A stretch of 64,000 nucleotides of DNA from the NCBI GenBank assembly GCA_018692315.1, contig JABHKC010000158.1:1-64000 (forward strand), in the 5' to 3' direction. The position numbers were made by a program, and so were the translations under genes. This document shows, piece after piece, positions 1 to 64,000 of the stretch; position 1 is the first letter of the stretch; each line of letters begins with the position of its first letter. This stretch comes from Bacteroidota bacterium (lineage in GTDB: Bacteria; Bacteroidota; Bacteroidia; Bacteroidales; JABHKC01). Below the pieces are notes generated by a model. It searched no databases and was not told the DNA's origin. It saw only the letters and a list, made by a program, of their open reading frames with translations.

Positions 1-231
1 GTTTTATTTTTAGTCAAGTAAATATACAATTATTGAGACTCCTTTTTATAAAAAGGTAACTTCCACTTCTGAAAATTCGTTATGCTTTGTTAATTGTAGC
101 GTAGAGAAGTTTTGAATTGAAAAATTAAGGAAACTTTAGTCAATGACTTAGCGTTCTTTATACTTAAAATAAATTTCACAACAATCATAGATTCAACACT
201 TTAAACAGGCTGATTAGTTACAATAAAAATA

Positions 232-1923
232 TTATTTTGCAGGAATAATCCTCTGAACAATCTTTTCATCATATATCATAAGCACACAAAAAAGCGTCTC
301 TGAACCGTATTTTTCAATTGAAAATTCAATAGTATATGCTCCCTTATTTTGAAACAGGTTATTTTGTAAAGTTTCAACTTTTCTGCCACAGCTATCTTTT
401 AGGTACAAATTGACATGTGTATCTTCATTGATCGCATAATCTACTTCGAAATTCTGACTAATCTGATTTAAGGAAACCTGAAATAATTCGACTTTCTCCG
501 GGAAAATTTCCGGATTTGAGTAAGGGCTTTCATAAGCCCCTATATCGAAAGTCATTCCTTGTGGACGCAAATTGTTTTCGTTATCGTTAAAAATTCCATA
601 AGGAGACAAATCCAATCCTTTGTCTATCAGGCCGGAACTTTCTTGCAGATTATAGTTTTCAGCAAACGGATTTACAAAATGAACATCTTCAAGATTTCGT
701 GTGAAAAAATTTCTTGCTGTGTCAATATCAACACTCGACTTAGTTATTCTGATATAGGCATCCAAACTTGTAGTCGAAGTATTTCCGGTTTCATATTCGC
801 GGAAAGCTCCCGGATTCACAATTATATTGTTGTATGCACGATTGCCACTGCTCACAGTATCGTTTATTCTAATACCGTCAGTTTTTGGATTAATTATCGT
901 ATTATTGAAAAAATAGTAGCTCGAATCTTTTTCGGTGCTTTTGTTAGAAAAATAAATTCCATGCTGCCGTTGGTTGATGTCGCCCGGATGATAATCTGAG
1001 CCTGGGTTCACTATCAAATTATTATAAACTTTTGTTCCGCCCAAACCAAAAACTAAAATTCCGGTTCCCTTTCCATACAAAATTTTATTATTATAACATT
1101 CGCATTTTGAGCCACCACCAAGAATTATTCCACTCATTTCAGTTGAATTTTCTTTTCTACTGTCATTTATTATTGTGTTGTTGAAGATATTACAATTTTC
1201 TGTCGCAGAACTCACCTGAATTCCATCCCAACCTGTCCGCTCAATCCTGTTATTATAAATTTGTACTCCTTTCAACAAGTGAGGATAAACATACATACTT
1301 TCTCCATTATTTACTAATTGTACACCCTCATATTTGCTATATCCACAATAAATTCCTTCGCCGCCAACATCGTGAATATATAAATCGTGAAGTACTGTAT
1401 TGTACAGCGTAAACGAATCTCGCACCGAAGCCAAAGACCAATCGGGATCAGACTTTGCAAGAATTCCTGCAAATCCACAATTTGAGATTTCCACAAATTC
1501 TACTTCAATATCGCTACTCAAATCTTCAATTGGTATTCCAACACTATTTTCAGCTTCGAGGCGAGAAATTCTTATTCCATATTTTCTGGTGCTCGTGCCA
1601 CTACCAGTAAGTTTTATATGCGAACAGCCCCGAAAAGAAATACCATAAAAACTTTCAGAATCAAAATCTACCAAACCTTGATGATTTATAAAAACTATCT
1701 GCGAATCTTCTTTCCCCTTTAGATTTTTTATTAATAAATATTCTCTGATTCCCTTTTCTAAAAATACAGTGTCGCCAGGTTTAATATTGCTATAAGTTCC
1801 CGCCGTAGCATCAATAACTTTTGTATCAATTGAAATAAAATAATTAGTCTGGCTTACTGAAAGATAGGATGAAAAAACAAGTATAAATATTATGTAGAAT
1901 ATCAATTTTTGATAATCTTTCAT
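232..1923 (-). CDS. Secreted right-handed beta-helix protein, probable T9SS cargo
   Basis: The protein is about 563 residues when started at the ATG at 1923, which gives a clean signal peptide (MKDYQKLIFYIIFILVFSS then a cleavage region SVSQ). An in-frame ATG at 1965 would put a non-signal extension in front, so 1923 is preferred. The middle shows irregular repeats rich in NN-T/I-I-N patterns (for example YNNKI, YNNLIVNP, FNNTIINP, YNNIIVNP), the asparagine-ladder signature of parallel beta-helix (PbH1) proteins such as polysaccharide lyases and adhesins. The last 75 residues resemble a T9SS type A sorting domain, but without the classic YPNP start. The product is probably surface-exposed or released. 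Substrate is unknown; no lyase catalytic residues could be assigned. Confidence 0.75.
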   Translation of the reverse strand: MKDYQKLIFYIIFILVFSSYLSVSQTNYFISIDTKVIDATAGTYSNIKPGDTVFLEKGIREYLLIKNLKGKEDSQIVFINHQGLVDFDSESFYGISFRGCSHIKLTGSGTSTRKYGIRISRLEAENSVGIPIEDLSSDIEVEFVEISNCGFAGILAKSDPDWSLASVRDSFTLYNTVLHDLYIHDVGGEGIYCGYSKYEGVQLVNNGESMYVYPHLLKGVQIYNNRIERTGWDGIQVSSATENCNIFNNTIINDSRKENSTEMSGIILGGGSKCECYNNKILYGKGTGILVFGLGGTKVYNNLIVNPGSDYHPGDINQRQHGIYFSNKSTEKDSSYYFFNNTIINPKTDGIRINDTVSSGNRAYNNIIVNPGAFREYETGNTSTTSLDAYIRITKSSVDIDTARNFFTRNLEDVHFVNPFAENYNLQESSGLIDKGLDLSPYGIFNDNENNLRPQGMTFDIGAYESPYSNPEIFPEKVELFQVSLNQISQNFEVDYAINEDTHVNLYLKDSCGRKVETLQNNLFQNKGAYTIEFSIEKYGSETLFCVLMIYDEKIVQRIIPAK

Positions 1924-2039
1924 TATTGAAATGTTAATTTTGATATGTAATACAAAGGTATGCAAATTATTGATTCTTTGTAAGTAATCAGTGTCAGAAA
2001 CTTGAAGTTATTATATACTTCCTCTATGTGAAACTCAGC

Positions 2040-2055
2040 CCCGGTAGCTATCGGG
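2040..2055. repeat. GC-rich palindrome CCCGGTAGCTATCGGG
   Basis: The sequence CCCGGTAGCTATCGGG differs from a perfect inverted repeat by a single base pair. It stands out as a GC-rich island in AT-rich intergenic DNA. Similar palindromes recur in intergenic regions of other Bacteroidota; that is recollection, not checked here. It could fold as a short hairpin or be a protein-binding site. Confidence 0.5.
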
Positions 2056-2085
2056 ATTTTTGTGATTTTTTGTAAAACAGCTATT

Positions 2086-2123
2086 ACACAAAGTTGCTCA
2101 GAGAGGCACAAAGTGGCACAAAG
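2086..2123. repeat. Short ACAAAG-type intergenic sub-repeats
   Basis: Three copies of a CACAAAGT-like unit (around 2088, 2108 and 2118) lie in tandem. They resemble the cgcaaag-type intergenic repeat at 32043-32075 in this window. The function is unknown; they are probably a remnant of a dispersed repeat. Confidence 0.4.
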
Positions 2124-2220
2124 AATAATAAGGAATTATTTACAATCCATATCTTTTCACAACACTGATTAGATACAATTTTTTTAATGATAAGTTAAGA
2201 TTTCGACAACGAATACAAAG

Positions 2221-2252
2221 TTTTATAAAAGCAATTCAAAAGTATATCTTTG
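2221..2252 (+). promoter_or_regulatory. Bacteroidota-type promoter of the DUF4159 gene
   Basis: A -7 box TATCTTTG lies at 2245-2252 (consensus TAnnTTTG), 20 bases after a TTTT at 2221-2224 that would serve as a weak -33 box (consensus TTTG). The ATG follows 23 bases downstream at 2276. Confidence 0.5.
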
Positions 2253-2275
2253 TTGAAAAATTAATTCTATTTTTT

Positions 2276-2956
2276 ATGAAAATAATTTCGTTTAGAGAAA
2301 TAAAAATTGTTTTGTTGCTTTTTGTTTTTTTTGTTGTGTCTGAAAATCTTGTTGCACAAAAAACAAGCGTAAAAATTGCACTTTTGAAATATAGCGGAGG
2401 CGGAGATTGGTATGCAAACCCAACTTCCTTACCAAATTTGATAGATTTCTGTAACCAAACCCTAAAAACAAATATCAATCGCGAATATGCTACAATTGAA
2501 GTTGGTAGCCCCGAAATTTTCAACTATCCCTTTGTACATATGACTGGCCACGGCAATGTTGTTTTTTCGCAAAAAGATACTGAAAATCTCAGGAACTATT
2601 TGATTGCAGGCGGATTTTTACATATCGACGACAATTACGGCATGGACGAATTTGTGCGGCGTGAAATGAAAAGTGTTTTTCCAGAAGCCGAATTTGTAGA
2701 ACTTCCGTTTTCTGAACCAATTTATAAGGAGGAATACAGTTTTCCGAACGGGCTTCCAAAAATTCACGAGCACGACAATAAACCACCGCAGGGTTTTGGG
2801 ATTTTCTATGAAGGGAAATTAGTATGTTTCTACACATACGAATGCGACTTGGGCGATGGCTGGGAAGATAGAGAAGTTCATAACGATTCGGAGGAAATAC
2901 GATTAAAAGCTTTACAAATGGGAGCAAATATTATTAGTTTCGCTTTCAATAATTAA
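2276..2956 (+). CDS. DUF4159 domain protein, exported
   Basis: A 226-residue protein with an N-terminal signal peptide (hydrophobic core at residues 10-22, cleavage near VAQ at 28). The mature part carries the hallmarks of the DUF4159 family: a GGGDWYANP segment at residues 41-49, MTGHG at 89-93 and FLHIDDNYG at 114-122. DUF4159 domains have a class I glutamine-amidotransferase-like fold and are usually attached to membrane proteins in aerotolerance-type operons; here the domain stands alone. Its biochemical role is not established. It has its own promoter-like element and no operon partner. Confidence 0.85.
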   Translation: MKIISFREIKIVLLLFVFFVVSENLVAQKTSVKIALLKYSGGGDWYANPTSLPNLIDFCNQTLKTNINREYATIEVGSPEIFNYPFVHMTGHGNVVFSQKDTENLRNYLIAGGFLHIDDNYGMDEFVRREMKSVFPEAEFVELPFSEPIYKEEYSFPNGLPKIHEHDNKPPQGFGIFYEGKLVCFYTYECDLGDGWEDREVHNDSEEIRLKALQMGANIISFAFNN

Positions 2957-3038
2957 TGCTCAAAATATTTTTTGCTCTCATTGAATTCAAGACAATTATG
3001 AATACAAACTTATAGCAAGAATTTAACAAAACCAATTA

Positions 3039-3692
3039 ATGAAAAAAATATCATATGAAACAACCAAATATATTGATTATATCTGTGCAGCCGAAATGCA
3101 TCTGGCTAGTTATAAAGAACTATCAAAACGCATAGATATTCAAAGTCGATATTATTTAAAAAATGAAACTGACAAAAGAAAAATAATGCACGAGATGTAT
3201 TATCTAAGTGGTTATATTATCGAAAGTTCTTTGTGTTATGCAATCGGTATAGAAATAGATGAAAAAAATGAAGATGCAGACCTTCTCCAAAAAAATGTAA
3301 AATACTTTGGAAATTCAAATCTACAACCACACGGGAAGGTAAAATTTAAAGGATTATTTGCAGAAGACCAACATGCAACAACAGAAAAAATTAAATTCTT
3401 ACGTGAAATATCAGGCTTCAATTCATCAAGAATAAATGAAATCCCAATTCTTGATAATAGAACACCGTATTTATTTCATCATGAGACTAATAAAAACATA
3501 CATTTTCAAACTCTTTATGAAAGTTGGAGACCTGATTACAGATACATTAAACCACCAAAAAATATCAGAGACCTAATATTCGAACAAAACCTGTTAAACG
3601 ATTATAAATATTTTCTATTTAAGTTTGTAAATAAAATAAAAAGACATTATAATAGAACATTAAAATTAAGGACAATATGCTCTTACCAATAA
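3039..3692 (+). CDS. HEPN-like helical protein, first gene of a putative defence cassette
   Basis: A 217-residue, lysine- and asparagine-rich, mostly helical protein without signal peptide. The segment at residues 51-68 (YYLSGYIIESSLCYAIGI) matches the second helix of HEPN proteins (typically YYLAGYAVECALKA), suggesting a HEPN-like fold. A canonical RNxxxH nuclease motif is not obvious; the nearest is R-x3-H just before that helix (RKIMH), so catalytic activity is uncertain. The stop overlaps the start of the downstream ATPase gene by 16 bases, implying translational coupling. HEPN proteins are common RNase effectors in anti-phage and toxin-antitoxin systems. The fold assignment rests on this motif only. 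Confidence 0.55.
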   Translation: MKKISYETTKYIDYICAAEMHLASYKELSKRIDIQSRYYLKNETDKRKIMHEMYYLSGYIIESSLCYAIGIEIDEKNEDADLLQKNVKYFGNSNLQPHGKVKFKGLFAEDQHATTEKIKFLREISGFNSSRINEIPILDNRTPYLFHHETNKNIHFQTLYESWRPDYRYIKPPKNIRDLIFEQNLLNDYKYFLFKFVNKIKRHYNRTLKLRTICSYQ

Positions 3693-6508
3693 TAAAAATT
3701 CGTCAAACAGTTTATATCATTGAAAAAAATGAAGATAAAATTTCAGATTATCGAATTCATTTTAATAATGATTTAGGCTTACATATATATATAAAACTAA
3801 TTTCCAATGAATATAGGAAAAAGATAGATTATAAAATTACTGAAGATGAAAATATAATAATAGAAGAATTTACAGAAGAAGAGAAAGATTCTTATGATTA
3901 CATTTTTAGTAATTCTCAAAAGATTGATTTTGGTTACAAGCAAAGGTTTAATTCTTTTGATAATAATTATTTATCTAACTTAACTAAAAAAAACAAAGCC
4001 CCAATTTACACTTTTTACAGTTATAAAGGAGGAATGGGGCGAACTACAACACTTGCTAGTTTTGCAATGCACTGTGCATATCATCAAGGCTTAAAAGTAT
4101 TAATTATTGATAGTGACTTGGAAGCACCCGGATTTACTAATTTTTTTGACATTACAGATGATAAAATATCTCAAAGACATGGTGGATTAGTTGAGTATAT
4201 TCAAAATAAAAAGTTCAATAAAAATATTCGAGTCGAAAATTATCTAATACAAGCAGATAATAAATATTCAAATACCGAAAACAAGGGTGGAACTATTTAT
4301 ATTATGCCGGCCGGCAACTTAGCAACCAACGATGAGTATTTTATTGATAATATGAAGCTAAAAGAAAAGAGTCTTTCATCATATAATACACATTTATCTC
4401 ACTACCTTGAAGCTTTGTCTAAATTAGAATTTTCTAATCCCAAAAATATTATAAATAATTTTAATAATTTATTCGATGATTTACAGAAACATGATGATTT
4501 TAACTTTGATATAATACTAATTGATGCTCGTACTGGATTTAATGATATTTTAGGAACTCTTGGTATTTTTTTAGCAGATACTTTAGTTGGTTTTTTTAGA
4601 GAGGAAAGTCAGTCTGAACCAAGCATTCATTTTTTATTTCAAAAATTAGTAGAAAATAAATTGAACCAAAACCTTGTAATAGTTAATTCTATAAGTTCTG
4701 ATTATGAAAGAGCTGAGTATTTAAAAAATCAATTAGATGCAATTGCCGAATATTACGATACAGGTGAAGGTCCGGTTCCTTATACATTTGCTGGCATTGA
4801 AGAAAACTCAATACTTAAAAAACTTGGAAGCAACTTTGATAAATCAACCGATAAAAACTTTATTAAACTAATTAGAGAAAAAAAATTCAATTCGTATGAA
4901 GAGTTATTTGAAAAATTAATAGAAAGCTATCATTCAACATGCTCAAAAGAAAAAATAATTGAACAAAAAGAAGTCATTTGGGAAACAAAAATAAATATCT
5001 TAAAAGAATTACATCCATATTGTAAAGAGCTATTTAGTGAAGATATAGATTTTGACTACAAAAACAGATTTTATTATCGTAATGTGATGCTTAATATTTT
5101 CAATATTGATAAATTTCTAATATTAGCAAGTAAGGGAACTGGAAAAACTCTATTTTATAAATCATTACAAAATGATATTGCTCTTACAACTTTAAAAAAA
5201 TTAGCAAATAGAAAAGGCGATTATAAATTTGTAAATGTTATAAGACGGAATAGAAAAAAAGAAAACTTTTTTAAAATAGATAAATTTACAATTGAAAGAG
5301 ACAATGTAAAATTCTTTTTTCATAGGTTTTGGATTATATACTTATGGAAATCAATACTATTAGCAAATAAAGATGATGAATTTGGCTTCAAAACGAATAA
5401 AGAATTAGAAAAATACGTCAGATATGCTAACCCAAACGATAATTCAATAGCCGATGATTTTAAATTCCTTATAAATGATAATACAAAATATAATTTGATT
5501 GAAGAAGACTTAAAAATTTGGGATAATGAATTAGCAAAAACAAATTCTTATATTTTTGCTTGTTATGATTATTTAGATGAAATTGTAGCACCTGAATATT
5601 GGGAAACCGGTTATGCAATAGCTCAATTATTTAATTATTGGAAATTCAATCCTTTTTCAAGGATATTACCTAAGTTATTTGCCAGAACAGATTTGTATAA
5701 TAAAATTGTTGGAATAACAAATTTTGGTAATTTAAGCCAAACACATTCAATTAATTTAGAATGGAAAAAAGATGAGTTATTTGCACTGCTTTTTAAACAA
5801 ATTTTAGCAAAAAGCAAAAAAGATTTCCTCTCAATAATAGAATATTATAAGGGCATATATAATATAAATTCAAAATATATTAAGGAGATTAAAGATATAA
5901 TAGAAAAACATGATAGCCACTTACCATTAAATTACGAAATTCTTCGTCCATTAGTAAATGTATTTTTTGGCAAGTTTGTTAGCTTCTCGAAATATGGAAC
6001 AAATACTTATGATTGGTTCTTTAGTAATTTGCGAAACGCAGATGATACAATAAGTATCAGACCTTTTCTTAGTATGTTAAACCTTGCTATTGAAAGAGTT
6101 TATGAGAACCAAAGAGATTTGAAAAAATATTCCCCTGTTTTATCTTATACTTATTTTGCAAATGCAAAGGTCAGGGAAAAATGTGTTGAAGAATATTTTA
6201 ACGATTTGGCAAGTAATACAGAAGGAAACAAACCTCTTAAAATCATATTTAATTTCATTAAAAAATTGCGACCTGCAACAGGATTGAAAAAACATAGCTT
6301 AACAAGCAGTGAATTATATAATCTTTTACAAATGATATTAGAAGACAATAAAGACAATAAATATTTACTTAATTATACTATTGAAAAGTTAGAAAATTTA
6401 TTGATAAGTAATGGTATAATCAAAAAAACATACAAACGTGGAGGTTCGGCTAAATATAATTTTGCCTACTTATATAAATTTCACTTAGGTTTAAAAAGTA
6501 GAAGTTAG
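3677..6508 (+). CDS. Double P-loop ATPase: KGGMGR-variant ParA-like domain plus second NTPase
   Basis: The protein has 943 residues. Residues 1-110 form a charged N-terminal region. A MinD/ParA-like domain follows, with a variant Walker A (YKGGMGRTT, about 116-124), a second strand IDSDLEAPG (about 151-159) and a Walker B-type LIDARTG (about 281-287). The usual P-loop lysine is replaced by arginine, as in the KGGVGR-motif group. A second P-loop, ASKGTGKT, lies at about 484-491, followed by a Walker B-like YIFACYDYLDE near 630-640, reminiscent of KAP, Sll1717-like or STAND ATPases. The C-terminus is helical and ends in a winged-helix-like segment. It overlaps the HEPN-like gene. The base composition looks even more AT-rich than that of its neighbours, which suits acquired DNA. 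A role as sensor/regulator of the HEPN-like partner is inference. Confidence 0.7.
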   Translation: MLLPIIKIRQTVYIIEKNEDKISDYRIHFNNDLGLHIYIKLISNEYRKKIDYKITEDENIIIEEFTEEEKDSYDYIFSNSQKIDFGYKQRFNSFDNNYLSNLTKKNKAPIYTFYSYKGGMGRTTTLASFAMHCAYHQGLKVLIIDSDLEAPGFTNFFDITDDKISQRHGGLVEYIQNKKFNKNIRVENYLIQADNKYSNTENKGGTIYIMPAGNLATNDEYFIDNMKLKEKSLSSYNTHLSHYLEALSKLEFSNPKNIINNFNNLFDDLQKHDDFNFDIILIDARTGFNDILGTLGIFLADTLVGFFREESQSEPSIHFLFQKLVENKLNQNLVIVNSISSDYERAEYLKNQLDAIAEYYDTGEGPVPYTFAGIEENSILKKLGSNFDKSTDKNFIKLIREKKFNSYEELFEKLIESYHSTCSKEKIIEQKEVIWETKINILKELHPYCKELFSEDIDFDYKNRFYYRNVMLNIFNIDKFLILASKGTGKTLFYKSLQNDIALTTLKKLANRKGDYKFVNVIRRNRKKENFFKIDKFTIERDNVKFFFHRFWIIYLWKSILLANKDDEFGFKTNKELEKYVRYANPNDNSIADDFKFLINDNTKYNLIEEDLKIWDNELAKTNSYIFACYDYLDEIVAPEYWETGYAIAQLFNYWKFNPFSRILPKLFARTDLYNKIVGITNFGNLSQTHSINLEWKKDELFALLFKQILAKSKKDFLSIIEYYKGIYNINSKYIKEIKDIIEKHDSHLPLNYEILRPLVNVFFGKFVSFSKYGTNTYDWFFSNLRNADDTISIRPFLSMLNLAIERVYENQRDLKKYSPVLSYTYFANAKVREKCVEEYFNDLASNTEGNKPLKIIFNFIKKLRPATGLKKHSLTSSELYNLLQMILEDNKDNKYLLNYTIEKLENLLISNGIIKKTYKRGGSAKYNFAYLYKFHLGLKSRS

Positions 6509-6528
6509 ATTTTTTAATAAGACATTCA

Positions 6529-7341
6529 ATGATAAAAAAAACGTGTTTCATTTTATTAATAATCTCAATTTTATTTGCTTTTGAAATAGAAGCTCAAGAA
6601 AAAACAAATGTAAGATACTGGCAGCAAGCAAGAATTGATAGCCCATTTGCTTACAATTTTTTTATTGGTAAAGATGCCAATCTTTTCAAAACCACCATTT
6701 CGGGATTTGGCAGCGGATTTATTCTCGATTTATTTTCGGGACGCTTCTCTCTCGATATTGTTACCATCGGGAACGAAAAAATCAACCTGAGCTGTGGATT
6801 AGGAATTGCAATCAACAAATATAAATTTTCGCAAAATCTTATTTTTGAAAAAACTAACAATCAAATTAATGTATTTGAGGATCCGGACAGCGAGCACGAT
6901 TATGTAAATAAATTTTTTGGCTACGGCAAAAGTAAACTTGTAACTGGGACTTTGTTTGCTCCAATAAACCTGAACATTTGGGTGGACAAGTATTACATTT
7001 CATTTAGTTTTTTCTTCGATTATTATTTGTCGGGCAAGCATAAGCGAAAATTTTTCGATGAAAATGAAAAACACGAAATTATAGTTACGAACAAAGACTT
7101 CAAAAACTTCTGTCTGAACAAAGAAAAAATTGGTATTGGCTTTATGATTAGCCAAAATCCAAAAAATATAAGCCTTGGATTTACATATATGCTAACTCCA
7201 TTTTTTCAGGAAAATAAAGGTCCTGCAATCAATGAAGTTAGAATTTCCTTTAAATATACTTTAAAAAACCGACCTTTCAAAACAAAGTATAATAATTTGT
7301 ATAACAGGGCGAAAAGGGAATTTGAAATTAAACAGGTGTAA
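6529..7341 (+). CDS. Exported protein of unknown function, probably outer-membrane beta-barrel
   Basis: A 270-residue protein with a signal peptide (MIKKTCFILLIISILFAFEI, cleavage near EAQ). The mature part alternates hydrophobic and polar residues and has aromatic-rich strands (for example YYISFSFFFDYYLSG and ISLGFTYMLTPFF) separated by polar loops, as in small outer-membrane barrels. I do not recognise the family. It starts 20 bases after the ATPase of the putative defence cassette, but its signal peptide and composition suggest an ordinary envelope gene rather than a member of that cassette. Confidence 0.6.
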   Translation: MIKKTCFILLIISILFAFEIEAQEKTNVRYWQQARIDSPFAYNFFIGKDANLFKTTISGFGSGFILDLFSGRFSLDIVTIGNEKINLSCGLGIAINKYKFSQNLIFEKTNNQINVFEDPDSEHDYVNKFFGYGKSKLVTGTLFAPINLNIWVDKYYISFSFFFDYYLSGKHKRKFFDENEKHEIIVTNKDFKNFCLNKEKIGIGFMISQNPKNISLGFTYMLTPFFQENKGPAINEVRISFKYTLKNRPFKTKYNNLYNRAKREFEIKQV

Positions 7342-7378
7342 TATTCTAACAATTCTCTAAAATAATTTATTATTGAAG

Positions 7379-9406
7379 ATGTTTGAAAAAATAGAAAAAG
7401 TGATTTCGTTTAAAAACAAAAAACTTTGCGAAACCATTAGATTTTTACCAAAAAAAATGTGTCCTTTTTGCAAGGGCTTTATTTCTTTAATTTTACTTTT
7501 TCTATTTTTAAACTATTATGGTTTTGCGGCCAACGAAAATTCCGCACAAAATCTCGGCAACATTGATGTAGAATTTCCAACAATAATTATTAAAGGTATT
7601 GAGGCTGAAATAAAAATCAAAATTGAAAACACAGACTTAATTCAGAGAATAAAATCGAACTCTACAAAAATTTTCATCAATAATATTGAATTTCAAAATC
7701 CACCATTTGAAAACGGTTTTTTTTCTATCAAGCATAAATTTATTGATGAGCAAATTTCGATTAAAATTGAAAATTTTTCATTTTCACAAACTGTTCATCC
7801 AATTGAATTATGGCTCTCGGTCTTACCACCATTAATTGCAATTATTATTGCTTTGCTTTTTAAAGAAGTTTTCACTGCACTATTCATCGGCATTTTTGTT
7901 GGAACTTCAATTATTTATTATCATGCCGAGCAATCCATTTTTCTGGCAATTTTCAAAGGAATTTTTGCAATTATCGACACATATATTCTCGAGTCCTTAA
8001 ATGATTCGGGGCATTTATCAATCATTGTTTTTTCGCTCTTAATTGCAGGAATGGTCAACATTATTACCAAAAATGGCGGCATGAAGGGAGTTGTCGATAT
8101 TCTTTCGAAATACGCTAATAGTCCGCGTTCCGGGCAATTTGTTACATGGCTTTTGGGAATTGCAATTTTTTTCGACGACTACGCAAACACACTTGTTGTA
8201 GGAAATACAATGCGACAAGTTAGCGACAAGCTGAAAATTTCACGAGAGAAACTTAGCTATATTGTTGATAGCACGGCTGCTCCAATAGCTGCAATTGCGT
8301 TTGTAACAACCTGGATTGGAGCCGAATTAGGATATATAGAAGACGGAATCAGCAAAATAGGAATTTCAGAAGGGGCATATAATGTGTTTTTCAATTCGCT
8401 TGCTTATTCGTTTTATCCAATTCTTGCTTTGATTTTTATTCCTATTTTAATATTTAAGAAAAAGGATTTTGGACCTATGCTTCATGCAGAAAAAAAAGCA
8501 AGACAAGCTGAAGTTATTGCAAGTTCACCTGAAAGCGATTCGCAGACTTTTGGCGATTTTGAAATTTCTGTAAAAGCAAAAGCTCGCTGGTATAATGCAG
8601 TTATTCCTGTTTTGATTGTGATATTTGGAACTTTCATCGGGCTTATTTACAGTGGCTGGAATGCTGAGATTTGGAATAATGAAGCGATAGGATTTTCCAC
8701 AAAATTATCGGAAATTATTGGAGGCTCAGATTCATATAGTGCACTTTTATGGTCTTCATTGTTAGGCGTTTTGGTCGCTGCATTTTTATCAACTACGCAA
8801 AAAATATTGAACATCAAGGAAGTTACTGAAAGTTTGTTGAACGGCTTCAAAACTATGATGACTGCAATTGTGATTTTAGTGCTTGCATGGTCGCTGGCTT
8901 TAGTTACAGAGCATTTGCATACTGCCGATTTTATTTCGAGTAGCTTAATTTATATTAATTTGTCGCCATATTTTGTGCCAACTTTTACTTTTATAATGGC
9001 TGCACTTATTTCATTTTCTACAGGTTCGTCCTGGGGAACTATGGCAATTTTGTATCCTCTGATTTTGCCTACAAGTTGGCTGATTTCTGTAGAATATGGT
9101 TTAGATTATGATACTTCAATCTTAATTTTTTACAATGTAGTATCCTGTGTGTTAGCCGGTTCTGTTCTTGGAGATCATTGCTCACCAATTTCCGACACAA
9201 CAATTCTTAGTTCGCTTGCAAGCTCTTGCAATCATATTGATCATGTAAAAACTCAGTTGCCATATGCTTTGACAGTTGGTGGAGTTTCTTTGATTTTTGG
9301 AACTATTCCTTCAGCTTTTGGATTTAGCTCACTAATTATATTTCCCCTATCGATTATAGTTTTGTATTTAATTGTACATTTTTTTGGGCGGCAAACGGAA
9401 ATTTGA
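7379..9406 (+). CDS. NhaC-family Na+/H+ antiporter with N-terminal extension
   Basis: This encodes a polytopic inner-membrane antiporter of the NhaC/ArsB-NhaD superfamily. About a dozen hydrophobic segments run from about residue 140 to the end, with family-typical polar motifs in membrane segments such as FFDDYANTLVVGN, DSTAAPIAAIAFVTTW, SFSTGSSWGTMAILYPL and LGDHCSPISDTTILSS. Such carriers exchange protons for Na+ or organic cations. Unusually, the first 130 residues hold a hydrophobic segment and a beta-rich extracytoplasmic region (DVEFPTIIIKGIEAEIKIKI...), longer than in ordinary NhaC proteins. The ATG at 7379 is chosen; a TTG at 7373 or the ATG at 7457, directly before the first hydrophobic segment, are alternatives. 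Confidence 0.85.
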   Translation: MFEKIEKVISFKNKKLCETIRFLPKKMCPFCKGFISLILLFLFLNYYGFAANENSAQNLGNIDVEFPTIIIKGIEAEIKIKIENTDLIQRIKSNSTKIFINNIEFQNPPFENGFFSIKHKFIDEQISIKIENFSFSQTVHPIELWLSVLPPLIAIIIALLFKEVFTALFIGIFVGTSIIYYHAEQSIFLAIFKGIFAIIDTYILESLNDSGHLSIIVFSLLIAGMVNIITKNGGMKGVVDILSKYANSPRSGQFVTWLLGIAIFFDDYANTLVVGNTMRQVSDKLKISREKLSYIVDSTAAPIAAIAFVTTWIGAELGYIEDGISKIGISEGAYNVFFNSLAYSFYPILALIFIPILIFKKKDFGPMLHAEKKARQAEVIASSPESDSQTFGDFEISVKAKARWYNAVIPVLIVIFGTFIGLIYSGWNAEIWNNEAIGFSTKLSEIIGGSDSYSALLWSSLLGVLVAAFLSTTQKILNIKEVTESLLNGFKTMMTAIVILVLAWSLALVTEHLHTADFISSSLIYINLSPYFVPTFTFIMAALISFSTGSSWGTMAILYPLILPTSWLISVEYGLDYDTSILIFYNVVSCVLAGSVLGDHCSPISDTTILSSLASSCNHIDHVKTQLPYALTVGGVSLIFGTIPSAFGFSSLIIFPLSIIVLYLIVHFFGRQTEI

Positions 9407-9484
9407 ATTTTGAAATTGGATACTCAAAATTGGAACTTCAGTGTTCGTTTTGTAATGCTTTACCATTAAACTAACTGTATTTCT

Positions 9485-9742
9485 TTAGTAATGTCCCCTA
9501 AGTGAATGCACAATAATCCTATCGTCAAATACTTCGTACACAATACGATGTTCTTTGTTTATCCTGCGAGACCAGCATCCTGTAAGATTGAACTTCAATG
9601 CTTCAGGTTTTCCAATACCTTCATATGGATTTTGAACAATGACTTCTAAGAGTATGCGAATTTTCTTCAAAACAGCAATTTTGTTAGATTTTTTCCCAAA
9701 ATGCAAATCCTCTTTCGATTGTGGTGTATATTCTATTTCCAT
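9485..9742 (-). CDS. yoeB: YoeB family toxin (ribosome-dependent mRNA endonuclease)
   Basis: An 85-residue protein with the complete YoeB pattern: SKEDL near the start, NPYEGIGKPEALK in the middle, the GCWSRRINKEHRIVYEV core carrying the catalytic arginine region, and a C-terminal RGHY whose His-Tyr pair is catalytic in YoeB. YoeB cleaves mRNA in the ribosomal A site when released from its antitoxin. Its start overlaps the antitoxin gene by 10 bases, the usual antitoxin-first arrangement. The toxin looks intact. Confidence 0.92.
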   Translation of the reverse strand: MEIEYTPQSKEDLHFGKKSNKIAVLKKIRILLEVIVQNPYEGIGKPEALKFNLTGCWSRRINKEHRIVYEVFDDRIIVHSLRGHY

Positions 9743-9939
9743 ATATCGTCAAGATCTATTTTTTCAGTCTTGCCTTCAGCTACTTGTTTGCGACTTTCTT
9801 CAATTTTGGCCACAAACTTTGGGTCGTAAGGTGATTCCTGTGCAAATTCGAACTTAATTTTTAATGCTTTAAAAAATGCTTGCAAAACACTAATTTCTTG
9901 TTGGTTTGCCGGATGCACTATTATATGTTGAGTATTCAT
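9733..9939 (-). CDS. Antitoxin of the YoeB pair, DUF2683-like
   Basis: A 68-residue acidic protein (MNTQHIIVHPANQQEISVLQ...) of the DUF2683-type antitoxin group in Bacteroidota. The N-terminal half forms a beta/helix module and the tail (EESRKQVAEGKTEKIDLDDIWK) is the flexible toxin-neutralising segment ending in a typical DLDDIW box. It precedes and overlaps yoeB. Autoregulation of the operon is expected but no operator was identified. Confidence 0.85.
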   Translation of the reverse strand: MNTQHIIVHPANQQEISVLQAFFKALKIKFEFAQESPYDPKFVAKIEESRKQVAEGKTEKIDLDDIWK

Positions 9940-10111
9940 TATCTATTACTAAAAATTATACATCAATACAAAGGTATTAAAAATCTGTTGAAGTAACTTT
10001 CTGAAAATTGAAATTAGAAATTTCTTTTTCAATAATCACTTTGTTTTTGCTACAGCTAAAGTAAATACTGAGACAAATATATCTGAGAGTCATATATCCA
10101 AAATTGATAAA

Positions 10112-11215
10112 TTAAACATTTTTCGTAAGTTTCTTAACTAAAGAAAACTGATTGAAAAACTCTTTTGCAATGACTCTTAAAATTGTGTATGCAGGAATCG
10201 CTAAAACCATTCCTGTAATTCCCGCAAGGCTACCAGCCATCATAATTACCAAAAAAATCTCTAATGGATGAGCATTCACACTATTCGAATAAATTAGCGG
10301 TTGAAAAAAAACATTGTCGATTAGTTGAACCGAAATAAAAACAATTGCCATATATCCAATCATGGGTAATAGTTCTGTGTAAAAATTTGCATCTAAGTTT
10401 GTGGCTATTCCGAGAATTATTCCAAAAGCAGCACCTATAATTGGTCCCACATAAGGAATAATATTCATCAATCCGACAAAAAGCCCAATGACTAAAGCCG
10501 TTTGCAATTTCAATCCTACAATAGATAATCCTATTGTAATCAAAATCATTATTAAACAAACTTCAATACCAATTCCAATGAAATAACGAATTAATAATTT
10601 CTGAACCGAATGAATAATATTTCGAACATTTTCTTCAATATTTTCAGGAATGAAAAGGAAAATGCCATTAAAAAACAATTTATCATCTTTCAGGAAAAAA
10701 AATGAAATGAAAGAAATAGCAAAAATAGCAATGAAAATATCTCCAAGAGTGCCAACTATAAAATTCAAAAAATCAGATAAATATGATATTTTTAAAACAG
10801 AAACAATTTTTTCCCTTATATAATCCTCAAACGAAAATGCAGCTTCTTCCGAACTATTAAATTGTCCTAAAATATCTTCCAGTTTTTCGATAGGTTGCTC
10901 CAGTTTTTCGACAAATGAATTTGCATCAATAGAAGATAAATCACTTGCTTGATTTGCAATTATCGGGACAAATATTCTGAAAAATGTAAAAATCAACACC
11001 CAAATTACTAATAAAGTTATTCCTGCAGATAAAGATTGCGAAATCTTAAGCTTTCTAATTTTGACTTTAGACAAAAGTTTAACTAATGGCTGACCAATAA
11101 GTGAAAAAATGGCGGCAATCAGAATATAACTCACAATTGAAATAAAATACCAAAGAATAAAGCAAACAATTATTATGCTTGTGAAAATTAGAATGTATTT
11201 GAAAGTTTTTGACAT
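10112..11215 (-). CDS. AI-2E family transporter / permease (PF01594)
   Basis: A 367-residue polytopic membrane protein with about eight hydrophobic segments. The layout is typical of the AI-2E/PerM/YdiK family: two N-terminal helices (residues 8-50), a hydrophilic extracytoplasmic region (about 85-135), then a C-terminal bundle with the signature GLMNIIPYVGPIIGAAFG and the LIDNVFFQPLIYS segment followed by HPLEIFLVIMMAG. Members export autoinducer-2 or act as Na+/H+ antiporters; the substrate cannot be told here. It lies 65 bases downstream of the C69 dipeptidase gene on the same strand. Confidence 0.92.
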   Translation of the reverse strand: MSKTFKYILIFTSIIIVCFILWYFISIVSYILIAAIFSLIGQPLVKLLSKVKIRKLKISQSLSAGITLLVIWVLIFTFFRIFVPIIANQASDLSSIDANSFVEKLEQPIEKLEDILGQFNSSEEAAFSFEDYIREKIVSVLKISYLSDFLNFIVGTLGDIFIAIFAISFISFFFLKDDKLFFNGIFLFIPENIEENVRNIIHSVQKLLIRYFIGIGIEVCLIMILITIGLSIVGLKLQTALVIGLFVGLMNIIPYVGPIIGAAFGIILGIATNLDANFYTELLPMIGYMAIVFISVQLIDNVFFQPLIYSNSVNAHPLEIFLVIMMAGSLAGITGMVLAIPAYTILRVIAKEFFNQFSLVKKLTKNV

Positions 11216-11280
11216 TTTGGATGAATTTATTGCAAATTATTTCTGAAAAAAAGTGTAAGCCAAGTTGATTTAAAATTCTA

Positions 11281-12723
11281 TTAATACTCTTTTTCAATCA
11301 ACTGTATTGCTTTAGTAATACTTTTTTTTGTGTAATTATTGATAATAGCTATAGCTTTTTTCCTATCTTTTTTGAAAATTTCTAAAGCCTCTTTTTCAAA
11401 AGAACTTTGATTTGAAATAATTTTATCTTCAAATTCCGCTTTCTTCTTTTTAACTTCTGAGAGGGATATTTGCGAATAATTTTCTGTGTCATCTACAAAA
11501 TCAACAAATTTCCAAAACGAATGAATCTCGTCTTTTTCGTAGGCTCCACCTATATATTCGAAATGATGCAAAAGAGCATTTTCAAAATTTCCTTTAGAAA
11601 AACCTTTAGGAATTTCGGAAATGCCACAATACCATGGAACAAATGCCTGAACGCAAGGTCGGCGTGGGGCTATCCACAAAACACATCCAATCTCCGAAGG
11701 CATTGAATTTCTCAATTGGGCAACAAATCCATACTGGTTGGTTTCAGAACAGATTCTCATCAAATCATCCTTATGAGAAATATCTTCAACTTTGCCTTTT
11801 TCATAATGATCATGCAAAACCAACATTAAATCTTGGATTGAAACTTTTTGTTTTGGAACAAATGAGAAAGGAAAATCACTATCAATTTCGTATTCTTTTT
11901 TTGAAAAATAATTCATGGCACGCCATTTTCTTGAAATATTCGATTTCGATTCCAATACTGAAACTTTCCCATAAGCTAATCTGAAATTAAACGGCTTATT
12001 TTCACTGGGTTCATACCACGCTCGCTCAATTGCATAATCAATAATATCTGCTGAACCAAGAAAATTCATACTGTCGTTGAGATCAATTTCTTCAATAACA
12101 TAGTAGTTTGGAATTATTGCAATTTCGTTGTCTGGAATTCGCTGAGCTACCCAATGTTTTCCCTGAACTACCGACATAATCCATGCCTCGTTGGCATCGG
12201 CAATGCAATAGCTGCGACCCGATGAAGAATATCCAACTTCTTCAACAATTTTTCCTGCAATTTTCACAGCTTCACGCGAAGTTTTTGCACGCTCCACCAT
12301 AATTCTACGAAGATAAAAGCCAATTCCTCCATCAAGCAATTCTCCGTTTTTTTCTTTCGATGGGCAACTATTTGAAGCTACAGTGAGCCCAAATTCATTC
12401 ATATATGTATCGGAGAATTTAAATCCAGGCATTTGCATCCAAATGTAGGAATATGTTTGCCTGACTTGCTCAATTTTAGCTCCATTAACGAGGGTTAATT
12501 TTTTATTTTTTTCGTAACTAATTCGAGGAACTTTGTACCAATCTACTAAATTTGTTCCATAATCGTCCTCGTTGTGTGCAAAAATTACAGAATTATCAAT
12601 CGTAGCATTTTTTCCTGCTAAAATCGAAAAACAATTGAAATTATTGTTTTCAGCAAATTGAGCAAACAAAACACTCAAATTTGCCAGACTAATCAATAAT
12701 ATTATTGTATAGATTTTTTTCAT
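11281..12723 (-). CDS. C69 family dipeptidase (peptidase U34), exported
   Basis: A 480-residue protein with a signal peptide (MKKIYTIILLISLANLSVLFAQ). Family C69 dipeptidases are N-terminal nucleophile hydrolases. The likely nucleophile is Cys31 in NCFSILAGKNAT, followed by the family motif FAHNEDD. Further family features are the PGFKFSDTYMNEFGLTVASNSC segment (two pieces) and the RSYCIADANEAWIMSV strand. It would cleave dipeptides in the periplasm or outside the cell. If Cys31 is the nucleophile, about 30 residues including the signal peptide must be removed to expose it. Confidence 0.92.
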   Translation of the reverse strand: MKKIYTIILLISLANLSVLFAQFAENNNFNCFSILAGKNATIDNSVIFAHNEDDYGTNLVDWYKVPRISYEKNKKLTLVNGAKIEQVRQTYSYIWMQMPGFKFSDTYMNEFGLTVASNSCPSKEKNGELLDGGIGFYLRRIMVERAKTSREAVKIAGKIVEEVGYSSSGRSYCIADANEAWIMSVVQGKHWVAQRIPDNEIAIIPNYYVIEEIDLNDSMNFLGSADIIDYAIERAWYEPSENKPFNFRLAYGKVSVLESKSNISRKWRAMNYFSKKEYEIDSDFPFSFVPKQKVSIQDLMLVLHDHYEKGKVEDISHKDDLMRICSETNQYGFVAQLRNSMPSEIGCVLWIAPRRPCVQAFVPWYCGISEIPKGFSKGNFENALLHHFEYIGGAYEKDEIHSFWKFVDFVDDTENYSQISLSEVKKKKAEFEDKIISNQSSFEKEALEIFKKDRKKAIAIINNYTKKSITKAIQLIEKEY

Positions 12724-12754
12724 TTCTGTCTGTTTTAAATATAAAAATGATTAT

Positions 12755-13243
12755 TCATGAAATCTCCGGCGAAACCGAAAAAATGAGTTTGTTTTTTTTT
12801 GGAATAAGTTTTTTCCAGCTTTTTTTCTTTATGCCAATAGAAATTATTGTGGCTGTGGGCATATAAATATTTCCTAAACCCGACAAAAGAGAAATTGCTA
12901 ATTCACTAATTCCTGGATTGTGTGCAACTAATAAAACCGTTTTGCATTGCTCCGGCAAATTTTGAATTTCTTCAAACAAAACATCAATTTCGGCGAGATA
13001 CAAATAATCTTTTAAATCTAAGGTTTTAGAATTACTGCATTTTTCTACAATTAGTTCAGCTGTTTTTTTCGCTCTTTTCGCTGAAGATGAAATAATTTTA
13101 TCGACAACAACTTTTTTTGCATTTAATTCATCGCCAATAAAATTTGCCTCATCTATTCCAGTTTGTGATAATTCTCTATCAAAATCGTTAATACCTTCAC
13201 CCATTTTTGCATGAGCATGGCGCATAAGTAAAATATTTTTCAC
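12755..13243 (-). CDS. SixA-like histidine phosphatase
   Basis: A histidine phosphatase superfamily protein. The RHG-like motif LLMRHAHAK is at the N-terminus and the second catalytic histidine lies in LLVAHNPGISELA. The open frame extends upstream to 13429, but that part overlaps the divergent hldD gene and has no domain features. The GTG at 13243 gives MKNILLMRHAHAK, the usual start of this family, and about 162 residues; an ATG at 13225 would remove the beta-strand before the catalytic histidine. SixA proteins dephosphorylate phosphohistidine; the target here is unknown. Confidence 0.85.
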   Translation of the reverse strand: MKNILLMRHAHAKMGEGINDFDRELSQTGIDEANFIGDELNAKKVVVDKIISSSAKRAKKTAELIVEKCSNSKTLDLKDYLYLAEIDVLFEEIQNLPEQCKTVLLVAHNPGISELAISLLSGLGNIYMPTATIISIGIKKKSWKKLIPKKNKLIFSVSPEIS

Positions 13244-13304
13244 TATTGTAAATTTGAAATAAAACTTGTGTAAATTTAGCAATTTTTTAGATATTCGATT
13301 TGGC

Positions 13305-14279
13305 ATGAAAAAATTATTAATAGTAACTGGTGCAATAGGTTTTATAGGAAGTAATCTTATTTGGAAACTTAATGAAATGGGTTTTGAAAACATAGTTGCT
13401 GTAGATGATTTTGATAGGAAAACAGACAAAAAAAACCTTGATGGAAAAAATATTCAAGACTGCATTGATAGAGAAAAATTCTTTGAATGGTTACAACACA
13501 ATAAGAAAAAAGTAGAATTCATTTTTCATATTGGAGCGAGAACTGATACTGCTGAATTCGACAAATCTGTTTTTGATAAACTTAATTTAAATTACTCGAA
13601 AGAAATTTGGAAGAATTGTGTAGAGAACAATGTCCCGCTAATATATGCCTCATCTGCTGCAACTTACGGTATGGGAGAATTTGGATATTCAGACAATCAT
13701 GAAATCATAGAAAAACTGAAACCACTTAATCCGTACGGAGAATCGAAAAATGAGTTCGACAAGTGGGTTTTACAACAAAAAAATGCTCCTCCATTTTGGG
13801 CAGGATTGAAGTTTTTTAATGTATATGGACCCAACGAATTTCATAAAAACAGAATGGCTTCGGTAATTTTTCATGCCTTTCATCAAATAAAAAAAAGTGG
13901 CGAAATGAAACTCTTTCGCTCTCATATTCAAGACTTTAAAGATGGTGAACAAAAACGAGATTTTATTTATGTTAAAGATGTAGCAGATGTAATTTATTTT
14001 TTATTCGATAAAAGAAAAAATTCAGGCATTTACAATCTTGGAACAGGTAAAGCTCGCACTTTCAAAGACTTAGTAAAAAACACTTTCGAAGCCATGAGCT
14101 GCGATATCAAAATTAGTTTTATTGATACTCCTAAAGACATTAGAGAAAAATATCAGTATTTTACTGAAGCAAAAATGGAAAAATTAAGAGACATTGGCTA
14201 TAAAAAATCCTTTTTTTCGTTAGAAAAAGGGATAGATGATTATGTAAAAAACTACCTAATCAATAAACAATACGTCTAA
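13305..14279 (+). CDS. hldD: ADP-L-glycero-D-manno-heptose 6-epimerase
   Basis: A 324-residue extended short-chain dehydrogenase. The Rossmann motif TGAIGFIGSN is at the N-terminus, SSAATYG carries the catalytic serine/threonine region, and YGESK gives the Tyr-x3-Lys pair. HldD-specific features include FHIGARTDTAEFD, FNVYGPNEFHKNRMASV and the late YQYFTEAKMEKLRDIGY. It converts ADP-D-glycero- to ADP-L-glycero-manno-heptose for the lipopolysaccharide core in the cytoplasm. The ATG at 13305 is chosen because it sits directly before the Rossmann strand; an upstream in-frame start at 13266 would overlap the divergent promoter region. TGAIGFIG differs from the common TGGAGFIG by a missing glycine. 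Confidence 0.93.
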   Translation: MKKLLIVTGAIGFIGSNLIWKLNEMGFENIVAVDDFDRKTDKKNLDGKNIQDCIDREKFFEWLQHNKKKVEFIFHIGARTDTAEFDKSVFDKLNLNYSKEIWKNCVENNVPLIYASSAATYGMGEFGYSDNHEIIEKLKPLNPYGESKNEFDKWVLQQKNAPPFWAGLKFFNVYGPNEFHKNRMASVIFHAFHQIKKSGEMKLFRSHIQDFKDGEQKRDFIYVKDVADVIYFLFDKRKNSGIYNLGTGKARTFKDLVKNTFEAMSCDIKISFIDTPKDIREKYQYFTEAKMEKLRDIGYKKSFFSLEKGIDDYVKNYLINKQYV

Positions 14280-14340
14280 TCACCTGTATTTCTGCACATT
14301 AAAAAATATTTATTTTATATGAAATTTTTTATAAAATAAA

Positions 14341-14370
14341 TTTGGTAGAAAAAAATATTTTGTATTTTTG
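14341..14370 (+). promoter_or_regulatory. Promoter of tRNA-Glu / rpsT
   Basis: TTTG at 14341-14344 and TATTTTTG at 14363-14370 match the Bacteroidota -33/-7 consensus (TTTG, 19-21 bases, TAnnTTTG) with an 18-base spacer. The tRNA begins 22 bases after the -7 box. The element lies in a very AT-rich stretch, so chance matches are possible, but spacing and position fit. Confidence 0.65.
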
Positions 14371-14391
14371 CAATCCAAAATTATTGAAAAT

Positions 14392-14463
14392 GGTCCGTTC
14401 GTCTAGGGGTTAGGACGCCAGGTTTTCATCCTGGTAACAGGGGTTCGATTCCCCTACGGACTA
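14392..14463 (+). tRNA. tRNA-Glu (anticodon UUC)
   Basis: A full cloverleaf can be folded by eye. The acceptor arm GGTCCGT pairs with ACGGACT, with one terminal G-T wobble. The D-arm contains TCTAGGGGTTAGGA, the anticodon stem CCAGG/CCTGG encloses loop TTTTCAT with anticodon TTC, and the T-arm is AGGGG-TTCGATT-CCCCT. The discriminator base is A at 14463. The CCA tail is not encoded. It is immediately upstream of rpsT. Confidence 0.97.
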
Positions 14464-14498
14464 CTGAGTTTTTTTTTATTATAAATTGAAATTAAAAA

Positions 14499-14750
14499 AT
14501 GGCAAATCATAAATCGGCTTTAAAAAGAATTAGGCAAAATGAAACAAGAAGATTGCACAATAAATATTATGCAAAAACAATGCGAAATGCAATTAGGAAT
14601 TTACGAGCCGAGAAAGACAAAAAGGCTGCCGAGGAATCCATACAAAAAGTTGTGTCTTTGATTGATAGAGTTGCAAGACGAAATATAATTCATAAAAATA
14701 AAGCCGCAAATCTGAAATCCGGTTTATTCAAGCATATTAGTAATATGTAA
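14499..14750 (+). CDS. rpsT: 30S ribosomal protein S20
   Basis: An 83-residue basic, helical protein beginning MANHKSALKRIRQNETRRLHN, the typical start of S20, and containing the VSLIDRVARRNIIHKNKAA helix. S20 binds 16S rRNA early in small-subunit assembly. It follows the tRNA-Glu gene by 36 bases and is followed by a strong terminator hairpin at 14802-14835, so tRNA and rpsT probably form one transcript. Confidence 0.97.
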   Translation: MANHKSALKRIRQNETRRLHNKYYAKTMRNAIRNLRAEKDKKAAEESIQKVVSLIDRVARRNIIHKNKAANLKSGLFKHISNM

Positions 14751-14801
14751 AAAATATTTCTTGTTCCGTCGTGGAATAATTTGACGATTAAAAAAATAAC
14801 T

Positions 14802-14835
14802 AAAACCGTTGTGTTCAACCACAACGGTTTTTTTT
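14802..14835 (+). terminator. Rho-independent terminator after rpsT
   Basis: A perfect 12-bp stem (14802-14813 with 14820-14831; AAAACCGTTGTG / CACAACGGTTTT) has a 6-base loop and runs into eight Ts. It ends the tRNA-Glu-rpsT transcript before radC. Confidence 0.93.
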
Positions 14836-14897
14836 ATTTCTATATTTGCGATTCGGGAGCTTGAAATATTTAAGCTTGTTTCAATTAAAGAACTAAA

Positions 14898-15593
14898 ATG
14901 GATGAATCTAAAAATTTCGGAATAAAAAATTGGGCAATTGAAGATCGTCCGCGAGAAAAATTATTGTCAAAAGGAATAAATAGTTTAAGCAATGCCGAAC
15001 TTATTGCTATATTGATAGGTTCTGGCACAAGAAATGAATCGGCAGTTGATCTCTCTAAAAAGATTTTGCAAAACTCAAACAACGACCTCAAAGAATTAGG
15101 AAAACTCTCGATAGCTCAACTACAAAAAAATAAAGGAATTGGGGAAGCAAAAGCTGTAACAATTGTTGCTGCATTAGAGCTGGGGCAAAGGAGAAAACTA
15201 TCAGAAATTATTAATAAAGAGAAAATTACAAAAAGCCAGGATGTTGCAGAATATTTTCAATCAATTCTTTCGGATTTGACTCATGAAGAATTTTGGGTTC
15301 TATTTTTAAATAGAGCCAACAAAATAATTGAACGAAGAAAAATTAGTCAAGGCGGTGTTTCAGGAACTTTTATCGACAACAAAATCATTTTTAAATATGC
15401 AATAGAAAATTTAGCATCGTCAATAATTCTTTGTCATAATCATCCTTCGGGAAATATTAATCCGAGCAAATCGGATATTGCAATTACTGACAAAGCTGTT
15501 GAAATCGGAAATTTATTTGACATTTCTGTTTTAGACCATATAATTGTTACCGAAGATTCTTATTTCAGCTTTGCAGATGATGGAAAGATTTGA
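14898..15593 (+). CDS. radC: RadC family JAB/MPN-domain protein
   Basis: A 231-residue protein with the complete RadC layout: N-terminal helix-hairpin-helix region (residues 1-105, with NKGIGEAKAVTIVAALELG) and a C-terminal JAMM/MPN domain (110-231) with the metal motif HNHPSGNINPSKSD near residue 180. It is often labelled a DNA repair protein, but its biochemical role is still unclear; the JAMM motif implies a metal-dependent hydrolase. The ATG at 14898 is followed by the conserved start segment IKNWAIEDRPREKL. Confidence 0.95.
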   Translation: MDESKNFGIKNWAIEDRPREKLLSKGINSLSNAELIAILIGSGTRNESAVDLSKKILQNSNNDLKELGKLSIAQLQKNKGIGEAKAVTIVAALELGQRRKLSEIINKEKITKSQDVAEYFQSILSDLTHEEFWVLFLNRANKIIERRKISQGGVSGTFIDNKIIFKYAIENLASSIILCHNHPSGNINPSKSDIAITDKAVEIGNLFDISVLDHIIVTEDSYFSFADDGKI

Positions 15594-15608
15594 AACTTTT
15601 GACTTGCT

Positions 15609-16163
15609 TTAAAGCCTTATTGAATTTAGAATGTCGGCAGTATTGGTTTTGCTTTTACCTACACCTCCATAAATGTTACAAGATTCCAACTTCATTCCAC
15701 AAAATTCAACAAATTGTTTTTGAAGCATTTTTTTTAATCTGTTGTTTGCTCCATTTATATTGTAATAAGATGATGGTGCTCCGGTAGTTGTAAAAATTTT
15801 CACGGTTTTACCGGTAAGTAATCCTTCCGCTTTAGAATTTTTGTATGAAAAAGCAAATCCTCGTGAAAAATTCCAATCAATGAAGTTTTTTAAAATAGCT
15901 GGCATACTCCCCCACCAGTAAGGAAATACAAAAACTAATTCGTTGGCTTCTGAGATTTTGCCTTGAAAATATTTCATTTCTGCGGTTGGTTCTACATTTG
16001 TGAAATCCTTAAAAGTATAAAATGCTTGCTGATATTCGGTTTTGTAAAGGTCGATCACATCAACTTCAAATTTTTGAGCAATAGCTAATTCTTTAAATTT
16101 ATTTGCAATTGCAAAAGAAAAACTATCTTCTCTTGGGTTTGCAACAATTATCAATGTTTTCAT
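15609..16163 (-). CDS. NAD(P)H-dependent quinone oxidoreductase, flavodoxin fold
   Basis: A 184-residue Flavodoxin_2 / MdaB-KefF type flavoprotein. The first beta-alpha unit is KTLIIVANPREDSFSFAIAN and the FMN/FAD-contacting segment is FVFPYWWGSMPAILKNFIDW. A GAPSSYYNINGANN loop completes the site. Members reduce quinones with NAD(P)H in the cytoplasm. It is convergent with radC, ending 15 bases from its stop. The substrate is unknown. Confidence 0.88.
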   Translation of the reverse strand: MKTLIIVANPREDSFSFAIANKFKELAIAQKFEVDVIDLYKTEYQQAFYTFKDFTNVEPTAEMKYFQGKISEANELVFVFPYWWGSMPAILKNFIDWNFSRGFAFSYKNSKAEGLLTGKTVKIFTTTGAPSSYYNINGANNRLKKMLQKQFVEFCGMKLESCNIYGGVGKSKTNTADILNSIRL

Positions 16164-16222
16164 TTATTTCAAATTAATTTGTATTTTGATAGAAATATAT
16201 TCTCACAAAATATTAAAAACAA

Positions 16223-16263
16223 AAAATGCAGAGATAAAGTAATAGTCATTATCTCTGCATTTT
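16223..16263 (-). terminator. Terminator of the T9SS cargo gene 16285-18354
   Basis: A 15-bp perfect stem (16223-16237 with 16249-16263; core TGCAGAGATAA / TTATCTCTGCA) with an 11-base loop. On the minus strand it is followed by a T run, so it ends transcription of the cargo gene; it could work in both directions. Confidence 0.85.
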
Positions 16264-16284
16264 AAATCGAAAAAACTGTATCAA

Positions 16285-18354
16285 TTATTTTTTATCACTA
16301 AACAAACTTAATTTGGCAGTGTATATATTATTTTTTGAAATAAGTTTCACTGTATAGTTTCCTTGCGAAAGGTCTGATATATCAATTTGAGTATTCGCTG
16401 AAACATTTTTGAAAGTTTTCACTAATTCACCAAAAATATTGAAAACAAAAACCTCCGAATTTTTAATATTATTGAAAGAAATGATTCCTGTGCTCGGATT
16501 TGGATAAATATAGATTTCCTTTTCGATAGATTCTACACTTAAACCATTGTCTTCTATCCAAAGTGTAAAATCCTGAGTAATAGTAGAAATACCATCATTT
16601 ACAGAAAAAGACACTTCATAACTTCCGGCATCATCGTTTCCGGGTGTGCCGGAGAAAGTTGCAGTTTCGTCTCCATTATCGGTAACACTTAACCAGGCAG
16701 GACCATCAACAATTTCAAAAGTTAAAGTTCCGTTGGCATGAAAAGTTTCCATTAAATATGAGTATAGTTCGCCTTCGACAACTAAAGTATCCGGAATTGT
16801 TATGATTACAAGTGGTGCCAGAAATCCTTCAAAATTAAGTCTTATCATTGGCACACTTCCGCTACCCCAGCCCCAATCGTCATTTCCTGCGCCTCCTACT
16901 CTAGCTCTTGAAGAATATGGGAAGTCATGTGGACCTGTTGCATCACCTCCAAAATACAAATCATCATTTCCCCAGTAGCATTCAAATGCTGCAATGTAGA
17001 AGAATCCTTCCTCAAGAAATTCGGAAGAACCATCTTTTTCAAAATCTAAAGTTATCCAAGTACCAGGTTCGTTTGGCATTATGACATGTTCTTGCGTAGT
17101 TAATAATTCATTATAAACTTCATAAGTTGTACTATCGTTTTTCAACAGTTTTCCAATAATAGTGGTTCCCGGCGACGAGCCAGAAGTAACATAAACTGAA
17201 ATAGAACTTGCCTCATCGCTATTATATACCCATAATTGAACACCTACTGCATCACCATCAATACCATCAATATATTGCGCCGGACCATTAGTTCCTGAAT
17301 GATATTTATCTCTTGCATATACATAATCAGTTAGTTCGAATGAGATTGTATCTGAATTATTATCGGGTAACTGATCAACGGAATCTTGCATAACAGTAAA
17401 TACCATTTCGTATTCTTCCATTGCTATAGGTGGGACAAAAACACTGTCGATACCCAAAGAATCGGTATTATCAGGCAAACAAGTAATTGTTGAATCTCCT
17501 GTTACATCATATAAGCCATTATTCACATTCACATTCAATTTTACGTTTGTTTGCTCGAAAATTCCGTTGTTAGTTACCATCGAACCAAAGGAAACGTCAA
17601 ATTCTGCATGGTCTGCCTGATAAGTTGGGATCATGGAATAAAAACCCAAACCATCGAAAACAGGAATAATATCTCCTATCATCAATTCGTTATTTGCTCC
17701 TTCTACGACGGCAACATCATCAATCATCCATGCATAATCCCATCCCCCAAAATACCAAAACCTAATCCAAACAGTAGATTGATTTGCAGCAAATGAGGAA
17801 ATATTTACTTCAATAGTTTCGTAAACTGTAACTGATTGAGATAAGCTTGCATTTACTTCAATATAATCCCAATCTACATTGTTAGTACTAATACCTATGT
17901 ATGTTTGCTCCTCCCATCGTCTGTATAGCTGCTCATATTGTATGGCCACATTCGAATAATTTGATAAGTCAATAGATTGAATTGTAGAAATATACGCATC
18001 TTGTGTGCCAGTTGATGATCCTATTCCATCTGAATCATAAAGTGCAAATTTTCCGCCGGAAGTAGATTCCATTGCTCCCATTGGGGCAGAATAAGAACCT
18101 ACAGGACCATCGGTAGTTATAACCCAGTCTTGACCGTTTCCTACATTATTGTAAATTACCCAATTATCTGTAGAATCTGAAAAATCGTCAAACCAGATTA
18201 TATCTCCGGGAGCTTTTGTAGATTTCTGCTTTTGCAATGATTTTGAAAACTCTTTTTTCATTTTTTTTGATAATCCTACATCAAATTGTTGATGTTGTGC
18301 AAAACTATATGTAGAAAAAATGAACAACCCAATTAATAATAAAGCTTTTCTCAT
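16285..18354 (-). CDS. T9SS type A secreted multidomain protein, tandem paralogue 1
   Basis: A 689-residue protein with signal peptide (MRKALLLIGLFIFSTYSFAQ). Residues 50-215 form a MAM/jellyroll-like module (WFDDFSDSTDNWVIYNN..., then WIRFWYFGGWDYAWMIDDVAV). A beta-rich central part follows, then a putative-Ig/cadherin-like module (about 515-600, with PAWLSVTDNGDETATFSGTP). The last 75 residues are a type A sorting domain (IYPNPSTGIISFNNI ... LSQGNYTVKLIS). It is exported across the outer membrane by T9SS and anchored or released. The next gene upstream (18416-20449) is a clear paralogue with the same domain order. No catalytic motif was recognised; an adhesive or surface role is inferred. 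Confidence 0.85.
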   Translation of the reverse strand: MRKALLLIGLFIFSTYSFAQHQQFDVGLSKKMKKEFSKSLQKQKSTKAPGDIIWFDDFSDSTDNWVIYNNVGNGQDWVITTDGPVGSYSAPMGAMESTSGGKFALYDSDGIGSSTGTQDAYISTIQSIDLSNYSNVAIQYEQLYRRWEEQTYIGISTNNVDWDYIEVNASLSQSVTVYETIEVNISSFAANQSTVWIRFWYFGGWDYAWMIDDVAVVEGANNELMIGDIIPVFDGLGFYSMIPTYQADHAEFDVSFGSMVTNNGIFEQTNVKLNVNVNNGLYDVTGDSTITCLPDNTDSLGIDSVFVPPIAMEEYEMVFTVMQDSVDQLPDNNSDTISFELTDYVYARDKYHSGTNGPAQYIDGIDGDAVGVQLWVYNSDEASSISVYVTSGSSPGTTIIGKLLKNDSTTYEVYNELLTTQEHVIMPNEPGTWITLDFEKDGSSEFLEEGFFYIAAFECYWGNDDLYFGGDATGPHDFPYSSRARVGGAGNDDWGWGSGSVPMIRLNFEGFLAPLVIITIPDTLVVEGELYSYLMETFHANGTLTFEIVDGPAWLSVTDNGDETATFSGTPGNDDAGSYEVSFSVNDGISTITQDFTLWIEDNGLSVESIEKEIYIYPNPSTGIISFNNIKNSEVFVFNIFGELVKTFKNVSANTQIDISDLSQGNYTVKLISKNNIYTAKLSLFSDKK

Positions 18355-18415
18355 GATAAATAAAATTTTGGTTAGTTGATATTGTAAGTAAAAAGTTATG
18401 AAATATTGATCCTAA

Positions 18416-20449
18416 TTATTTATAAATATTGATGGTTTTTGTAAAGATTTGATGGTTTTTAGTAATTTTCATAAAATATAATCCTTCCGATAAATATGAA
18501 ACGTCTATTGAAAGTGTATTTCTTGCATTTTCAATATTTAAAATTTCTCTACCTTCAATATTAAAAATTCGTATATTAGAATTATCGGCATTTCTTATAT
18601 TAATAATTTCTTTTACAGGATTTGGATAGACAGCAATCAAATTTTCAATTTCTTGAACACTACTAATAATACTAATAGTATAAGAATAGGTATCACTTAT
18701 CACACCATCTGAAACTTCTATCTCAACATCGCCATTGCCAATGTCCGCTACTGTAGGAGTTCCGGAAAGAGTAGTCCCATCCCAGTTTAACCATGCAGGT
18801 TTTGTTGGGCAGGTAAAAGTATAATTGCCTGTTCCTCCAATAGCTTCTGGAGTATATGTATATAAACTGTCAACAACTATTGAATTTGGAGCATTATTAA
18901 CAATTTCGAGGATCTGAGGAAAAACAAATCCTTCAAAGTTTAGTCTTATCATTGGGACTTCGTTGGCCCAAGACCAATCGTCGTTTCCGGCTCCACCTAA
19001 TCTTAGTCTTCCTGCGAGCCACCAAGTTGGGCTAATATTATCTGCACCAATATATAATGAATCATTTCCCCAATAACATTCAATTGCAGCAATATACATA
19101 TTGGCTGAGTCTATAAATTCTGATGCTCCATCTTTTTCAATAGGCAAATTTAGCCAGGTTCCAGGTTCACCGGGCTCTATTGAATGTTCCTGAGTAGTAA
19201 GAATTTCATTAAATCCTGCTGAAGTAAATTCTAGTACTAAACCTCTGATTGTTGTTCCAGGATCAGAATTTTCAGCAATATACACAGATATTGAATTTAC
19301 TTCCTGACTATTGTAAACCCAAAATTGTGTACCTATTGCATCGCCATCAATACCATCAAGATACCTCTTGGGACCAGAGTCGTATGAATAATTCAAATCT
19401 CTTGCATATTCATAGTTTGTTATTTCCATATCAATTATTTGGAAATTATTATCCGGAACTTCGTCTGTGCTATCTTGGGTTATTAAAAATGTAGCACTAT
19501 ATACATCTACTCCTTGTGGAATAAAGTCAATAATAAATTGGAATGTGTCTCTTGCTCCGGAAATTAAGGAATCAACAATTGGACTTGTAAAAGAATATAG
19601 TCCGCTATTAACATCCATTGTAAGCGATATGTTTGTCTGAGTAAGTCCACCATTATTAAAAACTACGTATCTGATAGTATCAACAATAAAATCCTGATGA
19701 TTTGATTGAGAGTCTGGTATCATAGAATAAAATCCGGTTCCATCAAAATCAATCCAAATTTTTTCTAAAACAAGTTCGTTGGCAGGTGCATCTATTATTG
19801 CTACATCATCTACCATCCATGCATAATCCCATTCGCCAAAATATTTGAAACGAATCCAAACTTGGGGCTGATTGGCAGCAAGTGATGTTATGTTCAATTC
19901 AACATTATGATTGCCATAATTGCCAACTTCTACTCCTGCATTTACTTCTAAATCAGTCCAGGTAGTTCCATCAGTGCTAACACCAATGTAGGTATCATTG
20001 TGGAATCTTCTGTAAAGCTGTTCAAATCTTATTGCAACACTTTGATATCCTGAAAGGTCAATAGGTGAAACAGTTTCTACCGATGCATTTTGGTCTCCAG
20101 AAACTTGACCTGTTGCACCAATTCCATCGGAATCGTATAATGCAAAATTTCCACCTGATGAAGAAACAATTGTGCCTAATGGTGCAGAATAAAAACCAAC
20201 TGGTCCGAAAGTAGTTATTTGCCAATCTTGTCCAGCCAATCCATCATTTGTAAAAGTCCAATTTGCCGAATTCGAAAAATCGTCGTACCAAATTGTATCG
20301 CTTATTGATTTTGTAGATTTTACAAAATTCGGAGCAGATTTTCGATCCTTCATTAAACCATTGGCTGATTGTAGATAAGTGACACTATTTTGTCCGAAAA
20401 CAAGAATTGATAAGGTAATTAGCAATGTTAGAATTGTAAACTTTCTCAT
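18416..20449 (-). CDS. T9SS type A secreted multidomain protein, tandem paralogue 2
   Basis: A 677-residue protein with signal peptide (MRKFTILTLLITLSILVFGQ) and the same domain order as its downstream neighbour: MAM/jellyroll-like module (WYDDFSNSANWTFTND..., WIRFKYFGEWDYAWMVDDVAI), beta-rich middle with shared NELVLEKIW...GFYSMIP, Ig-like module with PAWLNWDGTTLSGTPT, and type A sorting domain (VYPNPVKEIINIRNADNS ... LSEGLYFMKITKN). The two genes differ at many positions, so the duplication is not recent. A promoter overlapping the upstream terminator hairpin is visible at 20481-20511. Confidence 0.85.
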   Translation of the reverse strand: MRKFTILTLLITLSILVFGQNSVTYLQSANGLMKDRKSAPNFVKSTKSISDTIWYDDFSNSANWTFTNDGLAGQDWQITTFGPVGFYSAPLGTIVSSSGGNFALYDSDGIGATGQVSGDQNASVETVSPIDLSGYQSVAIRFEQLYRRFHNDTYIGVSTDGTTWTDLEVNAGVEVGNYGNHNVELNITSLAANQPQVWIRFKYFGEWDYAWMVDDVAIIDAPANELVLEKIWIDFDGTGFYSMIPDSQSNHQDFIVDTIRYVVFNNGGLTQTNISLTMDVNSGLYSFTSPIVDSLISGARDTFQFIIDFIPQGVDVYSATFLITQDSTDEVPDNNFQIIDMEITNYEYARDLNYSYDSGPKRYLDGIDGDAIGTQFWVYNSQEVNSISVYIAENSDPGTTIRGLVLEFTSAGFNEILTTQEHSIEPGEPGTWLNLPIEKDGASEFIDSANMYIAAIECYWGNDSLYIGADNISPTWWLAGRLRLGGAGNDDWSWANEVPMIRLNFEGFVFPQILEIVNNAPNSIVVDSLYTYTPEAIGGTGNYTFTCPTKPAWLNWDGTTLSGTPTVADIGNGDVEIEVSDGVISDTYSYTISIISSVQEIENLIAVYPNPVKEIINIRNADNSNIRIFNIEGREILNIENARNTLSIDVSYLSEGLYFMKITKNHQIFTKTINIYK

Positions 20450-20480
20450 ATCTCAATATTTTAGGTTAGTTAATACTCCA

Positions 20481-20511
20481 CAAATTTAATCAAAAAAAAA
20501 AAGCCTCCAAA
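20481..20511 (-). promoter_or_regulatory. Promoter of gene 18416-20449, overlapping a terminator
   Basis: On the minus strand, TTTG (20511-20508), a 19-base spacer and TAAATTTG (20488-20481) match the Bacteroidota promoter consensus. The -33 box falls inside the loop and stem of the terminator hairpin of the preceding gene. Confidence 0.6.
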
Positions 20512-20525
20512 TGGAGGCTTTTTTC
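20491..20525 (-). terminator. Terminator of the cleaved-adhesin gene
   Basis: An 8-bp GC-containing stem (AAGCCTCC 20501-20508 with GGAGGCTT 20513-20520) with a 4-base loop is flanked by an A tract on one side and a T tract on the other. On the minus strand it ends the gene at 20550-21665. Confidence 0.9.
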
Positions 20526-20549
20526 TTTATGTTAAAAACAGAAAAAAAA

Positions 20550-21665
20550 CTACTTAATTAAGCTAATTTTTCTTGTAATAATATTTGAATTTGTAAATAT
20601 CTTAACGATATATGTTCCTTCTGCAAAATTGCTCATGTCAATTGTTGTGAAATCTGAAGTTTGGTCTAAGCTAACAACTTCTTTACCAATGATATTAAAT
20701 ATTCTAACTTTTGCATTTGCAATGTTTGTAATATTTAAAATGTTGTTAGTTGGATTTGGATAAATATTAATATCGTTATCAACAATTGTTTCAATTGCTA
20801 ATGCACCCCACCAGTCAGTAACTGTTGTGTCAGCATTTACGAAAACAGATCTGTTTGGATCACCGGCCCATTCGCCACCGTCCCAACCGGCACCTCTAAA
20901 ATATTTGTAGAATATAGAATCACCTGGCTCAATTGCACAAGTAACAGAATATACACCATCACCATCACCATCTTCTAAAGCTAATTCAAGGCTATCGCCT
21001 GGTGTTGTCCATCCTGCAAAATCACCTGCAATATAAAATACATCAGTTGTATCAATATCAGTAAGTGAGTTGCAATCTACTGTGAAAGTTACGTTAACTG
21101 TTGTAGGAACAACAATACCTGCACGAATTTCAACATTGTCAAGATTCAAAAAGAAAGCATCTGTACAATCATAATGACGGAAAGCAAAATAAACATCCTG
21201 TCCTACATAAGCAGAAATATCAACCTTGTGTTCAGTCCAATCAGTAGCAGTAGTTGGAATTACTTCTTCAAAAAGAGTTGTAGTAAAATCAGCAATATCC
21301 TGTCCTACAGTTGAAACCATTACAGCATATTTTTCATATTCATATGAAGGATCTTGAGGTTGAATCCAGAATACTAATGAATCGCCTTCAACAATAGAAG
21401 CCATAGGTGATATTAACCAATTGTCTGGTGTAAGAGGTGCTTGAGTTGCTGGATCCCAAGATGATGAGGTAGCACAAAAACCAGTGTCACCAATACCTAC
21501 CCAAACTGTTGATTGTATCCATTCAAATGTATCACCATCTCCATCAACTATTACCCAACCTGCTGGTGGAAAAGTTGCTCCATCGAAACCTTCAAAAGTT
21601 AGTGTTTGAGAAAAAGCTACACTAAAAGCTAATAGTGAAACTACTAAAAAATAAATTTTCTTCAT
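20550..21665 (-). CDS. T9SS-secreted cleaved-adhesin domain protein
   Basis: A 371-residue protein with signal peptide (MKKIYFLVVSLLAFSVAFSQ). Residues 20-190 match the cleaved-adhesin jellyroll found in gingipain haemagglutinin regions: FEGFDGATFPPAGWVIVDGD, NWLISPMASIVEGDSLVFW and YVGQDVYFAFRHYDCTDAF. Residues 195-295 form a second beta-sandwich resembling starch-binding or CBM48-type modules (FYIAGDFAGWTTPGDSLELA, IFYKYFRG). A type A sorting domain closes the protein (IYPNPTNNILNITNI). It is probably a surface adhesin binding glycans or proteins; this is inferred from domains. Confidence 0.87.
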   Translation of the reverse strand: MKKIYFLVVSLLAFSVAFSQTLTFEGFDGATFPPAGWVIVDGDGDTFEWIQSTVWVGIGDTGFCATSSSWDPATQAPLTPDNWLISPMASIVEGDSLVFWIQPQDPSYEYEKYAVMVSTVGQDIADFTTTLFEEVIPTTATDWTEHKVDISAYVGQDVYFAFRHYDCTDAFFLNLDNVEIRAGIVVPTTVNVTFTVDCNSLTDIDTTDVFYIAGDFAGWTTPGDSLELALEDGDGDGVYSVTCAIEPGDSIFYKYFRGAGWDGGEWAGDPNRSVFVNADTTVTDWWGALAIETIVDNDINIYPNPTNNILNITNIANAKVRIFNIIGKEVVSLDQTSDFTTIDMSNFAEGTYIVKIFTNSNIITRKISLIK

Positions 21666-21840
21666 AATTAAAGTTTTAAATTAAAAGTTTATTAAATTAT
21701 TTAATGTTGCAAAGATATAACATTTTTAAATAACAAAAAAAATGTTTAACTTTTTATTGAATTAATTTGGCTATACTTTAGTTTGCAATAATTAAGGGCA
21801 AAAAATTATGTTCTAATTTCAATGCAAAAAAAGAACTCTT

Positions 21841-22362
21841 TTAATTTTCTGAGATATATTTAATATTCTCAAGTCCATCTTCAATTCCGGCATCTAAAAT
21901 ATCATTTATGAAAAAACCCAAATATGTGAATAGATTATATGTATTTAAGGTGCAGGTCAATTTCCACATAAGCTTATTAGTATCTTGAGCTTTTCTAATA
22001 GAAAATTCACCTTTCAAAGGATAGCTTTTGCCTTCTGCATACGAATAATAATATACGTATTCTTTGTACAAGCATTTATAAATCTCATATTTCCCATTTC
22101 CAGAATGCTCACCTTCCCATATCATCCATGAGCCAACACCTGTTGATTTTTCAGAATAATCTGCAATTATAGTAGTGTCATGATAAAAATCCATATTCCA
22201 TTGATCCCAATTTCGAAAATCGCCAACAAGATTATATATTCTCCAATCGGGAGCATCTATAGTAATACTTCTTTCAATAGTATATTTTTCGGGAAGTATG
22301 GTAACCAAAACGAAATATGTGCCAACTAAAACAACGACTGCAATTATTACTTTTTTAATCAT
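21841..22362 (-). CDS. SRPBCC family protein (polyketide cyclase/START-like)
   Basis: A 173-residue protein with one N-terminal membrane helix (residues 3-24) followed by a START/SRPBCC fold. Typical features are the IDAPDWRIYNLVGDFRNWDQWN start, the WMIWEGEH strand and the long C-terminal helix. The fold binds hydrophobic ligands; the ligand is unknown. It stands alone between two secreted-protein genes. Confidence 0.78.
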   Translation of the reverse strand: MIKKVIIAVVVLVGTYFVLVTILPEKYTIERSITIDAPDWRIYNLVGDFRNWDQWNMDFYHDTTIIADYSEKSTGVGSWMIWEGEHSGNGKYEIYKCLYKEYVYYYSYAEGKSYPLKGEFSIRKAQDTNKLMWKLTCTLNTYNLFTYLGFFINDILDAGIEDGLENIKYISEN

Positions 22363-22503
22363 TTAATTAGAGTTTTTAATATTTCATTCAATCATATAAT
22401 TGAAATTCTTTTATGAAATCATTTAAGATTCTTCTTAGAAAGCAAAAATAAGCATTTCAAGTTTGTTATCAAATTTTTTGAAGTTAAATTTTCCCTTTTT
22501 TAT

Positions 22504-25500
22504 TTACTTTATTAAAATTATTTTTTGTGAGTAAAAAGCATAATCAATTTGCAGTTTAAAATAGTAGATTCCATTTTTTTGCATAATACCTGAATTATCT
22601 ATTCCGTTCCAGCATATTCTATGTTTCCCATTAGGGTATTCTTCACTATTAATCAGATTAATTACTTTTTGTCCTGAGATGTTAAATATATCAAGGCTAA
22701 TTGTTGATTTTTTATTCAATTCAAAAACAAAATTTGTTTTTTCTGAAAAAGGATTTGGGAAGTTATATATCGAAAAATTGTTTTCAAAAATGTTTGGAGA
22801 ATTTACTATGAACTGATTTGTTGGGGGGAATGTTATATAATCTATCCATGCACAATCTTCTCCGGCATCTACAGAATAATCTTTATGATAAGTCCATTTA
22901 TACGTGTGAACACCGGCAGACACTGGGAAAATCTCCTGCGACCAATCTATTTGGCCATCCCATCTGGCCTGTTCTACACCATCAACAAAAAATGCCAGGT
23001 AATCGTAATTATGATTGTTTACATCGGCTTCGCATGAAACTTTTTTATAAAAACTAATCTCTCCGTTGGACAGTGCATTCAGTTCAACAAAAAGATATGT
23101 TTCTTCATTGTGGGTTATAACTCCCGATTTTGAGCAAAAAGAGCCCTCATATTCATCTAAGGTATCTAAATCCCAATGTGTGGGGCCGCCCCAATTCCAC
23201 TGGTAGGAAGAAAAGTCTCCGGTTTCAAAATCTTCGTAAATATACCCAATATCAATCCAAAAAATATCGGAAGCAGAATACATATTGTCGGCATCAAAAC
23301 TGGTAAGGAATTCAGCATTATAACCGAAGGGTGATAAATTAGAAGCTGAAATATTAAATGAGATTGTATCTGTAGAATTTGCGTCTATAAATAAAATATT
23401 ACCAGAATTACTATTTATAGTAATGTTAGGATCAGTGGAAGAAATTGTGCTAAGTGTATTGTAAACTTTTGCTCCACCACTATTTTTAACTATCAGAATT
23501 AAAGTTGCTGTTTCTCCTGGGTCTAAACTATTGTTATTTCCATCAATTATTTCAAAATCATCAACTTCAAGAATAGGTGCATAAGCAACCAATTCCATGT
23601 GACTTTCGGAGGTATCGGAAAGTGCAGAAATTTTTGTATCGAAGACAATATTGTGCTCATTTGGGATACTATTATCAACATTAAAAGTAAAACCAGCAGT
23701 AACACTTGTTGTTGATCCAGTATCAATAAATCCTATATATTCAACACTATCAATAAATGTAATATATGGATCATTTGTAGATATTATCATACTTGCATCA
23801 AAATCAGGCAAATGTGCTATATTTACTATATCTATTGAAAGAATTCCGGTTTCTCCAAATTCAATAATACTGTCTGAGCCGGAAATTACGGAAAATCCGC
23901 TAATTAGTAAACTATTAATTCCATCTGTTGAGAACTCTAAAAGTTTAGAAGACACAATTGAGCTTGCATCGCTAACTTTTATTTTCAGATTTGTTGGTAA
24001 ATATTCTTGCAAAATCAAACCACGCAGGTAGCCATCTTCAGAAATCGACAATTCATCTGGGAATGTTGAGGCTATGAATTTTATAAAATGACCGTTTTGA
24101 ATTGTTTGGGCTGATGAAATTTGGGAGTATTGAAAATCAATATTATTACCTTTAAAAATTCCGGAAAACCAATTTTGAGTACTTGGGTATTGCATATTTG
24201 CATAATAAAATTCTATATCACCATTTGGAAAAAGTTTTATTGCAAAATTCAGATCCGTCCCGCTCGAATTACCACTTATTGAAGCTTTGTATCTAATGGT
24301 AGCACTATTCTGATCGCCATCGTACCAAATTCCATCTCCGGAATAAAATGCTAAATCTGCCAAAAAAGGAGCAATCGAAGAGTGACTCAAGAAAAACAAA
24401 TCGGCATTCATCTGATAGGGCCAGGATGAGGGCATTTCGTCAAGCATTATGTATCCATCTGTATGGATATATATTTCATCGAAGTATTCTCCATAAAATG
24501 GAAACGAAAAATCGAGTTGCAGTGAAGTATAGCTATTGTAACTGTTTGGAGTATTGATTGCTTGAGTAGAAATATTTGGAAAACTTGCTGTTGAATCTAC
24601 TACTTCATAGTCGTAATTGAACGACCAAACATAAGGCGGTGTTCCGCCAGTTGCAGAAAGTTGATACTCATATGGCTCATTTACTGTACCTTTTAATAAG
24701 GTGTCGTTTTCGATTGTTACCTCACTAAAGTTTACACTTGTTACAATTGATAGAACAGTAGTTCCATTCTCAATCAGAGGAATATTATTGCTTGGATAAA
24801 AAGTTTCGTTCGCAGAATTTGTATAATCAATTAAAGAATAAGAAATTATCTCACCTGTTCCAATATTTGAAGGATCATTTTCATCTATCAAAAGGAAATA
24901 TTTTGCTATTTGGTTGGAATCAACAAAATTTAAGAGAGTTGACATGTCCAGCCCAATTTCTATTGTTTTTTGATCTTCCGTTGTGCCTCCTTGCATAAAA
25001 TAATTTCCGCCTTGATAATTTAAAATCGCAGATTCTTTAATATATTGAGGATAATTATCTAATGTATCTAATGATATTCCTGTAGAAATCTTTAATTTGT
25101 TTCTCGAATCATGTTTCAAAACCAAACGCATACATAACATTGGTTCGGAATTTTCTTTGGTATAAAGAATATAAACTTTGTTGCTCCAAATCCCTCCATT
25201 TGCGTACGCAGCAGCTAAAGTTCTGTACATCATGTAAGTAAATCCTCCATCGCCCCAACTTGGTACTCCTCCATAGGTATTTACCATTTTCAAAGCTCCA
25301 ATTTCCCAATCTGCAAGATCAATTTTACTATCATTGTTAATGTCTATGTTGTTTGTATAGTTGCCATCTCCATTATAATCGTATCTAACAGAGTCATTAT
25401 ATCCAACAATAGTCATGGCATGGCTGGAACCGCCAAAATTGATTACAATATTTTTCCCAGCTTCAGGAGTTCCACTGGCAAGAGTGTATAAAGATGGAAC

Positions 25501-26166
25501 ATTTCCATAAAAATTCGCAACACCTCCTGCTGCTGAACCATCAAGATGGTCGTAAAGCCATGCTTTTAAAACATTTAAGCCTTCTTCAGAATCAACAGGG
25601 ATAGAATAAACTTCCTTGATTCTGTTGTGCATTGCATTGTAATATTCGGTATAGCCCGACATCCATCTGCCTGTACCGCCATACCACATTGTTCCTCCAT
25701 AGTCATCTACATTTGGGTTTCCAAATTCCTTAACAATGTTCCAAGTGTCGAAAAAACTAACTCCCTGGCTATTTCCATTGTTCTCAAAATTCCACGCAAA
25801 GTGGGTTGAATATTGATTTGAAGAAATATTTGCGGGTGTATTTCTTTTATAATTAATTTCGTAGGTGAAAGCCATTCCAATCCCGCTGGCTTGCCCGCAT
25901 TCTAAAGCAACCTGATTGTAAACCGGTCTTAAAAAAGGCAGCGTGGAATTATCAACCAATGCAGGTAAACTTGACTTATTTAGATTTTTGTATTTAGAAA
26001 TATTTAATTCCGGAATTCTACTTGCTATAATCGAATCCTCACAATTTAGCAGAAATGGAATCTTTTTTTCATTAAATATTTGTTTTTGGCTATTTTCTTC
26101 TGTTTGCGAAAAAGAAAATTCAACAAACAGAAAAATGAAATATATTAATACCAATATTTTTTTCAT
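22504..26166 (-). CDS. Papain-like (C1A) T9SS-secreted cysteine protease
   Basis: A 1220-residue protein with signal peptide (MKKILVLIYFIFLFVEFSFSQ). The N-terminal 70-340 region is papain-like: YNQVALECGQASG gives the oxyanion Gln85 and likely nucleophile Cys90, SHAMTIVGYND gives His249, and MVNTYGG gives Asn296. Between His and Asn lies a calcium-loop insert (residues 263-287) with two DxNxDG/DINNDSK-type loops as in dockerin/EF-hand. Downstream come a bacterial Ig-like segment, a nidogen-like region (HTDGYIMLDE), two CARDB-like modules, a MAM-like module and a type A sorting domain with a FlgD-like motif (NPFSEKTNFVFEL). It is an extracellular protease, possibly calcium-stabilised. The Q-to-C spacing is five residues rather than the papain six. 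Confidence 0.85.
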   Translation of the reverse strand: MKKILVLIYFIFLFVEFSFSQTEENSQKQIFNEKKIPFLLNCEDSIIASRIPELNISKYKNLNKSSLPALVDNSTLPFLRPVYNQVALECGQASGIGMAFTYEINYKRNTPANISSNQYSTHFAWNFENNGNSQGVSFFDTWNIVKEFGNPNVDDYGGTMWYGGTGRWMSGYTEYYNAMHNRIKEVYSIPVDSEEGLNVLKAWLYDHLDGSAAGGVANFYGNVPSLYTLASGTPEAGKNIVINFGGSSHAMTIVGYNDSVRYDYNGDGNYTNNIDINNDSKIDLADWEIGALKMVNTYGGVPSWGDGGFTYMMYRTLAAAYANGGIWSNKVYILYTKENSEPMLCMRLVLKHDSRNKLKISTGISLDTLDNYPQYIKESAILNYQGGNYFMQGGTTEDQKTIEIGLDMSTLLNFVDSNQIAKYFLLIDENDPSNIGTGEIISYSLIDYTNSANETFYPSNNIPLIENGTTVLSIVTSVNFSEVTIENDTLLKGTVNEPYEYQLSATGGTPPYVWSFNYDYEVVDSTASFPNISTQAINTPNSYNSYTSLQLDFSFPFYGEYFDEIYIHTDGYIMLDEMPSSWPYQMNADLFFLSHSSIAPFLADLAFYSGDGIWYDGDQNSATIRYKASISGNSSGTDLNFAIKLFPNGDIEFYYANMQYPSTQNWFSGIFKGNNIDFQYSQISSAQTIQNGHFIKFIASTFPDELSISEDGYLRGLILQEYLPTNLKIKVSDASSIVSSKLLEFSTDGINSLLISGFSVISGSDSIIEFGETGILSIDIVNIAHLPDFDASMIISTNDPYITFIDSVEYIGFIDTGSTTSVTAGFTFNVDNSIPNEHNIVFDTKISALSDTSESHMELVAYAPILEVDDFEIIDGNNNSLDPGETATLILIVKNSGGAKVYNTLSTISSTDPNITINSNSGNILFIDANSTDTISFNISASNLSPFGYNAEFLTSFDADNMYSASDIFWIDIGYIYEDFETGDFSSYQWNWGGPTHWDLDTLDEYEGSFCSKSGVITHNEETYLFVELNALSNGEISFYKKVSCEADVNNHNYDYLAFFVDGVEQARWDGQIDWSQEIFPVSAGVHTYKWTYHKDYSVDAGEDCAWIDYITFPPTNQFIVNSPNIFENNFSIYNFPNPFSEKTNFVFELNKKSTISLDIFNISGQKVINLINSEEYPNGKHRICWNGIDNSGIMQKNGIYYFKLQIDYAFYSQKIILIK

Positions 26167-26277
26167 AAGATATTATTTTGATTAACATAAATAATTCAAT
26201 AAATATACAAATTAACAGCAATTTTAGATTTTTTGAAAAGTTAGTTTGAGTTCATGCGTTAAAATTTATACAATAAT

Positions 26278-27288
26278 TTATTTCTTCTTCTTTCTTCGAG
26301 TTTTTGGTAAATTAATTCCTACTACAATTTCGTGAGATCCGCCGGCGTAGTTTAAAATATTGTTTGTAGAATAGTCATATGAATATCCAAAATAGTACCA
26401 TCCGTACAAAATATCGAATATAAAAATCATTGATTTGTTTGTCCGGTACGAAATTGCAAATGAGATATTTCTAATCTGGAGTTTAGTATTAAAATCAAAT
26501 TGAATAGGTGTAATTTCAGTAGCTTTAATCAGGACGGAAGGTTCAATCAAAATTTCTTCAACAACAAAAGCAAATCCTGCATTTGCAAAAAAATGACGAA
26601 TCATATTGTTTTTACTATTTTCATGAAATTTGATTTTCGATTCTAAAATATGCAAGCTCGAAACACCCAAAAAATATTTTGGAGCATAAATAAATATTCC
26701 AACATTTAAATCTGGCACAAATGCAGTTTCTTTACCGTAGCTAATAATCGGATCGTTGCTCTCAAACAAAACCAAATCGCGTTCGTCTATAGCAAACTGA
26801 AACAGACTTGTTGCTACACCAATCGATATTTGTGGAGGTGATAAAAACCTTTTTGAATGATGAGTTATTGAAAATGGGATATGGTATGAATAGGCAAAAT
26901 TTATTCCTGTTTTGCTGATTGGTCCAACTTTATCGTTAAAAACATAGCCGCCAACTCCAATTCTTCCACTACTTCCCATACGTTGTGTTCGAATAATATT
27001 TCCTTTTTTATCGAATTCGGTTTTTGCATTTATTAAGCCTCTTTTGTTGTAAAATCCTGCTCTTTCAATTCTTGTGTGCGAACTTAAAACTTGTGTTTTA
27101 GGTGGATTATTAAATCCTGTCCATTGATTTCTTACGGTGAGTTTAACAGATGTTACGTTGTGGCTACCTGCAACTGCCGGATTTATCAGAAAATTGTTTG
27201 TCAAATATTGGCTATACAAAGGCAATTGCTGAGCTTCTGTGTATATAAACCCAGTCAAAATAATAAATATTAAAATTGCCTTTTTCAT
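26278..27288 (-). CDS. PorP/SprF family type IX secretion outer-membrane protein
   Basis: A 336-residue protein with a signal peptide (MKKAILIFIILTGFIYTEAQ) and the classic PorP/SprF start of the mature part (QLPLYSQYLTNNFLINPAVAGSHN). The rest alternates beta-strands of an outer-membrane barrel and ends in a basic tail. PorP/SprF proteins bind CHU_C-type cargo and help attach it to the surface. It lies only 6 bases after the CHU_C gene 27295-28536, forming a cargo/anchor pair. Confidence 0.93.
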   Translation of the reverse strand: MKKAILIFIILTGFIYTEAQQLPLYSQYLTNNFLINPAVAGSHNVTSVKLTVRNQWTGFNNPPKTQVLSSHTRIERAGFYNKRGLINAKTEFDKKGNIIRTQRMGSSGRIGVGGYVFNDKVGPISKTGINFAYSYHIPFSITHHSKRFLSPPQISIGVATSLFQFAIDERDLVLFESNDPIISYGKETAFVPDLNVGIFIYAPKYFLGVSSLHILESKIKFHENSKNNMIRHFFANAGFAFVVEEILIEPSVLIKATEITPIQFDFNTKLQIRNISFAISYRTNKSMIFIFDILYGWYYFGYSYDYSTNNILNYAGGSHEIVVGINLPKTRRKKKK

Positions 27289-27294
27289 TTAAAA

Positions 27295-28536
27295 CTATCT
27301 TATAATTGAAACATTTCCGATCAAGGGCTCAGAGCCAGGAATCAGTGTTATAATGTAAAAATATGTGTCAATTGGAAGCTCATTCCCTTTGAGAGTTCCA
27401 TCCCATTTTTGATGATAACCATTTTCTGACTTGAATAAAAGCTGTCCCCATCGATTGTAAACTTCAACTACTGCTTCGGGATATATTTCTATCCCAAGTA
27501 TTTCCCAGTTTTCGTTCACACCGTCATTATTCGGAGTAAAAGCAGTTGGAATTTTAAAACATGTTTCATTTAAGTAAGGTACACTAAAAGTTTCATTTGC
27601 AGTGCAATAATTATAATCGATAATACTCAAAGCATAAATGCCAGTTTGCAAATCTGTAATTTTTTCACCTGTAAAAGTATTAGACCAAATGTAGCTATAT
27701 GGTTCAATCCCTCCATCAACAAAAATTTCTATGCTTCCTTCTGAAGTTTCATCGCAAAAAGTCGATACAATTTCAGCTGAAACTGTAATTTGGTCTGGTT
27801 GAAAAATTTCAATAGTTGTTTCAGATTTGCATTCGTTTTTGTCGGTTACAGTTAGCGAATAATTGCCTTGAACAAGATTCACTAAAATTGGGCTGTTTTG
27901 CCCGCCAGCCCATAAATATTCGTAGGGTGCAGTTCCTTGAATAGCTGAAACTTGAATTGAGCCGTTGCTTTCGCCATAACAAATTACGTTTGTTGTGTTT
28001 GTGAAGAGTTCGACCGATGGAAACAAATAAATTGAAATTGAGTCGATTGCGATACATCCTGCGGTATTTGTAACTGATACCCAATAATTGCCTTCTACGT
28101 TTACAGGAAATATTTGAGAGCTACTTCCATTTTGCCATAAATATTCTGAAAATCCTGGACCTGCATCTAAATTCATTGAAAAGGTATCGCAAAATTCAAG
28201 GTCATCTCCAAGATTGACAATTGGAATTGACTCAACATAAACTTTTCCGATTGTACTTATCCCAAGGCAGCCAAAACTATTGGTTTCGGAAACAGTAATT
28301 GAAAATATTCCAGGTGTTTCTCCCCAATCAATCAATATCGAATCTCCATAATTTGCATCAATATTGTTGTCTGTACCTTCAACATCCCAATCGAAAGTTG
28401 AGCTTTGGTCGCCATTTACCCAATACAGCACGTTTTGTTCGCCAACACATACTGTATCAATAATTTGACAATAGCCTGATACTTGCAGCAATGTTGCAAA
28501 TAATATTAACAATATTTTAAAATGATATTTTTTCAA
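27295..28536 (-). CDS. CHU_C (type B T9SS) protein with SprB-like repeats
   Basis: A 413-residue protein with signal peptide (MKKYHFKILLILFATLLQVSGYCQ). A PKD-like module (30-110) and an Ig-like module (105-170, DAGPGFSEYLWQNGSSSQ) are followed by two SprB-type repeats (about 180-330, with YEYLWAGGQNSP and YSYIWSNTFTGEK). The C-terminal 85 residues are the gliding-motility-associated domain: PTAFTPNNDGVNENWEI, VEVYNRWGQLLF, WDGTLKGNELPIDTYFY. It is a type B T9SS cargo handled by the PorP/SprF protein just downstream. Confidence 0.93.
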   Translation of the reverse strand: MKKYHFKILLILFATLLQVSGYCQIIDTVCVGEQNVLYWVNGDQSSTFDWDVEGTDNNIDANYGDSILIDWGETPGIFSITVSETNSFGCLGISTIGKVYVESIPIVNLGDDLEFCDTFSMNLDAGPGFSEYLWQNGSSSQIFPVNVEGNYWVSVTNTAGCIAIDSISIYLFPSVELFTNTTNVICYGESNGSIQVSAIQGTAPYEYLWAGGQNSPILVNLVQGNYSLTVTDKNECKSETTIEIFQPDQITVSAEIVSTFCDETSEGSIEIFVDGGIEPYSYIWSNTFTGEKITDLQTGIYALSIIDYNYCTANETFSVPYLNETCFKIPTAFTPNNDGVNENWEILGIEIYPEAVVEVYNRWGQLLFKSENGYHQKWDGTLKGNELPIDTYFYIITLIPGSEPLIGNVSIIR

Positions 28537-28930
28537 TATTATCTATATGAAAGAATAATTGCTAATTTAAATAATTGCATTAGACGAGTTTTAAAACGCC
28601 TATACATAGAATTCATTTTTCCACAAAAAAACGAATATCAAAATATGGAGCTTGATGAATTTTTCTGATTTTCGAAAATCAATAAAGCTGAAATTTATTT
28701 AAACAGAAATCAGAAATATTAGCTGAAACAAAATGAATATGATGGGAGATTCAAATTTTCTAAGCTTAAGGAATCATAAATTATGCAAACAATAAAAAAG
28801 GGAGTATTATAAACTCATACTATAAGTAGTTTTTTTATGTTTAACAGAATTTTAATAAGACACTAAAAATTGAATTACTCGTGTACATTATTCATATATT
28901 GTATTAAATTTGTCCGATTAGGAATAAGTT
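28537..28930. other. Intergenic region without gene
   Basis: No reading frame of interest. A perfect 16-bp palindrome TGATTTTCGAAAATCA lies at 28666-28681. No terminator was identified. The region separates two genes of the same cargo cluster and could hold the promoter of 27295-28536. Confidence 0.5.
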
Positions 28931-29563
28931 TTAATCATGGAAAATTGTGAGAGGTAACAGAGCTGGCGAAACTACAACAGTTGCAGAACCGGTTCCTGTA
29001 TTACTACATCCGTTTCCATCAGTAACACTTACTACTGTATAACTCACTGAGGGAGGTGTAAATAAGTTAGGTGTTGTGTAGTAATAAGGCGAAGCAATTA
29101 CACTTATAGTATCATTTACAGTTTGGTCGGAAATAACAACTTCCCAATCAGAAGTACCTGTTAAAACAATCTCAATCAGACTACTACTTGCTTCTCCATA
29201 ACATACTGTATCGATTCCTGAGATAATAGCAGTTGGAAGGTCTAAAATTTCAACGGTAAGTACATACGGCTCGCCGGAACAACCAAATTCGTTTGTTTCA
29301 ACAACCTGAATAGAATCCATACCTGCATTTGGCCAATTTACCATAATACTGTCGGTGGTATTTCCAGAAACAATACTTCCACCGGTAGCTCCTAAAATAG
29401 ACCAAGTGTATGTAGATGCACTATTGCCATTTAGTTGATAATAAACTGTCTCACCGGCACAAACAGAATCTGGTTGAATTGTAGATTGTGCAAAAACCTC
29501 ATTACCTACGAATGAGAAGAAAAAAAATGTACTGAGAAAAAAAACAATTTTTAAAGCTTTCAT
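28931..29563 (-). CDS. Short secreted PKD-like protein of the CHU_C/PorP cluster
   Basis: A 210-residue protein with signal peptide (MKALKIVFFLSTFFFFSFVGNEVFAQ) and two PKD-like modules. Its first module (DSVCAGETVYYQLNGNSASTYTW...) is homologous to the N-terminal module of the neighbouring CHU_C protein (DTVCVGEQNVLYWVNG...STFDW). It ends soon after the second module without a sorting domain. It may be a natural short partner of the CHU_C/PorP pair, or a cargo protein that lost its C-terminus. No frameshift remnant of a CHU_C domain was seen downstream, which favours the first option. Confidence 0.75.
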   Translation of the reverse strand: MKALKIVFFLSTFFFFSFVGNEVFAQSTIQPDSVCAGETVYYQLNGNSASTYTWSILGATGGSIVSGNTTDSIMVNWPNAGMDSIQVVETNEFGCSGEPYVLTVEILDLPTAIISGIDTVCYGEASSSLIEIVLTGTSDWEVVISDQTVNDTISVIASPYYYTTPNLFTPPSVSYTVVSVTDGNGCSNTGTGSATVVVSPALLPLTIFHD

Positions 29564-29887
29564 TTCAAAAAATTTAAAAGTTAATAAATCACCTTATTTA
29601 TAAGATATTAATAGAATAATTTTAATTCAATAATTTTTCAAAATTACTGATTTTTTAAGTGCTAATTTTTATCATTTTCATATTAATGAAACAAACCAAT
29701 ATATGACTGAAAAATTAAAATTACAAACAAACTGTGCTTGATATTATGGTTTTCTTTTTGAAAAAGTAAAATTTTTCAGCATAAAAATGTCTAAATTTTA
29801 TAAAAATCAAATAAATTTTGGTGTAAATATGACCAAATTCTTTCTAAATTTGTTGCTTTTTTAGTTTTTATTAAAACCCATAATTTT
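29564..29887. other. Divergent intergenic region
   Basis: This holds the upstream regions of the PKD-like gene (minus) and the prolyl oligopeptidase gene (plus). A -7-like TAAATTTG is present at 29845-29852, with a TTTG at 29817-29820; the 24-base spacer is longer than consensus. Nothing else is seen. Confidence 0.45.
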
Positions 29888-32014
29888 ATGAAAAAAATTA
29901 TTATCCCAGTCATGCTTATTACATTTATTGCATGCAATCAACCAAAAGAGAAACAGCAAATGAAATTTAGCTATCCGCTTACTCTAAAAGACACTACTAT
30001 CGACAATTATTTTGGTATTAAAGTTGCTGACCCATATCGCTGGCTCGAGAATGACACTTCAAAAGAAACGGCCGAGTGGGTTAAAGCTCAAAATGAACTA
30101 ACATTCGACTATCTTTCTAAAATTCCTTATCGAGAAAAAATTAAGGAACGATTAACACAAATTTGGGACTACCCAAAAATCACTGCTCCTTTCAAGCGAG
30201 GCGGTCATGTGTTTTTCTTTAAAAACGACGGTTTGCAAAACCAAAATGTTTTATACATAAAGGAAAATGTTGATAGCAAAGATGAAAAAGTTTTATTGGA
30301 CCCAAACAAATTGTCGGATGATGGAACAATTGCCCTTTCAAGTTTAGGTATTTCGAAAGATGGAAAATATCTTGCCTATGGAATTTCTAGAGGTGGTTCC
30401 GATTGGAACGAAATATTTGTTTTAGATATAAAAACCGGTGAGAAACTTTCCGATCATATTGAATGGGTAAAGTTTTCAGGAATTTCTTGGTATAAAGACG
30501 GATTTTATTATAGTAGTTACGACAAACCTGTGGAAGGCAAAGAACTTTCAAACATCAATGAATATCATAAAATCTATTATCACAAAATAGGAACAGGCCA
30601 GACAGATGACAAACTCGTTTATCAGAATTTAGACTATCCGAAAAGAAATTATGGCGTGAAAGTAAGCGAAGACGAAAAAGTATTGATAATGACAGAAACA
30701 GAATCTACGCATGGGAATGCTCTCTATTATAAAGATTTATCGAAAAAAGAAAACAATTTCATAAAGCTGGCTGAAGGATTCGAATACGAATTTGGCACTA
30801 TAGAACACATTGACGGCGAACTTCTGGTACAAACAAATTTCGAAGCACCAAAATATAAATTGATTAGTATTAATCTTGGAAATCCAAGTATGGAAAGTTG
30901 GAAAGACATAATTCCTGAAAAAGAAAATGTATTAGAATCCTGTCAGATTATTGGAGGGAAAATTATTTCAAGATATATGAAAGATGCATATAGTCTTGCA
31001 GAAATTTATGAATTAAATGGTGAATTTGTTGCAAAAGTACAACTTCCTGGCATTGGCACAGTTTCGGGTTTTAATGGGCGAAAAGATGAAAATATCGCAT
31101 ATTACTCTTTTTCATCTTATACAACTCCCGGTATTATTTACAAATTCAATGTTGAAAAAAACACTTCTGAAATTTATCTCGAACCGGGAATAGACTTTGA
31201 CCCAACACCTTACGAAACAAAGCAGGTTTTCTACAAAAGTAAAGACGGAACAAAAATCCCTATGTTCGTAACCCATAAAAAAGGATTAGAAATGGATGGC
31301 AACAATCCAACATTATTGTACGGCTACGGAGGATTTAATATTAGTTTGACACCTGGATTTAGCATAACAAAAGTAATCTGGATGGAAAATGGCGGTGTGG
31401 TAGCCGTTGCTAATTTGAGAGGTGGCGGCGAATACGGTGAAGAATGGCACGAAGCCGGCACAAAACTTCAAAAGCAAAATGTTTTCGACGATTTTATTGC
31501 AGCAGCAGAATTTTTAATTGAAAATAAATATACCTCTTCAAAAAAACTAACAATTCAAGGTGGTTCAAACGGTGGTCTTCTGGTTGGAGCTTGTTTGAAC
31601 CAACGACCTGATCTTTTTGCTGTTGGACTTCCGGCAGTAGGAGTTATGGATATGCTACGGTTTCATAAATTTACCATTGGCTGGGCATGGACAGGCGATT
31701 ATGGTTCAAGCGACAACGAAGACGAGTTTCATTATCTTTACAAATATTCGCCTTTGCATAATATTAGTAAAGATGTTGAATATCCTGCAACATTGGTAAC
31801 TTCTGCCGACCACGACGATAGGGTTGTTCCTGCACATTCGTTCAAATATATTGCTGAATTGCAGAGCAAATATCAGGGAGAAAATCCTGTTATGATTCGC
31901 ATTGGCGTGAAAGCCGGGCACGGTGGTGGAAAACCAACTTCAAAAATTATTGAAGAATATGCCGATTTATGGTCGTTTGCTTTTTTCAATATGGGGGTTA
32001 CTCCTAAGTACTAA
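29888..32014 (+). CDS. Prolyl oligopeptidase (S9A), lipoprotein
   Basis: A 708-residue serine peptidase. The N-terminus (MKKIIIPVMLITFIACNQ) is a lipoprotein signal with lipobox Cys19, so the enzyme is membrane-anchored outside the cytoplasm. Residues 30-75 carry the family start (YPLTLKDTTIDNYFGIKVADPYRWLEND), followed by a beta-propeller and a C-terminal alpha/beta hydrolase with GGSNGG (Ser560), the SADHDDRV aspartate region (641-644) and AGHGGG (His678). It cleaves short proline-containing peptides. Length and triad match the family norm. Confidence 0.95.
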   Translation: MKKIIIPVMLITFIACNQPKEKQQMKFSYPLTLKDTTIDNYFGIKVADPYRWLENDTSKETAEWVKAQNELTFDYLSKIPYREKIKERLTQIWDYPKITAPFKRGGHVFFFKNDGLQNQNVLYIKENVDSKDEKVLLDPNKLSDDGTIALSSLGISKDGKYLAYGISRGGSDWNEIFVLDIKTGEKLSDHIEWVKFSGISWYKDGFYYSSYDKPVEGKELSNINEYHKIYYHKIGTGQTDDKLVYQNLDYPKRNYGVKVSEDEKVLIMTETESTHGNALYYKDLSKKENNFIKLAEGFEYEFGTIEHIDGELLVQTNFEAPKYKLISINLGNPSMESWKDIIPEKENVLESCQIIGGKIISRYMKDAYSLAEIYELNGEFVAKVQLPGIGTVSGFNGRKDENIAYYSFSSYTTPGIIYKFNVEKNTSEIYLEPGIDFDPTPYETKQVFYKSKDGTKIPMFVTHKKGLEMDGNNPTLLYGYGGFNISLTPGFSITKVIWMENGGVVAVANLRGGGEYGEEWHEAGTKLQKQNVFDDFIAAAEFLIENKYTSSKKLTIQGGSNGGLLVGACLNQRPDLFAVGLPAVGVMDMLRFHKFTIGWAWTGDYGSSDNEDEFHYLYKYSPLHNISKDVEYPATLVTSADHDDRVVPAHSFKYIAELQSKYQGENPVMIRIGVKAGHGGGKPTSKIIEEYADLWSFAFFNMGVTPKY

Positions 32015-32017
32015 CTA

Positions 32018-32111
32018 TTTTTCTCGCTAAGTTGTTTAGAAAGACTATTCTCTCGCAAAGCCGCGAAGTCGCAAAAAAAACCAAAATATCTTAGCAACTT
32101 AGCGAGAAAAA
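32018..32111. repeat. Inverted repeat enclosing cgcaaag-type intergenic repeat
   Basis: TTTTTCTCGCTAAGTTG (32018-32034) is exactly complementary to 32095-32111, giving a 17-bp stem with a 60-base loop. The loop holds the phrase CTCTCGCAAAGCCGCGAAGT followed by CGCAAAA, a periodic intergenic repeat of a kind seen in many bacterial genomes (recollection). It sits between the peptidase stop and the kinase gene and may act as a long terminator hairpin or a small mobile repeat. Confidence 0.65.
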
Positions 32112-32154
32112 AAACTCATGCAGAGCTGCGAAATTGCAAAGAAAATACACAAAA

Positions 32155-32790
32155 GTGAAATACAACTACATAGTAATAGAAGGAAATATCGGAGCAGGAA
32201 AAACTTCGCTCGTGAAAATGATTGCTGAAAAATTTAATGCAAAAACAATTTTCGAACAATTTGCCGACAATCCTTTTCTTCCAAAGTTTTACAAAAATTC
32301 TGAGCGTTTTTCTTTTCCACTCGAGCTTTCATTTCTTGCCGAACGATATCATCAACTTAAAAAAGACCTCAGCGACAGAGATTTATTTAAAACATTTACA
32401 ATTTCTGACTATTATTTTATGAAGTCGTTGATTTTTGCAAAATCAACACTTGCCGATGACGAATATAAATTATTTAAAAATCTATTTTTTATTATTTACG
32501 AATCGCTGCCAAAACCCGATTTGTATGTTTACCTACATTTGCCGGTAGAAAAGCTAATTGAAAATATAAAATTGCGAGGACGAAATTACGAGCAAAATAT
32601 TGAAGCGAATTATCTAACAAATATTCAGAACGGATATTTCAATTATTTCAATCAGCAAAAATACATGAAATTCCTGATTATTGACAAATCAAATATTGAT
32701 TTTGTTAATAGCAAAACTGATTTTGAAAGTATTGTTGATGTTATTTTCAATAAGGATTATTCTGTTGGGATTAATAGGATTCTAATTTAG
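32155..32790 (+). CDS. Deoxynucleoside kinase family protein
   Basis: About 211 residues when started at the GTG at 32155 (MKYNYIVIEGNIGAGKTS). The P-loop GNIGAGKTS near the start, the EQFADNPFLPKFY segment, LSFLAERYHQL and the LID-like LRGRNYEQNIEANYL define the dCK/dGK group that phosphorylates deoxynucleosides in the salvage pathway. A TTG at 32134 would add seven residues; the GTG places the beta-strand directly at the N-terminus. It is not cotranscribed with the upstream peptidase if the intervening hairpin terminates. Confidence 0.9.
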   Translation: MKYNYIVIEGNIGAGKTSLVKMIAEKFNAKTIFEQFADNPFLPKFYKNSERFSFPLELSFLAERYHQLKKDLSDRDLFKTFTISDYYFMKSLIFAKSTLADDEYKLFKNLFFIIYESLPKPDLYVYLHLPVEKLIENIKLRGRNYEQNIEANYLTNIQNGYFNYFNQQKYMKFLIIDKSNIDFVNSKTDFESIVDVIFNKDYSVGINRILI

Positions 32791-32902
32791 AAAAATAAAT
32801 TATTAATATTTGCTTTTAAACCTTTTAATAAAACAAAAATGGTTTCAAATTGCAATTCTCTAAAAACCACAACTTGAAACCTGCAACCAATAATAATTTC
32901 TT

Positions 32903-33958
32903 CTAATCCAATTCAACATTTCCATACTTGCTAACTACAGTAACCTTCGATTTTGTGTTATTATCTGCACCAATAAATCCATGAACTTCAGATTCAGAGC
33001 CATCAATTTTACGCTGAACATCGCCTTCTGATGGATAATCAATTTCGCAATATTCGAGTTCGGCATTTAATTTATAGGAAGCATTTTCGTCTATACCAAT
33101 TTCTATACCTCCATATTTGTTTTCAATATTTATACTTTCAAAATCTATGGGAACATAATTTATTTCACAATTCCCATATTGCATATCAACATCAATTTTA
33201 TCGCTCACTTCATCAATTTCTATTGCAGTAAATTTGCCTTCATAAACAAAATTCTGACAAGTTCCAAGATCATATCCATCGTATTTGGAATCGATTATTA
33301 CAGATTTACTGGTTTCTAAATCAACATTAGTATAGCGACTAACTATAATTAAAGTTTTACTGTCGGTCATGTTTAGGTTCGAATATTTCAAAATAATTTT
33401 TGCATAGGTACATTTTGAAATATCCCCATTTGAATACGATAATTTTATTTCAGACATTGGTTTGGTATTCTCAAACAACAGTTTGTTTGCCTTAAGATTA
33501 CCATATTCAATATTCAATTTTGTTTCGCCTGAAGTTTCGTTTATGAAAACATCGCCAAATTTATTCGAAACGTCAAGTTTCAAATAAGTTGGAATTTTAA
33601 TATCATAATCGATTGTAAAATCTGCATTTCTGATTTTTTCCGTTATTTTTGTTATTGCCGAAATTACATCTCCTTCCTGAGAAATTGAAATACTTATTTT
33701 TTCAAAAACATCATCGGCTTTATCCTCTTTTGAAGTTTCTACTGTGATAGTTACGTCAATCATTACTGAGTTTTTCTCCCAGTTTTTTAAACTTACATAA
33801 CCATACTTATTCTCTACGAGAAGCTTGGTGTTTTTGTCTGCCGAAAATTCTTCATGGAATTTTTTCGTAAAATTTTCATCAGATTTTGCCAATACATTCA
33901 ATACAACTATTGATATGAAACAAAATAATAGGACAAGTTTTAAATTTACATTTTTCAT
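32903..33958 (-). CDS. Exported beta-helical protein, DUF4097-like adhesin
   Basis: A 351-residue protein with signal peptide (MKNVNLKLVLLFCFISIVVLNVLA). The mature region consists of repeating short strands with KYG/KYDG turns (ENKYGYVSLKN, NKFGDVFINE, ENKYGGIEIG, SKYGNVELD), typical of the putative adhesin / DUF4097 beta-solenoid family. It is the last gene of a three-gene operon with an ECF sigma factor and a putative anti-sigma protein, and probably reports on or protects the envelope. Exact function is unknown. Confidence 0.75.
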   Translation of the reverse strand: MKNVNLKLVLLFCFISIVVLNVLAKSDENFTKKFHEEFSADKNTKLLVENKYGYVSLKNWEKNSVMIDVTITVETSKEDKADDVFEKISISISQEGDVISAITKITEKIRNADFTIDYDIKIPTYLKLDVSNKFGDVFINETSGETKLNIEYGNLKANKLLFENTKPMSEIKLSYSNGDISKCTYAKIILKYSNLNMTDSKTLIIVSRYTNVDLETSKSVIIDSKYDGYDLGTCQNFVYEGKFTAIEIDEVSDKIDVDMQYGNCEINYVPIDFESINIENKYGGIEIGIDENASYKLNAELEYCEIDYPSEGDVQRKIDGSESEVHGFIGADNNTKSKVTVVSKYGNVELD

Positions 33959-33960
33959 TT

Positions 33961-34503
33961 CTATAAAATTTTGGGGTTAATATTATTCAATTCATTAATG
34001 ATTTTGTCTAAAAGTTCTGTTTTTATTTGATAATTTCGAATCATAGCTTCAATAATTCGCGAATCGTCGCCGTTTGCTCCTAATTCTTTTTGCAATTCGC
34101 TATAAGATGTTTCAATTTCCTGAAATTCTTTACTGAGAAATTCATTTTTGATTTTAGAATCAAAATATGATATCTTAGTAAGCACCTTTAACTTTTGTTC
34201 AATTTTAGAGCAATAAAAAACTTCAATCTCTTCATAATAATCGGAAATATCGCTTAGGCATATTTCTTGAATTTCTGAAAGATTATCAGCATTTTCTTTA
34301 ATATTGGTGATGAAAATCAATGAAACTCCAAATATAAAAATGAAGATAGCTGCTATTTTCACAAATTCATTTATAGGAAATTTTATTTCTCTCGGATTTT
34401 CAATACTAATTCTATTCATAAATCTCCTAAAATGTCCTTCGTCCGGCTCAAAGCTATCGAAAGACTCTTTGTTTTCGTTTATAAATTGGCTATAATTTCT
34501 CAT
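33961..34503 (-). CDS. Putative anti-sigma factor, one membrane helix
   Basis: A 180-residue protein with a cytoplasmic N-terminus (FEPDEGHFRRFMNRI, a pattern seen in Bacteroidota sigma-associated membrane proteins), one membrane helix at about residues 47-67 and a C-terminal extracytoplasmic coiled-coil-like region. Its start overlaps the stop of the sigma factor gene by four bases (ATGA), and the adhesin-like gene follows after two bases. Position and topology suggest an anti-sigma regulator; no zinc motif (HxxxCxxC) is present. Confidence 0.7.
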   Translation of the reverse strand: MRNYSQFINENKESFDSFEPDEGHFRRFMNRISIENPREIKFPINEFVKIAAIFIFIFGVSLIFITNIKENADNLSEIQEICLSDISDYYEEIEVFYCSKIEQKLKVLTKISYFDSKIKNEFLSKEFQEIETSYSELQKELGANGDDSRIIEAMIRNYQIKTELLDKIINELNNINPKIL

Positions 34504-35042
34504 GCTAATTTCTCTAATAGTTTTTGTTTCCCTCTGGTTAGTAAGGTTCTCGAATTCGATTGCGTAACATTCAGTACTTGACTAATTTCTTCGTGGTCAA
34601 ATCCTTCAAATAAATACAAACTTAAAACAACTCGATATTTTTCCGGCAGGTCGTGCATTGCTTGTTTAATTTGAATTATTTTTTCTTGCTTATTTTCGTT
34701 CAGATTTTGGTTTTCTTCAGGCATACAATTTTCAGAAATTTCATTTATTTCGCAAAAATCCATTTTCTTCTTTTTCAAATAATCTATCGACCTATTTATC
34801 ACAATTCTTTTTAGCCAGGCTCCAAAATTGTTTTCGTTCGAAAATGTATTCATTTTTTCAAATGCAGTTAAAAATGCCTCCTGCATTACATCTTCAGCCT
34901 CAACTTTATTATTAATAATTCTTAAACTTGTGTTAAACATTGCTTTATAATACAATTTATATAACTGATACTGTGCTTTTGAATCTCCTGTCCGGCATCG
35001 GTCAATAATCTCATTTTCAATATTCAAATATTTATTTTTCAA
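34500..35042 (-). CDS. ECF-type RNA polymerase sigma factor
   Basis: A 180-residue sigma-70 family protein of the extracytoplasmic-function type. Region 2 shows QLYKLYYKAMFNTSLRII, then AEDVMQEAFLTAFEKM. Region 4 shows LPEKYRVVLSLYLFEGFDHE, then ISQVLNVTQSNSRTLLTRGKQKL. It directs polymerase to envelope-stress-type promoters. It is first in an operon with a putative anti-sigma factor and a DUF4097-like protein. Confidence 0.93.
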   Translation of the reverse strand: MKNKYLNIENEIIDRCRTGDSKAQYQLYKLYYKAMFNTSLRIINNKVEAEDVMQEAFLTAFEKMNTFSNENNFGAWLKRIVINRSIDYLKKKKMDFCEINEISENCMPEENQNLNENKQEKIIQIKQAMHDLPEKYRVVLSLYLFEGFDHEEISQVLNVTQSNSRTLLTRGKQKLLEKLA

Positions 35043-35179
35043 AATTTTGTCTCTATTTTAATGACGACAATTTATATTGAATGCTACAATTTTATGATAT
35101 TCTAATTTGAGGATTCGAATTTTTGCAGTGCTACTGGACAGTATTTTAAAAGAAAACATGCAAGTAAATAGCTGAATTT

Positions 35180-36481
35180 CTACAATTTAATTATTTTTTG
35201 AACTTTCAATATACTAGTTTCATTCGATATTTTCAAAATATATAATCCTGAAGAAAATTTATTCATCGCTAATGTAAAATCGGTTTTCCCTTCATGAATA
35301 TATATTTTTTGTGAAAACAATAATTGTCCGTAATGCGAAATAATTTCAAGAGTTAAACTTTGTTTTTCAATTGCTTGAATATTTATTTTAAGTTGCTCTT
35401 TTACAGGATTGTTCAAATTGATGCATATTGATTCGTCAGATATATTTTCTTTGACGCTTACTGGAATTTGAGCAATTTCTATATCTAAAATTACTGGCAA
35501 ATGGTCTGACATTTCAAGAAGCGAATTTAATACTGTTGAAGAAACGCTATTGTTTCCTTGATATTCAACCGAACTGTTAAAATGACTTCCATCTTGCCCG
35601 ACAGCCCAATACGAATTGTTCACATATTGAACATCGTCTGTCCCGTATATTATTTCTTCGGAAGCCAGGATGAAATCAAATCTGTCGTCGAGCCCACCGC
35701 CAGAAGCACAACCGTTCGAATAATAATTTGACGACTGAGTATGAAAAGCTGCAAAACTTGAATTATTATACCATGTACCTATCTGATTTACAGGATCATA
35801 AAATCTAATTGAAGGATTTGGGTAATTAATCAGATTCTGAAATGCCTGTTCCGAGCTATTTTTAACATTAAAATCGCCCATGAAAAAACAATTGCCCGCA
35901 ATATTATTGTTGTTCAAATAATTCATAGCATTTATGGTCATTGTTGCTCGTGAGCTTTCATCAGATGAATTGCTGCCCGATTTCAAATGACAAACTATGC
36001 AATTTAGAAAAACTGTATCGTTGTAGAGAGCAAGTTCAGGCGAATTATAGTAGAGACGATACAAATTAATATCCCGAATATAGGTGTTTACAATTTCTTG
36101 AGAATGAAGTGTAAGTTTATCGGAATTGTAATATAGTTGATTGATGATATACGAATAAGCAATATTTGTAATATTTGCTCTTTGAAAAGAACTTATCCCA
36201 TTTATATTCAAGATACTATCAAGAATTCTGTCATGGTAGGTAGCATTATCACCAATTTCGTTTACAACAAAAATATCTGGCTTTGTATAATCAATTATTG
36301 TTCGTAAATATTCGTCTTTATCAGTTGGATTGTTTACCGAAATATCGCAATATCCTGGCGGGAAATTACCATAGTTTAGCAAGTTATATGTCATTACTCT
36401 TAAAGTATCCTGTGCGAATATATTAAGATTCATAACTATTAATAAACTAAGCATTTTGAGTGCCAATTTTTTATTTTTCAT
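35180..36481 (-). CDS. T9SS-secreted endonuclease/exonuclease/phosphatase-fold protein
   Basis: About 433 residues from the ATG at 36481, which gives a clean signal peptide (MKNKKLALKMLSLLIVMNLN, cleavage near FAQ); the ATG at 36529 would put 16 extra residues before it. The EEP domain shows VMTYNLLNYG, VVNEIGD, MGDFNVKN and SDHLPVILDIE, the metal and catalytic motifs of DNase I-like enzymes. The last 75 residues form a type A sorting domain (INLNNPVKEQLKINIQ ... FSSGLYILKISN). It is likely an extracellular nuclease or phosphodiesterase. Confidence 0.88.
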   Translation of the reverse strand: MKNKKLALKMLSLLIVMNLNIFAQDTLRVMTYNLLNYGNFPPGYCDISVNNPTDKDEYLRTIIDYTKPDIFVVNEIGDNATYHDRILDSILNINGISSFQRANITNIAYSYIINQLYYNSDKLTLHSQEIVNTYIRDINLYRLYYNSPELALYNDTVFLNCIVCHLKSGSNSSDESSRATMTINAMNYLNNNNIAGNCFFMGDFNVKNSSEQAFQNLINYPNPSIRFYDPVNQIGTWYNNSSFAAFHTQSSNYYSNGCASGGGLDDRFDFILASEEIIYGTDDVQYVNNSYWAVGQDGSHFNSSVEYQGNNSVSSTVLNSLLEMSDHLPVILDIEIAQIPVSVKENISDESICINLNNPVKEQLKINIQAIEKQSLTLEIISHYGQLLFSQKIYIHEGKTDFTLAMNKFSSGLYILKISNETSILKVQKIIKL

Positions 36482-36566
36482 AATATTTTTCTTACAAAAA
36501 TAGTAATATAAAAATGAAACTGTGAGCATTGTTCATTGCTTATTAGAAATCTGTTTTTAAAATTAC

Positions 36567-36598
36567 TTTCGTAAAAAATGAAAAAAATTGTATGTTTG
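36567..36598 (+). promoter_or_regulatory. Promoter of gene 36612-38423
   Basis: TTTC (36567-36570), a 20-base spacer and TATGTTTG (36591-36598) fit the TTTG/TAnnTTTG consensus with one mismatch. The ATG at 36612 is 13 bases downstream, giving a very short leader. Confidence 0.5.
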
Positions 36599-36611
36599 TT
36601 AAAAAAACAAA

Positions 36612-38423
36612 ATGAAAAATAAATATTTATTGACATTCTTTATAATACTTCTAATTTCATTTGGGAACCATATTTATTCGCAATGTCCCGGATGTGTGAT
36701 TGATACTACCTGTTCGCCGCCTAACGATTTCGGACTTTGCCCCGATGATACTATAAATGTGATTGCATTTCAGGATACTTTCATTGATATAACTTTTAAA
36801 GTCCCGCTGCAATATACTGATAGCGCCACCAGTATAACTGTCAATGTTTTTTCAATTGAAATTTTGGCAGTAAATGGTGTTCCTTCTGGTTTGGATTGGG
36901 AATGTAACTTGTCTCCCACTTGCGAATATCCTGGCGGGGGAATGGGCTGCATAAGAATTTGCGGCATTCCACAGTCGGCTCCCGGAATTTATATTGCAAC
37001 TGTCGATTTGAATGCCGAAGTTTCGATTGTTGGAAGTCAAACAATCTCTTTTGAAGTTATTTTTCAAGTATTGCAAAGTGGCTCTAACAATAATGGATTT
37101 AGTTTTTCACCAGCTTTTGCCTGCGATTCGGTGCATGTAGAATTTGAAGCTTTGTTAGAAAATTCTCCATTTCCAATCTCATATCAGTGGGATTTTGGTA
37201 ATGGAAATTCTGACACACTACAGTTTCCAGAAACTCAATTATACTCTCAGCCAGACACTTATCAGGTTATTTTGCAAACTACACTTATTGATTATGTAAT
37301 TGTTGATGTTACTGCAAATTCACAAGGCAATTGGTATGCCGGCGATGTAGAAGAACTGTGGACATGGATTGGTGATCCCGATTTGTTTTTTGTTCTTGAA
37401 CACGGTGCAGGGCTCTATACATCATCTACTATCGACGACGATTTGACTGCACATTGGACAGGATTAAATATAGTTCTTGCCGACACAAATATTATTTTGA
37501 ATTTTTGGGACGAAGATTTTGGTCCACCTCTTGGTTCATCAGATGATGATGGAGGAATTTCGCAATTAAATATTTCGGGCGCAGGTGTTTATAACTATTC
37601 TACAACCGGGGGCAAAGTAAGCGGGACTGTAACCGTTGAAGAACAGATCGGTTTGGTATTTTCCGATACCGATATGGTAGTGGTTTATCCATCGCCTACA
37701 GAGGTAGATATCGATGTTTATCCATCACAAGAGGTTTGCGAAGGCGAGCAAATTATTTTGAACTCTAATGTAGAAGAAGGCTTGCAATGGTTTTTCAATG
37801 GTTCAATCATGTCTGGTATCGACACTTCCATGCTTGAAACAAGTGTGTCCGGCATTTACAATCTTGTTGCTACGAATAATTATGGTTGTACAAACCAATC
37901 AGATACAATCAGTTTAGTTTTTCATCCTTTGCCGCCGCCTCCTTTTTTCTGGATAATTTATGACACTTTGCAAACAAATCTCACAGGATACGATCTTCAA
38001 TGGTATTTTTATGAAAATGAGCTGAGTGAGGAAATTATCGGAGCAAACGATTTAATTTATGTTGCTGATGAAAGTGGATATTATTTTGTTTTGGCAACAA
38101 GTGGTTTTGGTTGTATTAGCAGTTCCGATACGGTTTTTGTTACAAGCTATTCTATGATTGAAGGAAAAGAATTAACAAATGGACTAAAAATTTATCCAAA
38201 TCCTGCTCAAGAATTCATTTCAATAGAATTTGAAAATATCGCTGAAGTAGAAAAAATGAAAATAATTGATTCTTTTGGGAAAATACTTTTCGATGAAAAT
38301 CTCGACCTATTTCAAACATATTTTTTAAGAAAAATCAATATAAAGAATTTTCCTGCCGGAATCTATTGTATTCAATTATCATCTTCCGAAAATACTGAAT
38401 CTTATAAATTTATAATAAATTAA
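36612..38423 (+). CDS. T9SS type A secreted protein with PKD module
   Basis: A 603-residue protein with signal peptide (MKNKYLLTFFIILLISFGNHIYSQ). The N-terminal module (25-165) is cysteine-containing (CPGCVIDTTCSPP, CIRICGIPQSAPGIY) and is shared with the next gene. A PKD module (about 180-235, YQWDFGNGNSDT) leads into an acidic, possibly calcium-binding beta region (about 240-340, DEDFGPPLGSSDDDGG). A cysteine-bearing Ig-like module follows, and the protein ends in a type A sorting domain (IYPNPAQEFISIEFENI). Surface or extracellular function is unknown. Confidence 0.82.
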   Translation: MKNKYLLTFFIILLISFGNHIYSQCPGCVIDTTCSPPNDFGLCPDDTINVIAFQDTFIDITFKVPLQYTDSATSITVNVFSIEILAVNGVPSGLDWECNLSPTCEYPGGGMGCIRICGIPQSAPGIYIATVDLNAEVSIVGSQTISFEVIFQVLQSGSNNNGFSFSPAFACDSVHVEFEALLENSPFPISYQWDFGNGNSDTLQFPETQLYSQPDTYQVILQTTLIDYVIVDVTANSQGNWYAGDVEELWTWIGDPDLFFVLEHGAGLYTSSTIDDDLTAHWTGLNIVLADTNIILNFWDEDFGPPLGSSDDDGGISQLNISGAGVYNYSTTGGKVSGTVTVEEQIGLVFSDTDMVVVYPSPTEVDIDVYPSQEVCEGEQIILNSNVEEGLQWFFNGSIMSGIDTSMLETSVSGIYNLVATNNYGCTNQSDTISLVFHPLPPPPFFWIIYDTLQTNLTGYDLQWYFYENELSEEIIGANDLIYVADESGYYFVLATSGFGCISSSDTVFVTSYSMIEGKELTNGLKIYPNPAQEFISIEFENIAEVEKMKIIDSFGKILFDENLDLFQTYFLRKINIKNFPAGIYCIQLSSSENTESYKFIIN

Positions 38424-38447
38424 AATCTCAACCAAAAATTTTGACAT

Positions 38448-39206
38448 ATGAAAAACACAACCTTATCTTTTTTATTTGCAGCTATTTTAGTTTTTGCGAT
38501 TTCTAATATTTATGCCCAATGTACACCTGATGCCAGTTGTGTTGATACAGAACTTCCTGGAGAAATTTGCCCGGACACTTTATCAGAAGGTGTAAAATCG
38601 GAGTTTTATAGCGAGGTAATTACAATTATTCCACCTTATGAAGCAGATTTGGGAGACAGCATAATTGTTCCTATTTCAAAAATTGTTTTGACAGCTATAG
38701 AAAATATTCCGCCCGGATTAAGTTTTGCTTCAAATGAACCATCGCAAGAATTTATTGTTGGCGACACAAATTGTGTTTTAGTGAGCGGAACTCCTACCGA
38801 CACAGGAACTTACTATTTAAAAATAATTACAGATGTTTATATAGGGACTATTCTATTTCCAATTTTTGCTCAGGAATATGTCGATTCTACTTCAGTTTTC
38901 ATTAAAATAAATTCCGAGGAATTGGGCATTTCTGAAAACCAAAGTTTAGATTTTTATATTCTTGAAAATGAGCCTAATCCGTTTTCATATGAAACTTCAA
39001 TTGGTTTTTATTCTGTAAAATCAGCAAAATCTGAATTGCAAATTTTCAATCAATTTGGGCAATTAATTTATTCTGAAAATAAATATTTTCTTGCCGGAGA
39101 AAATTATTTTGATTTTACTGGCAGAAATCTAAAAAGTGGAATTTACTTTTATTCTGTTTTTGATGGGATAAATTATGTTGGGGGTAAGATTGTGAAGGCT
39201 GATTAA
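38448..39206 (+). CDS. T9SS type A secreted protein, short relative of the preceding gene
   Basis: A 252-residue protein with signal peptide (MKNTTLSFLFAAILVFAISNIYAQ). The single module (25-160, CTPDASCVDTELPGEICPDT ... CVLVSGTPTDTGTYYLKI) matches the N-terminal module of the upstream 603-residue protein, including cysteine spacing and the SGTP/CGIP turn. A sorting domain follows directly (NEPNPFSYETSIGFY ... LKSGIYFYSV). It starts 24 bases after the upstream stop, so the two probably form an operon. Confidence 0.82.
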   Translation: MKNTTLSFLFAAILVFAISNIYAQCTPDASCVDTELPGEICPDTLSEGVKSEFYSEVITIIPPYEADLGDSIIVPISKIVLTAIENIPPGLSFASNEPSQEFIVGDTNCVLVSGTPTDTGTYYLKIITDVYIGTILFPIFAQEYVDSTSVFIKINSEELGISENQSLDFYILENEPNPFSYETSIGFYSVKSAKSELQIFNQFGQLIYSENKYFLAGENYFDFTGRNLKSGIYFYSVFDGINYVGGKIVKAD

Positions 39207-39318
39207 CTAATGATTATTATTTTAAACCGAATGTTTCTTTACTGAAAAACTGTTCATAGAGGCTTACGTTTTTTTATAACATCATTAATAATTTTTTCAA
39301 AGAAAGTTATTTTTGTTA

Positions 39319-39797
39319 CTAAATTCTATTTTTAAAATTTCTCAAAATCCGCTCCCTATCCTCATTTTTCTTATTTGATTTGTGGAATATTTCAATCAAA
39401 ATTATTTTTTGTTCTTCCTCATATAAAGCATAAACAATTCTAAATCCTGAATTACGTCCCTTGCCCTTAAAACTTCTACTAGCTATTTTTTTAATATTAA
39501 TGATACAAGTTTGTATTCCTAATCCATCTATTCTAAAACTAAAAGGAGGATTCTCATTTGGCCTAATATTTAAAACTTTCTTAAGGGGACTTCTAAAAAT
39601 AGTAAATTTCAAGGCGTAAGAAATTTAAAAACCGGAGTTTACTATTGTAAATGAGGATTTTAAAATTGCGAAACAACGAAGAAATTTGCATTTTTAGAGG
39701 GTTCCTTAACAATTTCAACATCCTCAGCAATTGTTCTGTACTTTCTCGAAAGCTTTTTGATGTCTTTCCTAAATTCAACAAGTTCGTCTATTGTCAT
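39319..39797 (-). pseudogene. RelE-like toxin of a Panacea TA pair, disrupted by a MITE
   Basis: The ATG at 39797 overlaps the antitoxin stop (ATGA) and encodes MTIDELVEFRKDIKKLSRKY and onward to EIVK, then enters foreign sequence and stops after 45 codons. The remainder of the gene resumes at 39580 as KKVLNIRPNENPPFSFRIDG... and runs to 39321, with the toxin-like end SGFRIVYALYEEEQKIILIE. Removing 125 bases (a 121-bp element plus one copy of the TTAA duplication) restores one continuous 117-codon frame. The toxin is of the RelE/ParE-like sort often paired with Panacea antitoxins. It should be non-functional here unless the C-terminal frame (TTG at 39612) is translated separately, which would not give a full fold. 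Confidence 0.88.
39581..39709. mobile_element. ~121-bp MITE-like element with TTAA target duplication
   Basis: The element spans about 39585-39705 and is flanked on both sides by TTAA (39581-39584 and 39706-39709); a 5-bp CTTAA reading is also possible. Its ends are imperfect inverted repeats of about 26 bp: GGGGACTTCTAAAAAT... on the left and, complemented, GGAACCCTCTAAAAAT... on the right, both continuing to AAATTTC. The interior also pairs (TTTAC / GTAAA around 39638-39651), so one strand can fold into a long hairpin. There is no coding capacity. It needs a transposase from elsewhere. It interrupts the toxin gene. Confidence 0.85.
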
Positions 39798-40591
39798 AAA
39801 GCACCTTCGTTTTCATCGTAATTCCTGACTGAATAAGGTGATTCTCTATAAAAAGCTAATTCATAATCAATTGCTTCGCCTTCTTTCGAAGCCAACCAAG
39901 GAATATCTTTATGCGAATATTCACTTATTGCCGAAGCAGACCAATCGGAGAATTGGGCTATTACCTTGTCTATAACATCTTTCTCGCTGGCACTGAAACT
40001 CTTCAAATTTGGTTTAGTAAGCGGCAGATATCTTTTTTGTGGATATCCATGATAATCTACATTAATTCTTTGTAATTGCTTGTTGGCAATCATTTGATTA
40101 ATAATAATATCAAGTTTCTGCGGTACAGGCCCGTATGGCAATTTCCTATATTCAGCTCCGGTCAAATGTTCTTCGTAAATCTCATAATAATTAAAATCGG
40201 AGAAATAAAATAATTTGTAAAGTAGAGTTTCGCCAACATTTGGTTTGCCAGCACATTTTTCAAGAATATATAATAGAATATTTTTGAATTTGTTTACTCT
40301 CAGTTCAGGTATAGAAATCCTAATTTTTGGCTCCTCACTGGTTTCTTTTTCGTCAGCAATAATTTCAGACAAACTGAAATCTGAAGATAATAGTTTATCA
40401 ATTGATATTAAGAAAACATCTGCTATTTTTTTTAGTTCAATCGCTGAAAGATTTCTTTTTCCTAACTCAATGTGTGTAAGTGAAGGGCGAGAAATTTTTA
40501 ATAATTTTGCTAAATCATTCTGTGAATATCCTCTATTTTTTCGTAAATCGAAAATTCTTTGTCCAATTTCTTTTTGTGTTATTGTCTTCAT
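39794..40591 (-). CDS. XRE-type HTH plus Panacea (DUF4065) antitoxin
   Basis: A 265-residue protein with an N-terminal Cro/C1-type helix-turn-helix (residues 8-65, IFDLRKNRGYSQNDLAKLLKIS, in pieces, with PSLTHIELGKRNLSA) and a C-terminal Panacea/SocA-like DUF4065 domain (about 105-255, LLYKLFYFSDFNYYE, GAEYRKLPYGPVP, SEYSHKDIPWL). Panacea domains serve as versatile antitoxins paired with unrelated toxins. The HTH part probably autoregulates the operon. Its stop overlaps the start of the disrupted toxin gene, so this antitoxin is now an orphan. Confidence 0.9.
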   Translation of the reverse strand: MKTITQKEIGQRIFDLRKNRGYSQNDLAKLLKISRPSLTHIELGKRNLSAIELKKIADVFLISIDKLLSSDFSLSEIIADEKETSEEPKIRISIPELRVNKFKNILLYILEKCAGKPNVGETLLYKLFYFSDFNYYEIYEEHLTGAEYRKLPYGPVPQKLDIIINQMIANKQLQRINVDYHGYPQKRYLPLTKPNLKSFSASEKDVIDKVIAQFSDWSASAISEYSHKDIPWLASKEGEAIDYELAFYRESPYSVRNYDENEGAL

Positions 40592-40701
40592 ATTTTTTTA
40601 GTTAGAATACAAAAATACGAAATGTTTAAATACAAAACAAATTGTTGTTTTAATTACTTACATTTTTCTTTCGTAATAATTTCACATCATTGGATAAAAC
40701 A

Positions 40702-40737
40702 ACAATGCCAAAGCTTAGAAAAAAACTTTGGCATTGT
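40702..40737 (-). terminator. Hairpin downstream of the FadL-like gene
   Basis: A perfect 12-bp stem (ACAATGCCAAAG 40702-40713 with CTTTGGCATTGT 40726-40737) has a 12-base loop. It lies 46 bases beyond the stop of the minus-strand gene 40783-42339. The following T tract on the minus strand is broken, so termination strength is uncertain. Confidence 0.7.
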
Positions 40738-40782
40738 AGAAAATACTTCCAGAAAAAGGAATGATATTTTTAAAAATTATAA

Positions 40783-42339
40783 TTAAAATAGTTTATAATC
40801 AATTCCAATAGAAAAAATCATATTGTCTTTATAATAGGTTTCTTTAACGCCAGTTAGACCGGTTGTAGGATAATCTATTAATTTTTCACCATCTTCATAA
40901 ACTGTTTTCAACACTCCAAGATTTACAGTTAATGCCGGTGTTACTTTATATGCTCCACCAAATCCAACAGTATTTGTGCTTAAAGAATAGCTCATATCCG
41001 TATTATAGTCAGCAGTGGCACCAGTTTGTGCACGTAAGTAACCGATACTTAAAAGAAACTTGTCAGTAATGTCATACTCTAAGCCCATCCCCATTTCAAT
41101 GAAGTTTTTATCAATTGTTTTGTCTTCGCCCCAATCAACATCTTTATCGAAATATAGGTGGTAGCCAACCGTTGCTTTTAATTTTTTCGATGCCTGATAA
41201 CTTGCTCCGATAGAAAACATAGCTGGCATGTCTGAATCAGTTTTTGCACCGTCTGGAAATAATCCGCTGCCATCAACTTTGGTTGCATTTTCAAGCTCAA
41301 GTTTGGTTTTCAATTCGTATTTCAGACCAATATTTAACTTATTTTCTAAGAGTGTAAAATGTGCCCCAAAAATTGGAGTAATTCCTGTGCCTGTTTGCTC
41401 GGCATCAACTTCAACATCAGCAGTCTGGGCTGCATATCCGTTAAGTTGGTCGGCAGCACCTTGGTATGCGCCCTGAGCTTGTTCTAGCGTCATGCCAGTC
41501 GGATCAATTCCCATAGCAATTAATCCACCTTCCAATAGTCCTCGTGTTGCTGCATCAATTATTAGTCCTGCTTCAGCTTCATCAAATGTTAAGCCACCAA
41601 CTCCACCATCAATAAATGGTTGCATTGACGCTGCACCTCCTGCCGGAGCTTGTGCCATGTCTGTAAAAAAGGTAGTTGCAGGAGTCATGGTAGTCCCAGT
41701 CAATTCTCCAAAAATTGGATTAACCATAATATTCTTAATATGACCTCCATAAGTGTTTTTTGCCATTACATATCTACCACCGGCATATAAAGAAATCATA
41801 TCGTTTAGTGCATATGAAAGTCCGGCTTGAAGTCCCCAAAAAACAGAAGTACCTTCAAAATAGATATCAGCACTATATTTATCTACTCCGAATCCATTTG
41901 CCGCCATCATTGGTACAAGGTCTGAAACCGGGGTTTCAAAAGAAGGCAATCCGTTTTGGAATTCGGCACCACCACCACCACCAACAGGATTGAAGCCGAG
42001 CGATAGGGCTAAATTTCCTTTTTTATATGCAAAATATGCTCCCGGAAAAACCGGTGCACTGATACTTCCTTCAAATAATTCATTGTTCAAAAACATATAT
42101 GCATTTGTTATCTCTTTATTTTGCCAAATAGATTGATTGTTTAGCGAGAAATAAAATCCATCTTCCAACTTTGTTAAGCCGGCCGGATTATAATAAACTG
42201 CATCAATACCGAGCGATGCATCACGAATTAGCATCCTAACATACGATGCACTTTGGTTTGTATTTGTAAGGATACCTCCTGCAAAAACATTAGCTGCAAA
42301 AAATACAGAAATTAAAATAATTGTGTAAAATCTCTTCAT
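40783..42339 (-). CDS. OmpP1/FadL/TodX family outer-membrane transporter
   Basis: A 518-residue protein with signal peptide (MKRFYTIILISVFFAANVFA). The mature start with GGILTNTNQSASYVRMLIRD and the DAVYYNPAGLTKL motif is diagnostic of FadL-like 14-stranded barrels with an N-terminal hatch. An alanine/glycine-rich segment (about 225-300) is longer than in E. coli FadL and probably forms an extracellular or plug extension. FadL proteins take up long-chain fatty acids or other hydrophobic compounds. Confidence 0.9.
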   Translation of the reverse strand: MKRFYTIILISVFFAANVFAGGILTNTNQSASYVRMLIRDASLGIDAVYYNPAGLTKLEDGFYFSLNNQSIWQNKEITNAYMFLNNELFEGSISAPVFPGAYFAYKKGNLALSLGFNPVGGGGGAEFQNGLPSFETPVSDLVPMMAANGFGVDKYSADIYFEGTSVFWGLQAGLSYALNDMISLYAGGRYVMAKNTYGGHIKNIMVNPIFGELTGTTMTPATTFFTDMAQAPAGGAASMQPFIDGGVGGLTFDEAEAGLIIDAATRGLLEGGLIAMGIDPTGMTLEQAQGAYQGAADQLNGYAAQTADVEVDAEQTGTGITPIFGAHFTLLENKLNIGLKYELKTKLELENATKVDGSGLFPDGAKTDSDMPAMFSIGASYQASKKLKATVGYHLYFDKDVDWGEDKTIDKNFIEMGMGLEYDITDKFLLSIGYLRAQTGATADYNTDMSYSLSTNTVGFGGAYKVTPALTVNLGVLKTVYEDGEKLIDYPTTGLTGVKETYYKDNMIFSIGIDYKLF

Positions 42340-42433
42340 AGTTTCATTTGTTAGTTAAAAAATCGCAATATATAATAAATTTATTCATATCAAGTGATTA
42401 TTTTTGTTGCCAAATCTCTGTGATTTTTTGAAA

Positions 42434-44242
42434 TTATGTACGGTATTTTTCCGACTGGATATTGTACAAGTCAGCATATTTTCCTTTAAGGTGCATTAAT
42501 TCTTCGTGAGTCCCCGATTCAATTAAATTTTCCTTGTCAAGCACATAAATTTTGTCAGCCATTTTAACAGATGACAGTCGGTGACTTATAATAATTGCAG
42601 TTTTATTCTTTGTAGCATTTTCAAAATTTTGGAGAATTTCGTATTCCGATCTCGGATCTATTGAACTTGTGGGTTCATCGAGAACAATAATTTGAGAATT
42701 TTTGTAAAAAGCCCTTGCTAGTGCAACTTTCTGATATTCTCCAATGCTGAGTTCCTCTCCATTTTCAAACAATTTTCCAAGGACACTTTCATACTTCTTT
42801 GGTAAATTTTCTAATTTCAAATCAATATTTGCAGTTTTTGCTGCTTTTCTAATCTTATTATCGTCATGGTTTTCAGCAATATTTCCAAAAGCAATATTTT
42901 CTTTTGCCGATAAATGATAGTGAGCATAATCCTGAAAAATGACACTTATATTTTCTCTGATTTCTTCAGTATTCATTTCTTCAATATTTACTTCATCAAA
43001 CAAAATTTCACCCTTAGTGGGTTTATAAAATTTACACAAAAGCTTTATGAGTGTAGTTTTTCCGACACCATTTTCGCCAACAATAGCAATTGTTTCATTT
43101 ACTTTTATTTGAATATTGATATTTTTTAAAACAAATTTATTCCCGTTTGGATATTTGAAATCTAAATTCCTAATACTAATTCCTTTACAAATTTTTGATG
43201 GAAAAGGAGTTGAATGTTTTGGTGAAACAATTTGCTGTGGCAGATTCAAAAACTCAAATAAGTTATTTAGAAAAAGATTATCTTCAAAAAGTCCTGCGAT
43301 TCCTGAAAAAAGACTACGTAGAAAATCGAATCCTTTTTGAAATGCCAAGAAATACATTACCAAATCACCAAGGGTAATTTCGCCCCTGATGGCTTTATAA
43401 CTTATGTAAGCATATGATCCGAAAACTGTTAGAGCTGTTGTAGTTTCCGAGACAAGGCTAATTAGAGTTTGCTTTTTAACAATTTTGAATTTTTCTTCCC
43501 GAAGAAGTTTTTTTAGATTTTTAAAACGTTCGATGAATATTCCGGACAATCCAAAAAGTCGAACTTCCTTGGCAAATCGTAATGACGTTAATAAGCCATT
43601 GTAATAGTCTGTTTTTCTTTCTGTAGGAGTTTCGGATCTTTTCCAATCGTAAATTTCTTTGGCAAATTTCAATCGAATCAAAATTCCCGGAAGGGTTGCT
43701 ACAAGTAAAAGAATTGAAACCACCCAATGAAGCGTCATTATTAGACCAAAAATTAGCATTAGCGAAATAATGTTTTGCAAAATGTAAACAAGATTGTTTA
43801 CTATTGAGTTTGGTCGGAAAGGAGCTTCAATTCTGGCTCTATGAAGAATATCGTAATAATTTGAGTTTTCAAAATATTGTAAATCTAATTGTGAAGTTTT
43901 TTTGTGGATAATACTATACATATAATCGCTCACAATTTGCGATTGATGTTCTCTTATTAAAGCACTTACAGATTTCAGTGCAGAGTTAATGAAGAAAATT
44001 ATTCCTGCAAAAATTACGAAATACAAAACATTATAAAATGCTGATTCTTTATCGTTAGCAAGGGCTCCTTCTGTAACTGAATCAACAATCAATTTCATTA
44101 AAAAAATAATTGCTAATGGTAAAATACCTTGAACGATAGTAATGAAAGAATTTATGATAGTCCAAAAAGGAGCAGCTTTCCAGGCGAATTGTAATGCTCT
44201 TTTCAAATATAAATATTTTTTTATTTCAGTTCTTGGCTTCAA
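42434..44242 (-). CDS. ABC exporter, fused permease and ATPase, of the PqqD/HprK-like cluster
   Basis: A 602-residue half-transporter. Residues 20-330 form a six-helix type I exporter domain. The nucleotide-binding domain shows Walker A GENGVGKTT, a Q-loop at SVIFQDYAHY, signature LSIGEYQKVALARA (variant of LSGGQ), Walker B IIVLDEPTSSID and the H-loop ISHRLSS. There is no N-terminal C39 peptidase, so any leader must be cut by another enzyme. It is the last gene of a four-gene operon and overlaps the signal-peptidase-like gene by four bases. The cargo is inferred to be the product of the cluster. Confidence 0.9.
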   Translation of the reverse strand: MKPRTEIKKYLYLKRALQFAWKAAPFWTIINSFITIVQGILPLAIIFLMKLIVDSVTEGALANDKESAFYNVLYFVIFAGIIFFINSALKSVSALIREHQSQIVSDYMYSIIHKKTSQLDLQYFENSNYYDILHRARIEAPFRPNSIVNNLVYILQNIISLMLIFGLIMTLHWVVSILLLVATLPGILIRLKFAKEIYDWKRSETPTERKTDYYNGLLTSLRFAKEVRLFGLSGIFIERFKNLKKLLREEKFKIVKKQTLISLVSETTTALTVFGSYAYISYKAIRGEITLGDLVMYFLAFQKGFDFLRSLFSGIAGLFEDNLFLNNLFEFLNLPQQIVSPKHSTPFPSKICKGISIRNLDFKYPNGNKFVLKNINIQIKVNETIAIVGENGVGKTTLIKLLCKFYKPTKGEILFDEVNIEEMNTEEIRENISVIFQDYAHYHLSAKENIAFGNIAENHDDNKIRKAAKTANIDLKLENLPKKYESVLGKLFENGEELSIGEYQKVALARAFYKNSQIIVLDEPTSSIDPRSEYEILQNFENATKNKTAIIISHRLSSVKMADKIYVLDKENLIESGTHEELMHLKGKYADLYNIQSEKYRT

Positions 44243-44721
44243 GATTTGACTCTAATTTGACTTTGCATTTTCCAATATATTCTAACAAAAATGTATATAA
44301 TGACTAAGACTATTGAAGTTTTTGAAATTATATAATTTAGTTTTATAAAGTATTCAGTTTCAATATCTACGGTCTTGTTTTTTCTGTCGAAAGATACAAT
44401 TTTTCCAATGTAATTTTCCTCTGAGATAGGACAATCTTTTTTTAACAATGAATCTCCTTTTGTAATTAGTGATAGTTTTTTATTTCGATAAATAATTTTA
44501 AGCAATCTATGAGCAATTAATTTTTCTGATGTTTTAAAAACTATTACGTCTCCAATTTTCAAATTTGAAATGCATATTTTCTTAACTAAACCAATATCTC
44601 CATTTCTTAAAAAGGGATACATACTTCTTCCGCCTAATCGAATTTTTAGTTCTTTACCTTGATCTAAAAAATCAACTGTAGCATTTTGAAGATTTTGCAA
44701 ATCAATGTTATTTTTATTCAA
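44239..44721 (-). CDS. S24/S26 family peptidase, Ser-His signal-peptidase type
   Basis: A 160-residue protein with the signal peptidase core: GRSMYPFLRNGD (catalytic Ser), AHRLLKI (histidine as in SipW/ER-type enzymes instead of the bacterial lysine) and TKGDSLLKKD. A single C-terminal membrane helix (about 128-150) would anchor it with the catalytic domain on the cytoplasmic or membrane face; the topology is uncertain. It overlaps the HprK-like gene by 8 bases and the exporter gene by 4, so all are translated together. Its likely job is processing of the cluster's peptide; this is inference. Confidence 0.85.
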   Translation of the reverse strand: MNKNNIDLQNLQNATVDFLDQGKELKIRLGGRSMYPFLRNGDIGLVKKICISNLKIGDVIVFKTSEKLIAHRLLKIIYRNKKLSLITKGDSLLKKDCPISEENYIGKIVSFDRKNKTVDIETEYFIKLNYIISKTSIVLVIIYIFVRIYWKMQSQIRVKS

Positions 44722-45625
44722 AATGGTTTTCTTTTAAATATTGAATAACAGAGCTATCGGGCAAAAAACCAAGCTCGTGAATTGGAATTTTGTTTGTGAT
44801 ATCTGAAATAACATTCAGCATTTTATTAATTATTTTTTCATCGTAATTGTGCTGGATACAAAATGCCATGAATCGGGTAATTGCCTCAACACCCATTAGT
44901 TTTTTCGAAACATTTTGTTTGTTGTGATAAATAAGAAAAATATTGTTAAGAACAACTTTTTTTGAATAGTCGTTTTCGTAAACCGGTGTGTTGAAAATGC
45001 AATATTTATTTTCTATTTTTCTGATTATTAGCCTATCATCGTGAATTATTTTAGCAGAATTATTTTCACAAATCTTTGCAATAGTACTTTTCCCTGCTCC
45101 CGAAAAACCACTAAATAACATTCCGTTTTCACCAAATTTTATTCCAGAGGCATGAATCATTATTGCATCATTTTTCAATGTCAAATAATACAAAATGAGT
45201 GGCAGCATAGGATATTCAAATGGATTTATTTTTGAAATTTGTTGGTCGGAATATATATTCCAATTTTCAGATTTTAGGTCGAAACAAAGAGCCAAATTTG
45301 GAGAGTCTAAAGAACTTAAACTGGAGCTTAGGACAATATATTTATTTTTGAATTTACGAATGCTCCATAAATGTGATGATATTTCTTTCTTATTCCCTGA
45401 AATTTCTTCAATATATGGAGCTTTGAAAACTTCTTTGCTTTCTATAAATTCAGAGGGAATTTTTGCATGAACTTTTAGTGTAAGATCGTAGCTATTGCTT
45501 GTTTCAATAAGGAAATTATTGAGAATCGATTCTGTAAATAGTTTTATATTCTTACCTATGGCATGAACTAAAATATTGAAATTAGCTATTCGAATTGCAA
45601 ATTTTGCATGTGTATTTTTTGCCAT
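44714..45625 (-). CDS. HPr kinase-like protein
   Basis: A 303-residue protein with an HprK-like P-loop (MLFSGFSGAGKSTIAKI, about residues 150-166), a following IIHDDRLIIRK segment and no N-terminal HPr-kinase regulatory domain. Such HprK-related proteins occur with PqqD and nucleotidyltransferases in the HPr-rel-A group and in some lasso-peptide clusters, where one family member phosphorylates the precursor peptide. It follows pqqD-like by 29 bases. The substrate is unknown. Confidence 0.87.
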   Translation of the reverse strand: MAKNTHAKFAIRIANFNILVHAIGKNIKLFTESILNNFLIETSNSYDLTLKVHAKIPSEFIESKEVFKAPYIEEISGNKKEISSHLWSIRKFKNKYIVLSSSLSSLDSPNLALCFDLKSENWNIYSDQQISKINPFEYPMLPLILYYLTLKNDAIMIHASGIKFGENGMLFSGFSGAGKSTIAKICENNSAKIIHDDRLIIRKIENKYCIFNTPVYENDYSKKVVLNNIFLIYHNKQNVSKKLMGVEAITRFMAFCIQHNYDEKIINKMLNVISDITNKIPIHELGFLPDSSVIQYLKENHFE

Positions 45626-45654
45626 AATTAGTCGATTGAATTTATCGCTGAAAT

Positions 45655-45939
45655 TTATACCACATCAAGCATTTTTTCGAGTTTTTTTACAAAATTTTCA
45701 AGGTCCAATTTTGCCGTAGCGGTATCAATCTCATATTCCTGGCAAAGCAAATTCAGTATTTCTTGAAGGCAATTTTTTCCATCAATGTTTTCCCAGATAA
45801 ATGCCGCTACTTCTTTAAGTGTGAAAACATTTGTCATGTCGCCAACATTCCGATTTATTGGAACTAATATATATTCGTTTCCTTCTTTTCTTGATATTAT
45901 TTTGTTGCTATGTTTGTAAATAATATTTAATGAATCCAT
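45655..45939 (-). CDS. PqqD family peptide-binding protein
   Basis: A 94-residue protein with the PqqD/RRE winged-helix pattern: EYILVPINRNVGDMTNVFTL (two strands), LKEVAAFIWENIDG and EILNLLCQEYEIDTATAKLD. PqqD domains hold the leader of a ribosomally made peptide and present it to modifying enzymes. It is the first gene of the minus-strand operon, 43 bases from the divergent nucleotidyltransferase gene. Confidence 0.92.
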   Translation of the reverse strand: MDSLNIIYKHSNKIISRKEGNEYILVPINRNVGDMTNVFTLKEVAAFIWENIDGKNCLQEILNLLCQEYEIDTATAKLDLENFVKKLEKMLDVV

Positions 45940-45951
45940 TCTAAATTATAT

Positions 45952-45959
45952 TAATTTTG
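45952..45959 (+). promoter_or_regulatory. Possible -7 box of the nucleotidyltransferase gene
   Basis: TAATTTTG (45952-45959) fits TAnnTTTG and lies 23 bases before the ATG at 45983. No good TTTG -33 box is present at the expected distance, so support is partial. The gap also has to hold the divergent operon's promoter. Confidence 0.35.
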
Positions 45960-45982
45960 TGCAAAATTAGCACAATATCTAA

Positions 45983-47161
45983 ATGATTGAGTACAGCAAT
46001 ATTACTAATTTTAATTTATCTGTTGAAGATAAATTCTTGCTCGAATGTTTGAGAGATAAAGACAGAAGCAATTTTGCGGAGATATCTTCAGGTTCTAAAT
46101 CAGAGTTGAATTGGAAATTGATTGCTAAAAAATATACTGAAAATGGCATTTCTCAATTATTATTCAAAAAACAAAAACTCATTGATTTGCCAATTGAAAT
46201 TGCAGAATATTTTAAAAAGCAATATTATGCTACTCTCGCAAAGAACACCTTAATTTATAACAAATTAGATGAAATAATTTCTGAATTTAGAAAAGAAGAT
46301 ATCGAATTAGTTTTATTGAAAGGATGTCTGCTGGCAGAAACGGTTTACAATGATATTGGGCAACGTCCGATGGGCGATTTTGATATTCTCATTGAAAAGA
46401 AAAATTTAGAAAAATCATATATAATTCTCACAAAATTAGGCTATAAAAAATTGCATAATAAAAATGAATTTATTGAAAAATTGCAATTGACATATAATTA
46501 TGGGTATGTAAAAGATATGCAACTTTTAGAGCTGCATTGGGATTTATTGCCACCACATTGTATTCATTCAATTAATATTGATGACTTTTTTAGCACAAAA
46601 CAAAAAATTAAAATTTCAAATTCGGAAACATATATGTTTGCTCCTGAATTTTTATTGATTCATTTATGTTTGCACCTGAGCAGAAATTTTGGTGCAGGAG
46701 GTGTGCGACTATGTTGGTATGTAGATATTAAAAAGACTAGTGAGATTTTCAAATCGACGATTAATTGGGACGTTTTACTTGAAAAGTCAAACACTTTTTC
46801 CATTACTAATATAGTCTTAAGTCATCTTTTTATTGCCTATAAATACTTTGACACAGAAATTCCAGCCCATCTGTTTGCAAACAAAAACTTCAATAATGTT
46901 GAACAACTTTTTCTTAAATTGTATAGTCTTGGAGTTCAAAAGAAACTTGCAAAAACTGATCTTAGCTATTATAAAAAAGTTATGCACATCGAAGGATTTT
47001 TGAATAAAATAAGATTTTTGATGGGAAACCTTTTTCCTTCTGTGGATTATATAAAATCAAAATATTCAATAAAATCGAATCTTTACGCCTATTTCTTCTA
47101 TCCTATTGAAATATTTTTACTTATTAAAAAGGTAAAAATCAATCTTTTTAAATTATCCTAA
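45983..47161 (+). CDS. Nucleotidyltransferase family protein (PF14907-like)
   Basis: A 392-residue cytoplasmic protein. The nucleotidyltransferase core shows VLLKGCLLAETVYNDIGQRP, then MGDFDILIEKKNLEKS (Asp-x-Asp metal pair), LQLTYNYGYVKDMQLLELHWDL (two pieces) and PEFLLIHLCLHLSRNFGAGG. This is the pattern of uncharacterised PF14907 enzymes that accompany PqqD/HprK-like gene sets. It diverges from the pqqD-like gene, so it belongs to the same cluster by position. The transferred nucleotide and the target are unknown. Confidence 0.87.
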   Translation: MIEYSNITNFNLSVEDKFLLECLRDKDRSNFAEISSGSKSELNWKLIAKKYTENGISQLLFKKQKLIDLPIEIAEYFKKQYYATLAKNTLIYNKLDEIISEFRKEDIELVLLKGCLLAETVYNDIGQRPMGDFDILIEKKNLEKSYIILTKLGYKKLHNKNEFIEKLQLTYNYGYVKDMQLLELHWDLLPPHCIHSINIDDFFSTKQKIKISNSETYMFAPEFLLIHLCLHLSRNFGAGGVRLCWYVDIKKTSEIFKSTINWDVLLEKSNTFSITNIVLSHLFIAYKYFDTEIPAHLFANKNFNNVEQLFLKLYSLGVQKKLAKTDLSYYKKVMHIEGFLNKIRFLMGNLFPSVDYIKSKYSIKSNLYAYFFYPIEIFLLIKKVKINLFKLS

Positions 47162-47231
47162 AATATTTTAAAGAATTATAAAACCCAAATTTATCTAAAT
47201 CAATAACTAACCGATTAATAAATAACAAATT

Positions 47232-48965
47232 ATGATTAAAAAATTAATGCTATTCGCTTTGTTTATTCTATCTATATTAGAAATATTTAGCCAAGGTTTG
47301 CCACATAAAATGACAGATTTTGAAAAACAGCAAATGCCACATTATTTAAACTCAATAGTTTCGAGAGGATTCACTCAACCTCCTGTTTCTCAAGTACGCA
47401 CAGTTGCAGAATGGGAAGAGATGGATGCAATTATCATATCTTGGGAATCTTTTAGTTCTGTTTTGACAGAAATTGTTAGATATGCAAAAGAAGAATGCAA
47501 AGTTTTTATAGTCTGTTCAGATTCAAATTCTGTAAAAAATACATTAACATCAAGCAATGTTAGCTTGACAAATTTGGAATTTTTAATTGAAGCTTCAAAC
47601 AGTGTTTGGATTCGTGATTATGGTCCAAATAATGTTTACACAAATGAAGTAGATTCTTTAATAATTGTTGATTGGATATATAATAGACCGCGGCCAGACG
47701 ATGATGTAATTCCTGAAGCTGTTGCTAATAAATTGAATGTTCCTATTTATGAAACAACTCAGAGCCCATACGACATTATTCATGCCGGAGGAAATTTCAT
47801 GTCAGATGGTTTCGGAACAGCCTTTTCATCAAATCTTGTTTTGGAAGAAAATCCTGGAAAAACCGAATCAGAAATTGATAGTGTTATACATAAGTTTATG
47901 GGTATTGAAAGGTATGTGAAAATGACTAATTTGCCATACGATGGAATTCATCACATAGATATGCACATGAAATTGATTGACGAAGAGACTTTACTTGTAG
48001 GAGAATATCCAACAGGAATTTCCGATGGCCCACAAATTGAGGCAAATTTACAATATGTATTAAGTAATTTTAATTCGATTTTTGGCACACCATATAAAGT
48101 TATAAGAATTCCAATGCCCCCTGAAAATGGGAATTATCCAAATGGATTGTGGAATGGAGCTGATTATCGAACTTATACAAATTCATTAATTATTAATAAG
48201 ACAGTTTTGGTTCCAACCTATGAATATCAGTACGATACAACAGCACTAAGAATCTATAAAGAAGCCATGCCAGGCTACAATATTGTTGGGATTAATTGCA
48301 ATGCAACAATTCCGTCAAGCGGAGCAATTCATTGTATTAGCCACGAAATTGCTACTAATGACCCACTCTTAATTTCTCATCAGCCTCATCTATCACTAAT
48401 TGATTCTTCTACAGAAAACTATTTAATCGAAGCAAAAATAATACATCGTTCCGGCATTCAAAATGCCAGCATTTATTATAGAAATGACACTATAAATCCA
48501 TATTTGTCTGCCTCAATGAGCTTATTAAATCTGGCTGATAATATATGGTCAGGAGAAATTACATCTCAGAATTTAATGGACACTATATATTATTACATTG
48601 AAGCACAATCCAATTCAGGGAAAACTCAAGTTCGACCAATAGTTGCACCTGCAGGATACTGGAAATTTACTGTTGCAAATAATACAATAAATATTGCTTC
48701 TAAAGATTTCCGAAATAATTTCAATATTTCTTATTCAAAGGCTTCCAAAAAGGTATTTATTACAATGAATAGTGATAAATTCCAAAAAGCAAGTTTGTCG
48801 ATTTTCGATATTTTAGGAAAAGAAACTATTCTTTCAAATCCAAAAATAATTCATGAAGGATTAAATGACTTATCATTTTCAACCAGCAAATTCAAGCAAG
48901 GATTATATTTTGTTGTATTGAAAACCGAAAGAAATGCTTATACTGAAAAAGTGATTATTAACTAA
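47232..48965 (+). CDS. T9SS-secreted peptidylarginine/agmatine deiminase-like enzyme
   Basis: A 577-residue protein with signal peptide (MIKKLMLFALFILSILEIFSQ). The guanidine-modifying domain (about 40-390) keeps the family residues: WIRDYGPNN with Asp129, YDGIHHIDMHMKL with His240/241, and SGAIHCISHEI with Cys368, near the positions of the Porphyromonas gingivalis enzyme PPAD (Asp130, His236, Cys351). An Ig-like region (about 400-480) and a type A sorting domain (last 75 residues, FKQGLYFVVLKTE) follow. It should hydrolyse arginine side chains or agmatine outside the cell. It starts 70 bases after the nucleotidyltransferase gene. Confidence 0.9.
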   Translation: MIKKLMLFALFILSILEIFSQGLPHKMTDFEKQQMPHYLNSIVSRGFTQPPVSQVRTVAEWEEMDAIIISWESFSSVLTEIVRYAKEECKVFIVCSDSNSVKNTLTSSNVSLTNLEFLIEASNSVWIRDYGPNNVYTNEVDSLIIVDWIYNRPRPDDDVIPEAVANKLNVPIYETTQSPYDIIHAGGNFMSDGFGTAFSSNLVLEENPGKTESEIDSVIHKFMGIERYVKMTNLPYDGIHHIDMHMKLIDEETLLVGEYPTGISDGPQIEANLQYVLSNFNSIFGTPYKVIRIPMPPENGNYPNGLWNGADYRTYTNSLIINKTVLVPTYEYQYDTTALRIYKEAMPGYNIVGINCNATIPSSGAIHCISHEIATNDPLLISHQPHLSLIDSSTENYLIEAKIIHRSGIQNASIYYRNDTINPYLSASMSLLNLADNIWSGEITSQNLMDTIYYYIEAQSNSGKTQVRPIVAPAGYWKFTVANNTINIASKDFRNNFNISYSKASKKVFITMNSDKFQKASLSIFDILGKETILSNPKIIHEGLNDLSFSTSKFKQGLYFVVLKTERNAYTEKVIIN

Positions 48966-48974
48966 AAACCAAAA

Positions 48975-49523
48975 ATGACCTTAATTATAGTTGCACTTAC
49001 AGCAATAGTCTCAATTGCTGCATTTAATAACAGACAAATATTTTATAAATTATTATTAAATCCTTTTCAGGTTTATCATCGGAAAGAATGGTATAGATTG
49101 TTTTCACATGGTTTGATTCATGCAGATTGGACACATCTAATTATAAATATGATTGTGTTATGGTCTTTTGGTAGTTCGGTCGAGTATTATTTAGATTCAA
49201 ATTTTCTTTTTTTATTATTATACGTAAGCGCCATTTTAATTTCTACCTCAAATACTATACGGAAATATAAAGACAATGCAAATTATGATTCGGTTGGGGC
49301 ATCAGGAGGAGTTTCAGCCATTGTTTTTGCAAGCATATATTTCGATCCATTTAGAAACATCTATTTCTATTTTGCGATTCCAATTCCAGGAATTGTTTTT
49401 GCAGCATTATATCTTGGATATTCATATTATATGAGTAAGAAAAATTCAGACAATATTAACCACGATTCACATTTTATTGGTGCAGTTATTGGCATTATTT
49501 TTCCCTTTATTCTTGGATATTAA
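48975..49523 (+). CDS. Rhomboid family intramembrane serine protease
   Basis: A 182-residue polytopic protein (about six helices). It has the rhomboid features RLFSHGLIHADWTHLIINM (L1 loop), the catalytic GASGG with Ser110, and a later-helix histidine (His166 in SHFIGAVIGI). Rhomboids cut within membrane helices. It starts nine bases after the deiminase gene, suggesting cotranscription. Its substrates are unknown. Confidence 0.92.
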   Translation: MTLIIVALTAIVSIAAFNNRQIFYKLLLNPFQVYHRKEWYRLFSHGLIHADWTHLIINMIVLWSFGSSVEYYLDSNFLFLLLYVSAILISTSNTIRKYKDNANYDSVGASGGVSAIVFASIYFDPFRNIYFYFAIPIPGIVFAALYLGYSYYMSKKNSDNINHDSHFIGAVIGIIFPFILGY

Positions 49524-49546
49524 ACACTTAATCATTATTATTTTTA

Positions 49547-50395
49547 ATGAGAACCTTAAAATATTGCAGTTTAAATGGCAAGTTTTTTCAAAGTAACAAG
49601 AGCGTTTTAACAATTCAAAATCGCTCTTTTCGGTATGGCGATGGCTTGTTTGAAACAATGCGTGCAAATGGGAAGGAGGTCTTTTTTTTTGAAAACCACT
49701 TAGAAAGATTGATGTCTGGCATGAAAATCCTTAAAATGAAAGTGCCACTTTCTTTGAATATAAGCAATTTACGTTATGAAATTAACTCACTTTTTGACAA
49801 AAATCATTATTACCAAGGTGCTCGGGTAAGGCTATCAGTTTTCAGAAATGAAGGAGGCTATTATACACCAATCACAAATGAAATTTCATATTTGATTGAA
49901 ATTGAGAAACTTTCAACATCATATTATGAATTAAATGCAAAAGGTTTAATAATTGATTTTTATTCTGAAATTTATAAGTCGCATAACAAATTTGCCAACA
50001 TCAAATCAAATAATGCACAATTATTTGTTTTGGCAGGAATATATAAAACTGAAAAAGGATTGGATGATTGTATTATACAAAATAGTTCGGAAAATATTGT
50101 TGAAACTATTAGCTCGAATATTTTTTTTGTGGTTGGGGATAAAATTTTCACACCTAATATTCAATCAGGATGTGTTAATGGAGTGATGCGGAAGCAGATT
50201 ATTTCTATTGCAAAAAGCAGATTTGAAGTAATTGAAACTGAATTAAATGAAAATATTTGTATGGAGGCAGAAGAGGTATTTATTACAAATGCAATTCAAG
50301 GCATTAATTGGGTAATGGGACTTGGACAAAAAAGATTCTTTTCAAAAATATCCAGACTGTTAATCAGCGAGTTAAATAATAAATTGAATTTTTGA
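49547..50395 (+). CDS. Class IV aminotransferase (PabC/BCAT-like)
   Basis: A 282-residue PLP enzyme of fold type IV. The start RSFRYGDGLFETMRANG is typical of aminodeoxychorismate lyase and branched-chain aminotransferases. The likely PLP lysine lies in SHNKFANIKSNN, and SENIVETISSNIFFVVGD plus IFTPNIQSGCVNGVMRK are the cofactor and product-binding regions. Discrimination between lyase (folate) and aminotransferase function is not possible from sequence alone; a PabC-like role is favoured by length. Confidence 0.85.
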   Translation: MRTLKYCSLNGKFFQSNKSVLTIQNRSFRYGDGLFETMRANGKEVFFFENHLERLMSGMKILKMKVPLSLNISNLRYEINSLFDKNHYYQGARVRLSVFRNEGGYYTPITNEISYLIEIEKLSTSYYELNAKGLIIDFYSEIYKSHNKFANIKSNNAQLFVLAGIYKTEKGLDDCIIQNSSENIVETISSNIFFVVGDKIFTPNIQSGCVNGVMRKQIISIAKSRFEVIETELNENICMEAEEVFITNAIQGINWVMGLGQKRFFSKISRLLISELNNKLNF

Positions 50396-50419
50396 GAATG
50401 AATTAACAAAATAGGGCTG

Positions 50420-51010
50420 TCAATTTAAATTAGGATTCTCTGGAAAGTTTATCCAGGTTTTATACTCTTCCCCTAGATTTAAAATTGACTCTTTCCAAAT
50501 TGATGGCTCATTTTTTCTCATAATAGTTTTGGCATCCAAATTTGAAACCAACCAAGAATTAATTTTTAATTCATCTTCCAATTGATTTGCGCTCCAACCA
50601 GAATATCCAATGAAAAATCGAATTTGGTTTTTGTTAATCAATCCAGATTTTATAATTTTTTTTAATTCACTAAAATTGCCTCCCCAGAATATTCCATCAG
50701 CAATTTCAACACTATCTGGTAAAAATTTTCCTAATGTGTGAATATAATGTACGGAATCAGTTTTTACTGGTCCTCCAACAGAAATTAATGAATCGAATTT
50801 TGGGAAATCTGTTAATATTTCATTCAATGAAATTTTAACAGGTTTGTTTAATACGAAACCAACACTTCCTTCCGTCGAATGTTCTGTGAGCAATATTACT
50901 GAACGTCCAAAATAATAATCGTTTAAGAATGGCTCTGCTATTAAGATTTTCCCGGGTTTTGGTAAAACCTTATTCGTTTCTATTTTAAAGAAATTATTAT
51001 CAATATTCAT
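50420..51010 (-). CDS. YqgE/AlgH family protein
   Basis: About 196 residues from the ATG at 51010 (MNIDNNFFKIETNKVLPKPG). The longer frame to 51073 would add a 21-residue hydrophobic stretch not seen in the family. Family motifs are GKILIAEPFLNDYYFGRSVI, LLTEHSTEGSVGFVLNKP and the late FFIGYSGWSANQLEDEL. The fold is known but the biochemical function is not; AlgH affects alginate regulation in Pseudomonas. Confidence 0.92.
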   Translation of the reverse strand: MNIDNNFFKIETNKVLPKPGKILIAEPFLNDYYFGRSVILLTEHSTEGSVGFVLNKPVKISLNEILTDFPKFDSLISVGGPVKTDSVHYIHTLGKFLPDSVEIADGIFWGGNFSELKKIIKSGLINKNQIRFFIGYSGWSANQLEDELKINSWLVSNLDAKTIMRKNEPSIWKESILNLGEEYKTWINFPENPNLN

Positions 51011-51112
51011 AATAATACATTTTGTAAAATTTACGAAGTATAAAATTATACTATAAAAAACAAATTTCAACAATAATTTTCTATTTTTGCGAATTATTTT
51101 TGAAATTTAGAT

Positions 51113-51889
51113 ATGATTAGAAAAACGATAATTTATTTTTTATTAGTACTTGTTTTTGCTTCATGCCGCCAGCATAAAGAATTAGTTTATCTCCAAAATC
51201 TTGATACTTCTTATGTCGAAAATCAAGCAATAAAAAATGATGACCAATACAAAGTTCAAGAGAATGATATTTTGCATATCAAAATATTAAGCATGAATAA
51301 GGATATTGTTGAATTATTTAGTATGGATGCAAGCAGTCAAACTAATAATTATCAACAATACAATGAAGCATCAATGTATTTCCAAGGTTATTCAGTTGAT
51401 AAAAATGGGAATATATCAGTACCTATTTTGGGTGAGATTTATGTACAAGATTTATCTATGGACGAAATAAACAAAATAATTTTAGAAAAAGTTGAGGAAT
51501 ATATTAAAGATCCCACAATAATTGTAAAACTTGCAAATTTCAGGATTACTTTACTTGGTGAAATTAGGAGTCCTGGCATTTATACTTCATATAACAATCA
51601 AATATCTATTTTTCAAGCACTAAGTATGGGAGGTGATGTTACAGATTATGGTAATAGAAAAAATGTTCTTTTAATTAGGCCTGCGAAAAATGGGTCTTCA
51701 ACTATTAGAATTGATTTAACAGATAAAAATCTCATAGCATCAGAATATTATTATTTAAAACCTAATGATTTAATCTATGTTGAACCAATGAAATCTAAAG
51801 GTATTAGATTGATAGCCTCTGATTATGGAGTATTGTTGGCTACGATTTCTTCTACTCTAACTACAATTTTACTATTACTACAATTATAA
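51113..51889 (+). CDS. Wza-like polysaccharide export lipoprotein
   Basis: A 258-residue outer-membrane lipoprotein (lipobox FASC, Cys18). The Poly_export domain shows YKVQENDILHIKILSMN and YSVDKNGNISVPILGEIYV, followed by an SLBB-like segment (FRITLLGEIRSPGIYTSYNN). A C-terminal hydrophobic helix (about 238-256) ends the protein as in Bacteroidota capsule exporters. It forms an export channel with the Wzc-like protein encoded 76 bases downstream. A -7-like TATTTTTG lies at 51082-51089. Confidence 0.93.
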   Translation: MIRKTIIYFLLVLVFASCRQHKELVYLQNLDTSYVENQAIKNDDQYKVQENDILHIKILSMNKDIVELFSMDASSQTNNYQQYNEASMYFQGYSVDKNGNISVPILGEIYVQDLSMDEINKIILEKVEEYIKDPTIIVKLANFRITLLGEIRSPGIYTSYNNQISIFQALSMGGDVTDYGNRKNVLLIRPAKNGSSTIRIDLTDKNLIASEYYYLKPNDLIYVEPMKSKGIRLIASDYGVLLATISSTLTTILLLLQL

Positions 51890-51965
51890 ACATGAACTTT
51901 TTCATAGGCTAAATTTAAGAACTAGCTATTACTATTAACAAAGTTTACAATTTAATCTTTAAGAC

Positions 51966-54464
51966 GTGGATAACAATTTCGATATAAACCAAGAAGAAAA
52001 TATAGATATTAGGAAATATGTTTTCAAATTTTTAGCAAACTGGTATTTATTTGTACTTTCGATATTTATTGCCTTATCAATTTCATTTTATATAAATAAA
52101 TTTACACTTCCAACCTATAGTATAGGTCTTGATCTATTATTAAAATCAGATGATCCCTATGGAAGTAGATTTGGCTCAGGTAACCTCATGGGTTTTGGAA
52201 TGTTCGACGATCAAACAAATATAAATAATGAAATTGGAATATTACAATCATTTAGCCTGAACAAAAAAGTAATTGATGAACTTGATTTTGAGATTTCATA
52301 CTATTCTGTAGGAAGAATGAAAACTCAGGAAAAATATAGATCATCACCATTTAGTGTGAATATTGACACTTCAAAAAATCAGCTTAGAGGATTCCCATTT
52401 TATGTTGAAATTCTTTCAAGAACTGAATATCGGCTTGAAATTAATGAAGAGGTTGAATATTTTGATACACTATTGGTTAATAATAACATTTATAAATTTG
52501 GTGAGCAAGTTGATGATTTTTTCTTTAATTTCAATATCACTTTGAATGAACCTAGCAGCTTCGATTTCAAACGACCAAACTATGGATATTCAGAATGGTT
52601 TTTCATCATTAATAGTATAAATGGGCTAATTAATAGCTACAGAGCAAAAATAAATATTGAGCTCCAAGATAAAGAAGGATCAATTTTAAACCTGATAACT
52701 GAAGGACAAGTTGCTGAAAAAGAGGCTAATTATTTGAATAAACTTGCTGAAGTTTATATTCGTTCTGGTTTGGACGATAAAAATAGAAAAGCAAATAAAA
52801 CAATTGAATTTATTAATAATCAGTTAGGGGAAATAGTTGACTCATTAACACAAGCTGAGAGAAATCTTGAAAACTTTAGGCTTAATAATAAGATTATTGA
52901 TTTAAGCAGACAAGGTATTGCAATTTCTGAAAAATATGAAGAACTAATTAAAGAAGAAGCTCAACAAATAATTCAAGCCGAATATTATAATTATCTTTTA
53001 GAATATGTTGAAAATAAAAATGATTATTCAGACTTAGTAGCTCCTTCAATTGTGGGTATTCAAGAACCACAAATTAGTTCAATAATTATTAAATTAAGTG
53101 AATTGCTTGATCAAAGGAATACATTGTTATTCAGTGCCAATGAAAGCATTCCTACTTTAAATTTGATAGACTTAAACATTAGTAATGCAAAAAAATCTTT
53201 GCTCGAAAACATAAGAAATATTAAAAAGACATTTGAAATATCTCAAGAAAGTTTATCAAAAAGAATTTCAAAAGTAAATAGTGAAATTGCCCAATTACCT
53301 AAAACTGAAAGTGAACTAATTAATATTCAAAGAGAATTTGATTTAAATAATGAAATTTACACCTATCTTTTAGAAAAAAAGGCAGAATCTGGAATTGCAC
53401 TTGCATCGAATGTGCCAGATAGTAAAATATTAGATAATGCTTTATTGTTTAATGCAACTATTGTTTCTCCTAAGAAAAAAATGAATTTCCTGATAGCCTT
53501 GGTAATTGGACTACTTATTCCGGTTTTACTTATTATTGGTAGAGACTATTTTAATGACAAAATTGTCGATCATAAGGATATTGAAGGAAAAGTGAAGATT
53601 CCTATTATTGGAACAGTGGGAAAAAATGTAAGAGAAGTTGAAATCCCTGTATTTGATAAACCAAAGTCTTCATTAGCTGAATCATTCCGTTCTTTACGAA
53701 CTAATTTGGAATATTTATTATCCGAAGCAGAGAAGAAAGTTATTATTTTGACTTCTACCGTGAGTGGTGAAGGAAAAACTTTTTGTGCAATAAATTTAGC
53801 ATCTATTATTGCAATGTCTGATAAAAAGGTTCTGCTTATCGGAATGGATCTTAGAAAACCAAAGATTCAAAAGGCATTTGCTATGCTCAAAAATGATATT
53901 GGCATGAGTACTTATCTCATCAAAAAAAGCAATATTGATGAAATAATCCAAACAACTAATATTAGAAATTTGTCAGTAATTCCTTCAGGACCTACTCCAC
54001 CAAATCCTGCTGAACTAGCTGGTACACAAAGGATGGAAGACCTTATCTCATATGCAAAAAAAGAATATGATTATGTAATAATTGATACGCCTCCTGTTGC
54101 ATTAGTTACTGATGCATTGATTCTATCACGATTTTCAGATTTGAATATTTTTGTAATTAGGCAAAACTATTCAAAGAAAAGTGTACTAAGCCTAATTGAA
54201 GAACTTGATAGCAATCAAAACATGAAGAATTTAGGGATATTAGTAAATGACGTAATGGTTCCAAGTTATTATGGCTACGGCTACGGAGGCTATGGATATG
54301 GTGGTTATGGCTATGGTGGTTATGGCTATGGTGGTTATGGTTATGGTGGTTATGGTTATGGTGGTTATGGTTACGGATACTATGACGAAGATTACGAACC
54401 GCTATCATTATGGGAAAAGATTTTAGTTTTTCTCAAACTAAAGAGTCGAAAAAAACCAAGTTAA
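51966..54464 (+). CDS. Wzc-like polysaccharide co-polymerase / tyrosine autokinase
   Basis: An 832-residue protein starting at GTG 51966 (MDNNFDINQEENIDIRKYVF). Membrane helices at about 28-46 and 512-530 bracket a Wzz/GNVR periplasmic region with coiled coils (about 270-500). The C-terminal BY-kinase shows TSTVSGEGKTFCAINLA (Walker A), LIGMDLRKPKIQ (Walker A') and YDYVIIDTPPVALVTDALIL (Walker B). Its tail is a tyrosine/glycine repeat encoded by 15-bp units at 54267-54383. The kinase controls capsule or exopolysaccharide chain length through tail tyrosine phosphorylation. It pairs with the Wza-like gene just upstream. Confidence 0.95.
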   Translation: MDNNFDINQEENIDIRKYVFKFLANWYLFVLSIFIALSISFYINKFTLPTYSIGLDLLLKSDDPYGSRFGSGNLMGFGMFDDQTNINNEIGILQSFSLNKKVIDELDFEISYYSVGRMKTQEKYRSSPFSVNIDTSKNQLRGFPFYVEILSRTEYRLEINEEVEYFDTLLVNNNIYKFGEQVDDFFFNFNITLNEPSSFDFKRPNYGYSEWFFIINSINGLINSYRAKINIELQDKEGSILNLITEGQVAEKEANYLNKLAEVYIRSGLDDKNRKANKTIEFINNQLGEIVDSLTQAERNLENFRLNNKIIDLSRQGIAISEKYEELIKEEAQQIIQAEYYNYLLEYVENKNDYSDLVAPSIVGIQEPQISSIIIKLSELLDQRNTLLFSANESIPTLNLIDLNISNAKKSLLENIRNIKKTFEISQESLSKRISKVNSEIAQLPKTESELINIQREFDLNNEIYTYLLEKKAESGIALASNVPDSKILDNALLFNATIVSPKKKMNFLIALVIGLLIPVLLIIGRDYFNDKIVDHKDIEGKVKIPIIGTVGKNVREVEIPVFDKPKSSLAESFRSLRTNLEYLLSEAEKKVIILTSTVSGEGKTFCAINLASIIAMSDKKVLLIGMDLRKPKIQKAFAMLKNDIGMSTYLIKKSNIDEIIQTTNIRNLSVIPSGPTPPNPAELAGTQRMEDLISYAKKEYDYVIIDTPPVALVTDALILSRFSDLNIFVIRQNYSKKSVLSLIEELDSNQNMKNLGILVNDVMVPSYYGYGYGGYGYGGYGYGGYGYGGYGYGGYGYGGYGYGYYDEDYEPLSLWEKILVFLKLKSRKKPS
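54267..54383 (+). repeat. 15-bp tandem repeat encoding YGYGG units
   Basis: About seven copies of a 15-bp unit (TATGGyTATGGTGGT) are arrayed in frame in the 3' part of the wzc-like gene, with the outer copies more diverged. Each unit encodes Tyr-Gly-Tyr-Gly-Gly. The multiple of three keeps the frame if copies are lost or gained. Confidence 0.9.
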
Positions 54465-54492
54465 ATTGTAACTTTTTTATATTTCTTTTTTA

Positions 54493-55119
54493 ATGGATTT
54501 AAATGGTTTCTCGTCCAAACTCTTAGAAAATGCTATTGACGAATTTTCTAAACTCCCTGGAGTTGGAAAGAAAACTGCCCTAAGATTTGTGTTGCATCTA
54601 CTGAATAAAGATGAAACTGTAGTTTCTAACTTTGGAAATTCAATTATTGACCTAAAAAAAAACATTCAAAATTGTAATATCTGCAATAACATTTCAGATA
54701 ACAAAATATGCAATATATGTTCAAATAATACAAGAGATTTAGGCACTATTTGCGTTGTTGAGGGAATAAAAGACATTATGTCTATTGAATCTACACAACA
54801 ATATTTTGGAGTTTATCATGTATTAGGCGGGATTATTTCTCCGATGGATGGTATTGGACCAGATGACATAAACGTAAAATCTTTAGAAAATAGAATAAAA
54901 AATAATTCAGTCAAAGAAGTTATTTTAGCCCTGAGTACAACAATGGAAGGAGATACTACAAATTTCTATTTATTCAAAAAACTCAAAAAGTACAATATTA
55001 AAATTACAACACTTGCACGTGGAATTTCCTTTGGCGACGAGCTTGAATATTCAGATGAATTAACATTAGGCAGGTCAATAATAAACCGCTATTTGTTTGA
55101 ACAAACCTTGCAAAAATAG
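54493..55119 (+). CDS. recR: Recombination mediator protein RecR
   Basis: A 208-residue protein with a helix-hairpin-helix (FSKLPGVGKKTALRFVLHLL), a four-cysteine zinc finger (CNICNN...CNICSNN, about 56-73) and a Toprim domain (TICVVEGIKDIMSIE, with YHVLGGIISPMDGIGPDDIN). RecR loads RecA at gaps with RecO and RecF. It lies 28 bases after the wzc-like gene inside the polysaccharide region, with no obvious functional link to it. Confidence 0.96.
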   Translation: MDLNGFSSKLLENAIDEFSKLPGVGKKTALRFVLHLLNKDETVVSNFGNSIIDLKKNIQNCNICNNISDNKICNICSNNTRDLGTICVVEGIKDIMSIESTQQYFGVYHVLGGIISPMDGIGPDDINVKSLENRIKNNSVKEVILALSTTMEGDTTNFYLFKKLKKYNIKITTLARGISFGDELEYSDELTLGRSIINRYLFEQTLQK

Positions 55120-55168
55120 CTATGTCTCTGTTATTTAAGCAAATACTTTATAAATAAGCATTTCATTT

Positions 55169-57130
55169 ATGATTCTCACAGTAATCATAGTTAATTATAA
55201 TGTTCAACATTTTCTTGAACAATGTTTAAACTCAGTTCAAAAAGCATGCTTATCCATTGATTCTGAAATATTTGTAGTCGATAATAATTCTGTTGATGCA
55301 TCTACATCAATGGTAAAAGAAAAGTTTAGTGATGTTCAACTGATTGAAAATACAAAAAATGTAGGTTTTTCGAAAGCAAATAATCAAGCAATAAAAAAAG
55401 CAAAAGGAAAATATGTTCTTTTATTAAACCCAGACACCATTGTAGAGGAAGATACATTTGAAAAAATTATTGAGCACTTAGACAAAAATCATGAAGTTGG
55501 TGCAGTAGGAGTTAAAATGATTGATGGAAATGGGAAATTTTTACCAGAGTCGAAACGCTCATTGCCGACTCCATCTGTTGCATTTTATAAAATTTCAGGA
55601 TTTTCAAAATTATTCCCTCGCTCAAAAATATTTGCAAAATATCATTTAGGATATTTGGACAACAATGAGATACATGAAGTAGATATTTTATCTGGAGCTT
55701 TTATGTTTCTTAGAAAAAAAACAATAGACCAAGTAGGCTTGCTCGACGAAGATTATTTTATGTATGGCGAAGACATCGATATGTCGTATCGGATAAAATT
55801 AGCTGGATATAAAAATGTCTATTTTCCTAAAACTACTATAATTCACTATAAAGGCGAAAGCACAAAAAAAGGAAGCATAAACTACCTTAAAGTCTTCTAT
55901 AATGCAATGATAATATTTGCAAGAAAACATTTTTCGAAGAAGAATGCATCAATATTTTCATTTCTAATTAATTTAGCAATATACTTTAGGGCATCTATTG
56001 CTATTTTTAATTTGGCAATTAAGAACACAATTTTGCCAATTTTTGACGCAACTTCAATTTTTATTGGTTATAAAATTGCAATTCCTTTATGGGAAAATTA
56101 CAAATTTTCTGAAAATGGTGTCTATCCTAAAGAATTTCTTTCCTATGTTGTACCTTCCTATATTGCACTTTGGATTTCTTTTCTATATTTTAATAAAGGG
56201 TATAAAAAGCCCATAAGTTTGAAAAATATTATTCGTAGTTTAATAATTGGCACTTTATTTATATTGTTGTTTTACAGCTTATTAAACGAAGAAATGCGAT
56301 TTTCAAGAATTCTAATAATTTTTGGTTTTGTATGGTCGTCAATATCAATAGTTTTGATTAGGATAATTTTCCACTTTCTTAAAATCGATGGTTATTCGTT
56401 AAATTCAGTGAAAAAGAAAAAAATTGCAATAGTTGGAGAAAATGATGAATTTGAACGAATTACATTAATGCTGAAGCAATTTGAATATAAACTTGGTGAC
56501 ATATGGCATATTAGTTTAAGCAAAAAGTCATTTTCCAGTGAGTTCAGTGGCAGTATTGAAAATATTTCGGATATAACAACTTTAAATAATATCGATGAAA
56601 TTATCTTTTGCACTAAGTATATTTCTTCTCAAAAAATTATTGATATTATGCACAAAATGGCTCATATCAACGTAAACTATAAGATTGCATCTCATGAAAG
56701 TTTTTCCATTATTGGAAGCGATTCAATTGATAGTGTCAATGAATTGATGGATATTTCAAACAACTCAATTGGTAAAGTTGCGAATGTCCGTAAAAAAAGA
56801 ATTTTTGACATTTTATTTTCAGCAATTTTACTCATAATCAGTCCGGCAGCATTGTTTTTTGTTAAAAACACGAAAGGCTTATTTATTAATATTTCAAAAG
56901 TATTATCCGGGAAAATGACTATGGTAGGCTATTTATTAGCGAAAAATGTTGATATTTCGAATTTACCTTCAATTAAAAATGGAGTTTTAAATCCTTCAGA
57001 TTATTTCAGTAGCAAAAAAATTATCTCGAAAGAAGTTGCTGAAAGAATCAATTTGCAATACTCAAATAATTACCAGATTGTAAAAGATATATATATTATT
57101 TTTCGTGCTTTTAAGAAATTAGGAAATTAA
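55169..57130 (+). CDS. GT2 glycosyltransferase fused to a degenerate sugar-transferase module
   Basis: A 653-residue protein. Residues 1-250 are a GT2 domain (LTVIIVNYNVQHFLEQCLNS, VDNNS, LLLNPDTIVEEDTF, GAFMFLRKKTIDQVGLLDED). The rest has the plan of a polyprenyl-phosphate sugar transferase: membrane helices (about 260-410), a Rossmann-like region (KKKIAIVGENDEFER) and a final module KRIFDILFSAILLIISPAAL ... SGKMTMVGYL ... (543-653). The core between these last two motifs is only about 30 residues long, much shorter than in active transferases, and the usual FRSM and PGITGLWQ motifs are missing, so this half is probably inactive. It probably acts in the polysaccharide pathway with the upstream Wza/Wzc pair. 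Confidence 0.85.
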   Translation: MILTVIIVNYNVQHFLEQCLNSVQKACLSIDSEIFVVDNNSVDASTSMVKEKFSDVQLIENTKNVGFSKANNQAIKKAKGKYVLLLNPDTIVEEDTFEKIIEHLDKNHEVGAVGVKMIDGNGKFLPESKRSLPTPSVAFYKISGFSKLFPRSKIFAKYHLGYLDNNEIHEVDILSGAFMFLRKKTIDQVGLLDEDYFMYGEDIDMSYRIKLAGYKNVYFPKTTIIHYKGESTKKGSINYLKVFYNAMIIFARKHFSKKNASIFSFLINLAIYFRASIAIFNLAIKNTILPIFDATSIFIGYKIAIPLWENYKFSENGVYPKEFLSYVVPSYIALWISFLYFNKGYKKPISLKNIIRSLIIGTLFILLFYSLLNEEMRFSRILIIFGFVWSSISIVLIRIIFHFLKIDGYSLNSVKKKKIAIVGENDEFERITLMLKQFEYKLGDIWHISLSKKSFSSEFSGSIENISDITTLNNIDEIIFCTKYISSQKIIDIMHKMAHINVNYKIASHESFSIIGSDSIDSVNELMDISNNSIGKVANVRKKRIFDILFSAILLIISPAALFFVKNTKGLFINISKVLSGKMTMVGYLLAKNVDISNLPSIKNGVLNPSDYFSSKKIISKEVAERINLQYSNNYQIVKDIYIIFRAFKKLGN

Positions 57131-57786
57131 ACAATTTTGACTTCTTCAACAGGCTTTTCTATACTCCAAACAATCAGATAGTTATTTCTAAATTCATAGT
57201 TCAAAGTATATTCATGCTTAAAATTTAATGTATCAATACAAGCTGAAAAACTTCCTTGATTTTTTATATATATTTTGTTAATTTTCAAATTATTAATAAA
57301 ACTCAAGTCTCGTTTTCCGAAAATTTTAAGTAAAGTTTCTTTTCCACACCAGTACAGGTACAAATTTTCTATTCTGTAATCGCTATCAATTTGTTGAAGT
57401 TCTTTACTACTAAGAAATTTTTTGGCTATCCTTTCAATTTTTTTTGAAACAAATTCAATATCAATTCCGACTCTAAAATCTTTATTTAAGATAACTCCAA
57501 CCATATCTTTAGAATGAGAAATACTGATATTTAAAGAAGGATTAATTAATTTTGGTTTTCCAAAACTATCGTATTCGATAATCGAATTTTTGTTTTGAAT
57601 TTCCTTAGCTAAGGCCCGAGTACTCAACCATTCAAGCTTTCTTCTTTCGTTCTTGAAACTCTCTATTTGCAATAATTCATCAGGATTTAGATTAACTATG
57701 TCGAAAAGATAATCTAAATTATCAGTCATTTCCCAGATACCTAAATCAGTATTTTTATCAACTATTTGCTTATATAATAGACCCAC
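57127..57786 (-). CDS. 4'-phosphopantetheinyl transferase superfamily protein
   Basis: A 219-residue protein of the Sfp type. The metal and CoA motifs are VGIDIEFVSKKIERI and the WCGKETLLKIFGKR segment (W-x2-KE-x3-K). It transfers phosphopantetheine from CoA to carrier proteins. It is convergent with the glycosyltransferase fusion (4-base overlap of 3' ends) and lies downstream of gldD, an arrangement I recall from other Bacteroidota. Confidence 0.92.
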   Translation of the reverse strand: MGLLYKQIVDKNTDLGIWEMTDNLDYLFDIVNLNPDELLQIESFKNERRKLEWLSTRALAKEIQNKNSIIEYDSFGKPKLINPSLNISISHSKDMVGVILNKDFRVGIDIEFVSKKIERIAKKFLSSKELQQIDSDYRIENLYLYWCGKETLLKIFGKRDLSFINNLKINKIYIKNQGSFSACIDTLNFKHEYTLNYEFRNNYLIVWSIEKPVEEVKIV

Positions 57787-57847
57787 GATCGTAAAATTAT
57801 TGAAGGAAATAAAATCAGAAATAAAATATTATCTATTCTATGAGACA

Positions 57848-58432
57848 CTAATTTCTCCATTCAAAAGATTCAATTAATTTTTCAACATCCTTTTTAATAA
57901 AATTTAAAACCGGAGCAATAGAATCCTGGTTTGGTCTTTCGTTGAAATATAGCGACGCTCGCATGAAATGCTGCAAACTATCAGTCAAATAAAATTGCAA
58001 TGATGAAGCAACGTCTCCTTTAATTTCATATTGAGTTCCGAAAACCCTTTTGTTCCAATTGATTGTTAATGATTCTGAAATTTCGTCGGCCTTAGATGTG
58101 TGATTATATGAAAATTTTCTTGATTGTTCGAGTAATGTCGATAAATTGTTATCAATGGTTCTATAGGTAATATAAATTTTGGCATTATAATCTGGAAAAG
58201 TAATATTTATCCAACACGAATCTGCATCAATTAGTTCAATTTTTGAGTAATCCGGAAATTGGAATGTATAAGGAAAATCACTTTCATAGCTATTATATTG
58301 TTTTTCCGGAAATGAAATTCTAAAATACCCGTGAGGTTTTGGCATATATGTTTCTTTGCACGAATAAATTAGCAATACCAAAATTACGCAATATAAAATT
58401 TTTGGGATGGTATTTTTATTTCTAAAAATCAT
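57848..58432 (-). CDS. gldD: Gliding motility lipoprotein GldD
   Basis: A 194-residue lipoprotein with an extended signal and lipobox (LLIYSC, Cys25). The mature start MPKPHGYFRISFPEKQYNSY is the GldD hallmark. GldD is needed for gliding and T9SS function in Flavobacterium; its biochemical role is unclear. It follows gldE by 65 bases on the same strand. Confidence 0.95.
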   Translation of the reverse strand: MIFRNKNTIPKILYCVILVLLIYSCKETYMPKPHGYFRISFPEKQYNSYESDFPYTFQFPDYSKIELIDADSCWINITFPDYNAKIYITYRTIDNNLSTLLEQSRKFSYNHTSKADEISESLTINWNKRVFGTQYEIKGDVASSLQFYLTDSLQHFMRASLYFNERPNQDSIAPVLNFIKKDVEKLIESFEWRN

Positions 58433-58497
58433 ATTAATTGTAAATGGATAGATTTAGGTTTATAGATAAACTCACAGTCAAAATAAACATTTTATTT

Positions 58498-59823
58498 CTA
58501 TAGTGATTTTAAATGTACTCTGATTTTTATAATCCGCCTGTTGTCAACAGCTTCAATTTTGAACTTAAAGTTGTTGAACATTATTTCATCATTCTTTTTA
58601 GGAATTTCTCCTTTTATTTCAAGAATCAAACCTGCTAAGGTGTCGGCATCTCCTTTTATTTCATCAAAAATATTATCGGGTTTTTCAATAATTTTATAAA
58701 AATCGTTTAGAAGAGTTTTGCCTTCAAAAATGAAATTTTCATTATCAATTTTCTTGTATTCAACAGTTTGCGGATCTGATTCGTCTGTAATTTCACCTAC
58801 AATTTCCTCAAGTATATCTTCTAAGGTAATTATTCCAGATTTGCCTCCATATTCATCAACAACAACAGCCATATGTATTTTTTTCGATTGAAATTCTTCG
58901 AGCAAATCGTCGATTTTTTTCATTTCAGGAATAGAATACAAAGGACGAATAAGCGATTGCCACTTAAAATCGTTGTAGTTTTTATGAATATATGGGAGCA
59001 AATCTTTTATGTATAGTATTCCTTTTACTTTATCAAAATTTTCTGAAAATACAGGAATTCTGGAATAGCCCGATTCGATAATAACTGAGACCAATTTGTT
59101 GAAACTGGTTTTTATTTCTACAGCAACAACATCGACTCTTGACCGCATAATTTCTTTCACGTACAGTTTTCCGAAATTAACAATTCCTTCAAGAATTTTT
59201 TTGTCTTCCGATATTTCATTCTCAGTCAAATCTAAAGCATCGGACAAATCGTTGATTGAAATATTTTGCTTAACATTTGCAAATCTTTTGTTCACAAACG
59301 AAGTTGAGCTAATAAGAACTGAGCTAAAAGGGCGGAGGATTTTTTCAAGAAAAAACAAAGGATATGCCATAAAACCTGAAAATTTCTCCGGGTATTTCGT
59401 GGCATAAACTTTTGGAATGATCTCTCCAAATAGCAGAAGTAAGAATGTTATAACAATAACCTGAAAAACAAAAGCCAAAGCAGTGTTTACGCCAAAATCG
59501 AAAATTGAAGAACTAACATAGGTTGATAAGATAACTATCCCAACATTCACAAAATTGTTTGCAATAAGTATAGTTGCCAACAATCGCTCAGGGATTTCCA
59601 ATAATGACAATATTATTAAATCTTGTTTTGCCTCTTTTTTCCGAAGTTTGCTAATATGTGAGGGAGATAATGAGAAAAAGGCAACCTCGGAACCTGAAAT
59701 TAGAGCAGAAACTATTAATAAAAAAATTACAAAAAATATTGCTAAAATATTGACAGCTTCGATGGGATGAATTGTTACATTTAGCAAATCTATTAAAAAC
59801 GAATGATAGGGCTCGGTTTCCAA
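58498..59823 (-). CDS. gldE: Gliding motility-associated protein GldE (CorC/HlyC type)
   Basis: A 441-residue membrane protein. DUF21-type helices occupy residues 25-190. A cytoplasmic CBS pair follows (MRSRVDVVAVEIKTSFNKLV, GYSRIPVFSENFDKVKGILY), then the CorC/HlyC C-terminal domain (VVVDEYGGKSGIITLEDILE, EIVGEI). The family includes magnesium/cobalt efflux proteins; in Bacteroidota the ssb-gldE-gldD order marks it as GldE, which supports GldD in motility and secretion. Confidence 0.93.
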   Translation of the reverse strand: METEPYHSFLIDLLNVTIHPIEAVNILAIFFVIFLLIVSALISGSEVAFFSLSPSHISKLRKKEAKQDLIILSLLEIPERLLATILIANNFVNVGIVILSTYVSSSIFDFGVNTALAFVFQVIVITFLLLLFGEIIPKVYATKYPEKFSGFMAYPLFFLEKILRPFSSVLISSTSFVNKRFANVKQNISINDLSDALDLTENEISEDKKILEGIVNFGKLYVKEIMRSRVDVVAVEIKTSFNKLVSVIIESGYSRIPVFSENFDKVKGILYIKDLLPYIHKNYNDFKWQSLIRPLYSIPEMKKIDDLLEEFQSKKIHMAVVVDEYGGKSGIITLEDILEEIVGEITDESDPQTVEYKKIDNENFIFEGKTLLNDFYKIIEKPDNIFDEIKGDADTLAGLILEIKGEIPKKNDEIMFNNFKFKIEAVDNRRIIKIRVHLKSL

Positions 59824-59861
59824 TTCAATTTTATTATTTTCCAGAAATTGAGTATAGTATA

Positions 59862-60323
59862 TTAGAATGGTAGGTCGTCTGTTTCTTCTTGCAAATTATT
59901 GCCGGCAGGACTTGTATTTTCTGTAACTTTTCCATCCTGGTTTTCTTCAACAGCACTATTTGTGTTAGGTTCAGCTTGCTGAGAATTTTGTTCAGTTGCA
60001 CTTTTTGTTCCCAGCATGGTCATATTGTTCGCAACTATTTCGGTTGAATATCTTTTATTTCCGTCTTTATCATCCCAAGAGCGTGTTGAGATTTTTCCTT
60101 CGACATAAAGTTTGTCACCTTTTTTTACATATTTTTCGCAAATTTCGGCTAATTTACGCCACATCACAATATTGTGCCATTCGGTGATTGTTACTTTTTC
60201 GCCATCTTTTTTGTAGGATTCGCTTGTGGCAAGAGAAAACTTTGCAACTGCTACACCATTGTCCAAATAATTTACCTCAGGTTCTTTCCCTACATTTCCA
60301 ATTAAAATTACTTTGTTTATCAT
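59862..60323 (-). CDS. ssb: Single-stranded DNA-binding protein
   Basis: A 153-residue protein with an OB fold (MINKVILIGNVGKEPEVNYL, WHNIVMWRKLAEICEKYVKK, RSWDDKDGNKRYSTEIVANN) and a low-complexity acidic linker ending in DDLPF, the partner-binding tip of SSB. It coats single-stranded DNA in replication and repair. It precedes gldE, the order common in this phylum. Confidence 0.96.
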   Translation of the reverse strand: MINKVILIGNVGKEPEVNYLDNGVAVAKFSLATSESYKKDGEKVTITEWHNIVMWRKLAEICEKYVKKGDKLYVEGKISTRSWDDKDGNKRYSTEIVANNMTMLGTKSATEQNSQQAEPNTNSAVEENQDGKVTENTSPAGNNLQEETDDLPF

Positions 60324-60461
60324 ATTATTAAAATATTAATTAATTATTTTAGCTGATATTTTCACAAATTATTGAATTTCACTGCAAATATTATTGCAAC
60401 ATTATGTAAACTTGAAAAATTCAAGTTTTATTTCAAAATATTGCTTGTAACTATAAAAACA

Positions 60462-60920
60462 CTAAACGATGATCATATGTTCCTGATCGGTAATTTTTTC
60501 GCAATAATGACATTTTAACGCAACATCTGTTTTAGAAATTACTGTAAATTTGGTATTTATGCTTTCATAATTTGTAACACATTTTGGATTTACGCATTTG
60601 ACAATTCCTTTTATAATGTCTGGAACAGCCACTTCATTTTTTTCAACAACAGTATAATTCTTAATAATGTTGAGTTTGGCTTCGGGGGCAACCAATGCAA
60701 TTTTATTTAGTTCATCTTCCTGAAAATCTTTATCTGAAATCTTTATTATGGCTTTTCTTCCCAATTTTTTGCTTTCTAGATTGGTACCAAAAGTGATCTG
60801 ATTTTCAATTTTATCGAGCCCTAATATGGTGATTACTTTAAATAGGTTTTTTGCAGGAATACGGTCAATTACAGTTCCGTTTTTTATTGCACTAACTTTA
60901 AGTTCTTTTGAGTCTTTCAT
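60462..60920 (-). CDS. pyrI: Aspartate carbamoyltransferase regulatory subunit
   Basis: A 152-residue protein. The N-terminal nucleotide-binding domain shows IKNGTVIDRIPAKNLFKVIT. The C-terminal zinc domain has CVNPKCV and CHYCEK, the four cysteines that bind zinc and contact PyrB. It lies 53 bases after pyrB. Allosteric control by CTP and ATP is expected from the family. Confidence 0.96.
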   Translation of the reverse strand: MKDSKELKVSAIKNGTVIDRIPAKNLFKVITILGLDKIENQITFGTNLESKKLGRKAIIKISDKDFQEDELNKIALVAPEAKLNIIKNYTVVEKNEVAVPDIIKGIVKCVNPKCVTNYESINTKFTVISKTDVALKCHYCEKITDQEHMIIV

Positions 60921-60973
60921 TATAGTTTCAGAATTTTTTGTAAAACTTTGAGAATTTTTTCAAGCAGATTTCT

Positions 60974-61882
60974 TTATTTCATTCCTAAAATAGATGCAAT
61001 AATAGCTTGCCGTGTATAAACTCCGTTTAGAGCTTGCTGAAAATAATATGCTTTATCGCTGGCATCAACATCTGTATGAATTTCGTTTACTCGTGGAAGT
61101 GGATGCAAAATTTTCATATTTGACTTTGAGTTTTCGAGCATATATTTTCTTAGCACATATGTATTCTTCACTTTTTCATATTCCATAGGATCAGAAAATC
61201 TTTCTCTCTGAACTCTTGTCATATAAACTATGTCGGCTTCCGAAATATATTCAGTAAAATCGGCATGTTCGAAATACTTCAATCCAAGATTATCTAAATA
61301 TAATTTATATTCGTTTGGCATTTTCAATTCTTCAGGTGATATAAAATTAAAAGTGGTATTGAATTTTGACATTGCCATAAGCAAGGAATGAACAGTGCGT
61401 CCATATTTCAGATCTCCAACTAAAAAAATATTTAGGTCTTCTAATGTTCCTTGAGTTTTATAAATAGAATACAAATCTAACAAAGTTTGTGTAGGATGTT
61501 GATTTGCACCATCGCCTGCATTTACAACAGGGACATTCGAAACTTCGCTCGCATATTTTGCACTTCCTTCAATAGGATGACGCATTACTATTAAATCACA
61601 ATAACTTTCAACTGTTTTTATGGTATCGTGAAGAGACTCCCCTTTTTTCACACTTGAAGAACCTGAATCTGAAAATCCGATTATTCTACCTTGTAAACGG
61701 TTAACGGCACTTTCAAAACTTAATCTTGTGCGAGTTGATGGCTCAAAAAATAAAGAAGCAATAATTTTTCCTTCTAAAATATTTTGAACTGGATTCTTTT
61801 CAAATTCGCTTGCTAATTCGATTATTCGCATATATTCTTCTTTTGAATAATCGTTTATTGAAACCAAATTCCTGTTTTTCAT
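60974..61882 (-). CDS. pyrB: Aspartate carbamoyltransferase catalytic subunit
   Basis: About 302 residues from the ATG at 61882 ([20 protein letters not shown]); an in-frame ATG at 61939 would add 19 residues with no family counterpart. Motifs are [13 protein letters not shown] (carbamoyl phosphate), [25 protein letters not shown] and [10 protein letters not shown]. It makes N-carbamoyl-aspartate in pyrimidine synthesis and is cotranscribed with pyrI. Confidence 0.96.
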
Positions 61883-62065
61883 ACTTTTTCGTGTTTTGAT
61901 ATCATTAATTTGGAATACAAAAGTAACTTTTTTATCCAAATTAATTTAAACGAAACTCATTATTGTGTTTTGAAAATTATTGTATTAATTTGATTTAGCT
62001 GATTTTTAATGATTTACATTGAAATAAATTAGCAAATAATGCAATTGAAGAATAGCAGAAAATAG

Positions 62066-62602
62066 TTAATATCTATTAATTTCGATACCCCCAAAAACTG
62101 CACTTGCCTGAATGACCAAATAATTTCGCGCTTCATCGAAATTATCGCTTTCGTAATTTGAACTTCCAAATCCTCCGGCACCACCTTCCGGGAGATCCAC
62201 ACCACCAAAAATTGCATCAGCGTTAATTTTTACAGGTGTTTGCTCGTTAAGACGGATTACACAACCTCCAAATACTGCATTCACTTCAATTTTCGTAACT
62301 TTTTCTGTCAATTCAATATCTCGCAAATCTATGGTTGCCTTTCCAAAAACTGCATTATACTCACGTTTTTCGTTGATTTTCCCATCGATAGTTACTTCGT
62401 TAAAAATTGCATCGTCTCCAGATGATCTAAAATTTGAAAATCCAAAACTTCCGAAGATAAATTTTGCACCAAGATAAATCAAAAATAATCCGAAAAGTAT
62501 TTTAAAGATTGGGAAGTCAATTTTAAAAATAACTTTAATTAAAATACTGATACCTACAAGAATAATTATAATTCCAAAGAATATTCCAACTCCCATTTTC
62601 AT
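62066..62602 (-). CDS. LiaF-like membrane protein with AVFG repeats
   Basis: A 178-residue protein with two N-terminal helices (about 5-52) of the LiaI/DUF5668 type and a C-terminal beta-solenoid of LiaF type in which strands repeat an (A/N)(V/I)FG turn (AVFGKATIDL, AVFGGCVIRL, AIFGGVDLPE, AVFGGIEINR). LiaF-like proteins take part in envelope stress sensing in Firmicutes; the Bacteroidota role is not known. Confidence 0.8.
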   Translation of the reverse strand: MKMGVGIFFGIIIILVGISILIKVIFKIDFPIFKILFGLFLIYLGAKFIFGSFGFSNFRSSGDDAIFNEVTIDGKINEKREYNAVFGKATIDLRDIELTEKVTKIEVNAVFGGCVIRLNEQTPVKINADAIFGGVDLPEGGAGGFGSSNYESDNFDEARNYLVIQASAVFGGIEINRY

Positions 62603-62707
62603 AGTTTTAATTTTTAATAAAAAATTTCTGTCATGCCAAAATTACTATTATTATTTAAAGAATTATTATTTTCGCCTCAAATATTTTACAACAAAATCTA
62701 TAATATT

Positions 62708-63670
62708 ATGGCTATTGCATTAACAAAATCTAATTTAAAATTAAATACTTCTAAGAAGCCCGATTTTTATCTTGGCAAAGTTAGAGATGTTTACACTGTT
62801 GATAATAAACTTCTTATCATGCTTGTTTCTGATAGAATTTCTGCCTTCGATATAGTTTTGCCAAAGGGAATTCCTTTCAAGGGTCAGGTTTTAAATCAGA
62901 TTGCGAGCAAATTTCTCGATATGACATCTGACATTGTACCAAATTGGAAAATTTCGTGTCCGGATCCTACAGTTATGATTGGGCATAAAGTTGAAACATA
63001 TCCGATTGAGATGATTATTAGAGGAATTTTAACCGGTAGTCTTTGGCGAGAATATAAAAATGGAGTTCGTGAAATTTATGGTCTTCGTTTGCCTGATGGC
63101 ATGAAGGAAAATCAACGCTTTCCAGAACCAATAATTACTCCTACAACTAAAGCCGAGCAAGGCATGCACGACGAACCTATCTCGAAAGAAGAAATTCTGA
63201 AACAAAATTTGATTTCTCCGGAAGAATACGAATTATTGGAAAAATATACAAGACAACTTTTTGAAAGAGGGAGTAAAATTGCTGAGGATAAAGGCTTAAT
63301 TCTGGTAGATACAAAATATGAGTTTGGCAAAAAGGATAGTGAAATTTACCTAATAGATGAGATTCACACGCCCGATTCATCCCGATATTTTTATGCCAAT
63401 GGTTATGAAGAACGGTTTGAAAAAGGAGAAGCACAGAAACAGCTCTCGAAGGAATTTGTAAGAGAATGGCTTATGGAACAAGGCTTTAAGGGCGAAAAAG
63501 GTCAGCAAGTTCCCAAAATGGACGAAATTTTTGTAAATGAGGTTTCAGAAAGATATATCGAACTTTATGAAAAAATCATTGGAGAAAAGTTTGTAAAGGC
63601 CGATGTTTCGGAGCCACACGAAAGAATTAATGAAAGCATTAATAATTGGCTTGAAGAAAACTATTTGTAA
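62708..63670 (+). CDS. purC: Phosphoribosylaminoimidazole-succinocarboxamide synthase
   Basis: About 320 residues from the ATG at 62708 ([20 protein letters not shown]); the ATG at 62633 adds an AT-rich 25-residue stretch without family features. Motifs are [39 protein letters not shown], the [19 protein letters not shown] substrate region and [10 protein letters not shown]. It condenses CAIR with aspartate in purine synthesis. The length is that of the longer form of the enzyme. Confidence 0.95.
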
Positions 63671-63730
63671 AAAACGATTTGCTCTCTTATAATATATATT
63701 TGGTTTGAATAGTTTTGTATTGTTTTTAAA

Positions 63731-64000
63731 TCACATTCTAAGATTTTTTGAAAGCTTTGAAGCAAATACAAAATCGTTCAATTCCTTATTATCGTTACTA
63801 AAGACCTGTGTGTTTGAGCCTTCCCACCACTTTTTGCCTTTATAGATAAAGACAATTTTATCTCCAATTTCTAATACCGAATTCATATCATGAGTATTAA
63901 TTACGGTGGTAGTGTTAAATTCTTCAGTAATTTCTTTAATTAAATTATCAATTACAATTGAAGTGTAAGGATCTAATCCTGAATTTGGTTCATCAAAAAA
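63731..64000 (-). CDS. ABC transporter ATP-binding protein, MlaF-like, partial
   Basis: The last 89 residues of an ABC ATPase are visible; the start lies beyond the window edge. The fragment begins within Walker B (FFDEPNSGLDP), then has the D-loop region and H-loop (VINTHDMNSVLEI) and ends in a short C-terminal tail (KGKKWWEGSNTQVF). This ending resembles MlaF-type ATPases of lipid transport in Bacteroidota. The permease is expected just beyond the window. Confidence 0.85.
   Translation of the reverse strand, partial: FFDEPNSGLDPYTSIVIDNLIKEITEEFNTTTVINTHDMNSVLEIGDKIVFIYKGKKWWEGSNTQVFSNDNKELNDFVFASKLSKNLRM

Follow-up and report, generated by a model that had tools for sequence, protein, structure and literature searches.

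A probable LPP-like peptide maturation and export locus in Bacteroidales with candidate precursors encoded in trans beside T9SS cargo genes

The compact gene unit described here very probably encodes common machinery for maturing and exporting the peptides of a RiPP system in Bacteroidales that resembles the linear polyphosphorylated peptides (LPP) of Bacillota; we put the probability of this reading at about 85%. The unit lies in the window, i.e. the whole 64,000-nucleotide stretch of DNA that was analysed. The assignment is based on the gene set, residues conserved in its products, a precursor family, the co-occurrence of this family with the kinase and its adjacency to T9SS cargo genes, all of them read from sequence. 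From these features we infer phosphorylation, the cleavage site, export and a partnership with cargo proteins.

Measured against the literature searched, the phylum, the trans arrangement, the fusion of peptidase and exporter and the coupling to T9SS appear to be new, and the chemistry itself is already known from Bacillota. The predicted LPP-type chemistry would thus be extended to a second phylum. Moreover, the dispersed precursors would be served by one locus, and cluster-based RiPP mining would miss such precursors. Their coupling to T9SS cargo genes would be the first genomic clue to the function of LPP-type peptides.

Gene organization of the unit

The first-pass annotation had described four minus-strand genes and a divergent nucleotidyltransferase gene. 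Rechecking of the coordinates confirmed this description in full, including all five open reading frames, the overlaps of 4 and 8 bases, the gap of 29 bases and the divergent gap of 43 bases (Table 1).

Table 1. Features of the unit within the 64-kb window.
Feature	Position	Strand	Evidence or remark
MsbA-like ABC exporter (LppD-like)	42434..44242	-	ABC_tran 2e-31; NCBIfam MsbA 4e-83
Archaeal/SipW-type signal peptidase S26 (LppS-like)	44239..44721	-	TIGR02228 2e-19
HprK-like kinase (LppK/PadeK-like)	44714..45625	-	H158, K179, D196, D197; HprK structures 1e-5
PqqD-kinase gap, 29 bases, empty in the window	45626..45654	.	Precursor gene here in relatives
PqqD-type RiPP recognition element (LppB/B1-like)	45655..45939	-	PF05402 9e-16
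PF14907 nucleotidyltransferase (LppN/PsmN-like), divergent	45983..47161	+	PF14907 8e-49

The same genes recur elsewhere. As a query for contig searches the sequence of the window kinase alone gave no matches, and sub-alignment A7 was used successfully. The resulting second collection comprises 69 named kinase loci, mostly from Bacteroidales metagenome assemblies and cultured Carboxylicivirga strains, some of them from the same assemblies as the first set. An S26 gene accompanies the kinase gene in 66 of these loci and a PqqD gene in 65, and hence the unit is not a product of chance. The ABC exporter is found in 56 and a precursor gene within 8 kb of the kinase in 27. A nucleotidyltransferase is within reach in only 29, which counts against an LPP-like system. 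In Carboxylicivirga mesophila JCM 18290 and C. sediminis JR1 the genes for PqqD, precursor, kinase, S26 peptidase and ABC exporter form one run; since both strains are cultured, the chemistry is directly testable.

Peptidase and exporter are encoded by a single open reading frame in 18 of the 69 loci, a fusion seen in Paludibacter-type relatives. The peptidase is N-terminal in these fusions, as in peptidase-containing exporters. No other enzyme family was found to recur beside the core genes in the 31 and 69 related loci. A radical-SAM pathway was rejected, because there is no such enzyme beside the window genes and no recurrent extra family in the related loci. The flanks of the related loci resemble housekeeping genes, with RNase R, IspG, CysS and TsaD near some of them (named by eye from the N-termini).

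Family assignment and conserved residues

The PqqD profile matches leader-binding domains of known structure, namely TbiB1 (2e-10), PbaB1 (2e-10) and LppB (pdb entry 9x8z, 8e-7). In LppB, D70 holds the leader Tyr and F74 the leader Pro (PMC13381572). D79 and F83 of the window protein align with these two residues and are well conserved, which suggests that the groove is kept at the level of single residues. At the position of LppB N33 the window protein carries Lys and most relatives Asn. The earlier concern that a peptide-binding groove might be absent was thus addressed, and, as far as sequence tells, the groove residues are retained. The proposed presentation of a leader peptide is likewise supported, both by the profile matches and by the leader-bearing precursors described below.

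The kinase matches the Pfam HprK family weakly (6e-4, below the cut-off), and a profile of 24 members finds HPr kinase structures (Table 1). This low sequence similarity to HprK counts against an LPP-like reading. The four residues listed in Table 1 are conserved in 24 homologues, with D196 missing in one of them. The corresponding His-Lys-Asp-Asp set is needed for phosphorylation by lasso kinases (PMC9266682). Single-sequence AlphaFold models of the kinase (pLDDT 38) and of PqqD (pLDDT 48) were too poor for use.

For the signal peptidase the TIGR02228 match is above the cut-off of the model, and Ser33, His71 and Asp90 are kept in 23/23 homologues. A single membrane helix is predicted, located C-terminally (residues 128–146); an N-terminal helix is absent. 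Together with the N-terminal position of the peptidase in the fusions, this lone helix suggests that the S26 domain faces the cytoplasm. MsbA is the best NCBIfam match of the exporter, with a score under the cut-off of that model. In the PF14907 protein a DxD motif at positions 132–134 is kept in 9/9 sequences.

Precursor peptides encoded in trans

The first-pass annotation saw no precursor gene, and this holds for the entire 64 kb: a six-frame scan with the leader motif returned one chance match, within a frame of 950 aa. We looked for the kinase in 295 genomes from its order and in 296 from its phylum, and compared the neighbourhoods. A conserved small ORF, which had been suggested as the feature to look for in homologous neighbourhoods, was indeed found. 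The gap bounded by the PqqD and kinase genes, empty in the window, holds an ORF of 37–76 aa in many relatives (for example at loci L033, L035, L044, L045, L047 and L051).

Profile A1, built from 13 of these ORFs, detected five homologues in the genome of the window (G000), with E-values from 3e-17 to 6e-11 and all of them outside the window. One is located on the same contig, 14.9 kb past the window end, and four are on other contigs; an example is MKKPYSTPKIETIIIDTDISLVMMSTPPPDPDKSMMNQEWEKEREKERKRDSFASPFE. The suspicion that the substrate is encoded elsewhere was hence well founded. PqqD and PF14907 are each represented by one gene in the whole genome, both in the window. Consequently, one locus must serve all five precursors, if it serves them. 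No NCBIfam family was found for the precursors.

Precursor and kinase are strongly associated among the 295 genomes. Of the 26 genomes in which the kinase match was strong (E up to 1e-15), 22 contained precursors, vs 6 of the 269 others (p=6e-24). These six genomes, with precursors and no strong kinase match, count against the LPP-like reading.

Alignment of 69 distinct precursors is ungapped from the leader Tyr and gives the leader YxKP...D..IS.xM.[S/T], followed by variable cores. Conservation is 99% for Y0, 100% for P3, 99% for D11, 81% for I14 and 77% for S15. The cores are rich in Pro, Gly and Asp, often with a P-F or P-Y motif at the end. Three of the copies in the genome of the window have near-identical DNA in the upstream tail and in the leader, and differ in the core. 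A conserved leader with a diverged core is typical of RiPP precursors.

All 69 precursors carry Ser or Thr at position +20 from the leader Tyr, with Thr in 30%. This residue may be either the one preceding the cut (compare Thr-1 of LPP, which the 30% Thr would fit) or the phosphate acceptor. In the LPP system LppK does not accept Thr (PMC13381572), and the share of Thr at +20 counts against the LPP-like reading in this respect.

Precursor genes mostly adjoin T9SS cargo genes

We examined 31 trans precursor loci from 16 genomes, and the upstream ORF was testable at 27 of these loci. Its C-terminus matched the T9SS type A sorting model (E 0.01 or better) in 23/27 cases vs 10/134 for the other ORFs of the same loci, which served as controls (p=3e-16); paralogous tail-precursor cassettes are not independent in these counts. 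With the Pfam T9SS model the numbers were 18/27 and 10/134 (p=1e-10). The gap between cargo and precursor gene has a median of 32 nt, and the adjacency recurs in 13/16 genomes, mostly of different families. In cis loci a gene for a giant T9SS protein is often located immediately upstream of PqqD. A further caveat is that T9SS tails abound in the genome of the window, where at least 150 occur.

The tails next to precursors lack PNP (present in 0 of about 21), whereas 8/9 of the other T9SS tails at the same loci have it; the sole exception among these nine adjoins a further precursor copy. In the neighbouring cargo proteins the tail is preceded by NRFxLHF. A partial resemblance to the type C signal of ChiA was seen in 11/27 upstream tails vs 3/134 controls. 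The claim that the non-PNP tail is specific to the system was dropped, because such tails also occur in control genomes without the kinase (4/15, vs 7/15 with it).

How this adjacency is to be understood is less certain than the nature of the machine. The LPP-like machine may be real and the T9SS neighbourhood incidental, a result of hitch-hiking or cassette duplication, with the peptide acting as an independent signal or antimicrobial. We consider this a serious contender that falls a little short of even odds. A duplicated tail-precursor cassette is indeed common to three of the five copies in the genome of the window, several precursors have no T9SS neighbour (L068, L107-L109, L113, L114, L119), the non-PNP tail is shared with kinase-less genomes and the LPPs of Bacillota have no T9SS. 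However, such an accident would have to recur in most of the genomes examined, mostly in different families and with the short gap given above. Furthermore, the same place can be filled by another peptide gene: in kinase-less genomes the gene after a non-PNP cargo can encode a small exported protein, PID-CTERM. That small peptides of two unrelated types follow similar cargo genes would favour a partner role.

We therefore put forward, tentatively and with the odds somewhat against it, that the phosphopeptide is a dedicated partner of T9SS cargo and is required for anchoring, chaperoning or activating, at the cell surface, giant cargo proteins with a non-PNP, type C-like tail. Each giant cargo would then possibly bring its own peptide gene, and the single trans locus would mature and export the product. 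Judged by title and abstract, the literature searched contains no report that links T9SS cargo to RiPP precursors.

Proposed maturation pathway

For the LPP-like system we propose the following sequence of events. The PqqD protein would bind the YxKP leader of the five small trans-encoded precursors, and the HprK-like kinase would phosphorylate Ser or Thr of the precursor. The PF14907 transferase may further modify the phosphate. Presumably, the S26-type peptidase cuts the leader in the cytoplasm, near the invariant Ser/Thr at Tyr+20, and the linear core, rich in Pro and Asp, would leave the cell through the MsbA-like transporter. Since most precursor genes are located right behind a T9SS cargo gene, the modified peptide is probably co-expressed with that particular surface protein and would serve it. 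The view of the first-pass annotation that an exporter with a separate peptidase finishes a secreted product gains support from the existence of leader-bearing precursors, five of them in trans.

It is very unlikely that the unit belongs to a degenerate or split lasso-peptide pathway of the paeninodin type, with cyclase and B2 protease elsewhere in the genome. Paeninodin-type clusters also hold PqqD, an HprK-like kinase, PF14907 and an ABC exporter, YxxP is common to lasso leaders, and one precursor weakly matches the paeninodin leader model (E 0.042). However, a domain search detected no Asn-synthetase-like macrolactam cyclase and no B2 transglutaminase-like leader protease among the window neighbours scanned, and neither recurs in the 31 and 69 related loci; the absence of a cyclase in or near the unit had been noted correctly before. 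An archaeal-type S26 signal peptidase replaces the lasso protease and is even fused to the exporter in some loci. Finally, the ring-closing Asp/Glu at core positions 7–9 is, by eye, not conserved among the precursors. Even less credible is an action of PqqD, HprK and S26 on a non-peptide or housekeeping substrate with unrelated small ORFs: members of the HprK and PF14907 families also serve other functions and some loci lie amid housekeeping genes, but the precursor co-occurs with the kinase at p=6e-24 and is placed inside the operon, and its leader motif appears to suit the groove residues of PqqD.

Comparison with known systems

The first-pass annotation had also brought up HPr-rel-A gene sets. 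The HPr-rel-A label was rejected, since the kinase scores 15.8 bits with TIGR04352 and 35.4 bits with TIGR04355 vs a cut-off of 200. The HprK-related kinase A and B systems have the kinase fold in common with the unit, and the scores with their family models are far too low. PID-CTERM (NF046080) is comparable in that it is also a small exported peptide whose gene immediately follows that of a T9SS cargo protein bearing the same non-PNP tail. It differs by a signal peptide, a C-terminal PIDGG-helix-basic tail and a separate maturation route. The paeninodin/pseudomycoidin lasso clusters (PadeA-K-C-B1-B2-D-N) share the PqqD protein B1, a kinase with HKDD, PF14907, the ABC exporter and YxxP; they contain cyclase C and protease B2, whereas the window locus is without both and has a signal peptidase instead.

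The closest likeness is to LPP, described by Popov et al. (20 May 2026) for lppA-K-B-S-D-N of Paenibacillus alginolyticus (PMC13381572). This set consists of a discrete RRE, an HprK-like kinase, a SipW-like leader peptidase, an MsbA-like exporter and an NTP transferase, with no cyclase (PMC13381572). The window locus has the same five enzyme types: a discrete PqqD-type RRE, an HprK-like kinase with the catalytic HKDD, an archaeal-type (SipW-like) signal peptidase with Ser/His/Asp, an MsbA-like exporter and a PF14907-type NTP transferase, again with neither macrolactam cyclase nor B2 protease in the cluster. The 69 precursors add a YxxP leader, a conserved N-terminus and a variable C-terminus. 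The earlier suggestion that the chemistry may be new is thus not needed, since work published in 2026 established that these five enzyme types produce LPPs (PMC13381572).

LPPs are described as restricted to Bacillota and of unknown role (PMC13381572), and words beginning with 'Bacteroid' are absent from the main text of that paper. The system of the window is from Bacteroidota. The LPP leader reads YxxPxVLxHQxIxFETxxS, with the cut after Thr +15 and phosphates on Ser +18 (PMC13381572). This extended consensus was not found in the Bacteroidales precursors, whose agreement with it is limited to YxxP and to position +5, where both are hydrophobic. Where the LPP leader continues with ...HQxIxFET, theirs continues with ...[IL]D..IS.xM.[ST], and the conserved Ser/Thr is spaced 20 residues from Tyr instead of 15/18. 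Unlike in LPP, the precursors are often multiple and in trans, and S26-ABC fusions occur in some loci. LPP genes are linked to capsule genes, whereas the Bacteroidales system is tied to T9SS cargo. Since the gene-level features agree and the extended leader motif does not, we classify the locus, from its sequence, as LPP-like and not as LPP in the strict sense.

Genes flanking the core locus

The HTH/Panacea gene and the short ORFs behind it (Table) are possibly a toxin-antitoxin pair. On the other side, the deiminase-like gene is followed next by a rhomboid gene.

Genes near the core locus in the window
Feature	Position	Strand	Remarks
HTH + Panacea (SocA-like) antitoxin-type protein	39319-40591	-	short ORFs behind
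Peptidyl-arginine/agmatine-deiminase-like protein	47232-48965	+	T9SS type A tail; adjoins the NTase gene

Related arrangements

A cousin gene set, consisting of S26, a 369-372 aa protein, ABC and HprK-like genes, was found in other Bacteroidia (loci L057 in G002 and L060 in G350), with an additional PqqD in L057. An A3-type precursor is absent from G002, and the one in G350 is weak. This arrangement possibly represents a further sub-system. At L203 (10116 onward) and L209, an HTH protein, a 525-aa protein and two more ORFs separate the kinase and S26 genes; this insert is perhaps a mobile cassette.

T9SS cargo and small exported peptides

The whole genome carrying the window has an unusually large cargo repertoire: the T9SS Por_Secre_tail model hits it at least 150 times. 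On its contig C231 (L161), a decayed precursor-like ORF, KKYYTKSEIISIKINTYEKTKT, likely a pseudogene, lies directly behind a non-PNP tail at 773-1093.

In the kinase-less genomes G305, G315 and G300, a different small gene directly follows non-PNP T9SS cargo at four loci (L260, L248, L256, L251; gap 3-99 nt). Its product combines a signal peptide with a PIDGG-helix-basic C-terminus, i.e. PID-CTERM (NF046080), and three of the four proteins reach or exceed the NF046080 cut-off. The cargo class is the same as that ahead of the YxKP precursors, whereas the small gene differs, which suggests that cargo plus a small exported peptide is a general rule.
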